NCBI GenBank assembly: GCA_003330885.1
Contig: CP030277.1
Span: forward strand, 3,026,001 to 3,090,000
Length of the DNA: 64,000 bases
Source: Rhodobiaceae bacterium
Lineage (GTDB): Bacteria; Pseudomonadota; Alphaproteobacteria; Parvibaculales; Parvibaculaceae
Direction of reading: 5' to 3'
The notes beneath the pieces were generated by a model. It was not told the origin of the DNA. It saw only the letters and a program-made list of their open reading frames with translations, and searched no databases. The position numbers were made by a program, and so were the translations under genes. Shown here piece after piece: positions 1 through 64,000 of the stretch (position 1 is the stretch's first letter; the number at the start of each line of letters is the position of its first letter).

Positions 1-318
1 GCCATTCACAGCAGATTGAAGAAGACCTGCAGCTCACGCCCGGCTGAGGATAATCGATTGCGCCTTGAGTGAGCGCTCCCAATACAGGTGAAAAAGCTAT
101 AGTTTGCCCCAAAAATGGGGCAAACCAACCGTTCTGTTTTATCAATACTTTGAATTGAACCCTCCATGCGAAGCGATCCAGCTGCAGCGGTTCATATCCC
201 TGTATAGAGAGCTTATTTTACTTTATTCAATTCCCAACACAGAGTTTTTACTGTTTTGAACCTAGGTTTCTGTCATCTTCAGCTCCGGTTGAGACGGTCA
301 TTCCTGCGGGGACCAGGT
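1..318. other. Left-edge non-coding stretch
   Basis: No convincing complete gene. A short reading frame on the plus strand (bases 3-47, ending in TGA) could be the last 14 codons of a gene lying to the left, but it is too short to judge. A perfect hairpin lies at 102-125. From about 130 to 250 the DNA is AT-rich and probably carries the promoter of the PAS-domain gene that follows. Confidence 0.5.
102..125. terminator. Perfect 10-bp hairpin, possible terminator
   Basis: GTTTGCCCCA (102-111) pairs perfectly with TGGGGCAAAC (116-125) across a four-base AAAA loop. There is no clean T tract on the plus side; read on the minus strand a T-rich stretch follows about eight bases later. It may end a gene beyond the left edge or act as an operator. 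Confidence 0.4.
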
Positions 319-819
319 ATGGATTTGAAAACAGAGGGCGCACGGACGCTCTTGGCATACTGGGAGAGCCAGAAGGGTGACGGGCGTTTGCCCTCAACAG
401 CTCACTTGGATCTGGTAGATCTCGCACCCATCCTGTCAAACATGGTGATCTATGAGCACGGAGGAGGAGACTTCACCACACGTTTCTTCGGAACCGAGAT
501 GGTGCGGCGATTGGGCGTCGATCTAACAGGCACAAAGACCTCCACCTTCATGGAACTGCCTTTCGGCAAGCTGATCATCGACCACCTCAATCAGGTGATT
601 AGCGGCCCTGCGATGCTGACATCTGAATACCATTCCCAGACCAACGAGGGTCCTGTGCTGGAGATCGAACAGATCATGCTGCCCTGGGAAAACGAGGAGG
701 GGCAGGCTCAATGCGTGCTGTCACATGTCACCCGAACCTCTGGTGAAGACTCAACGCTCACCCTGAAGCTGGAGGAAAGCTTCATAGACCTCATCAATCT
801 GCAAACCATCAGTCTCTAG
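319..819 (+). CDS. PAS_5-type PAS domain protein
   Basis: Protein of 166 residues made almost entirely of one PAS-like domain of the kind found as stand-alone proteins in alphaproteobacteria (PAS_5 / DUF1488-neighbour type). Visible hallmarks are the early LLAYWES segment, the acidic-rich middle with FFGTEMVRRLGVDLTG, and the late LPWENEEG strand. No output domain, signal peptide or membrane segment is visible, so it is probably a cytoplasmic sensor or adaptor whose ligand is unknown. A longer reading frame begins at 256, but the ATG at 319 gives the usual length of this family. Its last 11 bases overlap the 3' end of the convergent nuclease gene. A second member of the family lies at 48446. 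Confidence 0.75.
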   Translation: MDLKTEGARTLLAYWESQKGDGRLPSTAHLDLVDLAPILSNMVIYEHGGGDFTTRFFGTEMVRRLGVDLTGTKTSTFMELPFGKLIIDHLNQVISGPAMLTSEYHSQTNEGPVLEIEQIMLPWENEEGQAQCVLSHVTRTSGEDSTLTLKLEESFIDLINLQTISL

Positions 820-1276
820 CAGCGACCTCAGAACACCAGCTGCCACGCCGTCCGCCAAGATAGGGCCGCGCCAACCCCGCCTTCATCAAGGAAGGCCCTA
901 ACGCACCCATTTCGGTGTGAAAAACGTCAGCTAGTACGCGCCCACCAAACTTGTCGCTCTGAATGTTCGTGAGTGAAATCTGGGTCCCCTCAAGGGACTG
1001 GAGGTGCGCTGCAGCGGCTTGCGCTTGGATCCGCTCCTCAGGACATTTACCCCTGAGCTCTGGGGCATCAACACCTGCGAGCCGGACGGCGATCTGAATA
1101 TCCTGACCAAGCCAGATCCGAGCACGCACTTCGACCGTGTCTCCATCAATCACACGCGTCACCGTTGCAGCGATAGGCCCAGAAAGAACCTCAGCCGCCA
1201 GCACCGTTAGCGGCGCGGCCAACACTCCCACAGCCACCCACACGCATAAGGTGAATATTTTCAAATAAGCCCTCAT
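809..1276 (-). CDS. Secreted thermonuclease-like (SNase) protein
   Basis: A small secreted nuclease of the staphylococcal nuclease fold, 155 residues. Residues 1-28 form a signal peptide (MRAYLK followed by a hydrophobic core ending near LTVLAAE). The mature part shows the SNase signature in order: VTRVIDGDTVEV, RLAGVDAPELRG, and DKFGGRVLADVF, which carry the acidic metal ligands and arginines of the family. It likely cuts nucleic acid in the periplasm or outside the cell. The start at 1276 was preferred over 1303 because it leaves a compact signal peptide. It lies 53 bases downstream of the SDHAF4-like gene on the same strand, so the two may be co-transcribed. Confidence 0.85.
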   Translation of the reverse strand: MRAYLKIFTLCVWVAVGVLAAPLTVLAAEVLSGPIAATVTRVIDGDTVEVRARIWLGQDIQIAVRLAGVDAPELRGKCPEERIQAQAAAAHLQSLEGTQISLTNIQSDKFGGRVLADVFHTEMGALGPSLMKAGLARPYLGGRRGSWCSEVAARD

Positions 1277-1329
1277 TACGTGTATATTACTATCTCGATA
1301 CACGCATACCGAGCAAGTGATTTTCTGCG

Positions 1330-1515
1330 CTAAAAGTCGCTGATCAGGCCTTTATGCTCCCAATCCCCGTAGCGGGTGGGCTCAGGTCCTTCTCGCCCGA
1401 GCAATTCGCGCGGCTGCTTTGTCTCCGGCTCTGCTTCAGCTCGGCGGGCAGCTGCTTCGGCAAGGGCGCGCTTAGCGGCTTCGCTCAATGGTTTTTGACT
1501 TTTTTCGTCTGACAT
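1330..1515 (-). CDS. DUF1674 / SDHAF4-like succinate dehydrogenase assembly factor
   Basis: A 61-residue protein ending in the conserved tail GPEPTRYGDWEHKGLISDF, the hallmark of DUF1674, the bacterial counterpart of SDHAF4/Sdh8, which in eukaryotes helps flavinated SdhA during complex II assembly. The N-terminal half is a charged Ala/Glu/Lys helix. Start chosen at 1515 because a GAGG lies eight bases upstream; an in-frame start at 1551 lacks this. No sdh genes are nearby; in alphaproteobacteria this gene often sits next to htpX and rsmB instead, as here. Confidence 0.85.
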   Translation of the reverse strand: MSDEKSQKPLSEAAKRALAEAAARRAEAEPETKQPRELLGREGPEPTRYGDWEHKGLISDF

Positions 1516-1636
1516 TGGCTCACACCTCAAAACGCCCGCGACAACGGGCATCAGCCAGCATTGAAGGTATCTTCTTCACTCTACATATATGAGTGAAGCT
1601 CTGAACGCCAACACGTTGCCACCAGGAACCTGACGA

Positions 1637-2497
1637 ATGAACATGACAAAGACCGCGATCCTTCTCGCCGCAATGACGGCGCTCTTCATGGGGATTGGGT
1701 TCATGATCGGCGGGGAAGCAGGTGCTGCCATCGCATTTCTCATTGCCGCAGGCATGAATGTCTTTGCCTATTGGAATTCAGACAAAATGGTGCTGCGCAT
1801 GCATGGCGCGCGCGAAGTGACCGAAAGAGACGCGCCAAACTATGTTCGCCTCGTTCAACGCCTGGCTGAAAACGCCAAGCTCCCCATGCCACGCACCTAT
1901 ATTATTGAAACAGCTCAACCAAATGCTTTCGCGACCGGCCGAAATCCCGAAAACGCCGCAGTCGCTGCAACAACTGGCTTGCTCAACATGCTGACGCCGG
2001 AAGAGCTGGCGGGTGTCATGGCCCATGAGCTTGCACATATCAAGAACCGCGACACGCTCACCATGACCGTTACCGCCACCCTTGCCGGCGCCATTTCCAT
2101 GTTGGCAAACTTCGCTCTCTTCTTTGGCAACAATCGGAACAATGCAGGCGGGCTCATCGGCACCCTCGCCATTATGATCTTGGCCCCTATGGCCGCTGCG
2201 CTTGTGCAAATGGCCATCAGCCGCACGCGGGAATACAGCGCCGATCAATTAGGGGCCGAAATATGTGGACGTCCCATGTGGCTTGCATCCGCTCTTCAAC
2301 GCATTGAGAGCGGTGCGAGCCGCATCGACAATGATGCAGCCGAGCGGAACCCAGCTACTGCCCACATGTTCATCATCAACCCGCTCCATGCCCATAAGCG
2401 CGACAGCTTGTTCTCAACACACCCGGCGACAACCAACCGCGTGGCAAAGCTGAAAGCAATGGCAGGCATGGCACCTAAAGAGGGGCCTTGGGGCTAA
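1637..2497 (+). CDS. htpX: Membrane zinc metalloprotease HtpX (M48)
   Basis: Inner-membrane protease of 286 residues that degrades damaged membrane proteins under envelope stress. Two N-terminal membrane segments lie at about residues 6-50. The zinc site is HELAHIKN at about residue 131, with the third ligand in [11 protein letters not shown] near residue 200; two further hydrophobic segments lie between them. Length fits the family (about 280-300). It is divergent from the SDHAF4-like gene, with 121 bases between start codons that must hold both promoters. Its stop codon overlaps the 3' end of the convergent diguanylate cyclase gene by four bases. Confidence 0.95.
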
Positions 2498-3450
2498 GCG
2501 CTCGCAGAAGCGGCGCCGGTTTCCGGCACCCACATCTCGACGCGGGCGCGCCCATTCTTCTTCGCTTGATACATAGCCGCATCCGCATGCTCAACCAAAG
2601 CATCTGCAACGGCGTCCGTCTCAATCGCCGCAATCCCGGCACTGAAGCTGATGGAGACGGTGCGGCCATCATCCAGATCAAAACGATCCGTCGCCACCCG
2701 CTGCAGCGCCCGCTCTATGACAATAGCAGCCGAACGCAGATCACAGGCTGGCATCAGAATACCAAACTCCTCACCTCCAAGGCGCGCGCACATGTCTTCT
2801 TTTCGCACAATCTTCTTCAAATGCGCTGCCAGCTGTTGTAGGACCCTGTCGCCTGCCGCATGACCATAGGTATCATTGACCTGCTTAAAATGGTCGATAT
2901 CAATCATCGCAAGCGCCGCGGCACTGTGATGACGAGAAATCAGCGCACATTGTCGATCAAGTGCATCATCAAACGCCCGACGATTCCATAACTCCGTTAA
3001 CGGATCAATGAGCGCAAGCCGTTTAAGCTGCGCCATCGTCTGAAGCTGTTCCTTTTCAAGAAGCACCTGCGCACGTAAATCAACCATGGTCGCGCCGAAC
3101 CTGCGCTTATCATCCGCTCCGCCGAGGCGAAATGCCTTCAGTTGAATTGGGATGAGCGATCCGTCCCGCGCCAAAATTTCAAACCTCCGGGGCCGCCCCA
3201 ATACCCCTTGGGTCTCACCATGCTTGTGATAGTGCGCCACATATGTGTCATGCGATTTGGCAATCTTGGGAGGCAATAGGAGAGACAATGGCTGGCCCAC
3301 CAGCTCCTCCACCTCATAGCCTGTGAGCGAAACCGCAGCTGCGTTTGCGTGCTCGATATGCATATCGGCACTGAGCACCCACTGCGCATCAAACGAGTGA
3401 TTGAACAAATCGCGAAAGACGAAATCGTCATGACCAGACATGGGCGGCAC
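2494..3450 (-). CDS. PAS-GGDEF diguanylate cyclase
   Basis: Protein of 318 residues with an N-terminal PAS domain (about residues 10-130, including [20 protein letters not shown]) and a C-terminal GGDEF domain (about 150-310). The active-site motif is GGEEF, preceded five residues earlier by RKED, an intact RxxD inhibitory site, so product feedback by cyclic di-GMP is expected. [16 protein letters not shown] and [18 protein letters not shown] are typical of active enzymes. No membrane segment is seen, so the protein is probably soluble and senses a cytoplasmic cue. Confidence 0.92.
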
Positions 3451-3677
3451 CTGATGCTCTTACTTGTTCAGGCCAACCTATGGCATTTGTTTTAACTACA
3501 CCTTGAGTCGATAGATCGGAAATCCATGCTAAAAATTTGGGTTCTGGCAACTTCTTAGGAAAGCCAATCGAACCATGTGCCGTTCGGCTACATCACAGAC
3601 CTCCTACCGTTTTGGAGAAGACGCTGGTCTCTCGGGCGTGTCTATGATCTAAGCACGGGCAGAAAACGGGACCCAGC

Positions 3678-5036
3678 ATGGCATCCAAGACACCAACAAG
3701 ATCAAAGCAGAACGGCCGATCAAAACAGGATGGAACCGGCGCCCGGCGTGCGGCAGCAGCGGTGCTCCAATCTGTATTGGAGAAGGGTGAAACGTTGGAA
3801 ACAGCCCTCAATAGGGAACTCAGCGCCAAAGACCTGGCAAACCACCCAAGCGACCGGGCATTTGCCCGCGCGATCGCCACCACGGCACTCAGACGCCTCG
3901 GACAGATCGACGCTGTTCTAGATTCCATGCTTGATAAAACACTGCCTGAGCGGGCGGCCTTTGCCATGGCGCTCCTTCGTGGGGGCGCTGCCGAGCTCCT
4001 TTTTCTAGGCTCCGCCGCCCATGCTGCCGTGAACTGTGCCGTTGAACTGACCAACACCAATCAACACACCCGGCCCTATCGAGGGCTGATGAATGCCATC
4101 CTGCGCCGCATTACCCGCGAGGGTGCTGATATGATCAAGGTCCAGGAGGACGCCGGCGAGGCCGGCATGGCCAATACTCCCTACTGGGCGTGGGCCTCCT
4201 GGGAGGTTGCCTATGGAGCCGAGACCGCTGGCGCCATCGCCGATGCACACTTGGCCGAACCCCCGCTCGATCTTTCGGTGAAAACCGACCCTGACGGATG
4301 GGCGAAAACCTTAGGCGGGACACACCTGCAAACAGGAAGCATCCGCCTCTCCCACCCGGGGCGAATTGAGGAACTGCAAGGTTACACAGATGGCGAATGG
4401 TGGGTGCAGGACGCCGCTGCAGCCCTTCCTCACAAGCTTCTGGGAGATGTCACCGGCGAAGAAGTGCTTGATCTCTGCGCCGCACCTGGCGGCAAAACGC
4501 TGGCTCTTGCTGCTGCTGGTGCCAAAGTCACCGCGGTTGATCGCGCCGGCGGGCGGTTGGAACGTCTAAAAGAAAATCTCACCCGCACCAGGCTCAGCGC
4601 CGATATCGTGAAAGCCGATCTGACAGATTGGGGCCCCGGCCGAAAGTGGAAAAAGATCCTCCTGGATGCCCCCTGCTCAGCAACCGGCACCGCCAGACGC
4701 CATCCAGACGTTCTGCGCTCAAAGAAGGGGGAGGACATAGCAAGCCTCGCCCCCGTCCAGGCAACCTTGCTGGCAAAATCAGCTGAGTGGCTGGAGCCAG
4801 GAGGGACGCTGATCTACTGCACGTGCTCCCTTGAACCGCTGGAGGGCCCGGCTCAGGCTGCTCTCTTCCTCAAGAACAATCCGGCTTTCAAGCGGGTCCC
4901 CATTACACCAGATGAGATTGGTGGCCTGTCGGAATGCATCACGCCAGCGGGTGATTTGCGCACCCTTCCCTGCCACCTGGGTGATCAGGGCGGCATGGAC
5001 GGTTTCTATGCGGTCCGCCTTACTTTAGCCGGGTAG
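3678..5036 (+). CDS. rsmB: 16S rRNA (cytosine-967-C5) methyltransferase RsmB
   Basis: SAM-dependent rRNA methyltransferase of 452 residues. Residues 20-150 form the NusB-like RNA-binding domain; the catalytic half has the SAM-binding motif CAAPGGKT, the motif IV cysteine in LDAPCSATGTARRHPD, and the second catalytic cysteine in IYCTCSLEP. Both cysteines of the m5C mechanism are present. The N-terminus is basic and low-complexity. It begins a plus-strand run with rpe 68 bases downstream, followed by a heparinase-like gene and purH, a common alphaproteobacterial order. Confidence 0.93.
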   Translation: MASKTPTRSKQNGRSKQDGTGARRAAAAVLQSVLEKGETLETALNRELSAKDLANHPSDRAFARAIATTALRRLGQIDAVLDSMLDKTLPERAAFAMALLRGGAAELLFLGSAAHAAVNCAVELTNTNQHTRPYRGLMNAILRRITREGADMIKVQEDAGEAGMANTPYWAWASWEVAYGAETAGAIADAHLAEPPLDLSVKTDPDGWAKTLGGTHLQTGSIRLSHPGRIEELQGYTDGEWWVQDAAAALPHKLLGDVTGEEVLDLCAAPGGKTLALAAAGAKVTAVDRAGGRLERLKENLTRTRLSADIVKADLTDWGPGRKWKKILLDAPCSATGTARRHPDVLRSKKGEDIASLAPVQATLLAKSAEWLEPGGTLIYCTCSLEPLEGPAQAALFLKNNPAFKRVPITPDEIGGLSECITPAGDLRTLPCHLGDQGGMDGFYAVRLTLAG

Positions 5037-5104
5037 ACAATCTACGCTCGTTGAGCGCGCTCCCATCGTTGCACCACCCAAACTGACCTGATAAGCATCC
5101 TTCT

Positions 5105-5770
5105 ATGGCAAATCCTGTAAAAATTTCCCCGTCAATCCTGGCAGCAGATTTCGCGCGTCTCGGCGAAGAGGTGAGCGCCATCTCAACAGCGGGCGCTGAC
5201 TACATCCATATCGACGTGATGGACGGTCACTTCGTACCCAACATCACCATCGGACCCGATGTCGTCAAAGCGTTGAAACCACACTCCGACAAACCGTTTG
5301 ATGTGCATCTGATGATCGCGCCGGTTGATCCTTATGTCGACGCTTTCGCTGACGCTGGCGCAGACATTATTACATTCCACCCGGAAGCCGGTGCACACGT
5401 TCACCGGACCGTGCAGATGATTAAGGCACGGGGATTGAAAGCCGGGCTGTCGCTTAATCCCGCGACACCTGTCGGCGTGCTGGACGAAATTCTCGAAGAC
5501 CTCGATCTGGTTTTGGTGATGAGTGTGAACCCCGGCTTTGGCGGACAATCCTTCATTGAAAGTCAGCTTCGCAAGATTGAAACGATCCGTAAGCGGATTG
5601 AAGAGACTGGCAAACAGATCGAGCTGGAAGTCGACGGCGGCGTAAATTTTGACACGGCCCCTAAAGTCATCTCTGCTGGCGCCGACGTTCTTGTCGCGGG
5701 CACTGCAACATTCAAGGGTGGTCCTTCCGCCTATGCTGAAAACATTGCGACATTGCGCAAGCGGCCGTAA
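5105..5770 (+). CDS. rpe: Ribulose-phosphate 3-epimerase
   Basis: TIM-barrel enzyme of 221 residues interconverting ribulose 5-phosphate and xylulose 5-phosphate in the pentose phosphate and Calvin cycles. Family signatures are clear: [17 protein letters not shown] at the start, [12 protein letters not shown] with the metal-binding His and Asp, [18 protein letters not shown], and the late LEVDGGVN with the second catalytic Asp. Length matches the family. It lies between rsmB and the heparinase-like gene with short gaps (68 and 54 bases). Confidence 0.97.
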
Positions 5771-5824
5771 GCGGCACGCCCCCTCTGACCAACGGGACAG
5801 CGTCCCGACACAAGGCACGCGCTC

Positions 5825-7786
5825 ATGACAGAAGCTGTGGGCGAGAAATCTCAAGGGTCACACCCTGTTCCCCGCAGGCAGGAACGACACATCCTCAATC
5901 CGGGCAACCGATTGAGCGACCTCACCCTTGCAGCACTCCGCCGCACAGCAGACCTGAGCCTGACAGCAGTTTACAGCACCTGGCCCTATCGCCAGACACT
6001 GCGCGGGCCGATGCCCGACACCATCACCTATTACCCCAAAGACCTGCGCCCCGGACGCGTCGACAAAGCAGACGCCCTTTTTCAAGGTCGCTATGACCTG
6101 CCTGGTGGGCAGGTAAGAACAAGCGGCCTGTCACCATTCGACGTTGAAGCGCCGAGCGAAACATGGACAGAAGAACTCCATGGATTTTCCTGGGTGCGGC
6201 ACTTCTCTGCAGCCGGTGGCAATGCCGCCCGCGCCCACGCAAGAGGGCTTGTGCAAAGCTGGATCGCAACATCCGGGCAATGGCATGATATTGGCTGGCG
6301 CCCCCATGTGATTGGCAGACGCCTGACATCCTGGGCCTCAAACGGCGCCCTGCTGATGGAAGAGTCCGACCTCATCTATCGCTCAACCCTGCTCCGCAAC
6401 ATGGCAAAGCAGGCGCGTCATCTGGCCCGGACGGTCATGTGGGCCCCTGCTGGCGAGCAACGTCTGACGGCCGCGATTGGCCTGGCCTTCTCAGGGCTTT
6501 GCCTATCAGAAGGTGGCAAGCGCCTGCGCAAAGGCCTCGACTTGGTGGGCCATGAACTTACCCAACAGATTTTGCCCGACGGGGGGCATATCAGTCGGAA
6601 CCCTGCGGCCCAACTCTCCATCCTGCTCGATCTGGTCTCGCTCCGCGACGCCCTCATCGCCCAGGGCCAGGGCGTACCTCAGCCCATCCGGAATGCTGTT
6701 GATCGCATGATGCCCATGCTGCGCTTCTTCAAACATGGCGATGGCAAACTCGCCCTCTTTAATGGTGCTGACGAAGGGCCGGACGGCGCGGTAGAAGCCG
6801 CACTTACCGAAGATGACGCAAAGGGCAAACCCTTCGGCTTTGCGCCACACTCCGGCTATCAGCGCATGTCAGCAGGTCCCACCTATGTAACGGTGGATAC
6901 GGGGCCCCCACCCCCTGGGGCCTATTCCCATTCCGCCCATGCAGGCTGCCTCTCCTTTGAAATGAGCGTCGGACGCTGCAGGCTCGTCACCAATTGCGGC
7001 GCCACACGTATTCTGGGCGCTGACTGGCATGCGGCAAGCCGCGCAACAGCCGCCCACTCGACCCTTGTGCTCAACGACACGTCCTCTGCCCGGTTCACGC
7101 AAGGCGCCCTGTCGCGCATCCTTCTGGGGTCGCGCCTCATGGAAGGGCCGGCCCGGGTCGAGAGCAGACGCAATGAGAGCGAAGACGGGATCTGGCTTGA
7201 TGCCGCCCATGATGGCTACAGGAAACTCTTTGGTTTTGTTCATCGCCGCAGGCTGTTTCTAAGTGCAAGCGGAGAAGATCTGCGCGGCGAAGACAGCCTG
7301 ACCCGCGCACCAGACGAACCGTCCAAACTCATGGTACCTTTCAAACAGGCGGCAGACGATGGCGATCCTGCCGCCTTTGCCATCCGCTTCCACCTACACC
7401 CAGACGCCCGCGCCTCGCTCGCCCACGACAAATCAAACGTCCTCGTTCTGCTGCCGAACGGCGACGGCTGGCAGTTCCGCGCCCGGGTTGAGAATGGAAA
7501 AAGCACTATCGCACTCGAAGAGAGCGTCTATTTGGGTGCGGCGGACCGAACCCGGCGCAGCGAACAGATCGTCGTTACCGGGGAAGCCTTTCGCGACGAA
7601 GCAAATGTGCATTGGGCCTGGCGCCGCCTGTCAACCACCGGAAGTGCCGGCAAAACCGAGGCTGAAGAACCTGAGCTGCCAGCCCTGCCAACGGAGCTGC
7701 CGGGCATTCCGGAAGAGACTCAAGGCGCCCCCGCTGACAGCGAAAAGGACACACCTGAGCAATCTGGGCAACAGGACCCGGAATAA
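5825..7786 (+). CDS. Heparinase II/III family protein
   Basis: Protein of 653 residues resembling the alphaproteobacterial heparinase II/III-like family. An N-terminal alpha/alpha toroid covers about residues 60-330 (FSWVRHFSAAGG, WISTSGQWHDIGWRPHVIGRR-like segment), followed by the conserved beta-sandwich with GYQRMSAGPTYVTVD, HAGCLSFEMS and AAHSTLVLND. No signal peptide is evident. The last 45 or so residues are acidic and proline-rich and look disordered. The gene regularly sits between rsmB and purH in alphaproteobacteria; its substrate is not known, and a role in cell-envelope glycan turnover is inferred only. Confidence 0.82.
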   Translation: MTEAVGEKSQGSHPVPRRQERHILNPGNRLSDLTLAALRRTADLSLTAVYSTWPYRQTLRGPMPDTITYYPKDLRPGRVDKADALFQGRYDLPGGQVRTSGLSPFDVEAPSETWTEELHGFSWVRHFSAAGGNAARAHARGLVQSWIATSGQWHDIGWRPHVIGRRLTSWASNGALLMEESDLIYRSTLLRNMAKQARHLARTVMWAPAGEQRLTAAIGLAFSGLCLSEGGKRLRKGLDLVGHELTQQILPDGGHISRNPAAQLSILLDLVSLRDALIAQGQGVPQPIRNAVDRMMPMLRFFKHGDGKLALFNGADEGPDGAVEAALTEDDAKGKPFGFAPHSGYQRMSAGPTYVTVDTGPPPPGAYSHSAHAGCLSFEMSVGRCRLVTNCGATRILGADWHAASRATAAHSTLVLNDTSSARFTQGALSRILLGSRLMEGPARVESRRNESEDGIWLDAAHDGYRKLFGFVHRRRLFLSASGEDLRGEDSLTRAPDEPSKLMVPFKQAADDGDPAAFAIRFHLHPDARASLAHDKSNVLVLLPNGDGWQFRARVENGKSTIALEESVYLGAADRTRRSEQIVVTGEAFRDEANVHWAWRRLSTTGSAGKTEAEEPELPALPTELPGIPEETQGAPADSEKDTPEQSGQQDPE

Positions 7787-7885
7787 GAGTCATATCCCCC
7801 TCAGATCCCTTTCAGAGGCTGGAGTTTCGTGCTATCCGGCGCGGACATTCCCATTGTCCATAGATAACCATCTCAGGATCCACCG

Positions 7886-9475
7886 ATGCCCGCCGATATC
7901 CAACCCGTCCGCCGCGCCCTTCTTTCCGTTTCCGACAAAACAGGCCTCATTGATTTCGCACGTGCGTTGCACGAAGCTGGCGTCGACCTGGTTTCTACCG
8001 GTGGGACATCAAAGGCCATCGCTGATGCAGGCATTCCGGTGAAGGACGTGTCCGACATCACCAATTTCCCGGAAATGATGGATGGTCGGGTAAAAACGCT
8101 CCACCCTATGGTTCACGGCGGCCTGCTCGCAGTCCGCGACGACAAGGGGCATGTGGCCTCCATGGATGAACATGGCATAGGGCCCATTGATCTACTGGCG
8201 GTCAATCTCTACCCGTTCGAAGAAACCGTCGCCAAGGGTGCCGACTACGACACCTGCGTGGAGAACATCGACATTGGCGGCCCTGCCATGATCCGAGCAG
8301 CCTCCAAGAACCACGCCTATGTGAACGTCATTGTCGATGTCGCCGACTATGACCGGGTGATCTCGGAGATCCAGGAGAAGAAAGGCACAAGCCTCGACAC
8401 ACGCAAAGCGCTTGCGCAAAAAGCGTATGCCCGGACCGCCGCCTATGACGCGGCCATCTCCAACTGGTTTGCGACAGAGATTGAAGAAGGCGCGCCCGCC
8501 TACCGCGCAATCGGCGGCACCCTGAAGCAGACCCTGCGCTATGGCGAGAACCCACATCAGGCCGCGAGCTTCTATGTGACCGGCGAAAACCGTCCGGGTG
8601 TCGCAACCGCCACGCAGCTGCAGGGGAAAGAACTTTCCTACAACAACATCAATGATACCGACGCCGCCTTTGAGCTGGTCGGCGAATTCGATCCAAAACT
8701 CGCCCCAGCCGTTGCCATCATCAAACACGCCAACCCATGTGGTGTCGCGACATCAGGCAGCCTCGCTGAAGCCTACCGCAAGGCACTCGCCTGTGATCCA
8801 GTTTCCGCGTTTGGCGGCATTATTGCGCTGAACCAGACATTGGATGGCGAGACAGCTGAAGAGATTGCAAAGATCTTCACCGAGGTCATCATCGCGCCAG
8901 ACGCGGACGAAAACGCCCGCAAGATTATCGGTGGGAAAAAGAACCTGCGACTTCTAACCACCGGTGGTTTGCCGGACGCACGCACACCGGGCCTCTTTGT
9001 GAAAACTGTCGCCGGGGGCTTCCTCGCGCAGACCCGTGACAATGGTGTCATTGACGATCTGGAACTGAAAGTCGTCACCAAACGCGCGCCAAGTGATCAA
9101 GAGCTCGCTGATCTCAAATTTGCTTTCCGCGTCTGCAAACACGTGAAGTCAAACGCCATCATCTATGTGAAGGACGGCGCGACCGTCGGCATCGGTGCAG
9201 GCCAGATGAGCCGCGTGGACAGTGCTCGCATCGCCGCCCGCAAAGCAGAAGATGCCGCAGAAGCAGCCGGTCTTTCTGAACCGCTCACCAAAGGCTCTGC
9301 GGTGGCGTCCGATGCTTTCTTCCCCTTCGCAGACGGGCTTCTGTCAGCCGCGGAAGCAGGTGCGACCTGTGTGATCCAGCCCGGCGGCTCTATGCGCGAT
9401 GATGAAGTGATCGCCGCCGCAGACGAAAAAGGTCTCGCCATGGTCATGACCGGCATGCGCCACTTCCGTCACTAA
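7886..9475 (+). CDS. purH: Bifunctional AICAR transformylase / IMP cyclohydrolase
   Basis: Final two steps of IMP synthesis. The 529-residue protein has the N-terminal MGS-like cyclohydrolase domain ([36 protein letters not shown]) and the C-terminal transformylase domain with [10 protein letters not shown], which carries the catalytic Lys-His pair, and DAFFPFADG near the end. Length is typical (about 520-530). The 99-base gap from the heparinase-like gene may hold its own promoter. No PurR-type operator was recognised. Confidence 0.97.
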
Positions 9476-9496
9476 GAACCAGAAAGGGTGAGCGAG

Positions 9497-9919
9497 ATGG
9501 AGAAGCCGGAGCTCACCCATGCCATCGCTGTCAAAGTGCAGATTTGGCGTGATGGAAAACTTCTCATCATCAAGCGTGCACCAGACGATGACTATTACGC
9601 GGGCTATTGGGATGTGCCCGGCGGTAGCCTGCATAAGGGTGAAACCATTGATGCCGGACTGCGCCGCGAAACACGGGAGGAAACTGGCCTCGAAGTCTCG
9701 CGCATTCGCCCGCTGACCACCTGGTCGCATGGCGAAGGAGACGAGTTCGAACTTGGTCTCTCATTTCTCGCAACTGCAGACACCGACGCCGTCACCCTGT
9801 CAGATGAACACACAGAATTTGCGTGGGCCGACCCAGCGAGCATCAGCGACTATGATTTTCCGCCCAACCTTGAGAAAGAAATCAATTGGGTCATTGCCAA
9901 AGGCTGGCACCGCTTCTGA
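9497..9919 (+). CDS. Nudix hydrolase
   Basis: Small pyrophosphohydrolase of 140 residues. The full Nudix box runs from GSLHKGE to REETGL, with the REXXEE acidic ligands in place (GX5EX7REUXEEXGU). The N-terminal strand IAVKVQIWRDGKLLIIKRA and the late HTEFAWADP are typical. The substrate cannot be read from the sequence. A GTG at 9488 is also in frame, but the AAGG ends directly against it, while it stands nine bases from the ATG at 9497, so the ATG is preferred. Only five bases separate its stop from the convergent transporter gene. Confidence 0.9.
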   Translation: MEKPELTHAIAVKVQIWRDGKLLIIKRAPDDDYYAGYWDVPGGSLHKGETIDAGLRRETREETGLEVSRIRPLTTWSHGEGDEFELGLSFLATADTDAVTLSDEHTEFAWADPASISDYDFPPNLEKEINWVIAKGWHRF

Positions 9920-9924
9920 CGGGC

Positions 9925-11400
9925 CTAGTCTCGCCGGTCTGCTTCCGCAAGCTCAGCCCGCTCTTCTTTGACAAAGAGCATCAGCGCCATACCGCCTACG
10001 AGCAGCAAGAGCACCGACCCAAAACCCACCCGCTGGCTTTCTGAGAGCGCGGTGGCGACACCAACGAGCAGCGGGCCGAGAAATGCCGTCGCAGTCCCAG
10101 ACAAAGCGTAGAGCCCGAAAAATTCGGACATCTTTTCTGGCGGCGCAATCCGCGCCAGCATCGTGCGAGAGTTGGCATAAGCAGCAGTGATAAAAACAGC
10201 GATCAGGATCACCACACTCACATAGGCCAATTCAGGAACCGTGGAGAAAAAGGGAAGCGACCATATCGGTTCTGCCCCTGCCGCGTCATAGGGCACAAAG
10301 AAAATTTCATTGGGGGTCATAGAGACCGCCAGCAAAAGACCAAGCGACGTGCCCCCAATAGAGATGAGGATGGCGTTACGTGACCCAAACGTATTGTCGA
10401 GCCAGCCGCCCAGGAAACCGCCTGCGACCGCGAAGATTGAAAGAACCACGCCGTAAATGGTGAGCGTCAGCGGACCCCACTGAAATACACCCGCTGCATA
10501 AACACCACCAAAGATAAGCACCGCTGTCTTCCCGTCATTGTAAAACATGCGGGCAAAAAGGTAGAGCGCGACGTTTCGGTAGTGCTTCAGTCCTTTGACC
10601 GTACGCACAACTGACCGCAGCCCGTTACGCACCGCATCTTTCGCATTCGCTCCACTCGGTGCAGAATCCGGCGTGAAGAGGATTAGCGGTAGAGAAAACA
10701 AAACCATCCAAAGAGCAGCAATCGGCCCCGAGATGCGACTGTTCTCAAAGGCCGAAACATCCAGACCAAACATCGCGATCTCAGGCACAAAACTCCAATC
10801 CACAACGCCCGGCAGCATGAAGGCAATCAGCATAAAGATAAGGATGAGGAGGGAGCTCAAGTTTCCAAGCGCCAGGCCAAGGCCCGACAGACCGGCAACC
10901 TTATTGTGCGGCGCTACATAGGGAAGCATCGAGTTATGGAAGACGGCAGAAAACTCAAAAGCAACATTTGCGATGATGACAAGCAGCGCCGCGCCCAAAA
11001 TGCCAATGCCGCCATCCATCGGCAACGCGAACCACATGGAAAACGTGGCAAATGCCATGATCGCAACAAAAGAGACGATCCACGGTTTCCGGCGCCCGCC
11101 ACTATCGGCAATCGCACCGAGCAACGGCCCGAGCAATGCGATGACAAATCCGCCAATGGCATTGATGTTTCCCCAGATCGCCTGCCCGCGAACAGGATCG
11201 CCAACCACATGACCCGAAAAATAGGGGGCAAAAATATAGATCGTAATGAGGATCACATATGGATTGCGCGCCCACTCAAACGTTGCCCAGGAAATCTGGC
11301 CTCTCGTGTCAGCCGGCTCTCCACCAACGGCGGAGAGAAGTTGCGCACTCGCTTCGCCCGGCACCTGAACACGTACCGGCTCATCCTGTTGATCACTCAA
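9925..11400 (-). CDS. UMF1/Atg22-like MFS transporter, copy 2
   Basis: Twelve-helix membrane protein of about 491 residues related to the UMF1 / Atg22-like branch of the major facilitator superfamily. It shows RGQISWATFEWARNPYV, FAPYFSGHVVGDPVRGQAIWG and GAIADSGGRRKPW, which align position by position with the gene upstream, so the two are tandem paralogues. The reading frame is open back to 11625, into the upstream gene, but the TTG at 11400 has a GGGGAG about nine bases upstream and gives an N-terminus matching the paralogue. The substrate is unknown; export of amino acids or other small solutes is possible. Confidence 0.82.
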   Translation of the reverse strand: MSDQQDEPVRVQVPGEASAQLLSAVGGEPADTRGQISWATFEWARNPYVILITIYIFAPYFSGHVVGDPVRGQAIWGNINAIGGFVIALLGPLLGAIADSGGRRKPWIVSFVAIMAFATFSMWFALPMDGGIGILGAALLVIIANVAFEFSAVFHNSMLPYVAPHNKVAGLSGLGLALGNLSSLLILIFMLIAFMLPGVVDWSFVPEIAMFGLDVSAFENSRISGPIAALWMVLFSLPLILFTPDSAPSGANAKDAVRNGLRSVVRTVKGLKHYRNVALYLFARMFYNDGKTAVLIFGGVYAAGVFQWGPLTLTIYGVVLSIFAVAGGFLGGWLDNTFGSRNAILISIGGTSLGLLLAVSMTPNEIFFVPYDAAGAEPIWSLPFFSTVPELAYVSVVILIAVFITAAYANSRTMLARIAPPEKMSEFFGLYALSGTATAFLGPLLVGVATALSESQRVGFGSVLLLLVGGMALMLFVKEERAELAEADRRD

Positions 11401-11461
11401 TCGCCGCTCCCCTATTTGAGACAGAGCATGGGCGAGGATAGCGTGAGATGCAAACCCAGAC

Positions 11462-12886
11462 TTAGGCAGGCGTGCGTTCTTCACGCACCGGCAGAAGCAG
11501 CAGGAAGCCGACCAAAAGAAAAGCCACAACAACAAAGAGGCCAGCGCGCTGACTGTTGGCTGCCGCGGTTGCCAACGCGATAACAAAGGGAGCGACAAAG
11601 CTCGTCGCCTTGCCAGAGAGGGCATAGAGACCGAAAAACTCAGTCATCATGTCTTTAGGAGCCAGGCGCGCCATAAAGGTCCGACTGGCCGCCTGCGCCG
11701 GACCGCCACTGATACCGATCAGAACCCCAGCTGCCATGTAGACCTGCTCCCCCACACTCATAAAGGGGCCACCACCTGGCACGGGGGGCGGGACTGCGAA
11801 AAAGAAGAAGATCGTGTCGGCGGTGATGGAAACCGACGCAAGCGTTCCCAACACAAGCCCAGCGACAGAAACAAGAATGGTTCGCTTCGACCCAAAACGA
11901 TCATCCATCCAACCGCCGAGAAACGCCCCCAGTGCCGCAAAGATGGAAAGCACGATACCGAAAACGCCCAGCTCCTGGATTCCCCAGCCGAAAGTCCCGG
12001 CAGCGTAAATCCCACCAAAAGCAAATATGGCGGATAAGCCGTCATAATAGGTCATCCGCGCGACGAGAAAGAGGCCGATATTTTTGTAAGACCGAAGCTT
12101 CAGGAAAGTCGCTTTAAGTTGGACGAGGCCAGCGCTGACGGCTGCGCGTGCTTTAACCGGCGTCCGCGGGCTGTCCGGTGTCAGAAGAAAGATCGGTAAG
12201 GAAAAGACCGTGTACCAGAGTGCGGCGAGCGGCCCAGTGAACCGTTCTGCCTCCCGCATGACAGGATCAAGTCCGAAGAGTGGTTCAATGCCAATCATGG
12301 TGACACCACTTTCAGCATCGGCAACAAGGAACATGAGGACAAAGAACAGGGCGGCAAGGCCCCCAACATAGCCGATACCCCATCCAAAGCCAGAAAGAGC
12401 ACCCATGCGCTTTTCAGGGACGAGCGTCGGCAACATCGCATTATAGAAGACGAGCGCAAATTCCATGCCGAGCGCCGCACACACAACTGCCGCCATCACA
12501 AAAGCGGGGCCGCCAGGAGCACCGGGAAGCGCTGTCCACAAAAGCACGGAACCGATAACAAATATGATCGAAAAGAAGCCGAGCCAGGGTTTACGAGACC
12601 CTGTCTGGTCAGCCACCGCGCCAAGCAGTGGAGACCCGATGGCGATCGCCAGGCCTGCAATCGACTGTGTGTAGCCCCACAGCACCTGGCCCTGGACAGG
12701 ATCACCGACAAAACCGGCTGCGAAATAGGGAGCAAAAATGAAGGTGGTGATCAGCGTGAAATAAGGCTGATTGGCCCAATCAAAAAATGCCCAGCTGAAC
12801 TGTCCCGCACGCGATGCCACTGGTCCCCCAACCGCATTACGCTCGGTGCTCCGCTCCCCGACCAAATCTGTCCCCAACTCTGCCAC
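11462..12886 (-). CDS. UMF1/Atg22-like MFS transporter, copy 1
   Basis: Twelve-helix transporter of 474 residues of the UMF1 / Atg22-like type. Conserved features are GQFSWAFFDWANQPYFTL, FAPYFAAGFVGDPVQGQ, and GAVADQTGSRKPWL between helices 2 and 3, followed by a repeated GGWMDDRFGSKR loop in the second half. It heads a two-gene minus-strand unit with its paralogue 61 bases downstream and is divergent from a 2-hydroxyacid dehydrogenase, with 95 bases between starts. Substrate unknown. Confidence 0.85.
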   Translation of the reverse strand: MAELGTDLVGERSTERNAVGGPVASRAGQFSWAFFDWANQPYFTLITTFIFAPYFAAGFVGDPVQGQVLWGYTQSIAGLAIAIGSPLLGAVADQTGSRKPWLGFFSIIFVIGSVLLWTALPGAPGGPAFVMAAVVCAALGMEFALVFYNAMLPTLVPEKRMGALSGFGWGIGYVGGLAALFFVLMFLVADAESGVTMIGIEPLFGLDPVMREAERFTGPLAALWYTVFSLPIFLLTPDSPRTPVKARAAVSAGLVQLKATFLKLRSYKNIGLFLVARMTYYDGLSAIFAFGGIYAAGTFGWGIQELGVFGIVLSIFAALGAFLGGWMDDRFGSKRTILVSVAGLVLGTLASVSITADTIFFFFAVPPPVPGGGPFMSVGEQVYMAAGVLIGISGGPAQAASRTFMARLAPKDMMTEFFGLYALSGKATSFVAPFVIALATAAANSQRAGLFVVVAFLLVGFLLLLPVREERTPA

Positions 12887-12981
12887 TGCCCCTCACACAT
12901 ATTTGTTGCGGGGACTTTACTTAAGACCGGTGACAAACGATATGTTTATGCAAACAAAATTGATCAAACATCGGGGTGGGA

Positions 12982-13971
12982 ATGGAAATTCTACTATCAG
13001 CAGATGGTGCTGAGGCGCTGGGAACACGGTTTTCGTCGATTGAGGGCATAACGCCGGTGCTTTTCCAGCGCGATGGCTCTCTGACCCGCAACGGCGTGCC
13101 TGTCGAGCGGGACGACGTCAGTCCAAAATGTGCTTGGCTGAGCCTCGATGTTCTCATCACCAAACGCGTCTTCGACTATGTTGATCATCTCTTGAACCTG
13201 CCCTCCCTTGAATGGATTCAGTCAACAGCAGCCGGTTTCGACAATCCGCTTTTTGTCGAAATGGCGAAGAAGGGAATTCGTCTTACCAACTCAGATGCGC
13301 AGTCGGTGGCCATCGCGGAATTCGTTCTGGGCTCTGTCCTGTTTGAGTTTCAAAACCCCACCGCCCGCCTTCAAAATCAGTCTGAGAAAAAATGGAAAGG
13401 CGTCGATTTTCGCGAAATAGCCGGTACCACCTGGATGATTGTCGGCATTGGCAATATCGGCAATGAGACGGCAAAGCGCGCCCGCGCCTTTGATGCCCAT
13501 ATCATCGGCGTCAAGCGCACCGGCGAGAGTGCGCAGGCCCACGAAACCATCCGCCCCGCTGAGATGAAAGCGCGGCTGCCCGAATGTGATGTCGTGGTTT
13601 TCACAAGCCCGCTGAACAACGAAACACACCATATGGGGAATGCCGATTTCTTTGCGTCCATGCAAGAAGGAGCAACCTTCGTCAACATCGGGCGCGGCGG
13701 GCTGGTGAATGAGACTGAATTGCTCACAGCGCTCGACAAAGGAACACCGGGAGTGGCGATCCTTGATGTCTTCGAAACCGAACCCCTGCCAGAGACAAGC
13801 CCCCTTTGGGAACACGCCAATGTTCGCGTGACACCGCACTCTTCGCCAAAGTCAAATGGCACACCGGTAAGAGCACAGGAGCTCTTCCTGGAAAACCTTC
13901 AAGCCTTCCTGAAAGAAGAACCGCTGCGCAATGAAGTGCCGGCTGCAACGATTATTGGATCGGCGGCTTAA
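12982..13971 (+). CDS. D-2-hydroxyacid dehydrogenase family protein
   Basis: NAD(P)-dependent dehydrogenase of 329 residues. The Rossmann motif is GIGNIGNETAKRA followed by a basic VKRTGES, suggesting NADP(H). Later motifs are NIGRGGLVNE with the catalytic Arg region, DVFETEPLPETSPLW with the Glu, and TPHSS with the proton-relay His. Likely acts on glyoxylate/hydroxypyruvate or a related 2-keto acid, but the substrate is not readable. The ATG at 12982 was chosen over the GTG at 12976 because of the GGGGTGGG just upstream. Its end overlaps the convergent LysR gene by 20 bases. Confidence 0.88.
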   Translation: MEILLSADGAEALGTRFSSIEGITPVLFQRDGSLTRNGVPVERDDVSPKCAWLSLDVLITKRVFDYVDHLLNLPSLEWIQSTAAGFDNPLFVEMAKKGIRLTNSDAQSVAIAEFVLGSVLFEFQNPTARLQNQSEKKWKGVDFREIAGTTWMIVGIGNIGNETAKRARAFDAHIIGVKRTGESAQAHETIRPAEMKARLPECDVVVFTSPLNNETHHMGNADFFASMQEGATFVNIGRGGLVNETELLTALDKGTPGVAILDVFETEPLPETSPLWEHANVRVTPHSSPKSNGTPVRAQELFLENLQAFLKEEPLRNEVPAATIIGSAA

Positions 13972-14839
13972 GCGTCCCCTCAAGCCTCGTTTTGAGGTAA
14001 CCCCGACGCTCAATGACAAATTGACGAAAGGCACTCACCCGTGCGGTAGCACGCAGGTCTCTGTGGGACAGCAACCAAACATCCATACGCGGCGACGGGT
14101 CTGTCAGACGAACAAACTCAGGAACCGCGTCACCTGCGAAGCAAGGTATGAGGCCAATGCCGAAACCCGCCTTCACTGCTTCAACCTGCATGGGAACATG
14201 ATCGAAACGCCCGACCGTGGGTAAATTCGGAAACGCACTGGACGCCACCCAACGCGTCCGATGAGCAGCTTCCCCAAACCCGACCCAGCGAGCCGTTTGG
14301 CTCGTCTCCAATGGCCCATGTTCTTCCAGATAGGCTTCGGTGCCATAGGCTGCTTCGTGAAAGGTGCCCAGTTGCCGGCCGATAAGGTGTTCCGGCGGAT
14401 TGTTGGTGAACCGAATGGCAACATCAGCTTCCCGTTTGGAAAGATCAAAGATGCTCCAGCTTTCATTCACTTCCAGATCAATCGATGGATAGGCTTCCAT
14501 AAACTCAAACAGGATCGGTCCCATCAGGTACATGGCAAACATGTCCGGCAGCGTGACCATAAGAGGCCCCGCCAACTCCTTGTCGGCGCCGCGCACCTGG
14601 CGTTCAACACCGAGAAGATTGTTCTCCATCGATTGCGCCACGGGCAGCAGGGCAACACCTGCTGGCGTCAATTCAAACCCGTCGCTCCGACGCTCAAACA
14701 AGCGGGTATCGAAATCAGATTCCAGAGATTCAATCCGGCGTGAGATTGTCGTGTGGCTCACCCGCAGGACCTTTGCCGCAGCGCGCATAGAGCCGGCGTC
14801 CGCAGCCGCCAGGAATAGTCGTAAATCGTCCCAGTTCAT
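13952..14839 (-). CDS. LysR-family transcriptional regulator
   Basis: DNA-binding regulator of 295 residues with an N-terminal winged helix (DLRLFLAAADAGSMRAAAKVLRVSHTTISRRIESLE) and a C-terminal effector domain. Its target is not obvious: it is convergent with the 2-hydroxyacid dehydrogenase and divergent from the ECF41 sigma operon, 302 bases away. A TGCAA-N5-TTGCA inverted repeat 82 bases upstream of its start could be an autoregulatory site. Confidence 0.92.
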   Translation of the reverse strand: MNWDDLRLFLAAADAGSMRAAAKVLRVSHTTISRRIESLESDFDTRLFERRSDGFELTPAGVALLPVAQSMENNLLGVERQVRGADKELAGPLMVTLPDMFAMYLMGPILFEFMEAYPSIDLEVNESWSIFDLSKREADVAIRFTNNPPEHLIGRQLGTFHEAAYGTEAYLEEHGPLETSQTARWVGFGEAAHRTRWVASSAFPNLPTVGRFDHVPMQVEAVKAGFGIGLIPCFAGDAVPEFVRLTDPSPRMDVWLLSHRDLRATARVSAFRQFVIERRGYLKTRLEGTLKPPIQ

Positions 14840-15141
14840 ATGGTCGGCTTCTCTTCATTGGCTGGACACGAGGTCCCCGCTCGAACACTCGCTTCTGGAC
14901 ATAGGCACCACGGCAGACCATGCAAGAGGCTTGCAAATAAAAAGACACTCGCGCAGCAGTGAACCATTGCCGGTGCCCGCAATTGTCTGAATTGGCTCAA
15001 AACAAAGGGTCAATATGGACCTGTGCGTAGGGTGAGTACGCATCCAAGCTCAAAAATGTTTGAGATGCTCTGTCACAGGAGCCCTCCCCGCCTCGTCATA
15101 AGAGCAAGGCGGCTGAACCCGCTGCAATAAGGAGCTTTAAA
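14840..15141. other. Intergenic region with ECF41 promoter and small inverted repeat
   Basis: A 302-base gap between divergent genes. TGCAA-gaggc-TTGCA (14921-14935) is a short palindrome that may serve the LysR gene. An ECF41-type promoter match lies at 15071-15097. A GGAG follows at about 15131 as ribosome binding site of the next gene. Nothing else was recognised. Confidence 0.6.
15071..15097 (+). promoter_or_regulatory. Candidate ECF41-dependent promoter
   Basis: TGTCACA at 15071-15077, a 16-base spacer, then CGTC at 15094-15097. This is the promoter pattern reported for ECF41 sigma factors, here 45 bases upstream of the first gene of an operon whose third gene encodes such a sigma factor. 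It implies autoregulation. The match is seen directly; the function is inferred. Confidence 0.8.
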
Positions 15142-15522
15142 ATGGCCAAAATTGTGCTTGGCATCATCGCCGCAATCTATGGAGTGAATGCTCTCCTCAT
15201 GTGGTTCGCACCCATGTACTGGTACGAGACCACGCCGGGCGTGGCTATGATGGGTCCTTTCAACCTCCATTTTGTCCGCGACATCGCTCTGATTTATCTC
15301 ATCGCAGCTGGTGCCTTCGCTTGGTCCGTCAAAAACAATACGCCTCAGGTTGCCATCACAGGCGCGATATGGCCCTGCCTCCACGGCCTCTTTCACATTC
15401 AGATATGGATGGCCCGCGGTGTACCCCTCGACGAAATCGCATTCGTCAATCTCGTTGGCATTCAGATCCCCGCTTGGGCCGGTCTCTATTTCGCCACGCA
15501 GCTTTCATCCACAAAGGAGTAA
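15142..15522 (+). CDS. Small four-helix membrane protein in ECF41 operon
   Basis: Protein of 126 residues with four predicted membrane segments (about residues 3-20, 46-66, 72-92 and 104-121). The segments WYETTPGV and GPFNLHFVRDIALIYL, and the later LHGLFH, look conserved-family-like, with several histidines and tryptophans. I do not recognise a function; it resembles small DoxX/DUF4345-like membrane proteins. It opens a three-gene operon with the AhpD-like protein three bases downstream and the ECF41 sigma factor, directly below the candidate sigma promoter, so it is probably a main target of that sigma factor. Confidence 0.75.
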   Translation: MAKIVLGIIAAIYGVNALLMWFAPMYWYETTPGVAMMGPFNLHFVRDIALIYLIAAGAFAWSVKNNTPQVAITGAIWPCLHGLFHIQIWMARGVPLDEIAFVNLVGIQIPAWAGLYFATQLSSTKE

Positions 15523-15525
15523 CCC

Positions 15526-16071
15526 ATGATCCGCTGGCTTCTGCATCTCGGCACAAGGTCTATGGAACGCAAGACCAACTATGACGCGAGCTATATGCAT
15601 GACGTAATTGATACGTCGACATCAGCCGGACTGAAACTGGGCCTGCTCCCCCTTCTCTCACAACACCGCGAAGATGCGCCCAAACCTCTTTGGTTTGGCG
15701 CAGGTCTCGCCTCCGTTCTGGAAGGCGATTGCGGGCCGTGCGTCCAACTGATGGTGGACCAGGGCGTGTCCGAAGGCGTCGACCCGGACCTGCTGCGCGC
15801 AATACTTGCACGCGACTTCGATGCAATGGGCGAAGAAGCCGCGTTGGGATTTCGCTTTGCAGAATCAGTGATCGCCGGTGACATGGACAGCGAAAACTAT
15901 CGGATCGAGATTGAACACCGCTACGGCAAACGCGCCACGATTGCGCTGGCATACGCCACAGCCTTTTGTCGCACCTACCCAGTTCTAAAACGCGGTCTGG
16001 GGCATGGATTGGCCTGCCAGAAAATCAAAGTCGGCGATCAACTGGAGACCGTGATAAAAAAGGCTGCATGA
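15526..16071 (+). CDS. AhpD-like / carboxymuconolactone decarboxylase-fold protein
   Basis: Protein of 181 residues, helical, with EGDCGPCVQLMVDQGVSEG in the middle. The CxxC on a helix followed by the acidic and helical downstream part resembles the thiol site of AhpD-like peroxidase partners of the carboxymuconolactone decarboxylase superfamily. The usual CxxCxxxH histidine is replaced here (CGPCVQLMV), so peroxidase activity is uncertain. Proteins of this superfamily are the classic partners encoded beside ECF41 sigma factors. Its stop overlaps the sigma gene start as ATGA, indicating translational coupling. Confidence 0.72.
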   Translation: MIRWLLHLGTRSMERKTNYDASYMHDVIDTSTSAGLKLGLLPLLSQHREDAPKPLWFGAGLASVLEGDCGPCVQLMVDQGVSEGVDPDLLRAILARDFDAMGEEAALGFRFAESVIAGDMDSENYRIEIEHRYGKRATIALAYATAFCRTYPVLKRGLGHGLACQKIKVGDQLETVIKKAA

Positions 16072-16967
16072 ACGACACAGCGACTGCCACGTTTGAACAG
16101 GAACGCGGTCGACTGACTTCCCTGGCATACCGAATGCTGGGGGAGCGGGCGGCCGCCGAAGACGTTGTGCAAAATGCCTGGCTGCGCTGGGCAGGCACCG
16201 ACGAAAGAGAAATCAAAATTCCTGCGGCCTGGCTCACCACGGTCACGACCCGCCTTGCAATCGATGCGCTCAAGAGTGCCCGCCACAAGCGCGAAGTCTA
16301 TGCGGGCATCTGGTTGCCCGAACCCATCTTGTCAGACACAGAAAACCCGGCGACTCCGGAAGATGCACTTGCACAAGCACAAGACGTGCAGCTTGCGCTT
16401 CTATGGGCCATGGAGCGTTTGGCGCCAGAAGAAAGGGCAGCCTTCATTCTGAGGGAAGCCTTTGATAGCGACTATGCTGATATTGCCGCGACACTCGATA
16501 AAACCGAAGCCGCCTGCAGGCAGTTGGTCGCTCGGGCGAAAAAGCGGGTGAGCGAAGAAAGCCCCCGTTTTGACGCCTCGATAGCAGAAGTTGGCGACCT
16601 TCTTTCCCGTTTCATGGAAGCTGCTCAAACACACAACAAGCAGGAAATTCTCTCGCTCTTATCGCCCGACGCCCTGGCCCTTTCAGACGGTGGAGGCAAA
16701 GTACGCGCGGCCTACCGTCCTCTTGTCGGTCCTGACGACATTGCGCTGGTCTTTACAAGCTTGCTCCAGAAAAACGCGGACAATGTCAAACCACGGCTGG
16801 TGTATGCAAACGGCCGCCCTGCCATCGTGTCACTTCAGAAGGATGAGAAAACAGACATTGTCATCAGCCTTGTGCCCGACCACGAAGGGTTGGTGCGCTG
16901 GATCTATGTGATGCGCAATCCGGACAAGCTCACTCGACCCACGGAGGATATTAGGCCGAGCGCCTAA
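16068..16967 (+). CDS. ECF41-type RNA polymerase sigma factor with fused SnoaL-like domain
   Basis: Sigma factor of 299 residues. Region 2 (LTSLAYRMLGERAAAEDVVQNAWLRW) and region 4 (ERAAFILREAFDSDYADIAATLDKTEAACRQLVARAKKRV) are followed by a roughly 120-residue SnoaL/NTF2-like domain. The extension carries DGGGKVRAAYRP and, close to the end, RNPDKL; DGGGK and NPDKL are the diagnostic motifs of group ECF41, where the extension replaces an anti-sigma factor and tunes activity. No anti-sigma gene is present. The ATG at 16068 overlaps the stop of the AhpD-like gene. The 3' end overlaps the convergent membrane-protein gene by 17 bases. Confidence 0.93.
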   Translation: MNDTATATFEQERGRLTSLAYRMLGERAAAEDVVQNAWLRWAGTDEREIKIPAAWLTTVTTRLAIDALKSARHKREVYAGIWLPEPILSDTENPATPEDALAQAQDVQLALLWAMERLAPEERAAFILREAFDSDYADIAATLDKTEAACRQLVARAKKRVSEESPRFDASIAEVGDLLSRFMEAAQTHNKQEILSLLSPDALALSDGGGKVRAAYRPLVGPDDIALVFTSLLQKNADNVKPRLVYANGRPAIVSLQKDEKTDIVISLVPDHEGLVRWIYVMRNPDKLTRPTEDIRPSA

Positions 16968-17676
16968 CCAGCATATTCGTGCGTGCTTCCGCCATGAAGA
17001 TGAAGTTCGCATGGAGGAACAAGGTGAGGCCAAACATCTCTAGCGCTTCTTCAATGCTGGTGGCAATCACCTGATAGAGATGCCCTTCGCCATATCCATG
17101 TTCGAAGAACGCATCCAGTGGCTCCATACCCAATGCGCCGCCAACATAGATCGCCCCTGAGATCACAAACAGAATTGCAATATGCCGTGGCAACTCAAAC
17201 AGGAACGGAACGAGCAGAGCAGCAAAACCGACCACAAAAGCTGCCCCAAAAAACACCCACGGATTATATAAAAAACCGGTCAACTCAAAATGATTGCGCA
17301 GTGGCGCATCAACGGTCTCGTGAAAGCCCACCGTCTCATCAATTGAAAGGAGAAAGAACACAACTGCAATGAAAACCCAGCTGTAGGACACCAGCCCATC
17401 ACGGACCCGGTCCTTGTGCCAGTTCACCATTGCGCAAGCTGCAATTAGAACCATCAAAGCACTGGAATACCACGCCCCCAAATTACGCTCTGCATCAAGA
17501 GCAAAATGGCGAAGGTCTTGAAGAACCGTTTCAGTACCAACCTGAACCACAAAAACCTCCCGCAGAAGGCCAAGCACGACAACTGCCGTGGTCACCAAAT
17601 AGACATAGCGAACGATTGAGGTGGGAACCACAATCGACACCCCACGTCGCCGCGAATAAGCCGGCACATAACTCAT
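16951..17676 (-). CDS. Multi-pass membrane protein of unknown function
   Basis: Protein of 241 residues with about six hydrophobic segments (near residues 21-42, 69-88, 96-114, 138-160, 164-185 and 210-228). A striking acidic/histidine cluster, LLSIDETVGFHETVDAP, follows the third segment, and a second, TSIEEALEMFG, precedes the last; such Asp-Glu-His pairs in membrane proteins often bind metal. I do not recognise the family. It is convergent with the ECF41 gene (17-base overlap) and alone on its strand. Confidence 0.75.
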   Translation of the reverse strand: MSYVPAYSRRRGVSIVVPTSIVRYVYLVTTAVVVLGLLREVFVVQVGTETVLQDLRHFALDAERNLGAWYSSALMVLIAACAMVNWHKDRVRDGLVSYSWVFIAVVFFLLSIDETVGFHETVDAPLRNHFELTGFLYNPWVFFGAAFVVGFAALLVPFLFELPRHIAILFVISGAIYVGGALGMEPLDAFFEHGYGEGHLYQVIATSIEEALEMFGLTLFLHANFIFMAEARTNMLVRRSA

Positions 17677-17973
17677 AACAAATTCCCCTTAGACCCACCC
17701 GCGACAAAGCGGGTTCACCTGGATCAGATCATTTCTGTTAACCCGGTACCTGCATTCGCCATGCCAACCCGCACCCCTAAGAAAAAGCATCGTTTTGCGA
17801 TGGTCACGAGGCATCTGTTCCAAAATGAAACAGGTCATGGAAGAGAGCTGCCCTATTGCGGGATTAACGCGACCTTGACCCCTGATCTCTAAGAAGAAGG
17901 CACGGCACAAAACTTGCGCAAAACCAGAGAAGTTCCGCCGGTGGAAAATATGCTGATCAGGAAATAGCAGGCC
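17677..17973. other. Intergenic region between divergent genes
   Basis: A 297-base gap between the membrane protein and the JmjC-like gene, presumably holding both promoters. CCCGCGACAAAGCGGG (17698-17713) can fold as a small hairpin, as can CTGTT...AACAG around 17815. A stretch near 17716 loosely resembles part of a TPP riboswitch but does not hold up (see rejected items). No small gene is evident. Confidence 0.5.
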
Positions 17974-18912
17974 ATGAAACAACAGATCATTGAAAACCTG
18001 AGCCAAGATGTCGCGAGCACATGGGGTCAGGAGACCGCCCACCTTCAACATTCGCTCGCACAGCACAGCCTGTTTTCAGACGATGCACTGGCAAGCCTCA
18101 TCGAACGGATGCCGCAGGCCATCAGTCCCATCAACACCATGGCAGGTACAGGCCACGATGCCACGAGCTGGGCCTATTGCGATCGGAGCGGATTGTCCGG
18201 CCATGATGTGCTTGAAGCCATCAAGCGCGGACGCCTTTGGATCAATCTTCAGAAACTTGAAGAGCATGACAGCCGTTTCGAGCAATTGCTTGAAGACATG
18301 TATGTGGAACTAGAAGCTGCTGTTCCCGGATTCAAACCGCACCGCAAGTCACTTGGCCTACTAATATCTTCACCAGGTGCACAAGTCTTCTATCACGCGG
18401 ACGTGCCAGGCCAGTCGCTTTGGCAGATCCGGGGCGAAAAAAAAATTCTCATCTATCCTCCAAACGAGCCATTCCTGCGGCCTGCCGATTTGGAAAATGT
18501 CATTCGCGGCGTGACGGAAGAAGAGATCCGCTACGACCCCTCCTATGACGCTCATGCAGACACCTACGATCTGAAAGCGGGCGACATGTTGCACTGGGCG
18601 CTCAACGGGCCGCACCGCGTTCTAAATGGCAACTGCCTCAACGTATCGGTCACTACGGAGCATTGGACAGCACCGATCCGTCGCTCCTATGCCATGAACT
18701 ATGGCAATGGCGTTTTGCGCAGCGAGCTCGGATGGATACCTAGATCCCGCGCGATTAGCGGCCCTGCCTTTTGGGCGAAGGTTGCACTTACCGCTTTTTG
18801 GCGCAAATCGGGCATGCAGAAGAAGCAATCATTCCAACGTGTGATGCAATACCGCATCAACCCTGATGCTCCTGAAGGCATCAGCCCTCTCTCCATGGGC
18901 GCAGCGGAGTAA
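17974..18912 (+). CDS. JmjC/cupin-like 2-oxoglutarate oxygenase-type protein
   Basis: Protein of 312 residues with a cupin_8/JmjC-like core. The iron-binding triad is visible as H141-x-D143 (FYHADVPGQSLW) and H214 (NGPHRV), with a lysine pair in RGEKKILIY as candidate 2-oxoglutarate contact; ending in a basic tail. Such enzymes hydroxylate proteins or small molecules. It is the first gene of a tight trio with a polysaccharide flippase (9 bases downstream) and a GNAT-type acyltransferase, so it could modify a cell-surface glycan or its carrier, but that is inference. No signal peptide; cytoplasmic. Confidence 0.8.
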   Translation: MKQQIIENLSQDVASTWGQETAHLQHSLAQHSLFSDDALASLIERMPQAISPINTMAGTGHDATSWAYCDRSGLSGHDVLEAIKRGRLWINLQKLEEHDSRFEQLLEDMYVELEAAVPGFKPHRKSLGLLISSPGAQVFYHADVPGQSLWQIRGEKKILIYPPNEPFLRPADLENVIRGVTEEEIRYDPSYDAHADTYDLKAGDMLHWALNGPHRVLNGNCLNVSVTTEHWTAPIRRSYAMNYGNGVLRSELGWIPRSRAISGPAFWAKVALTAFWRKSGMQKKQSFQRVMQYRINPDAPEGISPLSMGAAE

Positions 18913-18921
18913 TCCCAGGCA

Positions 18922-20328
18922 ATGAGTGACGTCGTTGAGACGAGCGATACTCTGACCAAATCGCGGTCCCTCGCCGGACTGCTCGACAGTCTGCGCGCGC
19001 GGGTGGGGGCGGACAAAGAGTCACAAGAATCAGCTTTCGCCGCGTTGAAAGTTCTGATCATTCGCTGCCTTGGCGCCGCCTTGGCCTATGCAAGCCAGGT
19101 GCTCCTCGCCCGCGTTCTGGGACAAACTGACTACGGCATCTTTGCCCTCGTTTGGGTCTGGATACTTGTTCTCGGCCACCTGTCACCGATGGGCTTTGCA
19201 CAAGCGGTTTGTCGCTTCGCTCCCCACTATGAAGCACGCGATGAAAAAGACCTCCTGAGAGGTTTCCTGCAGACTGGTGCCTTATTCGTCGCAGGAGCGT
19301 CTCTGACGATTGCGGCTTTCGGCAGTGCCGTCTTGTGGTTTGCTGGCCCGTCCATCGAAGAAGTGTATGTCCTCCCCTTCGCCATTGCTCTCATTGTGTT
19401 TCCGCTGTTCGCACTTCAGGATTATGTAGAGAACATTGCCCGCGCATTTAACTGGACCATCATAGCGATCACGCCACCGTTCATTATTCGACATGGGCTT
19501 ATCGGCGCAGGTGTTCTCGGCGCTTATCTACTAGGATTGCCGGTTTCTGCCAGCTTTGCAATTGGGGTCGTCCTCGTCGCGACACTCGTCAGTCTGCTGG
19601 TCCAAACAGCCTTTGTTTGGATACGTCTGCGAAAAATCGTGTCACCGGGCCCCCACAAACATCGCCTGGGCAAGTGGTTTAAAACATCTCTGCCGCTCGT
19701 TTTCGTCGACGGCACACTCATTCTCTTTTCGAATGCTGATATCCTGATCCTTAGCCTCTTTGTTGAGCCCGCGACGATAGCGATCTATTTCGCAGCTTCA
19801 CGCATTTTGCAGCTTGTGGCTTTTGTTCAATATGCCGCCACTGCAGCAACCGCACAGCGCTTCTCCGCACTCAATGCATTGGGCGACGCCAAAACACTGA
19901 ACACACTCGCGCGCACAACAACACGCCTGACGCTCATTGCCTCCGTCGGCGCAGCAATAGTGATTTACCTCGCAGCGCCATTCCTACTTGATTTGTTCGG
20001 CGAAGGGTTTGATGCGGCCATGCCGATCCTCGCTATTCTGATGGCAGGCCTCATCGCACAGGCCTTTGCAGGACCAGGTGAAGATCTGTTGAATATGCTT
20101 GGCGAAGAACGTGCCTGTGCAACAACCTGCGTTGCAGCACTCATCCTCAACATTGTCTTGAATTTCGCACTCATCCCAACGTTTGGCATTGCCGGCGCCG
20201 CGATCGCGACAGCAGCATCTGTTGCCTCGCGAAGCATTATTCTGACCTACCTGGTGAAGAGAAAGTTGGGTCTCGACATCATTTTCTGGCTCCCAACCCG
20301 CCAACCCGTCCCCGAGGGCACATCATGA
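18922..20328 (+). CDS. Oligosaccharide flippase family (MATE/Wzx-like) protein
   Basis: Membrane protein of 468 residues with about 12-14 helices, of the polysaccharide-biosynthesis/flippase type (MVF/Wzx group). After a polar 45-residue N-terminus, RCLGAALAYASQVLLARVLGQTDYGIFALV is the typical first-helix segment, and GEDLLNMLGEERACATTCVAALILNIVLNFALIPTFGIAGAAIATA is the typical C-terminal part. Likely moves a lipid-linked glycan across the inner membrane. Its last bases overlap the next gene as ATGA. The lack of nearby glycosyltransferases means its substrate must be made elsewhere. Confidence 0.88.
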   Translation: MSDVVETSDTLTKSRSLAGLLDSLRARVGADKESQESAFAALKVLIIRCLGAALAYASQVLLARVLGQTDYGIFALVWVWILVLGHLSPMGFAQAVCRFAPHYEARDEKDLLRGFLQTGALFVAGASLTIAAFGSAVLWFAGPSIEEVYVLPFAIALIVFPLFALQDYVENIARAFNWTIIAITPPFIIRHGLIGAGVLGAYLLGLPVSASFAIGVVLVATLVSLLVQTAFVWIRLRKIVSPGPHKHRLGKWFKTSLPLVFVDGTLILFSNADILILSLFVEPATIAIYFAASRILQLVAFVQYAATAATAQRFSALNALGDAKTLNTLARTTTRLTLIASVGAAIVIYLAAPFLLDLFGEGFDAAMPILAILMAGLIAQAFAGPGEDLLNMLGEERACATTCVAALILNIVLNFALIPTFGIAGAAIATAASVASRSIILTYLVKRKLGLDIIFWLPTRQPVPEGTS

Positions 20329-21506
20329 ATATGGTACTGACACCAAAAGCATTTGCTCAAGACCAAGCATCAATAGAAGGCGTCATGACAACCCGCATTC
20401 TGGATGCAACGGGGCTGTTGGCACTTGGGCCAGAGTGGGAAGAACTGGTTGACCATGCGCTTGAAGAAAATGCCTTCTACTCACGGCAATATTCAACTGC
20501 CCTCATCTGCAACATTGAGAAGCGGCCTCTAAAAGCGATCACAGTATGGCGCGACGAGACCCTTGTCGCCCTTTGGCCTTTCGTCAGCGATCGCCTGCAT
20601 TGGGGCGGCGTAAAGTCCCTCAACAAAGCATGGACGACCGACTACACAACCACATCGATCCCGCTCATCGACAAACGGTGGGTTGAGGGCGCCGTCAGCG
20701 CCCTTTTTGATGTGATGGGTACGACAGCGACCGGGAGCGACCTGTGGCTTCTCCCAAACATCAGCCTGGAAGGCCCCGTAAACACGGCACTCCAATCTGA
20801 AATGGCAAAACGCAGTTTACCGTCGCAGGTCTATGACGCCTTTGAGCGGGCTGTACTCATAAGTCGTGGAACTGTCGACGATCACATGAAGGAACATGTA
20901 TCCAAAAGCCGGCGAAAAGATCTGCGGCGCAACCGCAAGCGTCTGGATGAACTTGGAGACGTCACCTGGACCCATCACTACAGTGGAGAAGACCTCGAGG
21001 AAGCCATTAACGCTTTTCTGAGGATCGAAGCCTCTGGGTGGAAGGGCAACCGCGGCACTGCACTCGACTGCGCAGACAACACGCGAGCTTTTGCAAAAGC
21101 AGCTTTTACTGAGCAAGACGGAAAATGCATCACGCGGGCAGATGTGCTGCGCCTTGATGGAGTCGCAATCGCGATCAACCTGAGCCTTATCTCCGGCAAC
21201 ACCGCCTTCACAATTAAATGTGCCTATGATGACGCCTATCGAGGTCAGAGTGCAGGTCTATTGCTGGAAGAAGAAATGATCCGCAGTGTCCTCGAAGACA
21301 AGTGGATCGACCGACTTGATTCAGCGGCAGTGTCGGGGCACCTCATCACCTCCTTCTGGAATGAGACCATCAAAATTGGTGACATTCTCATCGACGCCAA
21401 TCCAGTCCCGATGCCGGCTCGCTTCAAAGCATGGTCTCAGGTCGAAATGGTCCGCCGGTCCTTGCGTGCAAAGGCGAAAGAATTGTTCAACCGTCTGCGC
21501 GACTAA
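20325..21506 (+). CDS. GNAT-fold acyltransferase of CelD/BcsL (FemAB-like) type
   Basis: Protein of 393 residues resembling the CelD/BcsL family of GNAT acyltransferases found in exopolysaccharide loci. EWEELVDHALEENAFYSRQY is the typical N-terminal segment, SKSRRKDLRRNRKRLDELGDV the basic middle helix, and FTIKCAYDDAYRGQSAGLLLEEEMI the acyl-CoA-binding half. It probably transfers an acyl group to a sugar nucleotide or lipid-linked sugar. Translationally coupled to the flippase (ATGA overlap) and third in the JmjC-flippase-acyltransferase trio. A second in-frame ATG lies 60 bases in and could be the true start. Confidence 0.82.
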   Translation: MNMVLTPKAFAQDQASIEGVMTTRILDATGLLALGPEWEELVDHALEENAFYSRQYSTALICNIEKRPLKAITVWRDETLVALWPFVSDRLHWGGVKSLNKAWTTDYTTTSIPLIDKRWVEGAVSALFDVMGTTATGSDLWLLPNISLEGPVNTALQSEMAKRSLPSQVYDAFERAVLISRGTVDDHMKEHVSKSRRKDLRRNRKRLDELGDVTWTHHYSGEDLEEAINAFLRIEASGWKGNRGTALDCADNTRAFAKAAFTEQDGKCITRADVLRLDGVAIAINLSLISGNTAFTIKCAYDDAYRGQSAGLLLEEEMIRSVLEDKWIDRLDSAAVSGHLITSFWNETIKIGDILIDANPVPMPARFKAWSQVEMVRRSLRAKAKELFNRLRD

Positions 21507-21515
21507 ACTTGCACA

Positions 21516-22439
21516 CTATCTAGAGCGCCGAAACGCCGTCGCTTCGCCGTCCAACCAATCGAGAAATTGAGCGACAGTCGGATCTTCTGCATCGGCAGTT
21601 CGCACCGCCCAACAATACGGCACTGCGGACAGTTTGGGACCCGCGAGTGGCGCTACCAATCGACCTTGTGCCAAATCTTCCTCAATGAGAGGCAGAGGGC
21701 CCAGAGCGAAGCCAAGCCCATCTATAGCCGCTTGAAGTGCCAGGTAAAAGTGATCGAAACGCCGAAGCGCCACATCCTTGCCGACATCATTCTCCCCTGC
21801 TGCAGCAAACCAACGATCCCAAGAACCCACCCGCGTATCGGCAACGAGTAACGGGAGAGACTTAATGTCAGCTGCCTCCCTGACAGGGTTTGCATTTGCA
21901 AAGGCCGGACTGCACACCGGCAGCTCGTCCTCAGTGAAGACAACCCCACTTCGGAAATCCTGGGCCGACAAAGAACCTTCACGGCGTACAGCCACATCAA
22001 ACTGACCAGGCGCGATACGGTCCAGCGGTTGATCAGATGTCACCAACCGCAATTCAATCTGCGGGTGTGCAAACTGGAATTTTGAAAGGCGGGGCAACAG
22101 CCACCGCATCGCAAAAGTTGGCAGAATGTTGAGTGTGAGAATGCGAGCCTCCTGAGTGTCTGCCCGCAAGGTCCGCGCCGCCGCCGCGATTTCGCCGAAC
22201 GCACCGCTTACTTTATCTGCAAAGCGGCGCCCCGCATGTGTGAGCACCACCTTCTTCCCCACCCTGTCAAAAAGAGCCACACCCGCCCAATCCTCCAATA
22301 CCCTTACCTGCCGACTAACCGCGCCATGGGTCACATATAACTCGTCCGCGGCGCGAGAAAACGAGCCATGGCGAGCAGCCGCTTCGAAACTGCGAAGAGC
22401 TTTGAGGGGCGGGAGGGCTTGGAGAGACGTTTCAGACAT
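21516..22439 (-). CDS. LysR-family regulator (GcvA-like)
   Basis: Regulator of 307 residues with the winged helix PPLKALRSFEAAARHGSFSRAADELYVTHGAVSRQVRVLEDW and effector domain motifs of the GcvA/AmpR subgroup (RILTLNILPTFAMRWLLPRL). It is divergent from a TauE/SafE transporter gene with 114 bases between starts, so that transporter is its likely target. Confidence 0.93.
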   Translation of the reverse strand: MSETSLQALPPLKALRSFEAAARHGSFSRAADELYVTHGAVSRQVRVLEDWAGVALFDRVGKKVVLTHAGRRFADKVSGAFGEIAAAARTLRADTQEARILTLNILPTFAMRWLLPRLSKFQFAHPQIELRLVTSDQPLDRIAPGQFDVAVRREGSLSAQDFRSGVVFTEDELPVCSPAFANANPVREAADIKSLPLLVADTRVGSWDRWFAAAGENDVGKDVALRRFDHFYLALQAAIDGLGFALGPLPLIEEDLAQGRLVAPLAGPKLSAVPYCWAVRTADAEDPTVAQFLDWLDGEATAFRRSR

Positions 22440-22553
22440 ATGTGAGTATAACTCACAAGAAGAATGCGGAGAAGTGGTTTTGAATGTCGTGAAAAAAGGC
22501 TGATAAGGAGGCCGCGAAGTTGGAATGATCCAATAAGCTCACAAGGAAAGCCC

Positions 22554-23321
22554 ATGGTCAGCGTCGGACTAACAGCTCTTATTGCCCTCACTGTTATTGC
22601 GACTGCCACTTTATCCGGCATATTTGGGATGGCTGGCGGCATTGTTTTGATGGGCGTGTTCCTGGTCGTCCTGCCCGTGAGCTCAGCGATGATGCTCCAT
22701 GGGGCCACACAAGCTGTCTCCAATGGCTACCGCGCTTTTCTCACCCGCGATCACATTGTCTGGCCGGTATTGGGTCTCTATGTCGTCGGGGCGGTTCTGT
22801 CCCTCGCCGCCTTGAGCGCAATTTCCTTTGTTCCCGACAAAGCCCTCGTCTTTATCTGCGTAGGTACAGTGCCCTTCGCCGCAGCCGCTCTTCCTGCGCG
22901 CTTTGCACTCGACATCACTAAGCCGGGCATGCCCATGGCCTGTGGATTTATCATTACACTGATTAATCTGATTGCAGGTGTGGCCGGGCCCCTGCTTGAC
23001 GCGTTTTTCGTGAAGTCAGACCTCACCCGTCATCAGGTCGTCGCAACAAAAGCCGTCACACAAACACTTAGCCACCTGTTGAAGCTGGTGTATTTCGGCA
23101 TACTCGTGAGACAAATCGCCATTGAAGCGAATGGAGAACTGACAACTCTTCCTTGGTGGCTTTATGTGATGGTCATCCCCTGTGCCATGCTCGGCACCAC
23201 AATTGGCACGAAAGTCCTGGACAAGATCTCCGACACCAACTTCCGCAAATGGAGCCAATGGATCATCTTAACCCTTGGCGCCATCTGCATCACGCGCGGT
23301 ATAACCTTATGGGTGTCATGA
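22554..23321 (+). CDS. TauE/SafE family transporter
   Basis: Membrane protein of 255 residues with about eight helices and the family's two small-residue repeats (GIFGMAGGIVLMGVFL near the N-terminus; later GTTIGTKVLDKISDTNFRKW). Members export or import sulfite, sulfoacetate or other small anions; the substrate here is unknown. The ATG at 22554 has AAGGAAAG just upstream and removes a basic non-hydrophobic extension present if 22464 were used. It is probably controlled by the divergent LysR gene. The 3' end overlaps the next, convergent gene by six bases. Confidence 0.88.
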   Translation: MVSVGLTALIALTVIATATLSGIFGMAGGIVLMGVFLVVLPVSSAMMLHGATQAVSNGYRAFLTRDHIVWPVLGLYVVGAVLSLAALSAISFVPDKALVFICVGTVPFAAAALPARFALDITKPGMPMACGFIITLINLIAGVAGPLLDAFFVKSDLTRHQVVATKAVTQTLSHLLKLVYFGILVRQIAIEANGELTTLPWWLYVMVIPCAMLGTTIGTKVLDKISDTNFRKWSQWIILTLGAICITRGITLWVS

Positions 23322-24050
23322 GCGGCGTCGATGGCCACCCAATATTTCTGCGATCAGCGTCAATACCTGCTCAGAAAACCCAAACCCAAAATGGGTCGTG
23401 TCGACCTCAATATTCTCAACATCTGGACTCCAGTGGTCGACAGAGGCCTGCCAGGCAACAATGCCGTCTTTCTTGGAGTAGATTGATGTGACCGGCAGAT
23501 CCAGGGGCACCGCATATCGATCAGAAACTTTCGCTTCAATCTCTTCTCTCTCAGACCGCGAATAGAGGAACGGACCAGGAGCTGTATATTGTGGCCCTCC
23601 TATCAACGGCGTGCCAAGTGTCACCACCTGTGAGACCGCATCTGGATTGTCCCGTGCTGCTTCACGCGCCACGACACCACCAAGACTCCAGCCAACAAGC
23701 GCAACCGGTTCGCCCGCTTCCTCATGGCGAGCAGCCAGGATTTCAGAGAAATTCTCGAGCATTTCTTCGACCTCGCCGCCATTTCGCCCAAGGCCCCAGT
23801 CATACGGCTTGTAACCGAGGAACCGGAGATATTCCCGTATGACAATCATTGACTGTTCGCCAGCACCAAAGCCCGGCAGCAGGATCACTGGCTTGCCAAA
23901 GCCCCTATGCCGGGTCGGCAGACGCCACCAGAAGATCGAAAGTTTCGCAAGCTCAAGCGGCGTCAAGATTTCCCGCAAAGAGTGGGAGATGCGTGGCCCT
24001 TTGATGCCTTCAAGTTTCTGAGGCAGATCTTTAACCGGTTGGTGCAGCAT
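23316..24050 (-). CDS. Alpha/beta hydrolase, tandem copy B
   Basis: Hydrolase of 244 residues. GWSLGG holds the nucleophile serine (GxSxG), the oxyanion region is VILLPGFGAGEQS, and the acid and histidine come from KKDGIVAW and TTHFGFG. A WWRLP segment precedes the core. It is about 60 percent alike, by eye, to the gene immediately upstream, so the two arose by duplication. Substrate unknown; lipase/esterase or acyl hydrolase activity is plausible. Confidence 0.85.
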   Translation of the reverse strand: MLHQPVKDLPQKLEGIKGPRISHSLREILTPLELAKLSIFWWRLPTRHRGFGKPVILLPGFGAGEQSMIVIREYLRFLGYKPYDWGLGRNGGEVEEMLENFSEILAARHEEAGEPVALVGWSLGGVVAREAARDNPDAVSQVVTLGTPLIGGPQYTAPGPFLYSRSEREEIEAKVSDRYAVPLDLPVTSIYSKKDGIVAWQASVDHWSPDVENIEVDTTHFGFGFSEQVLTLIAEILGGHRRRS

Positions 24051-24193
24051 GAAATATCCTTTGTGCAGTGCAACATCGACTATATGGGCTTTCTACGCGC
24101 CGGCCAGCGCTTTGGATGTTCAGCAACATCACAAGGTCCGGTCAAAAATGAACAGAGGGCCATGAAAAACGGCTAACAATAGGGAGTTTTGAC

Positions 24194-24937
24194 CTACCGG
24201 GACTGCACAAGCACCAAACGCTCTGCAATATGCGTCAGCACTTCGCGAGAAATACCAAACCCGAAATGCGTGGTGGAGACCTCAATATTCTCTGCATGCG
24301 GGCTCCATTCATCGACGGATGCCTGCCAGGACACCACCCCATCGCCTTTGGAATAGATAGATGTCACAGGCACATTCAGCGGAGTGCGGTAGCGCTCTGC
24401 GATGCGCGCTTCGATCGCATCATGATCAAGTCCTCGCCGCCCGAAGAAGCGTGCGGTCGCCGTATATTTGGGACCACCGACAAGGGGACTACCGAGCGTG
24501 ATGACCTGGGAGACGTCTGCCGGATTATCCCGCGCCGCCTCTCGCGCGAAATAGCCGCCAAGACTCCACCCGATCAAAATAATAGGTCCACCCGCCTCCC
24601 TGGCGAGAGTGCGAACCATCTCATTTACCCGCGGGAGTTTGTCCATCACCCGTCCATCATTGCGTCCCAAGCCCCAGTCTTGAGGGCCATAGCCAAGCAC
24701 ACGCAGATATTCCCGAATGATTGCCATGGACCGTTCACCGCCCCCAAGCCCTGGCAACAGCAAGACCGTCTGTCCATTGCCGCGCAGATGAAACGGCAAC
24801 CGCCACCAAAATAGAAGAAGATTGGCAAACTCAAGCGGTGTCAGAAATTCACGCAGGACATTGCTGATAGGCGGCCCGCTCACCTCATCCATCGGCTGCG
24901 GGATGTTCTGCTGTCTCGTGGTTACCATATCGACCAT
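24194..24937 (-). CDS. Alpha/beta hydrolase, tandem copy A
   Basis: Hydrolase of 247 residues and paralogue of the gene downstream: LPGLGGGERSMAIIREYLRVLGY, GWSLGGYFAREAARDNPADVSQVITLGSPLVGGP, and the catalytic His in TTHFGFG. The shared N-terminal segment NVLREFLTPLEFANLLLFWWRLP suggests a lid or membrane-touching helix. The start could also be the ATG at 24928, three codons in. It is separated from its paralogue by 143 bases and divergent from the TIGR03032-like gene with a 41-base gap. Confidence 0.85.
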   Translation of the reverse strand: MVDMVTTRQQNIPQPMDEVSGPPISNVLREFLTPLEFANLLLFWWRLPFHLRGNGQTVLLLPGLGGGERSMAIIREYLRVLGYGPQDWGLGRNDGRVMDKLPRVNEMVRTLAREAGGPIILIGWSLGGYFAREAARDNPADVSQVITLGSPLVGGPKYTATARFFGRRGLDHDAIEARIAERYRTPLNVPVTSIYSKGDGVVSWQASVDEWSPHAENIEVSTTHFGFGISREVLTHIAERLVLVQSR

Positions 24938-24978
24938 CTCCGCTATTGCCTCCTAGGCAAATCTGCTATGGAGGAAGC

Positions 24979-26070
24979 ATGACCGTAGACCCTGAGACAC
25001 CCGACCCGCAATCACCGAATGAACCACAGCCTGCGCCCGCTGGAACACAGATTTCCTGTTCTAGAAACCTGCCTGGCTGGCTGGCAAACAACGGTGCTGG
25101 CATCGTTTTCACATCCTATCAATCGGGCATTGTCTACTTCGTCGGCGTACAGCCAAATGGCGGCCTCTCCATTCATCAGACGGGCTTCCCCCGGGCAATG
25201 GGACTCTGCGCCCAGCGGCAACGCATCTATCTCGCCTCCCATGCACAGATCTGGCGCATGGAAAACATGCTGCGTGAAGGCGAGTTCGCAAACAGTCAAT
25301 ATGACGTCTGCTACGTACCGCGAAACGCACAGACAACAGGCGACGTTGACGCGCATGAAATTGCCGTGGAACCTTCGGGCCGCATCATCTTCGTGAACAC
25401 GTCCTACTCTTGCCTTGCAACAGTCGATCCCATTCACGGGTTCAAGCCCCTATGGCAACCACCCTTCATTACAAAACTGGCGCCAGAGGATCGCTGTCAT
25501 CTTAATGGCCTCGCCATGGAAAATGGGGAAGCGAGATATGTCACTGCCGTATCTCGCAGCGACAGCGTCAGTGGATGGCGCGATCGTCGCGGAGAAGGGG
25601 GCGTGCTCATCGACGTCCAACAAGACCGTGTACTGACAGATAAACTTTCCATGCCGCACTCACCGCGGCTCCACAACAATCAGCTTTATGCACTAAACTC
25701 TGGACGCGGACATCTCGTTCGCATTGACCGTCAGACAGGGGCGGCAGAGGAAATCGCCTTCCTGCCGGGCTTCGTTCGAGGACTTGCCTTCCACAATAAT
25801 CATGCCATCGCGACCCTGTCTCTTCCTCGCGACCAATCCTTCGCCGGACTTGAACTTGAGGATGAGTTGCAAAAGCGGGACGCAGACCCCTGGTGCGGCG
25901 TCCAGATCATCGACCTTTCGACAGGGAATGTTATCGAATGGCTTCGCCTGGATGGCGAAATACGAGAGCTTTTTGATGTCGCTGTTTTGCCAGACGTCCG
26001 ATGCCCGCTCGCTGTGAGCCCCCTCGCGCCGGAATTTGCAAGTACCGTCACAATGGCTGATCCGGATTAG
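24979..26070 (+). CDS. TIGR03032 / DUF4915-like protein
   Basis: Protein of 363 residues matching the TIGR03032 pattern: SCSRNLPGWLANNGAGIVFTSYQSG near the start, then DVDAHEIAVEPSGRIIFVNTSYSCLA, CHLNGLAMENGEARYVTAVS, GRGHLVRIDRQTG and FVRGLAFHNNHAIATLS. The repeating strands suggest a beta-propeller. Its biochemical role is unknown. The ATG at 24979 is preceded by GGAGGAAGC, whereas the longer frame from 24946 has no such site. It stands 175 bases upstream of a large autotransporter on the same strand; whether they act together is unclear. Confidence 0.82.
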   Translation: MTVDPETPDPQSPNEPQPAPAGTQISCSRNLPGWLANNGAGIVFTSYQSGIVYFVGVQPNGGLSIHQTGFPRAMGLCAQRQRIYLASHAQIWRMENMLREGEFANSQYDVCYVPRNAQTTGDVDAHEIAVEPSGRIIFVNTSYSCLATVDPIHGFKPLWQPPFITKLAPEDRCHLNGLAMENGEARYVTAVSRSDSVSGWRDRRGEGGVLIDVQQDRVLTDKLSMPHSPRLHNNQLYALNSGRGHLVRIDRQTGAAEEIAFLPGFVRGLAFHNNHAIATLSLPRDQSFAGLELEDELQKRDADPWCGVQIIDLSTGNVIEWLRLDGEIRELFDVAVLPDVRCPLAVSPLAPEFASTVTMADPD

Positions 26071-26245
26071 GCTTTGGGTCTAAAGATTAACCAGCTCAGA
26101 CTGAATCAGGGTTTCGGCCAATAATGCGCAGAGAGTTAATTTGACTCCCCACGGCCCTGCTCTATTAAGTGTTAGATAACCCTGACTAAGCGCCGCGAGC
26201 GGCCGCTAACAGTCTTGGCAGGTGGGGTTTCTAGGGGTGGTAGCT

Positions 26246-29200
26246 ATGAGTACTCAAAAGCGCAAAATGTCTGGCCATCGTCTGGCACTAATGCTGTCGA
26301 CTTCTGTTTTATCGATGGGCACCTATGGACATCTACGTTCAGCAAACGCCGCCAATGAGTGCGGCATCATCGCCGTCGGTGGCACCGCCACTTGTACGCC
26401 AGTGGGCAATAATTTCGCTACGGGCATCGACTACCAGGTGAATGACGCCACGATCATTGTGCAAGATGGTGTCACGATCAGCACCGCAGCAGCGAACACG
26501 TCCGCTATCACCAGCGGGACGCCCGTCGGCAATTATGGAAATCTCGCTGTCACCACAAATGGAACAGTGGCGATTAGCACCACCGGGGCGACTTCCCACG
26601 GGGTTTTCGTCGGAACGAATAACGGATCTGTTCAGGTAACAACCAGTGGAGAGACGTCGATCAATGTCAGCGGCAACAATACCGCCGGCATTCTCACCTA
26701 TTCCGCCAATGCCAACCCGATCACCATCACATCCCAAGGAACGATTACGACATCCGGACCTGGAGCATCTTTTGGGATCCTTTCCGGTAGCACCGGCGGC
26801 AACATCACCATAACCGGCAACTCGGTCACCCAGACTGGGGGCGCGGTAAACAGCACCGGCGTCTACGCAATTTCACTCGGCGGCAATGGGAACGTCAATG
26901 TGACCATGGCAGGCGTCTCTTCGACAGCCGGCTATGGTATTGTTGTGGTCGCGTCTGGGACTGGAACGACCTCCGTCACCACAACAGGACCTGTCACCGC
27001 TTATGGCACAGCCATCACTGCGCTCTCTCTTGGCGGCACCACATCTGTCAGTGCCACCGGACAGGTGACCACGACAGGCACCACCGCAGGCAATGCAATA
27101 CTCGCCTATAGCGGTGCTGGAAATGTGACAGTGACGAGCAATGGCGTCTCCGGCGGTTCAGCAGCTGCGATCTATGCCTACGCGACCGCCGGGGCGACCT
27201 CTGTGACTGATACTGGTACGGTAACGGGAGCCGCTCGCGGCATCTACGCCTATTCAGGTACGAGCAGCGTGTCGGTCACGGCCAACAATGTCATGACCAC
27301 CACCAACGACGGCATCTATGCCTACGCTGCCACAACAGGCACGGTGACCGTGACTGGTGATATCAATGCAGGGGACGACGGTATTGAGGTCTATGCTGGC
27401 ACAGGGATCACCGTCACATCCAGCGGCAGCATTGTTGCGGCCGACGAGGGGATCGACGTTACCACAGCTGGCGGCCCAACCGTCATCACCGCAAACAATG
27501 TGAGGACAAACACAGCTGGCAATGACGGGATCGCGATCAATACGCCAAGCACTTTCGATGTGACAGTCACAGGAGCAATTTCCGGCGGCGCAGGGACAGC
27601 AGCGGGCGCCGGGATTGATATCCGAACCGGCACAAGCGGAACGATCACAGTGCAGAATGGTGCCTCCGTTGGGGCCCTGTCTGATTTTGCAATAACGTCA
27701 GCCGCAACCGGTGCAACCATCATCAATAATAACGGCACGATCACTGGATCACTTATTTTGGGCCCCGGCGGCACCGTTCTAAACAACCTATCATCAAACA
27801 GTGTCAACCTACGCCGCTTCGCAGATACAAACACGGATGGCGTCCGCGATACAGAGGCAGTCGGGTTACTCCTTTTCGGTGCCGGTACTGACACTTTCAA
27901 CAATGCAGCAACAGGAACCTTGCGCGTGTCGACGGTGACGGGTGCAACCGCCTTCAATACGGCCAACGAGACCTTTGCAACCGGATCAGCCGCACTTTCA
28001 TTGACCAATGCCGGTGTTGAACAGGGCCACATTGTCCGCCTTGAGACCTTCATCAATTCAGGCATCATCACACTCGCAGACGCTGAGACCGGTGGGACGT
28101 CCGCAGTCGCTGGCGACGTGCTTGCCATCACCAGTCTTATTGTGCCCAATGCAGGCGGCACCTCGAACTTTATCTCCAATGGCGGTGAGCTTCATCTCGA
28201 CACGGTTCTGGACAATGGCGCCGTCGACACGACAGACGTGCTTATTCTGGATACGGTGACAACAGGCGCAGGCGGCGCAACAGGTATCACCATCACAGAT
28301 GCCGGGGGCGCAGGCGGTATTACCGGTACCGGCGCGACAGATGGCATTCGGGTTGTCGAGGTAAGGGGCGTAGGCTCAGCGGCCGATGCCTTTACGCTTT
28401 CCCGGGCGGTTGTCGGTGGCATCTTCGAATACAAGCTGAATCAGGCAGACGGTCAGAATTGGTACCTGCAATCCGATGGCACCGTGGCCACGCAGATCCC
28501 GGCCTACCAGGCATTACCTTTGGCTCTGTCTGGTTTCGCCCGCGATCAAATGCCTTGGGCGCAAAAGCGCTGGGGTCATGTCGAGGGCCATCAGCAGGCG
28601 AAGACTGGAGCCTGGCTCCGGGGCGGCTATGTCAGGGGTTCAGAAGAATTTACAGGCGCCAACCAGTATGAGAGCAGGGACCGTTTTGTGCAGGCTGGAT
28701 ACGATGTCGTTCTAGACACGGGCCTGCCGGGCAGCTTCAGCATAGGCGGTCTCGTGCAGCACACATCCACCGATACATCCGTGACGAATGGGAATGGATC
28801 AACCTTTGCAGCGAGCGGCTACGGCGCGGGCGTCAGTGCCTTTTGGACCGCAAACGGCGGCCTGTTCGCAGAAGCTCTTGCGACGCTGACGCGCTATGAA
28901 GTGGATTTTGATCGACCAAACCTGGCTGGCGTGGCAGACACCGACGCCTATACCTATACGGCAGGTTTTCAGGTCGGCCATCAATTCCACATTGCGGGAG
29001 AAACCGACAAGTGGACAGTCACACCCCGTGCGTCTCTCACTTACATTGACAGTGATATTGACGATTTCACCGATGCGTCCGGCATTGCCGTCGACTTTGT
29101 CGAAAGCGACAGCATGCTTCTGGAAGCCGGCATGATCAGCGGTCTGGACCTCGACCTGAAAGGCAACCGCACCTTGAACCTCTCAGCAGAGATGGGTATC

Positions 29201-29410
29201 GAGTATGATCTGTTGGGCGGCAACAGCATCACCGCCAACGCAGTGAACTTCGCAGCGGACAGAGATGATACAAGAGCGACCTTTGGCGCAGGCGCAACTG
29301 CGCAGCTGGGAGATGGCTTCTCCATTTTCGCACGGGCCGACGGTAGCGCGTCCTTGTCTGGCGAAGGTCATTCAAAACGAGCTACCGCAGGTGCCCGCAT
29401 TACCTTCTAG
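26246..29410 (+). CDS. Autotransporter outer-membrane beta-barrel protein
   Basis: Large type V secreted protein of about 1054 residues. A signal peptide with basic start (MSTQKRKMSGHR) and hydrophobic core ends near SANA. The passenger, about residues 40-770, is very rich in Thr, Ser, Gly, Val and Asn with imperfect repeats of the type VTVTxxGxxxGxxxAIYAY, typical of a beta-helix. The last 280 residues form the beta-barrel with alternating aromatic strands (GAWLRGGYVRG, FSIGGLVQHTSTDT, FARADGSASL) ending in ARITF, the expected C-terminal phenylalanine. ATG 26246 follows AGGGGTGG. Likely an adhesin. Confidence 0.92.
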   Translation: MSTQKRKMSGHRLALMLSTSVLSMGTYGHLRSANAANECGIIAVGGTATCTPVGNNFATGIDYQVNDATIIVQDGVTISTAAANTSAITSGTPVGNYGNLAVTTNGTVAISTTGATSHGVFVGTNNGSVQVTTSGETSINVSGNNTAGILTYSANANPITITSQGTITTSGPGASFGILSGSTGGNITITGNSVTQTGGAVNSTGVYAISLGGNGNVNVTMAGVSSTAGYGIVVVASGTGTTSVTTTGPVTAYGTAITALSLGGTTSVSATGQVTTTGTTAGNAILAYSGAGNVTVTSNGVSGGSAAAIYAYATAGATSVTDTGTVTGAARGIYAYSGTSSVSVTANNVMTTTNDGIYAYAATTGTVTVTGDINAGDDGIEVYAGTGITVTSSGSIVAADEGIDVTTAGGPTVITANNVRTNTAGNDGIAINTPSTFDVTVTGAISGGAGTAAGAGIDIRTGTSGTITVQNGASVGALSDFAITSAATGATIINNNGTITGSLILGPGGTVLNNLSSNSVNLRRFADTNTDGVRDTEAVGLLLFGAGTDTFNNAATGTLRVSTVTGATAFNTANETFATGSAALSLTNAGVEQGHIVRLETFINSGIITLADAETGGTSAVAGDVLAITSLIVPNAGGTSNFISNGGELHLDTVLDNGAVDTTDVLILDTVTTGAGGATGITITDAGGAGGITGTGATDGIRVVEVRGVGSAADAFTLSRAVVGGIFEYKLNQADGQNWYLQSDGTVATQIPAYQALPLALSGFARDQMPWAQKRWGHVEGHQQAKTGAWLRGGYVRGSEEFTGANQYESRDRFVQAGYDVVLDTGLPGSFSIGGLVQHTSTDTSVTNGNGSTFAASGYGAGVSAFWTANGGLFAEALATLTRYEVDFDRPNLAGVADTDAYTYTAGFQVGHQFHIAGETDKWTVTPRASLTYIDSDIDDFTDASGIAVDFVESDSMLLEAGMISGLDLDLKGNRTLNLSAEMGIEYDLLGGNSITANAVNFAADRDDTRATFGAGATAQLGDGFSIFARADGSASLSGEGHSKRATAGARITF

Positions 29411-29930
29411 TGGGCATTGTGGTGCGAAGAAGCGTTAATCCCGCAGCAGAAAACCCTAAGCTGAAGAGGATGCCTCCGAGAAAGTAGCCCCACCCATATG
29501 GGGTTGGATCAAGCACGCCGAGCCCGAGACTGACAAAGGGAACCGCGATCCAGAAGCCTGCTACCCAGGCCGGGTAAGCGCCCTTGCGTACCAGATCTAT
29601 ACCCAACAGAAACAGACCTCCGACGATCAGCTGTACGCCAACCCCGTAAACATCAATGCCAAAGGGAACATGATCAGGCCCGATGATCGCTGCCTGGCCA
29701 ACCGCCGCGATCACAAACCCGACCAGACCGAGCAATCCCATCCGATCAGCACGCGCCAGATAGATGGCAAACAGGCCAAAAAGCAGAGCAACATCAGTGA
29801 CGAAATAGAGAGTCTCAAGCGGCACAGACCCCTCAACCCAGGGAATGAAACTCGAACCAAATCGAAGCGTACCCCCAAGAAGGGCGGCTATGGCACCCAG
29901 CCGGATGAGAGCAGGAAAGGTGACAATCAT
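29400..29930 (-). CDS. Multi-pass membrane protein of unknown function
   Basis: Protein of 176 residues with about six hydrophobic segments and few charged residues. No family was recognised. It follows the questin-oxidase-like gene with no gap (its ATG base lies next to that gene's stop at 29931), so the two are probably translated together, and the protein may anchor or supply the oxidase. It overlaps the convergent autotransporter gene by 11 bases. Confidence 0.7.
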   Translation of the reverse strand: MIVTFPALIRLGAIAALLGGTLRFGSSFIPWVEGSVPLETLYFVTDVALLFGLFAIYLARADRMGLLGLVGFVIAAVGQAAIIGPDHVPFGIDVYGVGVQLIVGGLFLLGIDLVRKGAYPAWVAGFWIAVPFVSLGLGVLDPTPYGWGYFLGGILFSLGFSAAGLTLLRTTMPTRR

Positions 29931-31007
29931 CTATTTCTCCTGCGAAGCGCAAACAGGGTTTTCGGGAAGCATGGCACGGGCGTGAGCCGGTACCATCAGG
30001 AAGCGTTCATCATCCGTCGCCTCGTAAAACCTAAGACAAGCCTCAGACAATTTGATCACGTGATCATCTCCATGTTGGGCTGCACGCACAGCTATCTCTT
30101 TTGTCGGTTCAGACTGCAAAGCACCTGGGCCAGGCGCTGGAAACTCCGAATAGGCTGAATGCAATCCCGCCGCCGTCTGCCAGCCATAGGACACAAGCTT
30201 GCGGGTTGTTTCCTCTTTCACATGAGGGGCGATGTTGAGAATGGCAGCCACGGCCGTGATCCCATGGGTGAAAACGATGGCGGTAAGCGGTGTATGAACC
30301 CGGTACAGGAACACCTGCGCAAACTCAGACGCAATGTCGTTCGCGAGAGCCGACAGATCACCTGACACATCGACCAGAGAAATAGCCTCCGCAAATCCCT
30401 GCGCGTGAGGGAGCTGCTCAAGAGCCGTCGTGATCGCGCCCTCATTGCGCCGATGCGCCAGCGGCACCAGTGGAACCCTCGCCATCGCTTCTTTTGGAGA
30501 AAATGTCGAGCTGTTGTCGACCCGATGCGTAACCAAGGGCTGATAGGAACCGGCCCAGAGGGCAAGACCTTCAGCAAGTTCCCGTCGTCGAAGGGGCGTG
30601 TCTTCTACGCCAAGCGCACGCACACCATGGCCAACCCGAATAATCCCGTGCGCTGCTGCTGCAAAGAGGCCCGGTGCCAATCGATCCGCCCATTGATCCA
30701 ATACCGGCTCCCAGGGACCGCTGGCGAGACGATGGCGGAAAAAGGAGCGCCAGGCATCCTGCCGACGGGGATCACCAATGGCGCCCTCCAACTCAGTGGC
30801 GTCAAGCGGCGGAGCGCTGTCACTCGCAGGGAGGATATCGCCACGGTTTGCCTTCACCCAGCTTATTGCCAGATTGCCCTGCCCCATGGCGACAAGGGCT
30901 TCAGCCGCCATCGGCGCATGGTTGACGAATCCATTTTCGAGAACAGGCCCCAAGGTGCGTAGCGGCTCAAGGGCAGGATCAAGCAGTTTATACTGAGCCT
31001 CAGACAT
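29931..31007 (-). CDS. Questin oxidase-like family protein
   Basis: Protein of 358 residues resembling the questin oxidase family (fungal Baeyer-Villiger-type oxygenases), which also has many bacterial members. Visible family traits are the N-terminal ENGFVNHAPMAAEAL, DPRRQDAWRSFFRHRL, AHGIIRVGHGVRAL with its histidines, TFSPKEAMARVP and FTHGITAVAAILNIAPHV. Substrate and reaction in bacteria are unknown. Co-directional and contiguous with a membrane protein gene. The 157 bases upstream are AT-rich and shared with the divergent DUF1330 gene. Confidence 0.75.
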   Translation of the reverse strand: MSEAQYKLLDPALEPLRTLGPVLENGFVNHAPMAAEALVAMGQGNLAISWVKANRGDILPASDSAPPLDATELEGAIGDPRRQDAWRSFFRHRLASGPWEPVLDQWADRLAPGLFAAAAHGIIRVGHGVRALGVEDTPLRRRELAEGLALWAGSYQPLVTHRVDNSSTFSPKEAMARVPLVPLAHRRNEGAITTALEQLPHAQGFAEAISLVDVSGDLSALANDIASEFAQVFLYRVHTPLTAIVFTHGITAVAAILNIAPHVKEETTRKLVSYGWQTAAGLHSAYSEFPAPGPGALQSEPTKEIAVRAAQHGDDHVIKLSEACLRFYEATDDERFLMVPAHARAMLPENPVCASQEK

Positions 31008-31164
31008 GGAGCATTCCTTTTTAAAAGTATTTTCTTTATTTATTGCGCCCTCTCTAATAATTCAAGTTTTTTCTTTCGTTATCAAATCAGGGATTGGCTC
31101 TTTCCTAGAGGACATGACCTAAGGCACTCTAAGTGCAGCAGAAATCACAGGAAGGTTTGAGACC

Positions 31165-31461
31165 ATGACCGTCTACGCAATGGCATTTGTTGAGATTAAT
31201 GACCGGGAGCACTACGCAAAATATGAGGCGGGGTTCATGGACGCCCTGGCCCCATTTGGCGCTGAGATCCTCGCTGTCGACGAAGCGCCCAATGTGCTGG
31301 AAGGCGAAGCGCCTAAGGGACGCATCGTGCTTATTCGCTTTCCCTCAGCTGAAAAACTCGACGCCTGGTATAATTCAGACGCCTACCAGGCAATTCTGCC
31401 ATTCCGCAAAGCCGCATCGAACGGTCATGTGATCAGCGTCAAAGGATTTGAAATGCCCTAG
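31165..31461 (+). CDS. DUF1330 domain protein
   Basis: Small ferredoxin-like fold protein of 98 residues. MTVYAMAFVEINDREHYAKYEAGFMDAL and the later GRIVLIRFPSAEKLDAWYNSDAYQAI are the DUF1330 signature (dimeric alpha-beta barrel). Function unknown; often linked to oxidative or aromatic metabolism. It is divergent from the questin-oxidase-like gene. Confidence 0.9.
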   Translation: MTVYAMAFVEINDREHYAKYEAGFMDALAPFGAEILAVDEAPNVLEGEAPKGRIVLIRFPSAEKLDAWYNSDAYQAILPFRKAASNGHVISVKGFEMP

Positions 31462-31517
31462 AGCGTTGTCAGGTGAAGTGGAAACACGTCATCGTCCGGC
31501 AACGCGACGAAATGGGC

Positions 31518-32465
31518 CTAAGCAGCGTCGAGCATCACCACACTGAAGAGCTTCTCATCATCCATCCATGACTGAGACAGGACCCAGCCTTGCGCCTCCG
31601 CCAGCTGCACCAATTCATCAAGCGCAAACTTGCGGGAATTTTCCGTGTGAATAGTCTCGCCTTCTGCAAAGCCAATCTTGGTGTCCCCGACTGTCACCGT
31701 CTGGTCTCTCTGGCTGACCAGATGCATCTCAACCCGGGAAGCGTCTTCGTTCCAACGGGCTTCATGCGCAAACTGGTCGAGGGTAAATGTGCCCTCAAGC
31801 TCCCGGTTGATGCGTTTTAGAATATTGAGGTTGAAGGCCGCCGTCACACCGGCTGCATCATCATAAGCAGGGATAAGGCGCCTCACATCCTTTTTCAGAT
31901 CCGCGCCAAGCACGAAGGATGCCCCCTCCCCTAAATCCTGTCGCGCGCGTTGAAAGAAATCTGAAATTTCTGCGTTCGACAAATTGCCAATGGTTGAGCC
32001 TGGAAAAAAGCCGATCGTGCGCCCGGCACCTCGCGCATCCGATGGAACAGAAATCGGAGACAGGAAATCACCGACAACAGACTTGATCGAGAGAGAAGGA
32101 TAATCCCGGCGCAACTGGTCAGCCGTCTCCTCCAGGAAGGACGCGGACACATCGATCGGCACATAGCAGTGCAGTGAGTCAAACGTATCAAGCAACAAAC
32201 GCGTTTTAACCGAAGCGCCGGACCCATATTCTACGAGAGTGGCGCCGCTTCCGGCCGCCGCGGCAATCGCGCTCCGGCAGCCTTCCAGAATCTTGGTCTC
32301 TGTCCGGGTTGGATAATATTCCGGCAGGTCTGTAATCTCTTCAAACAATTGGGAGCCGCGCTCGTCATAGAGCCAGCGACAGGGCAGTGTCTTTTGCGGA
32401 AGCCCAAGCCCCTCAAGAACATCAGCTGCAAATTCAGCATTCGTGACTTTTACTGTGTCCAACAT
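31518..32465 (-). CDS. egtD: L-histidine N-alpha-methyltransferase EgtD
   Basis: SAM-dependent enzyme of 315 residues that trimethylates histidine to hercynine, the first step of ergothioneine synthesis. Family motifs: CRWLYDERGSQLFEEITDLPEYYPTRTE, LVEYGSGASVKTRLLL for SAM, VPIDVSASFLEETA, and FFPGSTIGNL. The ATG at 32465 shares one base with the stop of egtB (TAATG), so the two are translationally coupled. A longer frame starting at 32507 would run into egtB and is not used. Confidence 0.95.
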   Translation of the reverse strand: MLDTVKVTNAEFAADVLEGLGLPQKTLPCRWLYDERGSQLFEEITDLPEYYPTRTETKILEGCRSAIAAAAGSGATLVEYGSGASVKTRLLLDTFDSLHCYVPIDVSASFLEETADQLRRDYPSLSIKSVVGDFLSPISVPSDARGAGRTIGFFPGSTIGNLSNAEISDFFQRARQDLGEGASFVLGADLKKDVRRLIPAYDDAAGVTAAFNLNILKRINRELEGTFTLDQFAHEARWNEDASRVEMHLVSQRDQTVTVGDTKIGFAEGETIHTENSRKFALDELVQLAEAQGWVLSQSWMDDEKLFSVVMLDAA

Positions 32466-33745
32466 TACGACGCATCCCTCGCAAGTCTGAGGCCGGAAAA
32501 CTGCCAACGCTTGTCCGGATGAAAGAAGTTACGATAGGTCGCCCGCATATGACCGCCCGGCGTGGCGCAAGACCCACCACGAAGAACCATCTGTCCGCTC
32601 ATGAACTTCCCGTTATATTCACCGACCGCCCCTGGCGCGGGTTTGAAACCCGGGTAGGAGGTAAAAGGACTGGCCGTCCACTCCCAAACATCTCCATAGA
32701 GACCCGCAAGATCACCCGCTGGCGCATCCTGTGGACGTGGCCGTAACATATTGGAGGACGCGAAATTGCCTTCAATTTCAGCGTCGCGGGCGGCATGTTC
32801 CCATTCAGCTTCGCTCGGCAATCGCATTCCTGCCCAGGTTGCATAGGCATCTGCTTCATAGAAGCTCACATGGGCAACGGGCGCATCCAGATGAACAGGC
32901 TGCGGCCCCCGCAATGTGAGAGACCACCAGGTATCATCCTGTTGGTACCAGTAAAGCGGCGCGTCCCATCCACGTTCCGTGGCGATCGCGAACCCATCCG
33001 ACAGCCAATATTGCGGATTGCGATAGCCACCAGCCTCCATGAACTCAATCCACTCGCGATTGGTGACCGCGCGGGTCGCCAACTCAAAAGGTCGCACCAA
33101 CACCTCATGCTGCGGCCCTTCGCAGTCAAACTTAAAGCCATCGCCGCTGGCCCCCAGTGGCAAACGCCCTCCATCAAACGAGACCCAACCTGCATCACCC
33201 GTACCCTTGTTTGTCATCTCTAAAGGGACAGCGGGCGCGAAGGCCGGACGCAATGGATTCTGCGCAAACAGGTGCAGAACATCCGTAAGCAAAAGCTCCT
33301 GATGTTGCTGTTCATGATGGAGACCAAGCTCAATCAGCTTGGCAAGCTCGGGCGGAAGCTTGCTGGCCAAAAGGGTCTCCATCGCCTCGTCCACATGCGC
33401 ACGATAGTCACGGACCTCATCAAGGGCCGGGCGCGCCAGCATGCCACGGCGCGGACGCGGGTGGCGCTCCCCTACCGCGTCATAATAGGAGTTGAACAGG
33501 TAACAGTAATTGTCATCAAAGAGCGTGTACCCGGACACATTCGGTTCGAGGATAAATGTCTCAAAGAACCATGTTGTATGTGCAAGGTGCCACTTCGCAG
33601 GGCTTGCATCTTCCATGGATTGAACCGTCGCTTCCGCATCACTTAAATGGTCGGTAAGCGCCAGGGACTGAGAACGTACGAGCGCGTAATCGCCAAGCGC
33701 AATCGACACGCTCCCCTTGAGCGGGGTCGATGAAGGAGATGTCAT
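32465..33745 (-). CDS. egtB: Ergothioneine biosynthesis sulfoxide synthase EgtB
   Basis: Non-heme iron enzyme of 426 residues joining hercynine to a thiol donor and oxygen. The DinB-like N-terminal domain has KWHLAHTTWFFETF and LHHEQQHQELLLTD, which supply the three histidine ligands (HX3HXE pattern). The C-terminal formylglycine-generating-enzyme-like domain has PFELATRAVTNREWIEFMEAGGY, RLPSEAEWEHAARD and the end-terminal RGGSCATPGGHMRATYRNFFHPDKRWQFSGLR-type stretch. Start chosen at 33745, one base after the stop of the DUF427 gene. Second gene of the DUF427-egtB-egtD unit. Confidence 0.95.
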   Translation of the reverse strand: MTSPSSTPLKGSVSIALGDYALVRSQSLALTDHLSDAEATVQSMEDASPAKWHLAHTTWFFETFILEPNVSGYTLFDDNYCYLFNSYYDAVGERHPRPRRGMLARPALDEVRDYRAHVDEAMETLLASKLPPELAKLIELGLHHEQQHQELLLTDVLHLFAQNPLRPAFAPAVPLEMTNKGTGDAGWVSFDGGRLPLGASGDGFKFDCEGPQHEVLVRPFELATRAVTNREWIEFMEAGGYRNPQYWLSDGFAIATERGWDAPLYWYQQDDTWWSLTLRGPQPVHLDAPVAHVSFYEADAYATWAGMRLPSEAEWEHAARDAEIEGNFASSNMLRPRPQDAPAGDLAGLYGDVWEWTASPFTSYPGFKPAPGAVGEYNGKFMSGQMVLRGGSCATPGGHMRATYRNFFHPDKRWQFSGLRLARDAS

Positions 33746-33746
33746 G

Positions 33747-34160
33747 TCAGGACTCTCTGTTGAACTCGAGATTGTCGGGGTAGAAAGCGACATAGTCTTT
33801 CAACGTCGCCGCGGGAGGAATGGGATCTTCATAGCTCCACGCGATCGCCGAACCATTGCGCCCAACGAACTCAAAATAGGATGCATCACCCTTGCGCGGA
33901 CAATGACTCATCTTCTCCAACTGAACACTAAGGCCTAGCCGTACATCACCGCGTGGAAAGTAAAGAACGGGCGTGTGGCCCTTCTCATGCACAACGATCA
34001 CATCATCACTCACTGCCAGTACAATATCTCCATGGACAACGGAGATTTTTTGCCCCGCGGCAACGAAAGCCAACGGCTTTTGAAAACTGGTCTCCGCGCG
34101 CGACCCTGGTGGCAATATGCCCGCGGCCCCATCACCCGATAATGTCTCTTGGTCTGCCAC
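33747..34160 (-). CDS. DUF427 domain protein heading ergothioneine operon
   Basis: Protein of 137 residues with the DUF427 pattern (YFPRGDVRLGLSVQLEKMSHCPRKGDASYFEF, then IAWSYEDPIP and the final KDYVAFYPDNLEF). Function unknown. GTG start at 34160 is supported by GGGAGGAGAG about six bases upstream. It is followed after a single base by egtB, so it is very likely co-expressed with ergothioneine synthesis. Confidence 0.88.
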   Translation of the reverse strand: MADQETLSGDGAAGILPPGSRAETSFQKPLAFVAAGQKISVVHGDIVLAVSDDVIVVHEKGHTPVLYFPRGDVRLGLSVQLEKMSHCPRKGDASYFEFVGRNGSAIAWSYEDPIPPAATLKDYVAFYPDNLEFNRES

Positions 34161-34388
34161 TCTTCTCTCCTCCCTACCATTCTCCCTTTCAGAGGGTCAG
34201 GTAAATATGGGATTTGGACGGCACCGAACGAGATCGCAATATCGCACCCGGCTGGTTCAGAAACAGACCGTACCGCACTCAGAGTGAAACGCCAGAGCCA
34301 ATTGCCAGGCTCCTGACAAAAACTGGCAGTTATGCGCACGGATAAAAACTTTGTGACAAATTGTCGAGAGGCAAGGAACCGTCGAATA
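34161..34388. other. Intergenic region upstream of ergothioneine operon
   Basis: 228 bases between the DUF427 start and the end of the TetR gene. It must carry the promoter of the ergothioneine operon. No recognisable operator, hairpin with T tract or small gene was found. Confidence 0.5.
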
Positions 34389-34994
34389 TTAGTCCAATTC
34401 AGCACACAGTCCGCGGACAAGCGGCTCAATCGATTGCATCAAGTAGGTCTCTGCTGCTTTGGCACCACGCACCCGGATGCGCCGCAGCCGAACCAGATCG
34501 CAATATCCATGCAATTGTGTCATCAGGGAAACAGACAAGTGTCTCACGCGCGTCTTGGACAATGATTGTTGTTCGAAAAGCGCTTCGACGGCGCGGAAGG
34601 TTTCCTCAATGGCTTCTTCAAGTTCTGGATGGCGTCCATCTTCATTCAACCGCGGGCCGAACATGATCTGATAGAGACTGTCATTGGCCAGCGCCCAGCG
34701 CACATAGGCACGCGCAACACTCTTAATGCGATCATCAACCCCTTGATCGCGTGTCGCCGCATCGCGGAGCGTCGCGGCAAAACCCTCATGACCAGAAAGC
34801 GCCAGCGCAACAAGCAACTCACGCTTATCGGCGAAATGCTTGTAGACCGCGCCATGTGTCACGCCTAGATCGCGGGCAAGACCGCGCAGCGTAAACTTAT
34901 CAAGCCCCTGTTCTGCAATACAGCCGGGCGCCTCGCGCAGGACCGCTTTCCGTAAGTCTCCATGATGGTAGGTGGATTTTGTTTTCACCGACAA
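34389..34994 (-). CDS. TetR-family regulator (WHG-domain type)
   Basis: Regulator of 201 residues. The N-terminal helix-turn-helix is LRGLARDLGVTHGAVYKHFADKRELLVALA; the C-terminal part has YVRWALANDSLYQIMFGPRLNED, typical of the WHG subgroup. It is divergent from a hydrolase-VOC pair; the 112-base gap holds a perfect palindrome that is its likely operator, so it probably represses those two genes and itself. Confidence 0.93.
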   Translation of the reverse strand: MSVKTKSTYHHGDLRKAVLREAPGCIAEQGLDKFTLRGLARDLGVTHGAVYKHFADKRELLVALALSGHEGFAATLRDAATRDQGVDDRIKSVARAYVRWALANDSLYQIMFGPRLNEDGRHPELEEAIEETFRAVEALFEQQSLSKTRVRHLSVSLMTQLHGYCDLVRLRRIRVRGAKAAETYLMQSIEPLVRGLCAELD

Positions 34995-35054
34995 ACCTGT
35001 CTCCAGCGCAAATTTTCATGCTTCGCACTTGATCTTATACAACATCGCCTTTAT

Positions 35055-35069
35055 GTAACCACTGGTTAC
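35055..35069. promoter_or_regulatory. Palindromic TetR operator candidate
   Basis: GTAACC-ACT-GGTTAC, a perfect 6-bp inverted repeat with a 3-base centre, lies between the divergent TetR gene (start 34994) and the hydrolase gene (start 35107). Size and position fit a TetR-family operator. Confidence 0.75.
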
Positions 35070-35106
35070 TTTGAAAAAACAAGCCATATAGCAAGAAGGA
35101 GGCACC

Positions 35107-36006
35107 ATGAACGCAAGCACCAATAAGTCCGCCACCTTGGCGCAGGGTACCGTGAGCTATCGCGATAAAGGGACAGGACCAGCCATTGTTTTTGTGCACG
35201 GTCTTTTCCTGAACGGAACGATTTGGGACAAGACGATCGAACGCTTGACCTCTCATCGGAGATGCATCGTGCCTGAACTCCCCCTCGGCGCGCATACAAC
35301 ACCTCTCAACAAAGGGGTCGACCTCTCATTGACCGGGGTTGCCCAGCTCGTCGCAGACTTTCTGGAAGAACTGAACCTCGACAACGTGACCCTTGTCGGA
35401 CTCGATTTCGGCGGCGTCATCGCACAGATCGTAGCAGCCCGGCACAATGATCGGGTGTCCCGGCTCGTTCTGACAAACTGCGACGCTCTTGAGGTCTGTC
35501 CGGCAAAAGGGTTTGGCTATCTCACATGGTTGCCGCGTGTACCTTTCGCGACCTGGATTCTTGGAAAACTCATGCACCATGTAGGGCCATTGCGCCGTCA
35601 CGAGACATCCTTCGCAGCGTTTGCAAAAACGCCCCTGCCCGACGCCCAGCTTAAAGACTGGGTTCGGCCCATGGCAGTCTCATCAGGTGTGCGCCGGGAC
35701 GTCAAAAAGCTGCTGCGCTCAATTGACGTCAAGCTGACACTCGCACTTCCAGCCGAACTCAACAGCGCAGGAACGTCAGTTCTGCTGGCTTGGGGGTCAG
35801 AGGATGCACTCTTTTCGATGGACCTCGCGCAGAGACTCGCAGCTGCTATCGGAAGTAACGCGTTCCTGACGGAAATCCCTGACGCAAAGACATTCGTTCC
35901 ACACGACGCCCCAAAGGCACTCGCGTCAACCATTTTGGCGTTTACCGCGACGCCACCCTGGAAGCTCACAAGCGCAAGTCAGGCAAAATTATCAAAATCT
36001 GCTTAG
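35107..36006 (+). CDS. Alpha/beta hydrolase
   Basis: Hydrolase of 299 residues. GPAIVFVHGLFLNGTIWD is the oxyanion segment. The nucleophile elbow reads LVGLDFGG, so the usual serine is an aspartate, as in haloalkane dehalogenases and epoxide hydrolases (GxDxG). The acid is likely in WGSEDALFS and the His in FVPHDAP. The Asp nucleophile suggests a dehalogenase or epoxide-hydrolase-like mechanism. SD GAAGGAGG lies directly upstream of ATG. A VOC protein gene follows after nine bases and both are likely controlled by the divergent TetR. Confidence 0.88.
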   Translation: MNASTNKSATLAQGTVSYRDKGTGPAIVFVHGLFLNGTIWDKTIERLTSHRRCIVPELPLGAHTTPLNKGVDLSLTGVAQLVADFLEELNLDNVTLVGLDFGGVIAQIVAARHNDRVSRLVLTNCDALEVCPAKGFGYLTWLPRVPFATWILGKLMHHVGPLRRHETSFAAFAKTPLPDAQLKDWVRPMAVSSGVRRDVKKLLRSIDVKLTLALPAELNSAGTSVLLAWGSEDALFSMDLAQRLAAAIGSNAFLTEIPDAKTFVPHDAPKALASTILAFTATPPWKLTSASQAKLSKSA

Positions 36007-36015
36007 GAGAACCCC

Positions 36016-36423
36016 ATGACGCTTAAAGGCATTGCACACATCAACTTCACCGTTAGCAATTTCGAGAAATCATTCCCGTTCTACGAGAAGCTCTTCGCCC
36101 ATTTGGGCCTGAAGGAAATGATCAAGGCAGATGGCTACTATTACTGTGTTGGAAAACGGACCGCCATCGGCATCCAGGCATGTAGCGAAGAGAATACCGA
36201 CCTGCCTTTTGATCAGGGGCGGTCAGGGTTGCATCATTATTGCCTTTCCATGGAAAGCCGGAATGACATAGACGCGCTCGCCAGCTTTGCAGAAACCATC
36301 GGCGCGCGCATTGTCAGAGAACCCGCCGCGCAGGATGACTGGTTTCCGGGCATGTATTCATGTCTCTTTGAAGACCCGGACGGCATTCGCATCGAAGCAA
36401 ACCATATTCCAAAGCGCAGTTGA
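36016..36423 (+). CDS. VOC (glyoxalase/bleomycin resistance fold) protein
   Basis: Protein of 135 residues with paired beta-alpha-beta repeats: GIAHINFTVSNFEKSFPFYEKLF at the start and GLHHYCLSMESRNDIDAL in the second half, with metal ligand candidates H9, H75-76 and E in FEDPDGIRIEANH. Such proteins act as lyases, dioxygenases or binding proteins. Start with GGAGAACCCC upstream. Probably in an operon with the hydrolase above. Confidence 0.9.
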   Translation: MTLKGIAHINFTVSNFEKSFPFYEKLFAHLGLKEMIKADGYYYCVGKRTAIGIQACSEENTDLPFDQGRSGLHHYCLSMESRNDIDALASFAETIGARIVREPAAQDDWFPGMYSCLFEDPDGIRIEANHIPKRS

Positions 36424-36442
36424 CCAGTTTGCAGGCAATGGC

Positions 36443-36694
36443 TTACTGGGCAGGTCTCGGTCGACTGATAATACGAAAGATGGCCGCAAGGGACACACAA
36501 GCCCAGACACCTTCCAGAATGACAAAGGGCATATAGGCGATGAGCCACGAAGCATAGGTCGCAAGCAACGCCCCTATGAAGTTCGTACTCGGATAGGCCA
36601 AGCTCTCTTTTGCGACCATGCCCAAAAGGTTCGCAGCAAAGGCGCCGAGCAAAAGCGCAACCCCAGCCGCCCCAATAAGATCTGCCCCAAACAT
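36443..36694 (-). CDS. CBU_0592-like small membrane protein
   Basis: Protein of 83 residues with three membrane helices. The pattern LIGAAGVALLLGAFAANLLG, NFIGALLATYASWL and FVILEGVWACVSLAAIFR matches the CBU_0592 family, whose function is unknown. ATG at 36694 shares a base with the stop of the Rieske gene (TGATG), so it is translationally coupled; a longer frame from 36808 lies inside the Rieske gene and is not used. Confidence 0.8.
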   Translation of the reverse strand: MFGADLIGAAGVALLLGAFAANLLGMVAKESLAYPSTNFIGALLATYASWLIAYMPFVILEGVWACVSLAAIFRIISRPRPAQ

Positions 36695-37848
36695 CACGAC
36701 CCCGTCTTTGAAAGCGCGCGGAGCCACCATTGGTTGAGCTGCCAGATCGAACGCTCCAGTGGTGACAAACGACCCTGTGACGTCAACGGGGCTTTGAGGC
36801 CTTCCCACACCATATCGTTCGCCTCAATATCCTCATGATGGATCACGGAGAGAAGCGCCCCTGCACCCTCGGCAATTTCATCTATATTCGGCAGCTTCGC
36901 TGAAGACTTTGGTACCAAGAAGTGGATCTGGAGATGAAGGCGATCAACACTCACGGGCGTAATCTGATACCAGGTCGCGGATGTCCCTTGGAACGCCAGT
37001 AGGAAATACGGAAACAAGACTGTCGCCAACAGATCATCCCGCTGCCAGTCTTCTAAACCTTCGATGAGCGGAAGGCCATCCGGGTCATTTCCATGCGGCT
37101 CCTTCGCGGGCATATGAAGAATGGAATAGGGCCCGCTTGCATTCGGAATTTTTGAGTCCTTCGCAGGATATACCGGCTCGAATGTCTCTTTATGGATGGC
37201 GATGTGATGATACGCCTCCATGAAATTCTCGACCAGGACCTTCCAGTTCCAGGGACTGTCAAACTCCAGCGTCTTGATGATGACCATATCATCAAGCTTG
37301 TAGTTCGAAAACGTATCTTGATAGCTCGCTACCTGCGGCGCGAAAGCTTCAGCATCATTGTCAAAATTGACCATGACGAAGCCTTCCCAGATCTCGGTGC
37401 GCAATGTTGGGAGCTTGCAGGACTTCTCATCAAACCCTTCAGCCCCGTCCATCAAAGGCGCACGGATGAGCTGACCGTCGGTCGCATAACTCCACGCATG
37501 GTATGGACAGGAAAAGAGTTTCCGATTGCCAGCTCCCTCTGCAATCGGAGCTGCACGATGGAGACAGACCCGAGACATCACACGGACCTCTCCATCCGTT
37601 CCGCGCACAAGCATCAAGGGCTGATCGTAGAGCGTGATGCAGATGTAATCGCCCGGGTTCGGCACCTGATCAGCGCGACCCACTGGCAACCAGTTTTTGC
37701 GCATGATCCGCTCAATCTCAACGTCATAGAGATCGGGGTCGGTATAGGCAGCTGTTGGTAATGTCCAAGCCTCTTCAAGCGGCGCGGAGACACGGGAAAG
37801 CTCTTCCGCCGAAAGGCCAGGAAGGGTGAGAGAATGTGTATGCATCAT
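36694..37848 (-). CDS. Rieske non-heme iron oxygenase, alpha subunit
   Basis: Terminal oxygenase of 384 residues. The Rieske [2Fe-2S] site is CLHRA...CPYHAW (residues about 93-116), the mononuclear iron site is NFMEAYHHIAIHK with two histidines, and the bridging Asp lies in the same region. Probably hydroxylates an aromatic or quaternary-ammonium compound; the substrate cannot be read. No ferredoxin or reductase gene is adjacent. It lies between a candidate small ORF and a small membrane protein, and is divergent from a TetR gene. Confidence 0.93.
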   Translation of the reverse strand: MMHTHSLTLPGLSAEELSRVSAPLEEAWTLPTAAYTDPDLYDVEIERIMRKNWLPVGRADQVPNPGDYICITLYDQPLMLVRGTDGEVRVMSRVCLHRAAPIAEGAGNRKLFSCPYHAWSYATDGQLIRAPLMDGAEGFDEKSCKLPTLRTEIWEGFVMVNFDNDAEAFAPQVASYQDTFSNYKLDDMVIIKTLEFDSPWNWKVLVENFMEAYHHIAIHKETFEPVYPAKDSKIPNASGPYSILHMPAKEPHGNDPDGLPLIEGLEDWQRDDLLATVLFPYFLLAFQGTSATWYQITPVSVDRLHLQIHFLVPKSSAKLPNIDEIAEGAGALLSVIHHEDIEANDMVWEGLKAPLTSQGRLSPLERSIWQLNQWWLRALSKTGS

Positions 37849-37856
37849 CAGTCTCC

Positions 37857-37991
37857 TCAGGCGGCGGCTGTGAGCCAGTCAGCAATGCCCGGCGCTTCCA
37901 TGACTAAGGCTCGCCACCCTTCAGGCACTATCGCGGCGCATCCACCATTGAAATCGGAGGCACCATAAATCTGCCTGGCCTCATGAGTCAA
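37857..37991 (-). CDS. Candidate 44-codon small protein leading the Rieske operon
   Basis: Open frame from a TTG at 37991 to a TGA at 37857-37859, ending just before the Rieske ATG so that its stop lies over the Rieske ribosome binding site. The translation looks protein-like (after the start THEARQIYGASDFNGG, later GWRALVMEAPGIADWL) with good codon use and no low-complexity runs. No ribosome binding site is obvious for the TTG. It could be a leader peptide, a small partner of the oxygenase, or a decayed gene end. Confidence 0.4.
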   Translation of the reverse strand: MTHEARQIYGASDFNGGCAAIVPEGWRALVMEAPGIADWLTAAA

Positions 37992-38050
37992 TTATTTTTG
38001 TTTAGATGAAATAAAATAGACATTGGCGGATTTCTGCGGCAAATTGAGGC

Positions 38051-38764
38051 ATGGTGGAAGCAAGCGAAAAAACACCCGCACAAAAACCCAAGCGGCCAGT
38101 AGGCCGCCCGAGGGCGGACGGACGACCACAGCTCACAAAAGAGGCTGTCTTTTTGGTCGCGGCCAAACATATTGCCAAGGACGGATATGCCGGCGCCAGC
38201 ATTCGCAAGATCGCAGCGGAACTGAAAGCGGCACCAGCATCCGTCTTCAATCTCTTTCCAACCAAAGACGTGCTGTTGAACGAATTGCTGAGCTTCGCCG
38301 CAACCCCTTCCATGGTGTTTTACGACGAACTTGCCAGGTTCAATCTCCCTCCAGGAGTGGCGCTGTTTAAGTCGATCATGGAGGAAGTGACGGCTGTCGC
38401 CTCGGCGGACCGCGATTTCCCAGCCATCTTCTACTTACCGGAACTCTCAAAGCCCGGGTTTGAACCCGCGCAAAAAACCCGCGCCACCATGGTCGCGCAC
38501 TATCGCGCCCTCATCGAAGCCGGGCAGCAGGCCGGTCTGTTTTCAGTCGAGATACCCGCACTTTCAGCAGAACAGGTTTTCCAGCTCACCGAAACGAGCA
38601 TCATCGCCCAACAGGTTGCGGCGGCGACGCCGCCTGAAAAGGCAGCACGCGCAACAGCGCGCTTTTGTTTGCGTGGATTGCTGAATGATCCGGCGGAGTT
38701 GGCTGCGATTGAGCAGGCAGCAGATCTGGTGCCGCTCGCTTTTGTTCTACCCGAAAGGGTCTGA
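38051..38764 (+). CDS. TetR-family regulator
   Basis: Regulator of 237 residues. A Lys/Arg/Pro-rich N-terminus (KRPVGRPRADGRPQ) precedes the helix-turn-helix (GYAGASIRKIAAELKAAPASVFNLFPTKDVLL), in which NLF replaces the usual YYHF. It is divergent from the Rieske operon, its likely target, with 59 AT-rich bases between the TetR start and the candidate small ORF. Confidence 0.92.
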   Translation: MVEASEKTPAQKPKRPVGRPRADGRPQLTKEAVFLVAAKHIAKDGYAGASIRKIAAELKAAPASVFNLFPTKDVLLNELLSFAATPSMVFYDELARFNLPPGVALFKSIMEEVTAVASADRDFPAIFYLPELSKPGFEPAQKTRATMVAHYRALIEAGQQAGLFSVEIPALSAEQVFQLTETSIIAQQVAAATPPEKAARATARFCLRGLLNDPAELAAIEQAADLVPLAFVLPERV

Positions 38765-38789
38765 CCGACCTGTCAGACTGACCAGCAGA

Positions 38790-40694
38790 TCAGTTACACG
38801 GCAACACATTGTCAGTGAGTGCAGTACCGCCAAAGTCAATTGTGCCCGTGAACGACGCTGCGCCATTTGTCTGACAGACCGTCGGCGCATTCGTCAGATT
38901 GTTGAGATTGCCTGAGCCATCGAGAACCATCGTCGCCCCAGCCCCACCTGTGAAGACGAAGACAGCGCCACCACCCGCACCAGCAGTGCCCTGATGATCA
39001 TTCCCGGTATAGGTCAGTGTCGAATTTGCCCGTGCTTCAATTGTCGTCCGCGTAATGTCCCGCCACGTGTTGTTGGTGATCACCGCAGTCACACCGGTCC
39101 CCATCTCAACAGCACTGAAAACGCCTTGCTCGCTCAGCGTATTGTTCGTGAACGTAAACTGGGAATTGCTTCCAATCTCCAGACCGCGTCCGCCGAGGTT
39201 TTGCAAACTGGTATTGTCGATATAGACGTTCGTCGTTCCCGCCGCCAGGTTTATGCCGTCAGTCGCCTGCGCCCCGTCGCTGCTAATTGTGAGCCCGGTA
39301 ATGTGCGTATTGTTTGCCATCCGAACAGCATCGGCTTCAGCAAGAACATGAATTGTCGCTGCAGCTCCGGGCGCGGCATATGTGTCTTGCACGCCTGTCG
39401 TGCGCCCCTCAACGAGAATTCCCTGCGTGCCACCAACGATGGATTGATCTGCTTCCAATATAGTTTGACCAAACGTTCCATTGTCGCCCTGTAGAACGAT
39501 AAGGCTGTTGCCCCCGGCCGCAGTCACCTGAGCTTGAGAGGTGCCGGGCGTATCCACAAAGACAACCTGATCTAGGTCGACATTCGTGTTCGCATCTTTC
39601 ACCGGTTCAAGCGTCGTAGGCAAATCGACCGAGGTCACACTGGTGACTGTCGATCCAGAACGGGTTTGCGTCACAATGTCTGTATCCCGTTCCAGCGCTT
39701 CCATCATTCTTGCCGATTGTGAAACGCGCCCACGGTTCGAACGGTTGGGAGATCCCAGCGGAATACGGAGCCTCACACCAATTTCAAACTGCTCTTTGCG
39801 CACATCATCATGTTGCGCTTCCATCTCAAAAGTGAGCCGCGACCCTGGCAGCCCGCCAAACACATCATTGAGCCGCCACTCGGCGCGCAGACGCGGGCCC
39901 CAGATGGCGTCCGGAAAGAGCGAGTTGTCGAAGTAAAACCCGCCAAGAAAGATCCGGGCTTCGTGATCGAAAAGATCAACGCCCTCCTCAACAGGCTGAA
40001 CCCAGTCGAACCATTCTTCCAGTGGCGCGCGGCGACCCACCTCGCCATCAACGCCCCAGGCGGCAAGATCAAAACCGGCGCTTGTGGTGGTGGTCGTGGT
40101 GGTCGTGGCACCCCCGCGGGCAAAGAACAATTGCGACCCAACGAGACTTAAGGCTGGGTCGGTCGTCACCGTTGCAGACGTGGTGGTTGAAGTGGAGGCG
40201 CCAACGCTCTTCTGATCCTCAAGCGGATAGTAGCCGTTCAGCCGAACATCCCAGTCCTTGGAGAGCGCTTCCACACCCCCGGCGATCTGATGAAACGTGT
40301 TGCCATTCTCAGATGTCCGAACGTCATAGCCGCCCCAAACGCCAAGGTTCCAGCCGTCGCTGCGCATCTCCCGATAGCCCAGTGCGAAATTGCCTTCTTC
40401 CGACCCACCCTCAAAGAGTTTGCCGCGTGCTTCGACAAAGAGAAGTTGATCTTCATCCTGTGCAATCGGCGCGAAGCCAACCGCCTCTGCCCTGTCATTG
40501 CGGTTGGACAAAGTCCCGCCAGCTTCAACCCAAGGTTCCCAGTTAGGTGTTGCGCCAGCACCAAGACCCGCGTCGGCAATTGCCGGCCCGGTGAGCATGC
40601 CCAAACACACTGCGAAAACAGCCCATGACGCCAATTGGCGGGCCAACCCCGTTAACACTTTCCAGATCCCCACGAACGCGCAGAATTCTCGCAA
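38790..40694 (-). CDS. Inverse-autotransporter-like outer-membrane protein with beta-helix passenger
   Basis: Protein of 634 residues. After a long signal peptide (hydrophobic core SWAVFAVCLGMLTGP, cut near IADA), residues about 45-330 carry repeated amphipathic beta strands (LGYREMRSDGWNLGVWGGYD, EARIFLGGFYFDNS, RLTFEMEAQHDD) like the N-terminal barrel of inverse autotransporters (intimin/invasin order). A linker follows, then from about 430 a right-handed beta-helix-like passenger (NNTHITGLTISS, VYIDNTSLQNLGGRGLEIGSNSQFTFTNNT). The chain ends with a Cys pair near the C-terminus instead of a barrel-type phenylalanine. Confidence 0.78.
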   Translation of the reverse strand: MREFCAFVGIWKVLTGLARQLASWAVFAVCLGMLTGPAIADAGLGAGATPNWEPWVEAGGTLSNRNDRAEAVGFAPIAQDEDQLLFVEARGKLFEGGSEEGNFALGYREMRSDGWNLGVWGGYDVRTSENGNTFHQIAGGVEALSKDWDVRLNGYYPLEDQKSVGASTSTTTSATVTTDPALSLVGSQLFFARGGATTTTTTTTSAGFDLAAWGVDGEVGRRAPLEEWFDWVQPVEEGVDLFDHEARIFLGGFYFDNSLFPDAIWGPRLRAEWRLNDVFGGLPGSRLTFEMEAQHDDVRKEQFEIGVRLRIPLGSPNRSNRGRVSQSARMMEALERDTDIVTQTRSGSTVTSVTSVDLPTTLEPVKDANTNVDLDQVVFVDTPGTSQAQVTAAGGNSLIVLQGDNGTFGQTILEADQSIVGGTQGILVEGRTTGVQDTYAAPGAAATIHVLAEADAVRMANNTHITGLTISSDGAQATDGINLAAGTTNVYIDNTSLQNLGGRGLEIGSNSQFTFTNNTLSEQGVFSAVEMGTGVTAVITNNTWRDITRTTIEARANSTLTYTGNDHQGTAGAGGGAVFVFTGGAGATMVLDGSGNLNNLTNAPTVCQTNGAASFTGTIDFGGTALTDNVLPCN

Positions 40695-40799
40695 ACTTCA
40701 AGAATTCCGTCGTTTTTCTGGGACAAATCCTACGCGCCCAAGCACATTCTGGCGACCAAAAGTCCATATTATGGTTAATTGAGGAAACGAGGCCTGTTC

Positions 40800-41516
40800 C
40801 TAGTCCAATTGGCCTCTGAACCGATCAACAAAACCAATACCCACCGGTCCCGCGATATGAGAAGTGGGTTTGCTCGCCGCTTGATGATGCATGCAGCTGC
40901 CGAACTCTGAGCAGAAATTATCTCGCGAGTAACGCTCAAGGATGACGCTGAGATCGGTCTTGGGAACATCTTCCAAACGTGACCCCACAAGATCGAGAGC
41001 GGCTCCAAAATGCACAAAAGCGAGTTCTGGGGCGCATTTATGGACCACGCCAATGGACGAATGCAGGGCGATCGCATCATGCACTATATCCGCCCGGCTC
41101 TCGGCCAATCCATTATTGAGACAGAACGTTCTAGCCAAATCTGCCCCGACCCATTCAAACGATCCAGGATCGTCTTTGTGCGTCTCGCTCAAGCCCAGAT
41201 CATGGAGAATACACCCGAGATAGAAGAGCTCTTTGTCCAGCTTCAGACCATCGCGGGCGGCAAGGAGTGCCCCAAAACAATAGGTTCGCTCTGAATGGGC
41301 AACCAGCATCGGCGAGCAGAGCTCTTCGGCATATCCGCGTGCCTGATTGGCCAACGCGCTATCCGGTGCCTGCCAATCCTCAGGCACCACATCTTGCAGG
41401 CGTTTCAGGCCGAGACGAAGAGCGAGTCGATGGCGCGCACCCCTCATTTCAGCGCCAAGTATGCGCCCAATAACTCTAGGCTTCGACAATCGGCCGGGGT
41501 CTTGAGCCAGGGTCAT
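40800..41516 (-). CDS. HD-domain hydrolase (cyanamide-hydratase-like)
   Basis: Protein of 238 residues with an HD metal-dependent phosphohydrolase-like core: HSERTYCFGALLA, then FYLGCILHDLGLSE (the HD pair) and DIVHDAIALHSSIGV. The spacing resembles cyanamide-hydratase-type HD proteins. Its substrate is not known. It is the second gene of a unit with a membrane protein (four-base ATGA overlap), both probably under the divergent TetR. Confidence 0.85.
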   Translation of the reverse strand: MTLAQDPGRLSKPRVIGRILGAEMRGARHRLALRLGLKRLQDVVPEDWQAPDSALANQARGYAEELCSPMLVAHSERTYCFGALLAARDGLKLDKELFYLGCILHDLGLSETHKDDPGSFEWVGADLARTFCLNNGLAESRADIVHDAIALHSSIGVVHKCAPELAFVHFGAALDLVGSRLEDVPKTDLSVILERYSRDNFCSEFGSCMHHQAASKPTSHIAGPVGIGFVDRFRGQLD

Positions 41517-41932
41517 CGGTCTGCTCCTTCATATTTGTTGTTTGAGCTTGAGAGATAGAGCGCGATGTTGAGCGCATCGAGGGCAAGACAGATGCCCATT
41601 GTGAGCGTCACAAAGGCCAGCCAGGCGCTGTAAAGATCCACCACTCCCCGGTCTATCAGGACCTGAACGAGGTAAGGAAAGAGCGGCAGCCAGACGATGT
41701 GCACCAGACTTGAGAGCCGGGTAAAAGGCACCCGCTTATGCATCTGAGCAGCGATCAGGACCGATCCCACACAGCTGATAAGAATAAGAACGGCTTCGAA
41801 ACGGTAGAAGAAAACCAACCCTCCAAGCACCATCGGCGCATTGAGCAAGGGCCCCCAGATCCGCATGAAGGGGGACACCCGTTGCAGGTCTTCAATCATG
41901 CACTTGACGTCTCTTATCCACCCCACAGGCAT
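41513..41932 (-). CDS. Small multi-pass membrane protein
   Basis: Protein of 139 residues with four hydrophobic segments. No family recognised. The chain between helices has IWGPLLNAPMVLGGLVFFYRF, RVPFTRLSSLVHIVWLPLF. It overlaps the HD-domain gene by four bases (ATGA), so the two are translationally coupled. The ATG at 41932 lies directly against AGGAG; the in-frame ATG at 41899 is an alternative. Divergent from a TetR gene across a gap with inverted half-sites. Confidence 0.75.
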   Translation of the reverse strand: MPVGWIRDVKCMIEDLQRVSPFMRIWGPLLNAPMVLGGLVFFYRFEAVLILISCVGSVLIAAQMHKRVPFTRLSSLVHIVWLPLFPYLVQVLIDRGVVDLYSAWLAFVTLTMGICLALDALNIALYLSSSNNKYEGADR

Positions 41933-41955
41933 CTCCTGAAATAGAGGTTTATTTT

Positions 41956-42021
41956 TATACCGGTCCGCTTAATAATGCGCAGATGAGAGCCGGGGTCAAG
42001 AAATATATGCGAAACGGTATA
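41956..42021. promoter_or_regulatory. Inverted half-sites TATACCG...CGGTATA between TetR and its neighbour
   Basis: TATACCG at 41956-41962 and CGGTATA at 42015-42021 form a perfect inverted pair about 53 bases apart. The second site lies just before the TetR start at 42027 and the first just before the divergent membrane-protein gene, so each may act as an operator for one direction. Only 7 bp each, so this is tentative. Confidence 0.45.
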
Positions 42022-42026
42022 GAATA

Positions 42027-42656
42027 ATGAAAAGCACGCCTAAAACCAGTGCGAGAGGGCGCCCGCGCAAGTTTGACAAGGACGCGGTCCTCCAGCTGAT
42101 CGTGAAGGTCTTCTGGGCGAAAGGATATTCAGGCACATCTCTGGATGACCTCGCCACCGCAACCCGGCTCAGCCGCCCCAGCCTTTACGCTGCCTATGGC
42201 AACAAGCTCTCAATGTATTTAGCTACACTGGAGGTGTTCGGGCATCGCATGGCGACCGAGGCAGGGGGGGCCCTGGCCACCGGGCCCGATCTGCGCACAG
42301 GCCTCCTCAACTTCTATGACGCGGCGCTCGACATTTACCTCGGCAAAGATGAGGAAATGGCCCAAGGCTGTCTGGTTTTCACCACAGCTGTGACAGAAGC
42401 GACGAATGAGCCCGAAATCAAAGCAATGGTGCAGGCGCAGCTCGCCGGCATGGATCAGGCGGTAAAAGCCCTTATTGCTGATCGTGCGCCCGGTATTGCC
42501 CCCTCCGCTATCGCGGCAGCGGCAGAACTGGCCACAGGAACACTGCTCAATCTGGCAACCCGGGCCCGCGCAGGTACCCCGCGCGAAAGGCTGCGTGAAG
42601 TTGCCCAGGCAACTGCCGATGCAGTCGCGGCGCTGACGCGCGCCCGACCGGCCTAA
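42027..42656 (+). CDS. TetR-family regulator
   Basis: Regulator of 209 residues with a basic N-terminus (ARGRPRKFDKD) and the helix-turn-helix GYSGTSLDDLATATRLSRPSLYAAYGNKLSMYLATLEVF. The C-terminal part EEMAQGCLVFTTAVTEATNEPEI with its single cysteine resembles regulators that sense electrophiles. Divergent from the membrane protein/HD pair, its probable target. Confidence 0.92.
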   Translation: MKSTPKTSARGRPRKFDKDAVLQLIVKVFWAKGYSGTSLDDLATATRLSRPSLYAAYGNKLSMYLATLEVFGHRMATEAGGALATGPDLRTGLLNFYDAALDIYLGKDEEMAQGCLVFTTAVTEATNEPEIKAMVQAQLAGMDQAVKALIADRAPGIAPSAIAAAAELATGTLLNLATRARAGTPRERLREVAQATADAVAALTRARPA

Positions 42657-42668
42657 CCGCTCTTAGAT

Positions 42669-43130
42669 TCAAACAAGAACGATCACGACAGCTGCGGCAA
42701 TGGCCAAAATCATCTGCGCTGCGTCCATGACATAGATGAAATTCATCGGCCCGGTAGCGACATCCCAGAGGGTGTCATCCGCCTGGCGTCCGCCATTTCT
42801 GTGAATGGGCACATTCGGCGCAAACTGGGAGAAATGCGCCGCCGCGAGCGCAACCAGAATGACCACGCGCTCAGCCGGGTCAGCGAACAAGTCGAGCCCC
42901 AGCACTGAGATCACGATGAGCATCCAACAAAGAAGAGCCAAAGACCCGTTCATGCCACCAAGGAACCGAATGCCTGCTGCCATGGTGGGAAACACCGGTG
43001 AGTGTCGTTGGCTCTTGGCGACCATCACTTTCGCGGCCGCAAAATGCTGAAATCCGAAATAGCGCAGCGCTGCAGTAAACCAGAGCGCGCTTGCCACCAG
43101 GGCCAGCACATAAAACGACGAAGCGATCAT
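42669..43130 (-). CDS. Membrane protein next to MarR regulator
   Basis: Protein of 153 residues with four hydrophobic segments. The middle part (MAAGIRFLGGMNGSLALLCWML, VVILVALAAAHFSQFAPN) is not a family I recognise for certain. It is divergent from a MarR gene whose operators fill the 110-base gap between the start codons, so it is likely the MarR target. Confidence 0.75.
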   Translation of the reverse strand: MIASSFYVLALVASALWFTAALRYFGFQHFAAAKVMVAKSQRHSPVFPTMAAGIRFLGGMNGSLALLCWMLIVISVLGLDLFADPAERVVILVALAAAHFSQFAPNVPIHRNGGRQADDTLWDVATGPMNFIYVMDAAQMILAIAAAVVIVLV

Positions 43131-43198
43131 GGATTTCTCCTGTGACAGATGCGGTGATCATGAATGGGCCTGTTGCGAATGAGGCCCGAAGCAGGTAT

Positions 43199-43231
43199 TT
43201 CAAGGTTGAAGCTTTATATTTCAACCTTGAA
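43199..43231. promoter_or_regulatory. Paired MarR-type operators
   Basis: TTCAAGGTTGAA (43199-43210) and TTCAACCTTGAA (43220-43231) are exact reverse complements separated by nine bases; each is itself TTCAA-NN-TTGAA. The centres are 21 bases apart, that is two helical turns on the same DNA face, ending just ten bases before the MarR start codon. This is a textbook arrangement for a cooperative dimeric repressor. Confidence 0.85.
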
Positions 43232-43240
43232 GTAAAATCA

Positions 43241-43678
43241 ATGGCAAAGTCACCACGCATCTTCCACCTCCTTCAGCAAGCAAACAGCCGGCTCTTCGGC
43301 GCTGTGGATCGTCAGCTCAAATCCCGAGAGGGAATTGCGACCGCGCACCAGGTCATTCTTTTCGTGTTGGCGCAGGAAGATGGCCTGGCGAGTGCCGAAA
43401 TCGCCAAACGCGCAGGCATGTCTCAATCTCGCCTGACCGGGTTGGTGGACACATTGGTCTCAAAAGGGATGGTGCGCCGGGAAAAAGCAGACACAGACAG
43501 CCGGGTCCACAAGGTCTTCATCACAGATCAGGGGACAGCCCTGGTTGCCCGAACATCCGGACAGGCGAGAGGGCTCAATGAAGACCTTCTCAAGCCCTTT
43601 GCCAAAAGTGAGCGCGAGACCATCGCGCGCTTCCTGAAACATGTGTCTGACACGGCGAAGACCATCGAAAAACGCTGA
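43241..43678 (+). CDS. MarR-family regulator
   Basis: Regulator of 145 residues with the winged helix GLASAEIAKRAGMSQSRLTGLVDTLVSKGMVRREKADTDSRVHKVFITDQG. The ATG at 43241 was chosen because the longer frame from 43091 would translate through the operators. Divergent from a four-helix membrane protein and probably autoregulated. Confidence 0.92.
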   Translation: MAKSPRIFHLLQQANSRLFGAVDRQLKSREGIATAHQVILFVLAQEDGLASAEIAKRAGMSQSRLTGLVDTLVSKGMVRREKADTDSRVHKVFITDQGTALVARTSGQARGLNEDLLKPFAKSERETIARFLKHVSDTAKTIEKR

Positions 43679-43881
43679 GCTTTTTCACACCGTACTGACC
43701 CTGCCCGTCGACGACGGGCAATTGTCAGGAACACCGCCTGGCGCTTAGGCTTGGCAGGTCCCTGTCGCGCGCCGTGGCGGGTTGATGTCGTGGTCTGACG
43801 GGTCCCTGTCGTGGTTAAATCAGGCCACATCCGGCTCTCATGAAGCCTCAGCGGAAAGGTAGCCCTCATGAGTATTCAGAT
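43679..43881. other. Intergenic region with hairpin and direct repeats
   Basis: Just after the MarR stop, TGCCCGTC (43702-43709) pairs with GACGGGCA (43713-43720) and an outer CTGAC/GTCAG pair (43695-43699 / 43724-43728) extends it; no T tract follows. Further on, GGTCCCTGTCG occurs at 43757-43767 and again at 43801-43811. The repeats are 44 bases apart and 71-125 bases before the XRE-2TM gene. Confidence 0.5.
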
Positions 43882-44370
43882 ATGAGCATTCAAAAAAGAC
43901 GCCTTGAAAAAGGATGGACGCAGGAACAGCTCGCAGAGCATGCGGGTCTGAGCGTGCGTACCATCCAGCGTATCGAAAGTGGAAATCCAGCGACCTTGGA
44001 ATCGCTGAAATGCCTCGCTGCTGTTTTCGAAACAAGCGTGACACGCTTAACGCAGGAGCCCGAGACAATGAACAATCTATCCCAAGACACATCGCTAAAA
44101 GACCGGCAGGAACGCGACGCCATTCAATATGTGCAAAGTCTCAAAGGCTTTCACATGCACTGGCTCTCTTACGTTTTGATCATGCCCGGCCTTTATGTGC
44201 TCAACATCATGATGAACCCGGACCGCCTTTGGGTCATCACCGTCGCCCTGGGTTGGGGGTCCGGTGTCCTGCTTCACGGATTGACCGTTTTTGGGTTCTT
44301 CAAGTTCTTCGGCGGCGACTGGGAGCAGCGCCAGTTCAAAAAACGCATGGATGAACTGAACCAGCGCTAA
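43882..44370 (+). CDS. XRE-type HTH protein with C-terminal 2TM domain
   Basis: Protein of 162 residues. The N-terminus is an XRE helix-turn-helix (RRLEKGWTQEQLAEHAGLSVRTIQRIESG), then a linker, and a C-terminal two-helix membrane domain (2TM type) with FHMHWLSYVLIMPGLYVLN and VALGWGSGVLLHGLTVFGFF, ending in EQRQFKKRMDELNQR. Membrane-bound regulators of this type often autoregulate. The ATG at 43882 is used; an in-frame start at 43840 is possible. Confidence 0.88.
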   Translation: MSIQKRRLEKGWTQEQLAEHAGLSVRTIQRIESGNPATLESLKCLAAVFETSVTRLTQEPETMNNLSQDTSLKDRQERDAIQYVQSLKGFHMHWLSYVLIMPGLYVLNIMMNPDRLWVITVALGWGSGVLLHGLTVFGFFKFFGGDWEQRQFKKRMDELNQR

Positions 44371-44377
44371 ACGGAGA

Positions 44378-44417
44378 TGAGGTCAGCTATGCCCCTCATG
44401 AGCAACAGCTGACCTCA
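44378..44417. terminator. 11-bp hairpin between convergent genes
   Basis: TGAGGTCAGCT (44378-44388) pairs perfectly with AGCTGACCTCA (44407-44417) across an 18-base loop. It lies between the convergent XRE-2TM and SnoaL-like genes, the right place for a two-way terminator, but lacks a strong T tract on either side. Confidence 0.5.
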
Positions 44418-44428
44418 AAACATCAAAC

Positions 44429-44788
44429 TCACGCATTGCCGTGATAATAACGCTCAAAGACAATCTCGCCGTCTTTCCAGGTCGTCACCACAACCTGGTT
44501 CTGGACCACGTGGGCACCATCTTTGGTTTTGAACTCCATCGTCGCTTCATAAAAGGTCTTGTCGCCACCTGCACCGATTGAGTGGGCAGTGTATTGGATG
44601 AACTCAGCGACACCCTCCAGGAGTTTTTCTTCAAAGGCGATGCATTCCGCTTTGCCTTTTCGTGCAGGATTGTCCTGCTCTTGGATGGCAACATCATCTG
44701 CAAAGTAGGTTTGCATGCCTTCGAGAAATCCACCTTCCGCAAGCAGAGCCAAAAGGCCGTTCAATCGGTCGAGGTTTTGCGACTCCAT
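44429..44788 (-). CDS. SnoaL/NTF2-like protein
   Basis: Protein of 119 residues with the NTF2-like layout: helical LDRLNGLLALLAEGGFLEGMQTYFADDVAIQE, the KGKAECIAFEEKL segment, then strands EFIQYTAHSIGAGGDKTFYEATMEFKTKDGAHVVQNQVVVTTWKDGEIVFERYYHGN. A small ligand-binding or isomerase fold; no partner is evident. Confidence 0.85.
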   Translation of the reverse strand: MESQNLDRLNGLLALLAEGGFLEGMQTYFADDVAIQEQDNPARKGKAECIAFEEKLLEGVAEFIQYTAHSIGAGGDKTFYEATMEFKTKDGAHVVQNQVVVTTWKDGEIVFERYYHGNA

Positions 44789-45019
44789 AATCTGAGATCC
44801 TATTTTGTTGTCCGGCCATCAAAACTGGTTGGGCGGTTCGGTGTTTAGAGCTGCATAAGTTTCAGCCCCGGCGCTGCTATAGTTGGGGACGCCCGATCAG
44901 AGGATCCAGAAACCGTTGATCACCAGTCATCAAATAAGGGTTACAGACGAATCCACAGACAACCTCAACCAACAGCCATTCCCCGAAAGGGGTGGATCAC
45001 ACATCATGTTAAGGAAAAT
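44789..45019. other. Intergenic region before tRNA-Gly
   Basis: 230 bases between the SnoaL-like gene and tRNA-Gly. A small hairpin CCCC-gaaa-GGGG near 44985 lies just downstream of the tRNA (minus strand) and could help end its transcript, although no T tract follows. No small ORF was supported. Confidence 0.4.
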
Positions 45020-45094
45020 TGGAGCGGGCGATGAGATTCGAACTCACGACCCCAACCTTGGCAAGGTTGTGCTCTACCCCTGAGCTACGCCCGC
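45020..45094 (-). tRNA. tRNA-Gly (anticodon GCC)
   Basis: Reverse strand folds as a full cloverleaf of 75 nt. The acceptor stem is GCGGGCG/CGCCCGC, the anticodon stem is CAACC/GGTTG with loop TTGCCAA (anticodon GCC), the T arm contains GTTCGAATC, and the 3' CCA is encoded (45020-45022). An imperfect inverted repeat with ATAT cores lies just upstream at 45106-45133. Confidence 0.97.
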
Positions 45095-45250
45095 GCTCCA
45101 GACGGGATATATCCCCGCCGAGGGGGGTATATCGCGCATTGATGCCGCCTTTGCAAGCCCTTATTGCGCCTAACTTTTCAAGCTGCAATGGAACACCTTT
45201 AGACAGCGTCAGGCCTTGGCAAGAAGCGCCCTTGGTGGCATGAGAAGCAG

Positions 45251-45811
45251 ATGACGACCGAAGACCAAACATCAGATCCCGCTCCATTAGAAGCCCCTGT
45301 CAGCAAGGAAGGCCTACTGCACCTGCTAAAGGATCTGGGCATCGCCGCCACCACCATCGACCACCCGCCCCTCCACGCGGTCGATGATGCTCAGGCTTGG
45401 CGGGCAGCCAACTTGGGCACAGAAACAGGCGGCTTCTGCAAAAACCTGTTCCTCAAGGACAAAAAGGGCGCTCTTTGGCTTGTCGTTACGCTAGAGGAAC
45501 GAAATATTCGTCTAAACAGCCTGCCGAAAAGCCTGGGCTCAGCACGCCTCTCCTTCGCAAAACCTGAGCTTCTCTGGGAAACCTTGGGCGTCAGGCCTGG
45601 CTCCGTCACCCCATTTGCGCTGGTGAATGATGTGGACAGACAAGTCCGCCTGATCCTCGATGCCCCCATGATGGACCATGCCTGGCTGAACTATCATCCG
45701 TTGACCAATGAGGCGACCACCACCATCTCAAAAGCCGACTTTCTGAAATTCATCCGCCATTGCGGCCACGAACCCACTATTATCGATTTGGAAGCAGCGG
45801 CAGGCCTTTAA
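45251..45811 (+). CDS. ProX/YbaK-type prolyl-tRNA editing domain protein
   Basis: Trans-editing protein of 186 residues of the kind that removes wrongly attached amino acid from tRNA (prolyl-tRNA synthetase-associated domain, often Ala-tRNAPro). Family motifs are TIDHPPLHAVDDA, GFCKNLFLKDKKGALWLV, ARLSFAKPELLWETLGVRPGSVTPFAL and DHAWLNYHPLTNEATTTIS with the late FLKFI.CHEP-like segment. Upstream of the CnoX-like gene with a 67-base gap. Confidence 0.92.
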   Translation: MTTEDQTSDPAPLEAPVSKEGLLHLLKDLGIAATTIDHPPLHAVDDAQAWRAANLGTETGGFCKNLFLKDKKGALWLVVTLEERNIRLNSLPKSLGSARLSFAKPELLWETLGVRPGSVTPFALVNDVDRQVRLILDAPMMDHAWLNYHPLTNEATTTISKADFLKFIRHCGHEPTIIDLEAAAGL

Positions 45812-45878
45812 ACAGCGCCTTTCGCCCTATTTCATTTACAGACAAGTCTCTTTTGCAGACAGAAAATGAAGGAACCTC

Positions 45879-46799
45879 ATGTCAGATCTGGCAGGCACCC
45901 CTGATACGCCCCCGACACCTTCCGGCGCGGGCGACTACATCAAGGACACAACAACAGAGACCTTCATGGCAGATGTCGTGGAGGCCTCCAAACAGGTTCC
46001 CGTGATTGTCGACTTCTGGGCACCCTGGTGCGGGCCCTGCAAACAGCTCACACCCGTTATAGAGAAGGTCGTCAATGCGGCCCAAGGTGCTGTGCGTCTT
46101 GTGAAGATGAACATTGATGATCATCCAGAAGTTGCCCAACAATTGCGGGTGCAATCGATCCCAGCCGTATTTGCCTTCAAGGACGGTCAGCCGGTAGATG
46201 CTTTTCAAGGCGCCCTGCCCGAAAGTCAGATCAAGCAATTCATTGAAAAGCTGGCTGGGGAAATCGGACCCTCCCCTGCAGATCAATTAACCGAAATGGG
46301 ACGCGAAACTTTTGCTCAGGGCCAGTTGCAGGAAGCAGCACAAATGTTCGCGCAGGCACTGCAGCAGGAAGCCGGACACATTGGCGCCATTGCGGGCCTC
46401 GCCCTTTGCTATCTGCAAAGCGGCGATGCAGACCGCGCGAGCCAAACGCTCGAACTCGCGCCCCCCGACAAAGTGAATGATCCCGAGCTCGCAAGCGTGC
46501 GCGCAGCGATCGCTCTCGACGCAAAGTCAGGCGATGTCGGCGAGACCGCAGAGCTACGCGCAAAACTGGACGCCAACCCCAAGGATCATCAGGCACGCTT
46601 TGATCTGGCACTCGCACTGAACGGTGCAGGCGATCGTGAAGGCGCAGTAAGCGAACTCCTCGACATCATCGCCATGGACCGGGCCTGGAACGAAGAAGCC
46701 GCCCGCAAACAGTTGCTTGAGTTTTTTGACGCTTATGGACCAACAGATGATGTGACGAAGGAAGGTCGCAAACGCCTGTCCTCAATTCTGTTCAGCTAG
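45879..46799 (+). CDS. cnoX: CnoX-like thioredoxin-TPR protein
   Basis: Protein of 306 residues with an N-terminal thioredoxin domain (VDFWAPWCGPCKQL, active-site WCGPC) and C-terminal TPR-type helices (EMGRETFAQGQLQEAAQMFAQAL, LALNGAGDREGAVSELLDIIAMDRAW). Proteins like this, unlike the E. coli version, keep a redox-active CxxC and act as chaperone-holdases that hand clients to DnaK/GroEL during oxidative stress. Followed by the Lon-substrate-domain gene after 57 bases. Confidence 0.9.
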   Translation: MSDLAGTPDTPPTPSGAGDYIKDTTTETFMADVVEASKQVPVIVDFWAPWCGPCKQLTPVIEKVVNAAQGAVRLVKMNIDDHPEVAQQLRVQSIPAVFAFKDGQPVDAFQGALPESQIKQFIEKLAGEIGPSPADQLTEMGRETFAQGQLQEAAQMFAQALQQEAGHIGAIAGLALCYLQSGDADRASQTLELAPPDKVNDPELASVRAAIALDAKSGDVGETAELRAKLDANPKDHQARFDLALALNGAGDREGAVSELLDIIAMDRAWNEEAARKQLLEFFDAYGPTDDVTKEGRKRLSSILFS

Positions 46800-46856
46800 G
46801 CGATGTGATCAAACCCCAATGGCAGCTACCGCCATCAAGAAGGTGATAAGTAAACC

Positions 46857-47537
46857 GTGAGTGGAAAGTACCTCAAAGCAAGCGATCTCCCATCGCGCAT
46901 TCCTGTGTTTCCGCTCACCGGCGCGCTGCTGCTTCCGCGCACCCAGGTTCCCTTAAACATCTTTGAACCACGCTATCTGCAAATGGTCGAAGACGCTCTG
47001 GGCGCCGAACGCCTGATCGGCATGATCCAACCTTCCGTTGCTGCGCCCACAAGCAATGCCGGCATTGTGGAGGAGAAGCTGCCCCTGCACACAATCGGCA
47101 CCATCGGGCGCATCACCTCTTTCATGGAGACCGATGACGGTCGTTTCCTGATTACCTTGACCGGTGTCTGTCGGTTCCGCATTCGCGAAGAGCTCGACAC
47201 TGTCACCCCTTATCGTCAGTGCTTTGTGGAGACGGAAGAGTTCAAAGGCGACCTCAAGGCCGGGCTTGGCGAAGACGATGTCTCCCGCGACCGGCTGCTG
47301 GAGATCCTCAAACAATATTTGGAGACCAATGGATTGTCCGCAGACTGGGACGCCATTAAAAACGCTCCCAACGAAAGCCTTGTGAATTCCCTGTCGGTGA
47401 TTTCACCCTATGGACCAGATGAAAAACAGGCATTGCTTGAAGCCAAAACCCTGGAAGACCGAAACCAGATGTTGATTGCGCTAACAGAAATTGCGCTGGC
47501 GCGCGACAACACCGACGGCAGCTCGACCGTTCAATAA
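46857..47537 (+). CDS. Lon N-terminal (substrate-binding) domain protein
   Basis: Protein of 226 residues consisting of the Lon substrate-binding domain only: FPLTGALLLPRTQVPLNIFEPRYLQMVEDAL and then IGTIGRITSFMETDDGRFLITLTGVCRFRIREEL. No ATPase or protease domain is present, so it is not Lon itself. GTG start with GAAGGTGATAAG upstream. The gene is usually seen between CnoX and Trm112-like genes in alphaproteobacteria. Confidence 0.9.
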   Translation: MSGKYLKASDLPSRIPVFPLTGALLLPRTQVPLNIFEPRYLQMVEDALGAERLIGMIQPSVAAPTSNAGIVEEKLPLHTIGTIGRITSFMETDDGRFLITLTGVCRFRIREELDTVTPYRQCFVETEEFKGDLKAGLGEDDVSRDRLLEILKQYLETNGLSADWDAIKNAPNESLVNSLSVISPYGPDEKQALLEAKTLEDRNQMLIALTEIALARDNTDGSSTVQ

Positions 47538-47573
47538 GGTTTGCCTTCCTCATATTCCCGAAAAAGAGTTCTT

Positions 47574-47783
47574 ATGACCGATACCCAAACAACTCCTCCC
47601 GCCAATATTTCTCCTGCGGTTGATCCCAAATTGCTCGAGATACTGGTCTGTCCCGTCACAAAGGCAACACTGCACTATGACCGCGACGCCCAGGAGCTGG
47701 TCTCTGAAGCTGCCGGTCTCGCCTATCCCATTCGCGACGGCATTCCCATTATGCTGCCTGACGAAGCGCGGCAGCTGGGATGA
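47574..47783 (+). CDS. Trm112-like zinc-ribbon-type protein
   Basis: Protein of 69 residues with the UPF0434/Trm112 core [45 protein letters not shown]. The first cysteine of the zinc ribbon is kept (CPVTK) while the second CxxC is absent, as in many bacterial members. Eukaryotic Trm112 activates methyltransferases; the bacterial role is not settled. Overlaps the DUF971 gene by four bases (ATGA). Confidence 0.9.
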
Positions 47784-48160
47784 GCGACGACACGAAGGCG
47801 CCGGACCAGGATCGACCCTGGCCAACGGAGCTGCGCCTTTCTGATCAAGGCCGCTTGCTCATCGTCTCCTTCAATGACGGAGAGAAATTCGAGCTGCGCG
47901 CGGAATATCTGCGGGTCGAAAGCCCAAGCGCCGAAGTGCAAGGCCACGGCGCTGGCCAAAAGAAAATCGTGCCCCACAAACAGGATGTTTCAATCACCAA
48001 CATTGAACCAGTGGGCAACTATGCCGCGCGTCTCCTATTTAGCGATGGGCATGATAGCGGGCTGTTCACCTGGGATTACCTGCATGAACTCGGGCGCGAA
48101 TATGAGGGAAAATGGGCGGATTATCTCGCGGGGCTCACCGAAGCAGGTCTCGGGCACTGA
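47780..48160 (+). CDS. DUF971 domain protein
   Basis: Protein of 126 residues with the DUF971 pattern ([39 protein letters not shown], then [35 protein letters not shown]). The fold is that of the N-terminal domain of gamma-butyrobetaine hydroxylase and of scaffold domains of iron-sulfur proteins. Often near Mrp/Fe-S genes; here coupled to the Trm112-like gene. Confidence 0.9.
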
Positions 48161-48445
48161 GCCAATCTCCCAATATCGTCCGTCTGCGGTCAATATACTG
48201 GACACTGCGACAGTCTGACACAGCGCAAATGTTTACCATCTTCGTCTAGAAGACGCCGTTCATTACGCACGCGGAGACGGCGGATGAACCAATCAGAAGA
48301 GGGATGAGGAGGCGGTGGCACTGAGTATGTGCCATGGAGGAAGTCATGCGTTGAACGGCGCAGGACATGAATAGACATGCGCGCGAACTCACCAGTTTGC
48401 CGGCGTGTTTCACATCAATCTTTCGGGGGGACACGAAAGTGAAAA
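48161..48445. other. Intergenic region upstream of second PAS_5 gene
   Basis: 285 bases between the DUF971 gene and the PAS_5 gene. It is fairly GC-rich. No clear small gene, hairpin with T tract or known operator was recognised. Confidence 0.4.
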
Positions 48446-49000
48446 ATGCAGGACGCACTAAACAACGACCACGCACTCACGTCCCGGAAGGCTCAAGAAT
48501 TGACCGCCTACTGGCACAAACTGTCAGAGACTGCAGGTGGCATTCCGCCAAGGACGGCGTTTGATCCGATCGCCATCCCCTCGACTCTGCCATCGGTCTT
48601 TCTCATTGAGCGGCTTGATGCGGACACATACCGCTTCCGCTTGCTAGGGACAGATTTTGCAGAACGTGGCGTCAGCGATTTGACGGGCACACTTTTGAAG
48701 CGCTCAGAAGTGGCCGCTGATAGAAGCCCAATCTTTGCCGTGCTTGATCGTGTTCTCGACACGCCTTGCGGCCTCCATATCTTGGGCGTTGAACAAAGCG
48801 AAAAAGGCAGACAATCGCTTGTCGAATATGTTGCGTTCCCACTGTCCGATGAAGAAAGTGCCTCCCGGTTTGTTGTAGGTAGCGGGTCACCGCTCGCAAC
48901 ATTGGGCTATGAAGATGAGGCGACCGGCTACGGGCCATTGGTCGAGGTAAGAGATCTACGGGAAATTCCACTCGCAATCTCTAAGCAGGGTGCTGCCTAA
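48446..49000 (+). CDS. PAS_5-type PAS domain protein, second copy
   Basis: Protein of 184 residues with the same single-PAS layout as the gene at 319: LTAYWHKLSETAGGIPPRTAFDPIAIPSTLPSVFLIERLDADTYRFRLLGTDFAERGVSDLTGTLLKRSE. No output domain or membrane segment. It could be a sensor or adaptor; the family role is poorly known. Its end overlaps the convergent UbiH-type gene by four bases. The ribosome binding site is weak. Confidence 0.8.
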   Translation: MQDALNNDHALTSRKAQELTAYWHKLSETAGGIPPRTAFDPIAIPSTLPSVFLIERLDADTYRFRLLGTDFAERGVSDLTGTLLKRSEVAADRSPIFAVLDRVLDTPCGLHILGVEQSEKGRQSLVEYVAFPLSDEESASRFVVGSGSPLATLGYEDEATGYGPLVEVRDLREIPLAISKQGAA

Positions 49001-50232
49001 AGAGGCTCGCCTTTCATCAAACGCGGCAGGTCGCCAACACCACCACCGGCGAGGCGCATAAAGAAACGACGCGCAGGTCCAATCCGGTTGACGAGCCCAA
49101 GACCCATGTCGCGCAGCAGGCGCAAGGGCGTCACATCGTTTGAGAACAGGCGGTTAAGACCGTCGCAAGCAACGGCCAGCGAGACATTGTCGAAGCGCCG
49201 CCACCGTTCATACCGGTGAAGCGTCACAAGCGCACCAATATCAAGACCAACCCGCTGCGCATCGACCAACACATCCGCCAGTGCTGCAACATCACGCAAC
49301 CCAAGATTGAGACCCTGCCCCGCGAGCGGATGAATGCCATGCGCCGCATCGCCGACAAGCGCTATACGCGGACGTACATAATCCCGTGCGAGTTGCAATG
49401 AGAGCGGATAAGACCAGCGGGGACCAACGGGCTTCATCTCACCAAGATAGGGCCCAAAGCGCTTTGCGCACTCAGCTGCAAATCCCTCGTCATCAAGGCC
49501 GAGTAAGGCATCGGCAAGTTCGGTCTCTTCTGTCCACACAAGCGACGAGCGATTGCCCACCATGGGCAGCACCGCAAAAGGCCCGCTTGGCAGAAAATAC
49601 TCCTGCGCCACGCCATCATGGGGAAGCGCATGCTCAACAGTCGTGACGATCCCGGATTGTCCGTAGGACCAACCGACCGTCTGAATGTCCGACTGTTGGC
49701 GGATTTGCGAGCGCCGGCCATCAGCGCCAACCAATAAGGCGCCCTCCAGAAGGGTGCCGGAACCCAAAGTTACAGAGACATGCGACGGCGCCACGTCAAA
49801 AGAGACGATCCTGTCGGGCGCCATCAGAGTGACCCCCTCTGAATTCGCCAGGGCTTTACGAAGCGCGACGCGCATATGCCGGTTTTCGATCATACCGCCA
49901 AGGGGCGCATCACCAATCTCGGTATGGTCAAAATGCAAAAAGAGCGGTGCGGCCGTTTCGCCGGGTCGACCATCCGTTACGACGATGTCATTGATCGGCT
50001 GAAGATGGTCTTCCATGTGCTGGGCAACGCCGAGCCCATCGAGCATTCGGAGCGACGCATCGGCAATTGACGACACCCGGCCGTCAAACTCTGGGTCCAC
50101 ATCAACTGCTGGATCAAGCACATCAACCACAGCGACCTGAAAGCCACCTTGGCCCAGGGCCAGCGCCAAAGGCAGACCTGCCAGGCCGCCGCCGGCAATG
50201 ATCACATCGAACTTTTTTGGGTCACCGCTCAT
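48997..50232 (-). CDS. UbiH/UbiF-family FAD-dependent hydroxylase
   Basis: Flavoprotein monooxygenase of 411 residues of the ubiquinone hydroxylase type. FAD site: DVIIAGGGLAGLPLALALGQGGFQVAVVD; middle motif LVGADGRRSQIRQQ; late motif IALVGDAAHGIHPLAGQGLNLGLRDVAAL, the hallmark of the UbiH/Coq6 group. It probably hydroxylates the ubiquinone ring in aerobic respiration. The N-terminus is uncertain: 50232, 50247 and 50343 are possible in-frame starts; 50232 places the FAD motif closest to the end as usual. Confidence 0.9.
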   Translation of the reverse strand: MSGDPKKFDVIIAGGGLAGLPLALALGQGGFQVAVVDVLDPAVDVDPEFDGRVSSIADASLRMLDGLGVAQHMEDHLQPINDIVVTDGRPGETAAPLFLHFDHTEIGDAPLGGMIENRHMRVALRKALANSEGVTLMAPDRIVSFDVAPSHVSVTLGSGTLLEGALLVGADGRRSQIRQQSDIQTVGWSYGQSGIVTTVEHALPHDGVAQEYFLPSGPFAVLPMVGNRSSLVWTEETELADALLGLDDEGFAAECAKRFGPYLGEMKPVGPRWSYPLSLQLARDYVRPRIALVGDAAHGIHPLAGQGLNLGLRDVAALADVLVDAQRVGLDIGALVTLHRYERWRRFDNVSLAVACDGLNRLFSNDVTPLRLLRDMGLGLVNRIGPARRFFMRLAGGGVGDLPRLMKGEPL

Positions 50233-50374
50233 AGAGGCAAAGTCCATCGGATTGCCCCAAAAGTCCAGTTGCCCCAGTGACGCAGGAGCCAAATCCTTTC
50301 TGGCTTGCAAGGGACCAAGCTGAACGCTAGGCTTCGGTGACATTTTGTCAGTTTTGCATCAAGAGGAGGAGCTT

Positions 50375-51619
50375 GTGGCGGAGCATCATCAGGAAGACGT
50401 GTCCCTACCCAAAGGTGTCGCGCTCACCGCGTTGGATGAAACCTATCGCGAGGACATTCACCAGGTTCTCGACCGATTGCGCGCAGAAGCCCCGGTACAC
50501 GAAGATACGGACCTCGGACGGATCATTCTCACCCGTCACGATGATGTGCGTGGCCTGTTGCGCAATCGCGAGTGGGGGGTCGACCCGCGCAAAGCAACGC
50601 CGGATTCCTACATTCGCCTTATCACGGGAACCGATACGGAGGAGGGCCTCGCTCAATTCCAACCCTCCATGCTGTTTTCAGATGATCCCGATCACAAGCG
50701 TCTCCGTGCCCTGGTGAGCCAGGCCTTTAATCCCCGCGCCATTGAAAACATGCGGGCAAGGACCGAGGAAATCACCTCTGATCTGCTGGACGAAATGAAC
50801 GGGCGCGACGAAATTGACTTCATCGCGGACTTCGCCGGACCGCTTCCGACCCTCGTCATTGCAGACATGCTGGGCGTCGCCCTGGAAGACCGGGATGACT
50901 TTAAGCGCTGGTCGGACGATCTGATCTTCGGTTTTGATCCACTAAAAAATGAAGAGACCAGCAAGCGCATCGAAGCCTCAGGCGAAGCCATGCGGGCTTA
51001 CTTTGACAGAACCATCGCCGCAAGGCGGGCCGAGCCCAAAGACGATCTTATCTCAGACCTGATCCGTGTTCAGGAAGCAGAAGACAGCCTGACCGATGAC
51101 GAAATCATGTCCATGTGCACACTGCTCTTGATCGCCGGAAATGTGACGACAACCGACCTCGTGGGCAACGGCCTCTATGCGCTTCTCACCCACCCAGATC
51201 AGCTGAAAAAACTAAAAGCCGACCCGTCGCTGATTGAGAACGCCGTGGAGGAGATGCTGCGCTTTGACAGTCCCGTTACCGACAGCGGACGCATTCCTTT
51301 CGGCGATGATGAAGTCGGCGGCTGTCCCATCAAAAAAGGCCGGAGCATCACCACCTCTCTTGCAGCCGCAAACCACGACCCTAGTGTCTATCCTGATCCT
51401 CATAAGTTCGACATTGAGCGGGAAGACACCCACCACCAGTCTTTTGGAGGGGGCATTCATATGTGTCTTGGCGCACCCCTTGCGCGCTTGGAAGCCCAGA
51501 TCGGCATCAATGCCTTCCTGGCCCGCTTCCCAAAGGTGCGTTTGAGCACAATGCCTGGCAAACGTCGGCACTTGCCATCCTTCCGCGGCTTTGAAACATT
51601 GCCAGTCAGACTGGACTAA
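50375..51619 (+). CDS. Cytochrome P450
   Basis: Heme-thiolate monooxygenase of 414 residues. Family motifs: I-helix LLIAGNVTTTDLVGN, K-helix EEMLRFDSPV (ExxR), and the heme-binding loop FGGGIHMCLGAPLARLEA. Start is GTG 50375, decided by AGGAGGA at 50364-50370; a TTG at 50345 has no such site. It leads an operon with an amidase 18 bases downstream. No ferredoxin or ferredoxin reductase gene is nearby, so electron partners must be encoded elsewhere. Confidence 0.93.
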   Translation: MAEHHQEDVSLPKGVALTALDETYREDIHQVLDRLRAEAPVHEDTDLGRIILTRHDDVRGLLRNREWGVDPRKATPDSYIRLITGTDTEEGLAQFQPSMLFSDDPDHKRLRALVSQAFNPRAIENMRARTEEITSDLLDEMNGRDEIDFIADFAGPLPTLVIADMLGVALEDRDDFKRWSDDLIFGFDPLKNEETSKRIEASGEAMRAYFDRTIAARRAEPKDDLISDLIRVQEAEDSLTDDEIMSMCTLLLIAGNVTTTDLVGNGLYALLTHPDQLKKLKADPSLIENAVEEMLRFDSPVTDSGRIPFGDDEVGGCPIKKGRSITTSLAAANHDPSVYPDPHKFDIEREDTHHQSFGGGIHMCLGAPLARLEAQIGINAFLARFPKVRLSTMPGKRRHLPSFRGFETLPVRLD

Positions 51620-51637
51620 GAAGCGGCGGACTTGTGA

Positions 51638-52996
51638 ATGACTGACGACTGGGCCCACCAGCCTGCCTTAGCGCTTGGGGCTGCGATTGAAAGCGGGCGC
51701 GCCGATCCGCGCGAGATCACAGACTATTTTCTGAACCGTATTTCGGCTGAAGACCAGGACAACACGGTCTATGTCCGTTTGACCACTGACAGGGCGAAAC
51801 AAGAAGCCGCTGAAGCTGCCGATCGCGCGAAAACCGGGTTTCGTCGATCACCTCTGGACGGCGTCCCCCTGTCGTGGAAAGAGCTCTTTGACGTAGCGGG
51901 TGAACCTTCAACGGCCTGCTCAAACCTTCTGACCAAAAACATTGCGACGAAAGATGCGCTCACCCTGGAACGGCTGACGCGCGCAGGCGCCGTCCTGCTC
52001 GGCAAGACCACCATGACCGAGCTCGCCTTTTCGGGGCTCGGCATCAATCCCATCTTTGGGACCCCGGCAAACCCTCATGACCCCGACATTGCCCGTGCGC
52101 CAGGGGGCTCTTCGTCCGGCGCAGGTGTCTCGGTCGCCCGCGGACTTGCAGCCGCTGCCCTTGGCACCGACACCGGCGGATCCGTTCGCATCCCCGCCGC
52201 GTGGAATGGCCTCGTCGGCCTCAAAACAAGCTGGGGCCGCGTACCGCTGGACGGCACCGTGCCGCTCTCCCCCTCCCTCGACACGATCGGCCCTCTCACC
52301 CACACCGTCGCAGATGCTGCCACACTCTTCTCTCTCCTAAGTGGCGCGACGGCCGACATTCATAATGTGTCGCTTAAGGATCACGCGGTACTCGTGCCTG
52401 ACAATTTGGTCTTTGACGGCCTCGACGCAGGGATCGCAAAGACCATTGAACAAGCCATTCATACCCTCGGCGCCAAAGGGCTTCGCATCATCCACAAACC
52501 CCTACCCGCCCTTGATGAGATCCAGAGCCTGGCGTGGGAGGGAGCCAGCATCCTGATTGCCGAAGCCTATGGGCTGTGGGGCACAGACGTGGAACGACGG
52601 CAGAATGAAATGTTTGCCTCGGTCGCGTCGCGCTTCATGATGGGCAAACGCGGCTCTGCGCCAGATCTCGCCGCGGGACTCCTTCTCCGCGAGGCAATAC
52701 AGAAGCGCTATGCAAAAGAGACAGAGGGCTATGATGCTGTCCTGATGCCGACCGTCGCCATCTCGCCGCCGGAGATCGAACCACTCCTGACTGACGATGC
52801 AGCTTATGGGCACGCCAACAGCATGGCACTACGCAACACAACCCTCGGCAATCAATTGGGGCTCTGCGCACTGACTTTGCCCGTGGGGTCAGACGCCCTC
52901 GGCCTGCCTGTCGGCCTCATGATGCAGGCAGCCCCAGGCAAAGACGAACCACTGCTCCGCCTTGGCCGGGCAATGGAGATGGCACTCGCAAACTGA
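51638..52996 (+). CDS. Amidase-signature family hydrolase
   Basis: Enzyme of 452 residues of the amidase-signature group. The Ser-Ser-Lys triad is readable as K in LSWKELFDVAGEPS, S in GGSSSGAGVSVARGLAAAALGTD, and S in DTGGSVRIPAAWNGLVGLK. It may hydrolyse amides of aryl or alkyl carboxylic acids. It lies 18 bases downstream of a P450, which suggests that the P450 product is the amidase substrate or that both handle one compound, though this is inferred. Confidence 0.92.
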   Translation: MTDDWAHQPALALGAAIESGRADPREITDYFLNRISAEDQDNTVYVRLTTDRAKQEAAEAADRAKTGFRRSPLDGVPLSWKELFDVAGEPSTACSNLLTKNIATKDALTLERLTRAGAVLLGKTTMTELAFSGLGINPIFGTPANPHDPDIARAPGGSSSGAGVSVARGLAAAALGTDTGGSVRIPAAWNGLVGLKTSWGRVPLDGTVPLSPSLDTIGPLTHTVADAATLFSLLSGATADIHNVSLKDHAVLVPDNLVFDGLDAGIAKTIEQAIHTLGAKGLRIIHKPLPALDEIQSLAWEGASILIAEAYGLWGTDVERRQNEMFASVASRFMMGKRGSAPDLAAGLLLREAIQKRYAKETEGYDAVLMPTVAISPPEIEPLLTDDAAYGHANSMALRNTTLGNQLGLCALTLPVGSDALGLPVGLMMQAAPGKDEPLLRLGRAMEMALAN

Positions 52997-53003
52997 TGCA
53001 GAG

Positions 53004-53459
53004 CTAAGCCGGCAACAATCGACGCACGTCCGATGTCTCGCCCCCATACATGTTTTTCTCCTCTGGCTTTTCGCTGAGATACTCAACGAAATCGAACTCA
53101 AAGCCCGCCGGATCAAGGAAATAGAGGTTCCTGCGGAAGGGATGGTCGCCACCGATGATCTCAACAGGATAGCCAGCCGCCTGCAGGCGTTCAGACAGTG
53201 CCTCCAAATCGTCAACACAAAATCCAAGATGCGCGAGCCCCGGCGTATGACCGGCGAGATCACGATTGTCGCCCTGAGCGCCATCATTAAGTGTGATGTA
53301 GGTCTCGTCTGTTCCGACATGGACCCAATTCCGGTCCCGTCCGAACCAGGTGTTTTGGCCCCTGCCCCGCACTTCCCAGTCGGGAAATGCCGTCAGAAGA
53401 AATTTCAGGGTCGGCTCAATCTCAGCCACACATAAATTCACATGTTCCAATCTGATCAT
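53004..53459 (-). CDS. VOC-family protein
   Basis: Protein of 151 residues with two beta-alpha-beta-beta-beta units: RLEHVNLCVAEIEPTLKFLLTAF and GLAHLGFCVDDLEALSERLQAAGYPVEI, and the final FLDPAGFEFDFVEYL with the Glu ligand. AGGAGA lies about eight bases before the ATG. It ends seven bases from the amidase (convergent) and is divergent from a LysR gene that probably controls it. Confidence 0.9.
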   Translation of the reverse strand: MIRLEHVNLCVAEIEPTLKFLLTAFPDWEVRGRGQNTWFGRDRNWVHVGTDETYITLNDGAQGDNRDLAGHTPGLAHLGFCVDDLEALSERLQAAGYPVEIIGGDHPFRRNLYFLDPAGFEFDFVEYLSEKPEEKNMYGGETSDVRRLLPA

Positions 53460-53566
53460 CGTCGTCTCCTATCACTGCAAGATGCGGAGAACATGGAGTG
53501 TTTCCTTTTTTATTATAATCCGCCAATATGGAAACTTATTGTTCTCATATAGAAGACAATCAAATC

Positions 53567-54475
53567 ATGCTGGATCTAAACGCAGTCCCCATTTTCCTCG
53601 CAGTGGTTGAGCAGAACAGCTTTTCCGGCGCAGCCAAAACTCTGGGCCTAAGCAAATCCGCCGTGAGCAAGCGCGTCAGCACACTGGAGGCTGCACTCGG
53701 CGTGAAGCTCATCCATCGCTCAACCAGAAAGCTCCACCTCACGGAAGCTGGAGAGAGATACGTCGTCGCTGCTGAAGCCGCGATGCAGAGCCTCCAGGAG
53801 GCAGAAGCCAGCGCGGGAGAGCTTCAAAGCAAACCCCAGGGGCACCTGCGGATCCACGCCCCCATGTCCTTTGGGAGACTGCATGTAACGCCGCTCCTCC
53901 CCAAATTTCTGACGACCTATCCAGGAATACAGGTCCATATGGAAATGAGTGACAATTGGGCGGATGTGATTGAAGGCGGCTTCGACATAGCGATCCGCGG
54001 AGGTGCACTGCCAGACACAACACTGATCGGCCAGAAACTCTGCGACCTGAAGAGCACCATCTGTGCGTCCCCTGAATATCTGAAGCACAATGAGATACCA
54101 ACGGTCCCTCAGGACCTTAAGGATCACAATTGTCTGACGTCCACCCACTACGTTCTGGAACGCGAATGGAATTTCAGAAAGGCAGGAAAGACACAGGCCG
54201 TGCGAATCTCCGGACAGTTCTCGGTGAACAATAGCGATGCGCTTAGGGAAGCCCTTGTACGTGGCTTAGGCGTCGGGCGCCTTCCAACCTTTATTGCAGG
54301 CAAAGACATTCGCGAAGGCAGGCTGGTGCCCATCTTGTCAGACTATGAGATGCCAGCCAGACCGCTCTACGCGCTCTACCCTGACAAACATCTGCTGCCG
54401 GTAAAGGCGCGGGTTTTTCTGGACCACATCAAAAAGGCCTATCACGGCGAAAACCCCTATTGGGATGATTGGTGA
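53567..54475 (+). CDS. LysR-family regulator
   Basis: Regulator of 302 residues with the winged helix LDLNAVPIFLAVVEQNSFSGAAKTLGLSKSAVSKRVSTLEAALG and an effector domain. An upstream in-frame ATG at 53528 is possible but the ATG at 53567 gives the usual N-terminus. Divergent from the VOC gene. Its end is followed by the terminator of the convergent PQQ dehydrogenase gene. Confidence 0.92.
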   Translation: MLDLNAVPIFLAVVEQNSFSGAAKTLGLSKSAVSKRVSTLEAALGVKLIHRSTRKLHLTEAGERYVVAAEAAMQSLQEAEASAGELQSKPQGHLRIHAPMSFGRLHVTPLLPKFLTTYPGIQVHMEMSDNWADVIEGGFDIAIRGGALPDTTLIGQKLCDLKSTICASPEYLKHNEIPTVPQDLKDHNCLTSTHYVLEREWNFRKAGKTQAVRISGQFSVNNSDALREALVRGLGVGRLPTFIAGKDIREGRLVPILSDYEMPARPLYALYPDKHLLPVKARVFLDHIKKAYHGENPYWDDW

Positions 54476-54489
54476 CGCTCCATTCTGCC

Positions 54490-54524
54490 AAAAAAAACCC
54501 CGGCACTTGATAAAGCGCCGGGGT
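54490..54524 (-). terminator. Rho-independent terminator of the PQQ dehydrogenase gene
   Basis: Read on the minus strand: ACCCCGGC (paired half at 54517-54524) and GCCGGGGT (54497-54504) make an 8-bp GC-rich stem with a 12-base loop followed by eight T residues. It sits 21 bases beyond the stop of the minus-strand PQQ dehydrogenase. Confidence 0.93.
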
Positions 54525-54545
54525 CAAAATCATCTGTAAACAGAT

Positions 54546-56801
54546 TTATTCTGTTGGTAACTGAAGCGCTCTGTCTTCCGTCGCCCGCTTGATGATGTAG
54601 GAGTAAATATCCTGCACATCTTGCTCATTCAACAGATCACCAAAGTTCGGCATGCCATTTTCTTCGAGCATGCCTTCTCTCACGATCGCGTCGAAATGTT
54701 CACGCGTCGTTGGGCTCATGCGACGAAGGTCGGGCAGCACGCCGCCACTGACCGCCAGGGCGCCATGACAAAGACCACAGACAGACATGAACTGAACTTC
54801 GCCATTGCGGAGTTGCTCAGGCGTTGCCGTTACTTCCGGTTGCTCAGGGATGGTCTGATCAAGCAGAGCAAGTTCAGGAAGCTCTTCTGTACCATTCACT
54901 TTGAAAACCAGAAGACGCCCATCATTGCCATACTTGGCCGCCGCAGATGTGCGCGCATCGCCAGATGGAAGAGCCGTGCCGCCCCAACCCGCCATGACGG
55001 CGACATACTGCTCGCCATCAATTTCATAAGTCATGGGAGCTGCAACAATACCCGTCTGGACATTTGCCCGCCAAAGCTCTGTGCCTGTGTCGGCACGGTA
55101 GGCAACAAAACGGCCATCGGCCGTACCCTGCAGCACTAGATTACCAGCCGTCGTCAAGACGCCACCATTCAGGATCGAAGGCATCTCAATCGCCCAGCGC
55201 GTCTCGCCGGTCAGCGGGTCAAAAGCTTTGAGATATCCATGATCGATCGGAAGTTCACCGCCCTCTGCAAGCAGGCCATTGATCACGTCGACATAGTCAG
55301 CCCAATCAAGGCCCGTGTTCCACCAGTTCTCACGGACTTTGAATTCTTTGCCCTCTTTCCATTGATTGGCGAGCGTGTAGATGCCGCCAATTTCCTGCGT
55401 TGGAATGTAGACAAGGCCCGTATCCGGATTAAACGCCATCGGGTGCCAGTTGTGACCGCCATTGGCTGACGGGAACACAAACTGCGGATCTATATTGTAT
55501 CCGACCGCTGGGTTCTCAACCGGACGCCCGGTTTCCATATCAACATGACTCGCCCAGGTAACCGTGATGTAGGGATCAGCGGAGAGAAGTTCTCCCGTCT
55601 CCCGATCAATCACATAGAAGAAGCCGTTCTTCGGTGCCTGCATCAGCACCTTGCGCTCTTTCCCGTCAATCTCAAGCTCAGCAAGAACAATGTGCTGCGT
55701 CGCTGTGTAGTCCCAATTGTCGCTCGGCGTTGTTTGATAGTGCCACTTCAACCGACCCGTATTGGGATCAAGTGCAAGAATGGTGGAGAGATAGAGATTG
55801 TCCCCACCACCAGGTGACCGGATTTCCCGTGTCCACGGTGACCCATTCCCAACGCCCACATAAAGTGTGTCGAGCTCAGCATCATAGGCCATGGAGTCCC
55901 ACGCGGTTCCACCACCACCAATTTCCCACCAGCGACCGCCTTTCCAGGTCTCAACAGCCACTTCCAATTCAGGGTGTTCAAATCCATCGGCCGGGTTACC
56001 CGGTACGGTGTAGAAGCGCCAGGCCTGTTCGCCGGTCTCAGCATCATAAGCGGTGATGTATCCACGCACGCCAAGCTCAGCGCCGCCATTCCCGATGATG
56101 ACTTTTCCGTTCACGATCCGTGGAGCACCGGTAATCGTGTAGGGGGGACCCGGGATCGTATTCACCTCCCAATGCACGGAACCATCTTCAGCGTTGAGTG
56201 CAAAGAGACGTCCGTCAAAACTCGCTACATAGACACGGCCCTTCCAGACGGCGACGCCGCGATTGACAATGTCACAGCAGCCATACCGCGCCCACTCGCC
56301 GGGCACTTCTGGATCGAACTCCCAAAGCTCTTCACCGGTCTTTGCGTTGAGCGCATGAACCACGCCCCAATTGCCTGTGGTGAACAGCATCTCGTCAACA
56401 ACGATGGGCGTTGCCTCCAGACCACGAACCGTGCCCGTGTTGAAGGACCAGGCAAGACCAAGCTCGCTCGCATTTTGATCATTGATCTGACTAAGAGGTG
56501 AATAGCGCTGCTCTGAATAGGTCCGCCCGTGGCTCATCCAGTTGCCAGGCTCACTATCAGCATTAACGATCCGTGCCCCATCTACGTCTACGACCACCCG
56601 CGCTACGGCTTCCGCTGGCGCCGCCGGTGTTTCTTCAGCTGGTGCTTCGGCAACCTCGCCTCCCGACACCGCATCCGGCAGGCTTGTTGTATCGGCGTCA
56701 TCGCCGCCGCCCGCAAACTGCATCACCACAACAGCGGCAATAACCACCCCAGCAGCCGAGTTCACCAGAACCGGCCACTTCTCCCGCAAAAAGTCCGACA
56801 T
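54546..56801 (-). CDS. Membrane-anchored PQQ-dependent dehydrogenase with cytochrome c domain
   Basis: Quinohemoprotein of about 751 residues. One N-terminal membrane helix (about residues 10-29) and an Ala/Glu/Pro linker precede an eight-bladed propeller (about 70-650) with tryptophan-docking repeats such as LNAKTGEELWEFDP and LDPNTGRLKWHYQTTPSDNWDYTATQ. The vicinal Cys-Cys pair YGCCDIV is present. A C-terminal cytochrome c domain has CGLCHG. The residue two after the DNWD aspartate is Thr rather than Asp, which argues for calcium instead of lanthanide use. Start at 56801 has GGAG. Oxidises an alcohol or aldehyde in the periplasm. Confidence 0.92.
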   Translation of the reverse strand: MSDFLREKWPVLVNSAAGVVIAAVVVMQFAGGGDDADTTSLPDAVSGGEVAEAPAEETPAAPAEAVARVVVDVDGARIVNADSEPGNWMSHGRTYSEQRYSPLSQINDQNASELGLAWSFNTGTVRGLEATPIVVDEMLFTTGNWGVVHALNAKTGEELWEFDPEVPGEWARYGCCDIVNRGVAVWKGRVYVASFDGRLFALNAEDGSVHWEVNTIPGPPYTITGAPRIVNGKVIIGNGGAELGVRGYITAYDAETGEQAWRFYTVPGNPADGFEHPELEVAVETWKGGRWWEIGGGGTAWDSMAYDAELDTLYVGVGNGSPWTREIRSPGGGDNLYLSTILALDPNTGRLKWHYQTTPSDNWDYTATQHIVLAELEIDGKERKVLMQAPKNGFFYVIDRETGELLSADPYITVTWASHVDMETGRPVENPAVGYNIDPQFVFPSANGGHNWHPMAFNPDTGLVYIPTQEIGGIYTLANQWKEGKEFKVRENWWNTGLDWADYVDVINGLLAEGGELPIDHGYLKAFDPLTGETRWAIEMPSILNGGVLTTAGNLVLQGTADGRFVAYRADTGTELWRANVQTGIVAAPMTYEIDGEQYVAVMAGWGGTALPSGDARTSAAAKYGNDGRLLVFKVNGTEELPELALLDQTIPEQPEVTATPEQLRNGEVQFMSVCGLCHGALAVSGGVLPDLRRMSPTTREHFDAIVREGMLEENGMPNFGDLLNEQDVQDIYSYIIKRATEDRALQLPTE

Positions 56802-57567
<766 letters not shown>

Positions 57568-57577
57568 GAGAGAGCTG

Positions 57578-58915
57578 ATGACAGCCAAATTTTTAAAACT
57601 TGGGTCTGCTGCCCTTATTGGTCTGACGGCCATGAGTGCACCAGCCTTTGCCGAAGAAGCCATGACGTCTGGTGAATCGGCTTACATCTTTAATACCCTG
57701 CTCTTCTTGATGGCAGGTTTCATGGTCATGTTTATGGCTGCGGGCTTTGCCATGCTTGAAGCAGGCATGGTGCGCTCCAAAAACGTTGCCATCCAATGTA
57801 CGAAGAACATCTCCCTCTTCTCCATCGCCGGCATCATGTACTATCTGGTCGGCTACAACCTGATGTATGACGGCGTTGACGCTGGCTTTATCGGGTCCCT
57901 GTCACTCTGGAGCCCAGACGACACAGCCGCTCTTGCAGACGTTCCTGCTTTCGGCGAAGGCGAAGGCTATGCAGCAGCGTCCGACTGGTACTTCCAGATG
58001 GTGTTTGTTGCGACCGCAGCTTCCATTGTTTCAGGCACTCTCGCAGAGCGCATTAAGCTCTGGCCTTTCCTGATCTTCACAGTTGTCCTTACTGGCTTCA
58101 TCTACCCAATCCAGGGTGCATGGCAGTGGGGCGGCGGCTGGCTCTCAGAAATGGGCTTCTCTGACTTTGCTGGGTCCACAATCGTGCACTCGACTGGCGG
58201 TTGGGCAGCTCTTGTTGGCGCCATCATTCTCGGAAGCCGCTATGGCAAGTTCGGCGCAAACGGCGAAATCAATGTGATGCCTGGTTCGTCCATGCCACTG
58301 GCTACGCTTGGGACATTCATCCTGTGGCTCGGCTGGTTCGGCTTTAATGGTGGGTCACAGCTCGCACTGGGCTCTGCCTCAAACGCGATTGATGTGTCAC
58401 AGATCTTCATCAACACAAACATGGCAGCCGCAGCTGGCGTGATTACGGCGATGGTTCTGACGCAGCTTCTCTACACCAAGGTTGATCTGACGATGGCCCT
58501 GAACGGCGCGCTTGCCGGTCTCGTCTCCATCACAGCTGAGCCGCTGACACCAACGCTTGGGTCAGCTGCAATGATCGGCGCTATTGGCGGTGCCATCGTG
58601 GTTGTCGCCGTTCCGCTTCTCGACAAGCTGAAAATCGACGACGTGGTTGGTGCGATCCCGGTTCACCTGTTCGCAGGCATCTGGGGCACCATGGCTGTGC
58701 CGCTCACCAACTCCGACACAAGCTTCTATGTGCAGGGCGTTGGCGTGGTCTCCATCGGTGCATTCGTTGTGCTCGCAAGCCTCGCCTTCTGGTTGGCGCT
58801 TAAGTTCACCATCGGACTTCGTGCAAGCCAGGAAGAAGAAGTTCTGGGTCTCGACAAAGCAGAGATTGGCCTCGAAGCCTACCCAGAGTTCGGCTCCGGA
58901 TCACAGCGCATCTGA
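57578..58915 (+). CDS. amtB: Ammonium transporter AmtB
   Basis: Trimeric ammonium channel of 445 residues. A signal peptide of about 24 residues ends at AFAEE, then eleven helices follow. The twin pore histidines are in TIVHSTGGWAAL and AIPVHLFAGIWG, and the cytoplasmic end is LGLDKAEIGLEAYPEF, the contact for GlnK. Start at 57578 has AGGAGAGAG upstream; the longer frame from 57515 runs into glnK. A strong terminator follows at 59099. Confidence 0.96.
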   Translation: MTAKFLKLGSAALIGLTAMSAPAFAEEAMTSGESAYIFNTLLFLMAGFMVMFMAAGFAMLEAGMVRSKNVAIQCTKNISLFSIAGIMYYLVGYNLMYDGVDAGFIGSLSLWSPDDTAALADVPAFGEGEGYAAASDWYFQMVFVATAASIVSGTLAERIKLWPFLIFTVVLTGFIYPIQGAWQWGGGWLSEMGFSDFAGSTIVHSTGGWAALVGAIILGSRYGKFGANGEINVMPGSSMPLATLGTFILWLGWFGFNGGSQLALGSASNAIDVSQIFINTNMAAAAGVITAMVLTQLLYTKVDLTMALNGALAGLVSITAEPLTPTLGSAAMIGAIGGAIVVVAVPLLDKLKIDDVVGAIPVHLFAGIWGTMAVPLTNSDTSFYVQGVGVVSIGAFVVLASLAFWLALKFTIGLRASQEEEVLGLDKAEIGLEAYPEFGSGSQRI

Positions 58916-59140
58916 GAAGTCTGAGCAAAGCGTTTCCAACAAAAGTGCCAAATCGGACTTGGCGGTTTTGTGTCCGGAAACGCGCAGTAAAAAGCGCAGT
59001 CAGTTAGGGCCACTTGAGTATCGGTGGCCCTGACATTCCTCCCAAAGCAAAGGCGTCATCGCTGCAGCCACCAACTCCCGCAGCATTGATGTCTCACTGG
59101 GACCCAGGCCACCCCCGGCTTGGGTCCCTCTTTTTTTGGG
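58916..59140 (+). other. Structured amtB 3' region
   Basis: 225 bases after amtB with several stem-loops: GCCAA/TTGGC (58947-58963), an 11-bp stem with one wobble pair (59003-59013 / 59024-59034), and the strong terminator at 59099-59137. No gene was found. The extra stems could protect the transcript or form a small RNA. Confidence 0.5.
59099..59137 (+). terminator. Rho-independent terminator of glnK-amtB
   Basis: GGGACCCAGGCC (59099-59110) pairs with GGCTTGGGTCCC (59117-59128), 12 bp with one G-U pair and a six-base loop, followed by TCTTTTTTT. It lies between amtB and the convergent VOC gene. Confidence 0.95.
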
Positions 59141-59536
59141 TCAAGCAGGCTTGTGAAACTCAATCACATTGCCGTCCGGGTCGCGGATGAAAAAGAAGAT
59201 CGCACCGGTGGGCAACTCGACAGTCTCAGTAATCTCCATACCCATTTCGCCAAGCTGGCGTTCAACCGCAGCGCGGTCCGTAATCTCCAGCGCGATATGC
59301 GTGTAGCCTGTGTGCTTGAGAGCAACATCCATCAGCAGATTTTCAGGCGCAGCATCGTCCGACGCATTGAGGATGAAGTTGATGTTCACACCGCACGGAT
59401 GCTCCATAACGGCAACCGGCTCCGGTCCGATTGGGCCTTCCAGAAAGTCAAAGCCAAGCTTTTCATAAAAGGCGCGCGTCACCGCAAGATCACGAACACG
59501 AACGCCAACATGATTGATACGCGTAATCTCTTTCAT
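59141..59536 (-). CDS. VOC-family (glyoxalase-like) protein
   Basis: Protein of 131 residues: TRINHVGVRVRDLAVTRAFYEKLGFDFLEGP at the start, YTHIALEITDRAAVERQLGEMG in the second half, and FIRDPDGNVIEFHKP with the Glu ligand at the end. Start at 59536 with GGAGAGAAGAG upstream; the longer frame from 59659 is not supported. Enzyme activity is unknown. Confidence 0.9.
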   Translation of the reverse strand: MKEITRINHVGVRVRDLAVTRAFYEKLGFDFLEGPIGPEPVAVMEHPCGVNINFILNASDDAAPENLLMDVALKHTGYTHIALEITDRAAVERQLGEMGMEITETVELPTGAIFFFIRDPDGNVIEFHKPA

Positions 59537-59719
59537 TGGTCTCTTCTCTCCATTCGTTCTCGCGCTCCAGCCAGAGTGCAATTGGCGCAAAGCATACAGA
59601 TAGGTCCCCTCATCGTCAGGTTGATTGCCCCCCAGCTGTTTCTTTGTCGCATTGCCCATGGCTTGGCAAGCCGCTACCCCTGAAGAGCCAGATCTGTTCT
59701 GAAAATGGGGAGCCTCTCA

Positions 59720-60178
59720 ATGCCGACATATGTGAAATACGCGCTGACCGGTGTATGGATCCTGGCACTTGTAATCGTCACAAGCGTCTGCGTCCGCTTC
59801 GCGGCCGAGCAGGGCGTGTTGATCTGGGCCGCACCAATTGTTGCGACTATCCCAATCGCAGGCCTTGCTTTCTTACAGCCCAAAGCTGAACTCACAGGGT
59901 GGGCCATCTTCACGGTCTGGCTTGGATCAACCTATGCAGCACTTGGGTCCATCGAGCTGGTTGTCTTCGGGGTGATTGCAGCTCTCGCCCTCTTCGGTCT
60001 TTTCGCCTCCCCCTGGCTTCTAGTGCTTGCCTGGTTCGGACACATCGCCTGGGACTTTGCGCCAAGAGACCTGCCACCCCTTCTCACCGACCTGCCCCAC
60101 GCCTGCATCATTTTCGATGGCCTGATCGGCACCTTTATCGCCTGGCGCATCCTCAAGGGCCGCTGGAAATCTGCCTAA
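59720..60178 (+). CDS. Small integral membrane protein
   Basis: Protein of 152 residues with about five hydrophobic segments (near 8-26, 31-49, 60-80, 84-105, 130-148). No family recognised. GGGGAG lies nine bases before the ATG at 59720; ATG 59705 in the same frame is an alternative. It sits between the VOC gene and the second ammonium transporter, with a 293-base gap after it. Confidence 0.75.
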   Translation: MPTYVKYALTGVWILALVIVTSVCVRFAAEQGVLIWAAPIVATIPIAGLAFLQPKAELTGWAIFTVWLGSTYAALGSIELVVFGVIAALALFGLFASPWLLVLAWFGHIAWDFAPRDLPPLLTDLPHACIIFDGLIGTFIAWRILKGRWKSA

Positions 60179-60471
60179 ATATCAGGCGCCTCCAACAATC
60201 AAACCGCCCATAAAATGGGCATAGATTTGCCTGCTTAGAAAGCGGGCAGCTGCCCTATTTGCGGCCAAGTTGCTGATTCTTAAGGCATTTCAGAAACTTG
60301 GGGAGACTGGCACAAGGTTTGATTAGTAAACAACAAGTTGACGCGTGAGGGGGTCTTGCGCGTTCACGTTCATGTCTGCTGGATGCCACAAAAACGGGCA
60401 CAGCAGGCTTCCCCGTTCTGGGGGACATGAGGCTCACACCGGGCCTTTTGGGTGGCAACGGAGGCAATCTG
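60179..60471. other. Upstream region of the second ammonium transporter
   Basis: 293 bases with small palindromes (GCCCAT-aaa-ATGGGC at 60206-60220; GGGCAGCTGCCC at 60244-60255) and a near-consensus sigma-54 element at 60308-60323. No small gene was convincing. Confidence 0.5.
60308..60323 (+). promoter_or_regulatory. Imperfect sigma-54 promoter candidate for the second amt
   Basis: TGGCACA-aggt-TTGAT with the correct GG-N10 spacing; the -24 half matches fully but the -12 GC is GA. It lies 149 bases upstream of the ATG, like the candidate in front of glnK (137 bases). Confidence 0.4.
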
Positions 60472-61707
60472 ATGGAAACCGCTTCAGCTGGTGGTGACGT
60501 ATTTTTCTTGTTGATGGGGGCAATCCTCGTCTTCGCAATGCATGCAGGCTTTGCATTTCTTGAGGTCGGCACCGTCCGTCACAAGAGCCAGGTAAACGCG
60601 ATGGTGAAAATCATCGTCGACTTTGCCGTCTCAACAATCGCCTACTTCTTTGTCGGCTACTCAGTCGCCTACGGGGTCGACTTCCTGGTAAGCGCGGCCG
60701 TGCTTCAAGGAGACGCAACAGCGGAAGGATACGAGTTCGGGCCGCAAGGCATTAGCCTTGTGAAGTTCTTCTTCCTGCTCACCTTCGCCGCAGCGATCCC
60801 TGCCATTATTTCTGGTGGTATCGCTGAGCGCGCAAAATTCTGGCCACAAGCCTTTGCGACGGCTGCAATCGTCGGCCTTGTCTATCCCTTCTTTGAAGGC
60901 ATCATCTGGAACGGTAATTTCGGCGTTCAGGATTGGATTGCAGCAACCTTCGGCGCGCCCCTTCATGACTTTGCCGGCTCCATTGTGGTTCACGCAATCG
61001 GCGGCTGGGTCGCCCTTGGCGCGGTCCTGATGCTTGGCCATCGTAAAGGGCGCTACACCGCAGACGGGCGGCTTGTCGGTTTCCCACCTTCATCCATTCC
61101 CTGGTTGTCATTGGGGTCCTGGTTGCTTTGCATTGGCTGGTTTGGCTTCAACGTCATGTCAGCGCAGTCGCTGGAAAGCATTTCAGGCCTTGTCGCCATG
61201 AACTCTCTGCTCGCAATGGCGGGGGGCATTCTGGCCTCGCTGATCGTTGGCAAAAACGACCCAGGCTTCATTCACAACGGCGCGCTTGCCGGCCTTGTCG
61301 CCGTCTGTGCGGGATCTGACATCATGCACCCGCTGGGCTCTCTTGCAGTTGGCGCCGGCGCCGGTGTGATCTTCGTAGTCCTCTTCGACATGTGCCAGAA
61401 CAAGTGGAAGATCGATGATGTTCTGGGTGTCTGGCCACTCCACGGGCTCTGTGGTGTCTGGGGCGCAGTCGCTGCGGGCATTTTCGGGACAGAAGCACTT
61501 GGTGGCCTTGGCGGCGTGACTTTCATGGGTCAGCTCGCAGGCTCCGTCTTGGGCGCAGGCTACGCCTTCATCATGGGACTTATTGTCTACGGCATCTTGA
61601 AAGCCGTCATGGGCATCAAACTTTCCGAAGAAGAAGAAGCTCTGGGCGCTGACCTTGCGATCCACAAGATTGGCGCCAACCCGGAATCAGACGTGACACC
61701 ACGCTGA
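60472..61707 (+). CDS. Second ammonium transporter (Amt family)
   Basis: Amt family protein of 411 residues. No signal peptide; it starts directly with a membrane helix (GGDVFFLLMGAILVFAMHAGFAFLEVGTVRHKSQVNAMVKI). Twin pore histidines are in SIVVHAIGGWVALG and VWPLHGLCGVWGAV. It is clearly diverged from the amtB at 57578 and not accompanied by its own PII gene. The ATG at 60472 was chosen because GGAGG ends seven bases upstream. A perfect terminator follows. Confidence 0.93.
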   Translation: METASAGGDVFFLLMGAILVFAMHAGFAFLEVGTVRHKSQVNAMVKIIVDFAVSTIAYFFVGYSVAYGVDFLVSAAVLQGDATAEGYEFGPQGISLVKFFFLLTFAAAIPAIISGGIAERAKFWPQAFATAAIVGLVYPFFEGIIWNGNFGVQDWIAATFGAPLHDFAGSIVVHAIGGWVALGAVLMLGHRKGRYTADGRLVGFPPSSIPWLSLGSWLLCIGWFGFNVMSAQSLESISGLVAMNSLLAMAGGILASLIVGKNDPGFIHNGALAGLVAVCAGSDIMHPLGSLAVGAGAGVIFVVLFDMCQNKWKIDDVLGVWPLHGLCGVWGAVAAGIFGTEALGGLGGVTFMGQLAGSVLGAGYAFIMGLIVYGILKAVMGIKLSEEEEALGADLAIHKIGANPESDVTPR

Positions 61708-61764
61708 TCAACTAAGCGCTTCTGAGCTGAAGCACCCCCACCTCTGGGGAGGAGATGAGGGGAG

Positions 61765-61799
61765 CGGGCACCTGATGACGATCAGGTGCCCGTTTTTTT
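61765..61799 (+). terminator. Rho-independent terminator of the second amt gene
   Basis: CGGGCACCTGAT (61765-61776) pairs perfectly with ATCAGGTGCCCG (61781-61792) around a GACG tetraloop and is followed by seven T residues. Confidence 0.97.
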
Positions 61800-61819
61800 G
61801 GCCAGCTTCCCAGGCATGG

Positions 61820-61835
61820 TTAACAAGCAGTTAAC
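61820..61835. promoter_or_regulatory. CtrA-type binding site candidate
   Basis: TTAA (61820-61823), seven bases, then TTAAC (61831-61835): an exact match to the CtrA consensus TTAA-N7-TTAAC of alphaproteobacteria, about 100 bases upstream of the aminotransferase-ftsK unit. Confidence 0.6.
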
Positions 61836-61933
61836 AAAAGCCTTACGAAACCTGCCCTAACCATATGCTTTTTAACAGGTTTTCACCCTTCCGACTCTAG
61901 ACGGCATATGGACCTCATGGTTAAGATCAGGCC

Positions 61934-63139
61934 ATGAGTGACCGATTTGCCAACATGCCCGATGGGCCCTTCGCCCAATTGAATAGCCTCTTGGAGGGAG
62001 TCCAGCCCGGACAGGACCCGATCATGATGAGCATCGGGGAACCGCAACATGCGTTCCCGCAGTTTGTCTCTGACGTTCTGCGCGCCCATGAAAAGGACTA
62101 TGGCAAATACCCACCCATCATAGGGACGACGCCCTTTCGCGATGCCGCCGCTGGATGGCTGGCCCGTCGCTATAATCTGCCGCCGGAAGTTTTGGAACCA
62201 GATGCACGTATCCTGCCTGTGAACGGCACACGGGAGGCTCTGTTTAATCTGGCACTTGTTGCCTGCCCCACAGAGAAAGCAAGCAAACAACCGGCCGTCC
62301 TGATGCCGAACCCTTTCTACCAGTGCTACGCCTCTGCAGCGATCGCAGCGGGCGCAGAACCACACTATATCGCCGCGACGGCTGAAAACGGGTTCCTGCC
62401 GGATTTTGAAACGCTCGACAGCGACCTGCTCGCCCGCACTGCGATGATCTATTTCTGCTCGCCAGCAAACCCGCAGGGCACCGTTGCACCGCTGGATTAT
62501 CTCAAGCGCCTGATCAGCCTTGCCCGCGAGCATGACATCACCCTGGTCATCGACGAATGCTATGCCGACATTTATGACCGGGATGAACCACCTGGCGGCC
62601 TGCAGGCGGCTCTCGAACTTGCCGTGCCAAAGTCCGGTGATGTCTTTGAAAACATCATCGTCTTTCACTCGCTTTCCAAACGCTCGAACCTGCCAGGATT
62701 GCGCACAGGCTTCTGTGCGGGCGACAAAGCACTGATCAATCGCTTCCGCGCCTTCCGCAACATCGCAGCGCCGCAAACACCCCTGCCCGTACTCGCCGCA
62801 GCGACGGCCTGCTGGAACGATGATGCCCATTCAGCGGAGAACCGTGCCCGCTATCAGGTGAAAAACGACATTGCCGAGCGCATCATCGGGAACCGATATG
62901 GCTTCTATCGTCCCGCCGGTGGCTTTTTCCTGTGGCTCGATGTCGGTGACGGAGTTGCTGTCACCAAACAGCTTTGGGCAGACGCTGGCTTGAAAGTATT
63001 GCCTGGCGGCTACCTCGCCCGCGACGACGCCACCCTTCCAGATGGAAACCCTGGCGCACGCTTCATCCGCCTGGCGCTTGTACAAGATGAGAAGACAGTT
63101 GAAGAAGCCCTCACCCGCCTCACCAATGTTTTGAGCTAG
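61934..63139 (+). CDS. dapC: PLP-dependent aminotransferase, DapC-like
   Basis: Aminotransferase of 401 residues of the class I/II fold. The PLP lysine is in FHSLSKRSNLPGLRTGF; other family segments are SIGEPQHAFP, LPVNGTREALFNLALVAC and CSPANPQGTVAPLDYL. The overall pattern resembles N-succinyldiaminopimelate aminotransferase (DapC) of the lysine/peptidoglycan pathway, although the exact substrate is not proven. It lies directly upstream of ftsK (10-base gap). Confidence 0.85.
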   Translation: MSDRFANMPDGPFAQLNSLLEGVQPGQDPIMMSIGEPQHAFPQFVSDVLRAHEKDYGKYPPIIGTTPFRDAAAGWLARRYNLPPEVLEPDARILPVNGTREALFNLALVACPTEKASKQPAVLMPNPFYQCYASAAIAAGAEPHYIAATAENGFLPDFETLDSDLLARTAMIYFCSPANPQGTVAPLDYLKRLISLAREHDITLVIDECYADIYDRDEPPGGLQAALELAVPKSGDVFENIIVFHSLSKRSNLPGLRTGFCAGDKALINRFRAFRNIAAPQTPLPVLAAATACWNDDAHSAENRARYQVKNDIAERIIGNRYGFYRPAGGFFLWLDVGDGVAVTKQLWADAGLKVLPGGYLARDDATLPDGNPGARFIRLALVQDEKTVEEALTRLTNVLS

Positions 63140-63149
63140 GGAAAAAACC

Positions 63150-64000
63150 ATGGCCCTCGTGCGATCCATTCCCAACCCGGTCAACTATCTGCCCATGGGT
63201 GTGCGGGTATTTTTCCGCCACCGCATGGCCGAAGCAACGGGGCTTGCTCTGTTGGCAATTGGGGGCTTCCTGGCTCTGGCATTCGCGAGCTGGTCCGCCG
63301 CCGATCCCAACTGGAACCAGGCAACGGGTGCGCCGCTTCAAAACTGGATGGGCGCAAGCGGCGCCGTCACCGCCGATCTCACCTATCAGCTTCTAGGGCT
63401 TGCCGGTCTTCTCCTTGTCCCCCTTGCAGCTATCTGGGGCTGGCGCTTGCTCACCCATACGCCCGTCGATCAGGTGCGCAGGCGAACATTGGTCGGACTC
63501 CTGGCACTCAGTGTAGTGGCTTTGTTGGCAAGCGTCCTGCCCACCACCGACAACTGGCCGCTCGCCGTTGGCTTTGGTGGTGTCATTGGAGACGCTCTCG
63601 CTTCGCTCACCGCAGGCAATCTGGGCATCCTTATCGGCGATGCCCCCGCGCACGCGCTCATCGGCGTCCTGGCGCTGGGCCTCGCGCTCTTCCTTCTAAG
63701 CTATGCAAGCGACATCAGCATTGATCAAGTGTCGGAACTGCGATGGCAGCTCGTCGACTCGTATTATGACTGGGCAGACGCACGGGCCGAACAGCGGGCA
63801 ATCAATGCAGATGCAGAACCAAGCCGCCTGCGCATCTTTTGGTATGCAGCAAGCGATCGCATGACCGGCCTCGTCGACCGGTTCCGGAAAGAGCCCACCT
63901 GGGACGACGACGAAGAAGAGTTCGATGACGAACCGACAGTGGCACCCCGCCGGCGTCTCGCCGTTGAACGCGAAATGCTGGACGAACCAGAGGAACCGCG
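63150..64000 (+). CDS. ftsK: DNA translocase FtsK, N-terminal part (truncated at edge)
   Basis: Start of a gene that runs off the right edge; 283 codons are visible. Four to five hydrophobic segments typical of the FtsK membrane anchor are seen (GLALLAIGGFLALAFASWS, LLGLAGLLLVPLAAIWGW, LVGLLALSVVALLASVLP, ALIGVLALGLALFLLSY), with the loop SAADPNWN, then an acidic linker begins (EPTWDDDEEEFDDEP). The ATPase and gamma domains lie beyond the window. The ATG is 10 bases after the aminotransferase stop, so both are likely co-transcribed. Confidence 0.9.
   Translation, partial: MALVRSIPNPVNYLPMGVRVFFRHRMAEATGLALLAIGGFLALAFASWSAADPNWNQATGAPLQNWMGASGAVTADLTYQLLGLAGLLLVPLAAIWGWRLLTHTPVDQVRRRTLVGLLALSVVALLASVLPTTDNWPLAVGFGGVIGDALASLTAGNLGILIGDAPAHALIGVLALGLALFLLSYASDISIDQVSELRWQLVDSYYDWADARAEQRAINADAEPSRLRIFWYAASDRMTGLVDRFRKEPTWDDDEEEFDDEPTVAPRRRLAVEREMLDEPEEP

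Follow-up and report, generated by a model that had tools for sequence, protein, structure and literature searches.

ECF41 is a widespread group of σ factors, and its founding paper (Wecke 2012, PMC3426412) gives the motifs WLPEP, DGGGK and NPDKL as its hallmarks. For two ECF41 systems, the same account shows that the σ factor is controlled by its C-terminal domain and that the CMD protein is dispensable for signaling (PMC3426412). The σ factor, its promoter and its link to a CMD gene are already known (Wecke 2012). In the parts of the literature considered here, a single target is reported for Bacillus licheniformis and Rhodobacter sphaeroides (PMC3426412) and for Sinorhizobium meliloti (PMC6180224).

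Here we analyzed a 64-kb stretch of DNA, referred to as the window, that harbors an ECF41 locus headed by the gene of a small membrane protein (MEM). From sequence comparison, we consider it probable that the locus as a whole is an autoregulated ECF41 operon with a target in trans, in which MEM and the AhpD-like protein CMD1 would be outputs.

An ECF41 operon headed by a membrane protein gene

The features of the locus, with positions counted from the first letter of the window, are as follows.

13952-14839, minus strand: LysR gene, the upstream neighbor, oriented away from the operon
15071-15097, plus strand: promoter TGTCACAGGAGCCCTCCCCGCCTCGTC, an exact match to TGTCACA-N16-CGTC (-35 box at 15071-15077, -10 box at 15094-15097)
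15103-15107, plus strand: putative transcription start, 6 to 10 nt past CGTC, predicted from the ECF41 promoter spacing given in PMC3426412
15129-15134, plus strand: ribosome site AAGGAG of MEM
15142-15522, plus strand: MEM, ORF of a membrane protein (126 aa, four long helices, no named family)
15268-15270, 15280-15282, 15382-15384 and 15394-15396, plus strand: invariant MEM residues H43, D47, H81 and H85, respectively
15526-16071, plus strand: CMD1, a diverged AhpD-fold protein (by model) of 181 aa, with CGPC at 15730-15741 and a conserved third cysteine, C164
16068-16967, plus strand: ECF41/SigJ-type σ factor of 299 aa, with WLPEP at 16311-16325, DGGGK at 16686-16700 and NPDKL at 16917-16931
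16551-16964 (approximate limits), plus strand: SnoaL-like C-terminal domain fused to the σ factor, placed by a SnoaL_2 match below cut-off, the full-length SigJ model match and motifs as in PMC3426412
16951-17676, minus strand: unrelated membrane protein of 241 aa, convergent with the σ factor gene, the last 17 nt of which it overlaps

The three genes of the operon, in the order MEM, CMD1 and σ factor, are tightly packed on the plus strand: the MEM ATG lies 44 nt past the end of the promoter motif, CMD1 starts 3 nt past the MEM stop, and the σ factor ATG at 16068 overlaps the CMD1 stop. An earlier reading of this DNA, made from the sequence only, had placed TGTCACA-N16-CGTC directly ahead of an operon composed of a four-helix membrane protein, an AhpD-like CGPC protein and an ECF41 σ factor, and the exact motif, the ORFs, the MEM model and the CMD1 fold all agree with it. 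Its further claim that an anti-σ factor gene is absent also holds in that no recognizable one is adjacent, since neither MEM and CMD1 nor the flanking genes matched an anti-σ family in Pfam or NCBIfam; a family search of this kind leaves room for MEM as an anti-σ factor without likeness to the known ones. The convergent 241-aa membrane protein has a weak DUF202 match below cut-off.

The σ factor matches Pfam Sigma70_r2 (46.9 bits) and r4_2 (46.7 bits) and, over nearly its whole length, the NCBIfam model NF007214 of SigJ (310.6 bits, cut-off 271), with TIGR02957 (SigX4) at 305, below its cut-off of 323. Compared with SigJ from Mycobacterium tuberculosis (PDB 5xe7) it scores 163 bits over residues 6-240, and SnoaL_2 matches residues 180-255 with 16.5 bits, below the Pfam cut-off. 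ECF41 members carry WLPEP as a linker motif, along with DGGGK and NPDKL in a C-terminal extension that spans some 100 aa at least; all three motifs are present in the σ factor and its extension measures ∼135 aa, as anticipated by the sequence-only reading for DGGGK and NPDKL in the fused SnoaL-like domain. The linked COE gene (CMD, oxidoreductase or epimerase) that marks ECF41 loci is represented by CMD1 through its modeled AhpD fold, without a Pfam sequence match, and TGTCACA-N16±1-CGTC stands ahead of the COE/σ unit. Together, these sequence features support the σ factor of the window as a member of ECF41. It is the sole one found in the genome, where the next best matches reach 22-33 bits.

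The window's CMD1 gave no Pfam match and, by sequence, falls short of PF02627; a relative (L019) scored 21.5 against a cut-off of 23. Its model (pLDDT 90.3) nonetheless predicts an AhpD fold, and in the structure comparison the first 18 rows (Z 7.9-13.5) are members of the AhpD/CMD family or unnamed putative antioxidant proteins, after which Z falls to 4.7 and 3.1. The nearest structure is the debrominase Bmp8 (6ohi). CxxC is present in 84/84 CMD1 sequences, as CGPC in 75/84, and the third cysteine, C164, is conserved in 83/83; the His that comes after CxxC in CMD2 (see below) is missing. By its model, CMD1 is a diverged AhpD-fold protein, in line with the AhpD-like CGPC partner that had been proposed.

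Conservation of the promoter

Taken by itself, the promoter motif is weak evidence and not significant in one window: with spacers of 14 to 18 nt it occurs once in the 64 kb versus 0.14 expected matches, and 14 of 100 shuffles contain one. A genome-wide scan, which the sequence-only reading had proposed as a check, did yield a conserved second site at CMD2, but its counts with the N16 spacer were hardly above those of the reversed pattern (7 versus 4 matches). The functional reading of the motif is based instead on position and conservation.

The core GTCACA-N15..17-CGTC was found upstream of the operon or gene in all 30 ECF41 loci examined from this genome and its relatives, with no match of reversed and reverse-complement controls at the same loci. 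A scan of public genomes for MEM returned 80 loci, of which 48 have the order MEM-CMD1-σ, six have the σ factor gene divergent, three have MEM and CMD1 only, and in about 22 MEM is without a neighboring σ factor gene. Within 150 nt of MEM, the core is present in 45/47 MEM-CMD1-σ operons, in 6/6 divergent loci and in 1/3 of those with MEM and CMD1 only, versus 0/22 where MEM has no neighboring σ factor gene; the reversed pattern gave no match at these loci, and shuffles predict about 0.05 overall. These counts support the interpretation of the motif as an ECF41-type promoter.

In the six divergent loci, the σ factor side features a core-type site as well (6/6; five with CGTC and one with TGTC). 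Since both sides carry the motif, MEM-CMD1 would be a target in its own right. At five Maritalea loci (L090, L095, L098, L104 and L111), two ECF41-type promoters whose -35 boxes abut lie back to back in the region that separates MEM-CMD1 from the divergent σ factor gene.

Genomes G016, G020 and G027 have lost MEM as well as CMD1 (entirely or for the most part), and the promoter still precedes the σ factor gene, which fits positive autoregulation. Decaying operons were observed at L201, L202, L203 and L206 (in G016, G020, G027 and G019), with MEM and CMD1 lost or cut and the promoter kept; in G019, MEM and the σ factor gene are both truncated.

MEM is a conserved partner of ECF41

The AlphaFold2 model of MEM (pLDDT 91.6) predicts four long helices. 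Invariant residues are M20, P24, W27, H43, F44, D47, H81 and H85. Judged from charges, both ends of the protein are predicted to lie inside and the first loop, which adjoins H43 and D47, outside (0.03 K+R per sequence in the loop), and the antiparallel pairing of helices 2 and 3 makes it plausible that H43, D47, H81 and H85 form one site.

No Pfam or NCBIfam model matched MEM at cut-off, and a sequence search of the PDB also gave none. DUF4345 (PF14248) matched 5/30 MEM members weakly (best 1.3e-5). The best MEM relative scored 25.2 against the PF14248 cut-off of 26.5, the MEM of the window had no match, and profile comparison by hhalign gave a probability of 35%. With matches this weak and below the Pfam cut-off, we rejected membership of MEM in DUF4345, which is at best a distant relative. 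A structure search with the MEM model returned tetraspanin CD53 (Z 11.3), NACHO (Z 10.4, 3.2 Å over 114 residues) and others at Z 8-9. Helical bundles reach such scores without kinship, and the matches to VKOR, EBP and tetraspanins were not trusted, being generic helical bundles only.

When 144 genomes were sampled evenly across the class, ECF41 turned up in 32 and MEM in 14. All 14 MEM genomes also have ECF41 (hypergeometric 5e-11, or 5e-9 minus the own genus), and the two are linked in 12 of them. Roughly one in three of the ECF41 loci in this sample carries MEM. These comparisons indicate that MEM is a conserved ECF41 partner. The remark of the sequence-only reading that the membrane protein is less familiar as a third operon member is thus apt as regards the missing family name, but MEM is not a one-off.

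In a further set of loci (L122, L123, L126, L128, L130 and L132), MEM without ECF41 lies behind, mostly directly, the gene of a separate SnoaL_2 protein that is secreted (51.7 bits). These loci also have a divergent GntR-like gene and, downstream, more small membrane genes, one of them DUF4345. In G005, a second copy of MEM (L074, 4001-4372) precedes the operon by 3 kb; further second copies (L258, L256) lie behind a CMD1-like gene in G006 and, in G180, overlap a frame with a CMD2-like match.

A candidate target in trans

A search of the genus with the exact promoter found one more cluster in which the boxes are conserved and the spacer varies between species. This site belongs to CMD2.

G000:C1:1995932-1996372, minus strand: CMD2, a true PF02627 CMD gene (59.8 bits)
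G000:C1:1996412-1996438, minus strand: ECF41-type site, 40 nt upstream of CMD2

Present in 20/41 genomes, CMD2 has the core within 250 nt upstream in 19 of these 20, the twentieth featuring GTCACG, and controls gave 0. In 17 genomes CMD2 is unlinked to any ECF41 gene, and 16 of them keep the core; in the own genus, 6/7 species have no CMD2-side σ factor gene yet retain the promoter. The simplest reading, suggested by these comparisons, is that the σ factor of the window would serve both its operon and CMD2. Given that a conserved CMD2 promoter exists unlinked to ECF41, the operon should not be called self-contained, and the earlier description of it in these terms is probably wrong.

We nevertheless weighed the alternative that the operon is self-contained and that CMD2 is either served by another σ factor or preceded by a relic, a promoter that persisted after the neighboring ECF41 gene was lost in 6/7 species of the genus. 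One target per σ factor is what the published ECF41 cases feature, as far as their accounts go, and CMD2 is indeed followed by an ECF41 gene in G005, G009 and G037 (and only there), where these σ factors group in a clade of their own, separate from those linked to MEM. Against this, the CMD2 boxes have persisted while spacers changed, across three genera and a further family without a CMD2-side σ factor gene, and the operon has exactly the same -35 and -10 boxes, so that we judge this alternative unlikely.

In four species (G000-G003), a metallo-β-lactamase-fold gene (43.4 bits) follows within ∼25 nt or less of CMD2 (L177, L209; G000:C1:1993500-1997500), and this arrangement makes it likely that CMD2 and the hydrolase share a transcript driven by the ECF41-type promoter. 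Another ECF41-type site (L207; G000:C1:3004145-3004171, minus strand) precedes a gene for Cu/Zn superoxide dismutase (PF00080, 112 bits) by 35 nt, and this gene is followed by a ferric-reductase-like membrane gene. This site is perfect in G000 and G002, has one mismatch in G001 and G003, and is missing upstream of the superoxide dismutase homologues of 15 other genomes; limited to G000-G003, it is a weak lead only and was not retained as a third target. Most other motif matches in the genome were set aside as well, because they either have no equivalent in other members of the genus or have spacers that are nearly identical, as is typical of conserved coding DNA.

Proposed mechanism

In the autoregulated operon with a target in trans that we favor, the fused SnoaL-like domain would hold the σ factor at low activity until a change in a ligand at this domain lets it direct RNA polymerase to TGTCACA-N16-CGTC. 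The active σ factor would then raise expression of its own operon and, in trans, of at least one unlinked gene, presumably CMD2. MEM and CMD1 are most likely outputs: MEM, with its H/D/H/H set near the predicted periplasmic side, may act together with the CxxC thiol-redox proteins on an oxidized or reactive small molecule. The ECF41 identity, the promoter, the operon structure, the MEM-ECF41 association and the conserved second promoter are each supported by the comparisons above.

The sequence-only reading had left MEM as either sensor or output. If MEM were a sensor of a periplasmic or membrane signal, it would relay this to the C-terminal domain of the σ factor as a membrane anti-σ factor without known likeness. 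Its first place in the operon, the location of its conserved residues beside the loop predicted to be periplasmic, the presence of ECF41 in every MEM genome of the class sample and the order MEM-σ without CMD1 in G008 and G012 would all suit such a role. However, MEM is missing from most of the sampled ECF41 loci, some 22 MEM genes are without a σ factor neighbor, and variants with CMD deleted retain promoter and σ factor; moreover, MEM-less ECF41 systems were active in the laboratory tests described in PMC3426412, MEM-CMD1 has its own motif in divergent loci, and in G146 an unlinked MEM, on another contig, has its own ECF41-type promoter (the unlinked MEM of G144 has no ECF41-type motif). MEM also pairs with AhpD-like genes where the σ factor gene is absent. 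Because of the divergent loci, G146, this pairing and the laboratory activity of MEM-less systems, we infer that MEM is considerably more probably an output than a sensor, the latter being a rather doubtful role.

With MEM as an output, it is tempting to speculate, although we give this little weight, that MEM founds an unnamed family in which HxxxD/HxxxH forms a metal, quinone or reactive-lipid site, that it forms a functional unit with CxxC AhpD-fold proteins, and that it acts on the very molecule which the SnoaL-like domain of the σ factor senses. The MEM genes without σ factor that lie directly behind a secreted SnoaL_2 protein are compatible with such a shared molecule. If true, ECF41 would be a sensor of the substrate of its own enzymes, with a regulon in trans.

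Finally, it is highly improbable that the motif matches by chance and that a different promoter drives the operon, for although the pattern is only weakly above chance in window and genome, it is kept in place across many genera, absent at MEM genes without σ factor and matched by none of the controls, and a scan of little power found no σ70-like promoter upstream of the operon.

Comparison with known systems

In the part of the ECF41 literature compared here, neither MEM nor a CMD target in trans is named. The founding paper draws unnamed hypothetical genes between σ and COE genes (Wecke 2012, PMC3426412), and MEM may already be among them without having been remarked on. A CMD2 regulon in trans, as suggested by the sequence comparisons, goes beyond the one-target conclusion of PMC3426412 and PMC6180224, which suggests that this conclusion may not hold in every ECF41 host. 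For a σ factor group this widespread, a conserved third gene and an unlinked target narrow the search for signal and purpose, and the associations of MEM and CMD2 point to a process that involves thiol-redox chemistry and the membrane.

Like MEM, DUF4345 (PF14248) and DoxX-like proteins such as NACHO/TMEM35A are small four-helix membrane proteins, but the columns conserved in the DUF4345 alignment do not include the invariant H/D/H/H of MEM. CMD1 has its fold and CxxC in common with the AhpD/CMD family (PF02627) and Bmp8 (6ohi), and differs from PF02627 CMD proteins in having no Pfam match, a CGPC without the subsequent His and the extra cysteine C164. SigJ from M. tuberculosis (PDB 5xe7) belongs to the same σ factor family with a SnoaL-like domain.

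Among complete loci, SMb20029-rpoE9 from S. meliloti (RpoE9, PMC6180224) resembles the present one in its CMD gene upstream of ECF41 and its mapped start behind TGTCACA-N16-CGTC; unlike here, a sole target is reported and MEM goes unmentioned in the sections concerned. RSP_0606-ecf41Rsp from R. sphaeroides and ydfG/ecf41Bli from B. licheniformis (PMC3426412) share the same σ factor with C-terminal domain and WLPEP/DGGGK/NPDKL, the CxxC CMD partner, a TGTCACA -35 with a CGTC or TGTT -10 ahead of the CMD gene, and the lack of an anti-σ factor gene. Whereas the account of these two systems describes a single target and no MEM, the operon in the window begins with MEM, its CMD protein is diverged, and the promoter recurs ahead of a second CMD gene, unlinked to the operon.
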